A stretch of 6,190 nucleotides of DNA from positions 3,883-10,072 of the forward strand of contig JACQWU010000010.1 in NCBI GenBank assembly GCA_016209155.1. Reading direction: 5' to 3'. Positions 1-6,190 of this stretch are shown piece by piece (within the stretch, counting starts at the first letter, position 1; every line of letters starts with the position of its first letter). The notes beneath the pieces were generated by a model. It did not search any database and was not told where the DNA came from. It was given only the letters and a program-made list of their open reading frames with translations. This stretch comes from Candidatus Desantisiibacteriota bacterium (GTDB lineage Bacteria > JACRDZ01). Position numbers and translations under genes: made by a program.

Positions 1-162
1 GGCCAAATTCAACATATTGCGGGTATGAGCGGATCAAAACGAATCATTGCCATCAACAGTGATCCGGATGCCCCTATTTTTAATATTGCCCATTATGGTA
101 TTGTTGGTGACTTGAGCGATATAATCCCAAAAATGATTAATGCATATAAAGCAAAAGCTTAG
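1..162 (+). CDS. etfA: Electron transfer flavoprotein alpha subunit, C-terminal 53 residues (5' end outside window)
   Basis: EtfA is the FAD-binding subunit of the EtfAB heterodimer, a soluble carrier that takes electrons from acyl-CoA dehydrogenases. The window opens inside this gene in frame 1. The 53 visible codons carry hallmarks of the EtfA C-terminal FAD domain: GQIQHIAGM at the very start (the family's SGAIQH-AGM FAD-contact segment), then [10 protein letters not shown] and the YGIVGD block near the end, where the family usually has ADYGIVGDL and this protein has AHYGIVGDL. The reading frame ends at TAG (160-162) after a short Lys/Ala-rich tail, as expected for the family. The next gene, an acyl-CoA dehydrogenase, starts 10 nt downstream, and its Shine-Dalgarno overlaps the etfA stop codon, so the two are surely cotranscribed. 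Whether this ETF is bifurcating cannot be judged from the fragment. The identification is firm; the upstream partner etfB is presumed but not visible. Confidence 0.93.
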
Positions 163-166
163 GAGG
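161..166 (+). promoter_or_regulatory. Shine-Dalgarno that fixes a GTG start for the acyl-CoA dehydrogenase
   Basis: AGGAGG begins inside the etfA stop codon and lies 6 nt before GTG at 173-175. The in-frame ATG at 140 lies upstream of this site, inside etfA, and has no ribosome binding site. The GTG is therefore the better start and removes 11 residues from the longest open frame. Confidence 0.85.
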
Positions 167-172
167 ACGACT

Positions 173-1885
173 GTGACAAATTATTATAGAGATAATGCTG
201 ATATTCTGTTTCATTTTAAAAATATGGATTTGACCAGGATCATCACCTTAAAAGAAGATAATTTTGCCGAAAAAAATCAATACCCTTATGCTCCAAAAGA
301 TATTAATGACGCATTAGATAATTACGATCGTGTTCTTGAAATTGTTGGCGAAATAGCAGGGAATTTTGTCGCCCCGCGGGCCAGAATGGTAGATAAAACA
401 GGAGTAACATTAGTCGATGGAGAAGTGGTGTATCCCAAAGGAACACTTGAGGCTATGGATCGCTTTAAAAAAGCGGATCTGAGCGGATTTCTCATATCAA
501 GAAAATATGGCGGCATCAATATGCCTTTGGTGGCTTTTTCGGCAGCTATTGAAATGATGGCTCGCGCAGACGCTTCAACGACACTTGTTTTTATATTGCA
601 GGGACTGCCGGATACCATTCAAAAATTCGGTTCTGAAGAGCAAAAACAGCGGCTGCTCCCGCGATTTGCTTCGGGAGAAATCTATGGTTCAATGGCGCTG
701 ACTGAACCGGATGCAGGTTCGGATCTTCAGTCAGTCATGCTTAAAGCCACTCAGGCAGAAAACGGAAAGTGGTTATTAAATGGGGTTAAACGTTTTATCA
801 CCAATGGCTGTCAACATCTTTCCCTGGTATTGGCACGTTCGGAGGAAGGTACTAAGGACGCCCGCGGGTTGTCTTTCTTTATTTATGAGCGTGATAAAAA
901 TATGAAGATCCGCCGGATTGAACATAAATTAGGGATACAGGCATCTCCCACATGCGAACTTCAGTTCAATAACGCTGAAGCGGAACTGCTCGGAAAACGC
1001 AAAATGGGTTTAATAAAATATGCCATGTTTCTCATGAATTCCGCCCGGCTTGCCGTGGCTGCACAGGCGGTCGGCATAGCTGAGGCGGCATACAGGGAAG
1101 CAGATTCTTATTCAAAGGAAAGATCTCAGTTTAAGTCCCCTATCAGAACTTTTCCTGCCGTATATGAAATGCTTATTGATATGAAAACAAATATAGAAGC
1201 CGCCCGTACGCTTCTATATGAGACCTCCCGCCTTGTTGACATGAAGGAAAACATTGAAAACCACATCGAGCTGCATCCCGAAGATAAAACGGTTTTCAAA
1301 AATGATTTAAACCGGTATTCAAATTATGTGGCTTTGTTTACCCCAATGGTCAAAAATTATGCGGCTGAAATGTCCAATAAGGTTTGCTATGATGCTATTC
1401 AAATTCACGGGGGTTCCGGCTATACAAAAGAATTCAATGTTGAACGTTTTTATCGCGATGCCCGCATAACCAGTATATACGAAGGAACAACACAGCTTCA
1501 GAATGTTGCAGCCATAAGCGGCGTAATGGCGGGAGTTGCTTTTGAGAGACTGAACGATTATGAAAACGACAATGATTTTGGAAGTGTGGAAGATTTGTTT
1601 AAATTATCTCAAAAATTACGGGCTCACCTGGAAGTTGCCGTTTCCCATATTAAAGAAAAAGACGACAAGGAATATCAAAAAATCTGTACTAACCGCGTAG
1701 TCGATATGACAATAGATATAATTATTTGTTATCTTTTGCGTATTGATGCCGCAAAATCAGACAGAAAAAGAAAAGTAGCCCATGTTTTTATTTCAAAAGC
1801 AAAATTTCGTGTAAAATCAAATTTAGACAGCATTCTTTCGGATGACAACTGTGTGAAAGAATTTTGTGATGATATTTTAAGCTGA
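173..1885 (+). CDS. Acyl-CoA dehydrogenase, long (570 aa) ETF-linked type
   Basis: This flavoenzyme makes an alpha-beta double bond in an acyl-CoA thioester and passes the electrons to ETF. The 570-aa protein starts at GTG 173. The N-terminal helical domain spans about 45-170. Acyl-CoA dehydrogenase signature 1, ALTEPDAGSDLQ, is at 175-186, and FITNG, part of the flavin pocket, is at 208-212. The C-terminal helical domain carries QIHGGSGY (410-417) and YRDARITSIYEGTTQLQ (427-443). E437 in YEGTT matches the catalytic base of medium-chain acyl-CoA dehydrogenase. Compared with ~380-aa enzymes it has an extra N-terminal segment (about 1-45), a ~30-residue charged insert (about 355-385) and a ~110-residue helical C-terminal extension. 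These are typical of the ~570-600 aa subfamily, which also includes the DmdC-type enzymes and which in Bacteroides lies next to etf genes. Following etfA by 10 nt fits a dedicated donor-acceptor pair. Substrate chain length cannot be read from the sequence. Confidence 0.93.
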   Translation: MTNYYRDNADILFHFKNMDLTRIITLKEDNFAEKNQYPYAPKDINDALDNYDRVLEIVGEIAGNFVAPRARMVDKTGVTLVDGEVVYPKGTLEAMDRFKKADLSGFLISRKYGGINMPLVAFSAAIEMMARADASTTLVFILQGLPDTIQKFGSEEQKQRLLPRFASGEIYGSMALTEPDAGSDLQSVMLKATQAENGKWLLNGVKRFITNGCQHLSLVLARSEEGTKDARGLSFFIYERDKNMKIRRIEHKLGIQASPTCELQFNNAEAELLGKRKMGLIKYAMFLMNSARLAVAAQAVGIAEAAYREADSYSKERSQFKSPIRTFPAVYEMLIDMKTNIEAARTLLYETSRLVDMKENIENHIELHPEDKTVFKNDLNRYSNYVALFTPMVKNYAAEMSNKVCYDAIQIHGGSGYTKEFNVERFYRDARITSIYEGTTQLQNVAAISGVMAGVAFERLNDYENDNDFGSVEDLFKLSQKLRAHLEVAVSHIKEKDDKEYQKICTNRVVDMTIDIIICYLLRIDAAKSDRKRKVAHVFISKAKFRVKSNLDSILSDDNCVKEFCDDILS

Positions 1886-1907
1886 GAAAGGCAGGGTAAT
1901 TGGAGTT

Positions 1908-2342
1908 CTATTTTGACGGATTAAGCTGACAACTTATTATTGAAGAGATGCTCTTTTTTAAATCCAGATTAAAATCATCAATTACTTTTGAATAATCAAT
2001 TTTATCTTTAAATGATTGTAATCCGGAAAATCTTGTAAAAGGTACCTGCACAAGATAGTATACGGAATAATCTTTACCGCTTTCAAAAACACTGCATATT
2101 ATTACCACATCAGCTTTCTTGCAATTGTCATTTTCAATCATATTGAAATTTTTTTTAAGTGTTTCTGCCATTTTAATTTTTAGTACTTCAGATTTATAAA
2201 AAGTACCAAGATCTTTTTTCTCAACATCATTATATATATAATAAGAAAATTTTTTGATTCCGGTAATATTCTCATCACTGCCGGCTATTTTAATACCGGA
2301 GATTATTAATATCAAAATAATAATTTTAATCTTAATTTTCAT
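1908..2342 (-). CDS. Small exported protein of unknown function, 144 aa
   Basis: I do not recognise this protein. It starts with a Lys/Ile-rich signal sequence: positive residues at 2, 4 and 6, a hydrophobic core at about 7-17, and a plausible cleavage near A20-G-S22. No lipobox cysteine is seen, so it is probably periplasmic or secreted rather than a lipoprotein. The mature part (~122 aa) has two short hydrophobic beta-like stretches, ADVVIICSVFE (77-87) and YSVYYLVQV (92-100), and a Lys/Asp/Ser-rich C-terminal helix (about 112-136). Cysteines are at 74, 83 and 138. A segment like 'MAETLKKNF...KKADVVI' recalls small envelope proteins in which a helix precedes an 'ADVVV' strand (DUF4136-like), but that is only a resemblance. 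On the minus strand AGGTG lies 4 nt before the ATG. The gene converges on the acyl-CoA dehydrogenase with a 22-nt gap and is divergent from groESL. It is more AT-rich than its neighbours. Confidence 0.72.
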   Translation of the reverse strand: MKIKIKIIILILIISGIKIAGSDENITGIKKFSYYIYNDVEKKDLGTFYKSEVLKIKMAETLKKNFNMIENDNCKKADVVIICSVFESGKDYSVYYLVQVPFTRFSGLQSFKDKIDYSKVIDDFNLDLKKSISSIISCQLNPSK

Positions 2343-2383
2343 ATCACACCTATTTAATTTATATTCTATGTTTCATATCGGAA

Positions 2384-2412
2384 ATTATATGTAAATCTTT
2401 AATTATTTTAAA
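2384..2412 (-). promoter_or_regulatory. Possible sigma70 promoter for the minus-strand exported protein
   Basis: Read on the minus strand, a perfect TATAAT (complement of 2384-2389) lies 17 nt after a weak -35-like TTTAAA (complement of 2407-2412). It sits about 40 nt upstream of the ATG at 2342. The surrounding DNA is so AT-rich that a chance match is quite possible. Confidence 0.35.
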
Positions 2413-2468
2413 AATATAAAAAAATACAAAAAAAACACTTGCTTTTGAAATGATTTTTATGATATATT
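2410..2468 (+). promoter_or_regulatory. Probable housekeeping promoter of groESL
   Basis: A -35-like TTGCTT (2439-2444) and a -10-like TATATT (2463-2468, five of six matches) are 18 nt apart. An A-rich tract (about 2410-2438) directly upstream of the -35 resembles an UP element. The predicted start lies near 2475, inside the CIRCE operator, the usual geometry for HrcA repression. The -35 match is only partial, so the hexamer assignment is approximate. Confidence 0.55.
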
Positions 2469-2500
2469 TGTTAGCACTCATTAAGAGTGAGTGCTAACAA
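2468..2500 (+). promoter_or_regulatory. CIRCE operator (HrcA binding site)
   Basis: TTAGCACTC (2471-2479), a 9-nt spacer (2480-2488) and GAGTGCTAA (2489-2497) match the CIRCE consensus in every arm position. The palindrome extends three more base pairs outward (TTG...CAA, 2468-2500). CIRCE is the operator of the heat-shock repressor HrcA, whose folding depends on GroEL, giving feedback control of groESL. The site lies about 57 nt before the groES start and over the predicted transcription start. hrcA itself is not in the window. Confidence 0.97.
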
Positions 2501-2556
2501 CAATCATTCAATAATTTATTTTTTTAAATTTATTTAGAAAGGAGGGAAATGATTAT

Positions 2557-2844
2557 ATGACAATAAAACCTATGTTTGATAAAGTTTTAATAAAACCTCT
2601 TGAAGCAAAAGAGCAGATTAAAGGTGGTATTATTATTCCTGATACTGCAAAAGAGAAACCGCAGGAAGGCGAAGTTAAAGCCATTGGTTCAGGGAAAGTA
2701 TTAGAAAACGGACAGAAGCAGGCCTTCGTTGTAAAAGTTGGAGATAAAGTGCTTTTTGGTAAATATTCCGGTTCAGAAGTAAAACTTGATGATGTAGATT
2801 ATTTAATTATGCGGGAAGAAGATATACTCGGTATTATATCTTAA
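2557..2844 (+). CDS. groES: Co-chaperonin GroES (Hsp10)
   Basis: GroES forms the heptameric lid of the GroEL folding chamber in the cytoplasm. The 95-aa product has the normal length. It carries the N-terminal strand [12 protein letters not shown]; the mobile loop (about 17-33) with [14 protein letters not shown], whose hydrophobic III tripeptide docks on GroEL apical domains; the [10 protein letters not shown] block; and the C-terminal [34 protein letters not shown] typical of the family. The start is ATG 2557. The purine-rich ribosome binding site (AAAGGAGG, 2538-2545) is 11 nt upstream, a little long. An out-of-frame ATG at 2549 begins a three-codon frame whose TGA overlaps the groES start. 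groES leads the operon, 27 nt before groEL, under the CIRCE operator. Confidence 0.97.
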
Positions 2845-2868
2845 TAAATCTAAATGAAAGGAAGATGA

Positions 2869-4512
<1,644 letters not shown>

Positions 4513-4537
4513 TTTATTGGTATATATCTATATTCTT

Positions 4538-4577
4538 AAAAAGCCGTTTGTTATTTCAACAAACGGCTTTTTTTATT
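4538..4577 (+). terminator. Rho-independent terminator of groESL
   Basis: A perfect 15-bp stem (4538-4552 with 4558-4572) has a 5-nt loop and a run of seven T (4568-4574), then ATTT. The core is AAGCCGTTTGTT paired with AACAAACGGCTT. It begins 25 nt after the groEL stop codon. The A run on the other side could also make it work in reverse. Confidence 0.95.
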
Positions 4578-4594
4578 TGTTCTATAAATTGTTG

Positions 4595-4623
4595 TTGACA
4601 AAATAAAAGTAGTAAAATATAAT
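4595..4623 (+). promoter_or_regulatory. Consensus sigma70 promoter
   Basis: TTGACA (4595-4600) and TATAAT (4618-4623) both match the consensus at all six positions, with the optimal 17-nt spacer. The predicted start near 4630 gives a leader of about 54 nt before the ATG at 4684. It lies directly after the groESL terminator, so the following gene is its own transcription unit and should be highly expressed unless a repressor acts. Confidence 0.88.
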
Positions 4624-4683
4624 TAATACAATTATGATGGAATGTATCGAATAAACTTAAATTATTTAGGAGGAGGTGAAAAT

Positions 4684-5007
4684 ATGCGCAAATTTTATAT
4701 ATTTTCATTTGTAATGTTTCTTGCTAGTGCAATGTTTTTTTCTGGTATATCAAAAATATCCGCAGCCGAAGAAGAAGCTATAGGTTCTGAATCGACTGAA
4801 AAAACAGCTACTACAGAAATAAAAGAAGAAACCCATGCAACTTCAGATACCAAAGCTGCAGGGGAAGTAATTGCCCCGGCTGAAACAACTGAAGAATCTG
4901 CAACTAAAACTGAAGGGGACACTTCTGCCGAAATGAAAAAAGATGAATCAAAACCTGCTGAGACTACTACACCAGCACCTAGTTCAGAAGAACCAACTCT
5001 AGAATAA
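4684..5007 (+). CDS. Exported, low-complexity acidic Thr/Glu/Ala-rich protein, 107 aa
   Basis: This matches no family I know. Residues 1-27 form a signal peptide: MRK, a hydrophobic core rich in Phe and Met, then SKISA with likely cleavage before AEEE. The 80-residue mature part is almost all Glu (19), Thr (16), Ala (12), Ser (8), Lys (7) and Pro (5). It has no Cys, Trp, Tyr or Phe and a net charge of about -15, so it is almost certainly disordered. No strict repeat unit is seen, only loose TE/TK/AETT motifs. I start it at ATG 4684, because AGGAGGAGGTG (4668-4678) is a very strong ribosome binding site ending 5 nt upstream. The longer frame from ATG 4642 would place that site inside the coding region. 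It ends with tandem TAA TAA and has its own consensus promoter and terminator. A periplasmic or surface spacer, or a Thr-glycosylated or metal-binding acidic protein, is possible but unproven. Confidence 0.75.
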   Translation: MRKFYIFSFVMFLASAMFFSGISKISAAEEEAIGSESTEKTATTEIKEETHATSDTKAAGEVIAPAETTEESATKTEGDTSAEMKKDESKPAETTTPAPSSEEPTLE

Positions 5008-5020
5008 TAATCACATTGTA

Positions 5021-5052
5021 ATAAAAGGGGGAATACGTCTTCCCCCTTTTAT
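5021..5052 (+). terminator. Hairpin terminator after the Thr/Glu-rich protein gene
   Basis: A perfect 13-bp stem (5021-5033 with 5040-5052) encloses a 6-nt loop. Its G5/C5 core is flanked by AAAA and TTTT, so the only U run is the TTTT at 5047-5050 within the stem's 3' arm. It starts 11 nt after the second stop codon. The symmetric A4/T4 flanks could allow termination in both directions. Confidence 0.8.
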
Positions 5053-5056
5053 CTGG

Positions 5057-5105
5057 TTGTGTCAATCCATCCCTGCCTTTCTAAGGTAGGGATGGATTGG
5101 CACAA
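5057..5105. repeat. Long near-perfect palindrome (23-bp stem, 3-nt loop)
   Basis: Positions 5057-5079 pair with 5083-5105 around the loop TCT. Twenty-one pairs are Watson-Crick, and the other two (5062-5100 and 5075-5087) are G.U pairs if read as + strand RNA. The arm contains CAATCCATCCCTGCCTT. No T run follows on either strand, so it is a poor fit for a terminator. It starts 4 nt after the preceding hairpin. A dispersed palindromic repeat, an end of a small mobile element or an RNA processing or stability structure are all possible. Confidence 0.75.
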
Positions 5106-5137
5106 AAATCAATAATAAAGAATTCCTATCAGAGACA

Positions 5138-5173
5138 GAAGATACCCTGCGGCCTCTGCGGGTTCTTCATTTT
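5138..5173 (+). promoter_or_regulatory. Bulged hairpin in the mntP leader
   Basis: GAAGA (5138-5142) pairs with TCTTC (5164-5168), ACCC with GGGT, and GC with GC, with single-T bulges at 5143 and 5148 and a 7-nt loop (5151-5157). ATTTT follows. It could be a weak terminator or attenuator, or a structured leader. I see no recognisable yybP-ykoY manganese riboswitch sequence, although that element often precedes mntP genes elsewhere. Confidence 0.4.
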
Positions 5174-5194
5174 ATATTTAATCAAAAATATAAA
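5171..5194. repeat. AT-only 9-bp inverted repeat upstream of mntP
   Basis: TTTATATTT (5171-5179) and AAATATAAA (5186-5194) are perfect inverted copies separated by 6 nt and end 15 nt before the mntP ATG. The position suits an operator for a metal-responsive repressor, but it does not match the MntR or Fur box patterns I know, and AT-rich DNA produces such repeats by chance. Confidence 0.35.
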
Positions 5195-5209
5195 CACTTG
5201 AAAAATCAT

Positions 5210-5767
5210 ATGTCTGTTATCACAATTATTTTAATAGGAGTTGGTTTATCTATAGATGCTTTTACTATATCTATTACAAGCGGAATAACTATTAAACAAC
5301 TTAAAATAAATAATGCCATGAAAATTGCATTTTTCTTTGGTGCATTTCAGGCAATAATGCCTTTAATTGGATGGAAAGCAGGATTGGAGCTAAAAAACTT
5401 TCTTGCAGGGATCGACCACTGGGTAATATTTAGTATTTTAGTGCTTATTGGATGTAAAATGATTTATGAATCATTCATATTAAAAACTGAAAAAAAAGAA
5501 TCTAATCCATTAAATATATATGTTTTGCTTATTCTATCAATTGCAACCAGCCTGGATGCTCTTGCAGTCGGAATAAGTTTTGCTTTTTTAAAAATTTCTC
5601 TTTTAACTGCAGTAATAATAATCGGGGGCATAACATTTTCATTATCCTTTATTGGTGTTTATATCGGTAATAAAATCGGCCATTTTTTTGAAAACAAAAT
5701 CGAAATTTTCGGTGGAATAATATTAATATGCATGGGAATTAAAATATTAATTGAACACATAAATTAA
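5210..5767 (+). CDS. mntP: Putative manganese efflux pump MntP
   Basis: MntP (DUF204 family) exports Mn2+ across the inner membrane. The 185-aa product (E. coli has 188) has six hydrophobic segments at about 2-22, 36-55, 67-88, 101-124, 130-152 and 165-183. These form two three-helix halves, each with the diagnostic Asp motif: LSIDAF with D16 and TSLDALAVG with D116. Other family features are PLIGW (51-55) and KMIYESF (83-89) with E87. The family carries acidic residues at these places, thought to bind the metal. I start at ATG 5210 because it puts the first Asp at 16, as in E. coli. A TTG at 5198 would add four residues (MKNH). Neither start has a clear Shine-Dalgarno, which is odd next to the strong sites of the other genes. 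The leader holds a hairpin and an AT inverted repeat. A TolB-like gene follows after 19 nt. Confidence 0.92.
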   Translation: MSVITIILIGVGLSIDAFTISITSGITIKQLKINNAMKIAFFFGAFQAIMPLIGWKAGLELKNFLAGIDHWVIFSILVLIGCKMIYESFILKTEKKESNPLNIYVLLILSIATSLDALAVGISFAFLKISLLTAVIIIGGITFSLSFIGVYIGNKIGHFFENKIEIFGGIILICMGIKILIEHIN

Positions 5768-5786
5768 GCTAACAGGTAATAAAAAA

Positions 5787-6190
5787 ATGTTTAAAAATAT
5801 TTATTTATTCATAATTATTTTTATAATAATATTTACAGCATCCGTTTTCAGCAAACAGAATGGGGCCAGGATTCTTTTTAATGCCGATAAAACCGGATAT
5901 GTTGATATATATAGTATTGATCCTGATAATACCAGTGATATTCAGATGCTTACAAAATCCAAAGATTATGACTTCTGGCCGCGATGGTCGGAAAAAAATA
6001 AAAAAATATTATATTGCTCTCTGCCATTTTCATCTGATGGCTATGGAAAAAGCAAAATATGGACAATGGATCATGACGGCAAAAATAACATTAAACTTAC
6101 AGATGGAAATTTTGATGATTTTTTCCCGAACTGGTCTTTGGATGGTAAATATATAGTGTTTCAATCATATAGAGATTCAAATGGTGAAAT
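5787..6190 (+). CDS. Exported TolB/PD40-type beta-propeller protein, N-terminal 134 residues (runs off window)
   Basis: The frame is open from ATG 5787 to the window edge. The N-terminus is a signal peptide: K3, a very hydrophobic Ile/Phe-rich core at about 5-21, and likely cleavage after VFS22. From about residue 27 the sequence shows successive WD40-like (PD40) propeller blades of the TolB type. The first has ARILFNAD...YVDIYSIDPDNTSDIQMLT, the second FWPRWSEKNKKILYCS...SKIWTMDHDGKNNIKLT, and the third begins FFPNWSLDGKYIVFQSYRDSNGE. The 'P-x-W-S-x-(D/E)-x-K-x-I' and '(D/K)IY/IW-x-x-D' patterns are characteristic. TolB itself works in the periplasmic Tol-Pal system, but many secreted PD40 proteins do not, and no Tol genes are visible here. 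The ribosome binding site is weak (AGGT, 5774-5777). The 19-nt gap after mntP suggests cotranscription. Another open frame in this stretch (5860-6156) is a shadow. Confidence 0.82.
   Translation, partial: MFKNIYLFIIIFIIIFTASVFSKQNGARILFNADKTGYVDIYSIDPDNTSDIQMLTKSKDYDFWPRWSEKNKKILYCSLPFSSDGYGKSKIWTMDHDGKNNIKLTDGNFDDFFPNWSLDGKYIVFQSYRDSNGE

Follow-up and report, generated by a model that had tools for sequence, protein, structure and literature searches.

The window, a 6,190-nucleotide stretch of DNA from a Candidatus Desantisiibacteriota bacterium, carries groES-groEL (2557-4512), with a CIRCE-type operator upstream (TTAGCACTC-N9-GAGTGCTAA, 2473-2499), and mntP. The small protein encoded between groEL and mntP (4684-5007) is predicted to be secreted, has a high content of E, T, A and S and had no Pfam match. 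Beyond it are a terminator-like hairpin and a long palindrome, the subject of this analysis.

By direct reading of the sequence, positions 5057-5079 (TTGTGTCAATCCATCCCTGCCTT) pair with 5083-5105 (AAGGTAGGGATGGATTGGCACAA) around a TCT loop (5080-5082), giving 23 pairs, 21 of them Watson-Crick and two wobbles (T5062-G5100 and G5075-T5087). The initial annotation had described the extent of pairing, the 3-nt loop and the two non-Watson-Crick positions exactly so, and the terminator hairpin that it placed ahead of the palindrome was found as well, at about 5024-5050. When the window was scanned for palindromes with ≤2 mismatches and a loop of 3-8, this was the longest, at 23 bp, while the best in 30 first-order shuffles of the window reached only 11-16 bp. 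Therefore, the palindrome is not a chance product, and we confirm it as real. It makes up the left portion of a longer repeat with a second hairpin toward its right end, and the features of this region are as follows.

5024..5050, + strand: terminator-like hairpin and T tract of the upstream gene, outside the repeat, read from sequence
5048..5170, + strand: complete copy of the repeat (TTTAT...TTCTTCAT), 123 bp against 127 bp in the consensus, with ends as in 26 aligned full copies
5048..5052, + strand: TTTAT, conserved left boundary and candidate target or left cleavage sequence
5057..5105, + strand: left-end (LE) hairpin of 23 pairs, the palindrome of the initial annotation
5106..5137, + strand: conserved AT-rich linker joining the LE and RE hairpins
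5138..5168, + strand: right-end (RE) hairpin, GC-rich, GAAGA(T)ACCCTGCGG...CGGGTTCTTC
5166..5170, + strand: TTCAT, conserved right boundary

The window copy (C329:8930-9052) begins inside the T tract of the preceding terminator, a hairpin that is absent upstream of most other copies. TTAT forms the left boundary in nearly all full copies, the base before it (the first T) being variable. Should TTTAT/TTAT be the target, the element itself would cover 5053-5170. The repeat unit starts TTTATCTGG and finishes TTCTTCAT, with a consensus of ~127 bp (TTTATCTGGATGTGCCATTAATACCCTGCCTTTCTAAGGCAGGGATGAATTGGCACAAAAATAAATAATAAAGAATTCCTATCAGAGACAGAAGATACCCTGCGGTCTCTGCCGCAGGGTTCTTCAT). Its ends are fixed (TTAT|CTG on the left, TTCAT| on the right) and are uniform in 26 full copies with unrelated flanks. 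Past TTCAT, almost all copies continue with A or T, a position that is not otherwise conserved. Full copies measure 119-130 bp, too short to code for a transposase, and no ORF or coding sequence lies between the hairpins. Palindromes stand close to both termini, yet the repeat has no terminal inverted repeats (CTGGATG on the left vs. ATGAAGA as the right-end complement), and no target duplication was shared at the junctions of copies, whose flanks are AT-rich.

Both hairpins fold on the same strand, with z about −8 as DNA and about −7 to −8 as RNA. The consensus RE hairpin has the form GAAGA-T-ACCCTGCGG...CCGCAGGGT-TCTTC, of which the window copy is missing ~4 nt in the 3′ arm. The motif ATACCCTGC/GCAGGG is common to LE and RE, and in copy L029 the LE variant CGTAAGC is present in an RE arm; this sharing and swapping look as if one protein might read both hairpins. 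The hairpin foot is CTGGATG, CTGGAAG or CTGAAAG. At the right end, pairing is guide-like, with the 5′ foot GAAGA pairing to a TCTTC that overlaps the terminal TTCAT. On the left, a clear guide (AA pairing with TT) was seen only in CTGAAAG-type copies and not in the majority CTGGATG type.

To count copies, we searched the genome itself, a 3.08-Mb draft in 352 contigs that is 79% complete. A similarity search with window positions 5020-5130 returned some forty matches. We trained a covariance model on 23 distinct full copies; it gave 77 matches at E ≤ 0.01, corresponding to ~64 distinct places once antisense matches to the same hairpins are excluded. At E ≤ 3e-5 there were ~57 distinct places, of which 30 hold a nearly full-length copy. 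Many copies have decayed, and the older ones are either truncated or without their hairpin tips. Almost all copies are intergenic: of 40, 39 do not fall within any ORF of ≥70 aa. The same model found no match in 289 other genomes, including three others of the phylum. Two exact patterns likewise had no match in 84,980 GTDB species genomes or in IMG/VR viral contigs, scans that may leave out the records of this genome and of near ones. Rfam yielded no family at the gathering score, the sole window match being a sub-threshold miRNA match. The initial annotation had named a dispersed palindromic repeat (REP/MITE-like) as an alternative and had looked to copies in the genome and its relatives; the first is strongly supported, and the copies proved numerous at home and absent from the other genomes searched. 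We consider it highly probable that this is a dispersed mobile DNA repeat, and its copies form a real, well-defined family, new as a sequence and of a known kind.

Some copies have noteworthy neighbors. In L010, a copy starts a few bases past the 3′ CCA of a tmRNA gene, and in L036 one starts a few bases past the 3′ CCA of what appears to be a tRNA gene. A right-end fragment in L102 adjoins a CIRCE-type site of the kind that the window has upstream of groES-groEL. Several copies (L012, L019, L026, L035 and L121) also have another short dispersed hairpin, CCTGAATCTGAAGTGCAAGATTCAGG, nearby.

Our preferred reading, to which we assign a probability of roughly 60%, is that the repeat uses a PATE/IS200-type route as a transposase-free mobile DNA element. 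We favor it because the repeat has two subterminal hairpins, a fixed left-flank sequence, no inverted repeats, no duplication seen and no transposase. PATEs in Haloquadratum are transposase-free relatives of IS605-type transposons (PMC3119063). In IS200/IS605 elements, TnpA binds a hairpin at each end, and insertion occurs 3′ of a tetra- or pentanucleotide recognized by a guide at the hairpin's 5′ foot (PMC7290912). By such a route, the short non-coding element of ~120 bp would have spread within its own genome as the LE and RE hairpins formed on one single strand of DNA. Both hairpins would be recognized by a Y1 (HUH) transposase provided in trans, which would cut after TTAT on the left and after TTCAT on the right. 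The single-stranded element would then reinsert 3′ of another TTAT without target duplication.

The repeat resembles the PATEs of Haloquadratum walsbyi (PMC3119063) in its lack of terminal inverted repeats, its many copies, its being too short for a transposase, the mutually similar palindromes near both ends and the lack of visible target duplication. In both cases, palindromes are also occupied by a small TIR-bearing repeat. By contrast, no related IS605-type transposon was found in this 79% complete genome, the left palindrome here is very close to the left end, and the host is not an archaeon but a bacterium whose phylum is sparsely sampled. With IS200/IS605 elements (IS608-type; PMC7290912), the repeat shares subterminal hairpins on one strand, a short conserved left-flank tetranucleotide (TTAT) and guide-like pairing at the foot of the right hairpin. 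Unlike them, it has no tnpA, tnpB or Y1 transposase gene inside, its cleavage sites are predicted ones, and most copies show no clear left guide.

The occupying repeat is itself dispersed. It is 120-155 bp long with 16-bp terminal inverted repeats (GGGGCTGTCCAAAAAG), and we located it at L030:803-948, L096:620-739, L039:261-390 and L034:3840-3969, with further copies in L115-L121. In 4 of the 11 TIR-bounded copies inspected, it occupies the position where the first repeat would be expected to have its LE or RE hairpin, and in at least three copies it replaces that hairpin foot to foot. In this it recalls the SMR-A repeats of Haloquadratum, which insert into the palindromes of PATEs.

The genome encodes six Y1_Tnp proteins, but the LE/RE hairpins were not found at any of their six loci. 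Within the 79% of the genome that is covered, there was no TnpB and no IS200-type TnpA or TnpB carrying the repeat's ends, and an incomplete genome leaves room for a missing transposase partner. No empty site was seen, and TTAT is thus a candidate target, rather than an established one, as opposed to an end of the element. When the joined flanks of the C20 copy were searched for, a related repeat at C327 matched for only 7 bases beyond the junction, which is not enough for an empty site, and joining the flanks of copies restored no gene.

A fairly unlikely alternative is a REP/REPIN-type repeat that depends for its mobility on a REP-associated Y1 protein (RAYT) encoded in the same genome. REPs with RAYTs (PMC2817692, PMC3733652) are likewise intergenic hairpins of high copy number, and the six Y1_Tnp proteins here include RAYT-like ones. 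However, GTAG/CGTC tags at the hairpin foot sort most REPs (PMC3733652), and the foot of this repeat carries neither tag. The repeat has its two hairpins in a fixed unit of ~120 bp, and no Y1 gene adjoins it. Moreover, three Y1 genes (L046, L048 and L049) are flanked by different, GTAG-type palindromes (for example, GTAGGGAACGGTTT around L049:1441-1998), which makes them probable RAYT/REP pairs of other families. Palindromes of yet another sort occur at L044:1639-1696, 1712-1754 and 2526-2583; these are imperfect, end in GTTAGGC...GCCTAAC and are integron attC-like. They surround an ORF (1837-2241) in a possible cassette array on contig C314.

A somewhat less likely reading is a family of single-stranded-DNA elements, lineage-specific and transposase-free, whose mobilizing enzyme is not a standard IS200/IS605 TnpA but, for instance, a Y1 protein of 330-367 residues from this genome; the hairpins would then also serve as the homing target of the 120-155-bp mobile repeat that replaces them.

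The initial annotation had favored selection for a + strand RNA, on the grounds that both imperfections of the palindrome are wobbles on that strand. Selection for a + strand RNA helix should tolerate G·U pairs but not A·C pairs. When the arms of all copies were paired under a scheme that scores G·T and A·C equally, we counted 28 G·T vs. 26 A·C mispairs, or 20 vs. 19 with identical positions collapsed. The two kinds were equally balanced in each hairpin (LE, 12 G·T vs. 10 A·C; RE, 16 vs. 16), and this absence of strand bias does not sustain the claim. A single C-to-T change from the family sequence explains each wobble in the window copy, and little can rest on just two such changes, a small number by the initial annotation's own account. 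Orientation relative to genes was also unbiased, by approximate counts from ORFs called with a simple script: 18 copies share the strand of their upstream gene and 21 lie on the strand opposite to it, and codirectional gene pairs around copies number 12 ++ and 8 −−.

Stem changes do covary among the copies. Both sides have changed in 8 of 26 pairs, with 23 cells vs. 6.3 in shuffles. Compensatory changes include CCTGCGG/CCGCAGG vs. CTCGCAG/CTGCGAG in RE and CCCTGCC/GGCAGGG vs. CGTAAGC/GCTTACG in LE, and copy L090 has compensatory arms AGCGCTATTAA/TTAATAGCGCT. Still, part of this need not be selection, as it looks like arm homogenization by template switching, and the remainder is equally expected for single-stranded DNA hairpins read by a transposase. 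A functional + strand RNA dispersed in the genome, whether a small RNA or an mRNA 3′ end structure, would fit the strong RNA fold, the covariation and the intergenic placement of copies. Yet wobbles and gene orientation show no bias, copies are often decayed or truncated, and neither Rfam nor the relatives searched gave a match at threshold, leaving this reading very improbable.

Why, then, does the window copy pair so well? In the family consensus, LE has an internal loop and its arms disagree at 5 of 19 positions, indicating that near-perfect pairing is peculiar to the window copy rather than family-wide. In the window copy, the 5′ arm shows 6 differences from its consensus counterpart but only 2 when set against the reverse-complemented consensus 3′ arm. 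The C166 copy is of the same kind (6 vs. 1), and the C73, C337, C280 and C70 copies show the converse, their 3′ arm having been made to match the 5′ arm. Quasipalindrome template switching rewrites a whole arm and does so in both directions (PMC7202029, PMC8794818). Because whole arms have been rewritten in both directions among these copies, we propose that, in the window copy, template switching during replication probably replaced the left arm with a copy templated by the right one.

Equally improbable as an RNA function is a retro-element-like or other copying mechanism, in which an RNA intermediate would leave 5′-truncated copies. Right-end-only fragments do seem commoner than left-end-only ones (about 13 vs. 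7), but detection is biased to the GC-rich right end, the left end is identical in all full copies, and there is no A-tail or other hallmark. Least credible is a MITE of a DDE transposon, which would be similarly short, non-coding and high in copy number, given that the repeat lacks terminal inverted repeats and shows no target duplication and that it is the separate TIR-bearing repeat in this genome that does resemble a MITE.

The family carries a broader message. One copy of a DNA repeat in decay can present as a striking, near-perfect hairpin with seemingly strand-specific wobbles, and a single template-switching step can produce "compensatory" changes in the arms. Only the whole family of copies distinguishes template switching and a DNA repeat from selection on RNA. 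The family brings PATE-like elements into a poorly sampled bacterial phylum, and its numerous copies provide material for the study of hairpin-dependent mobility.
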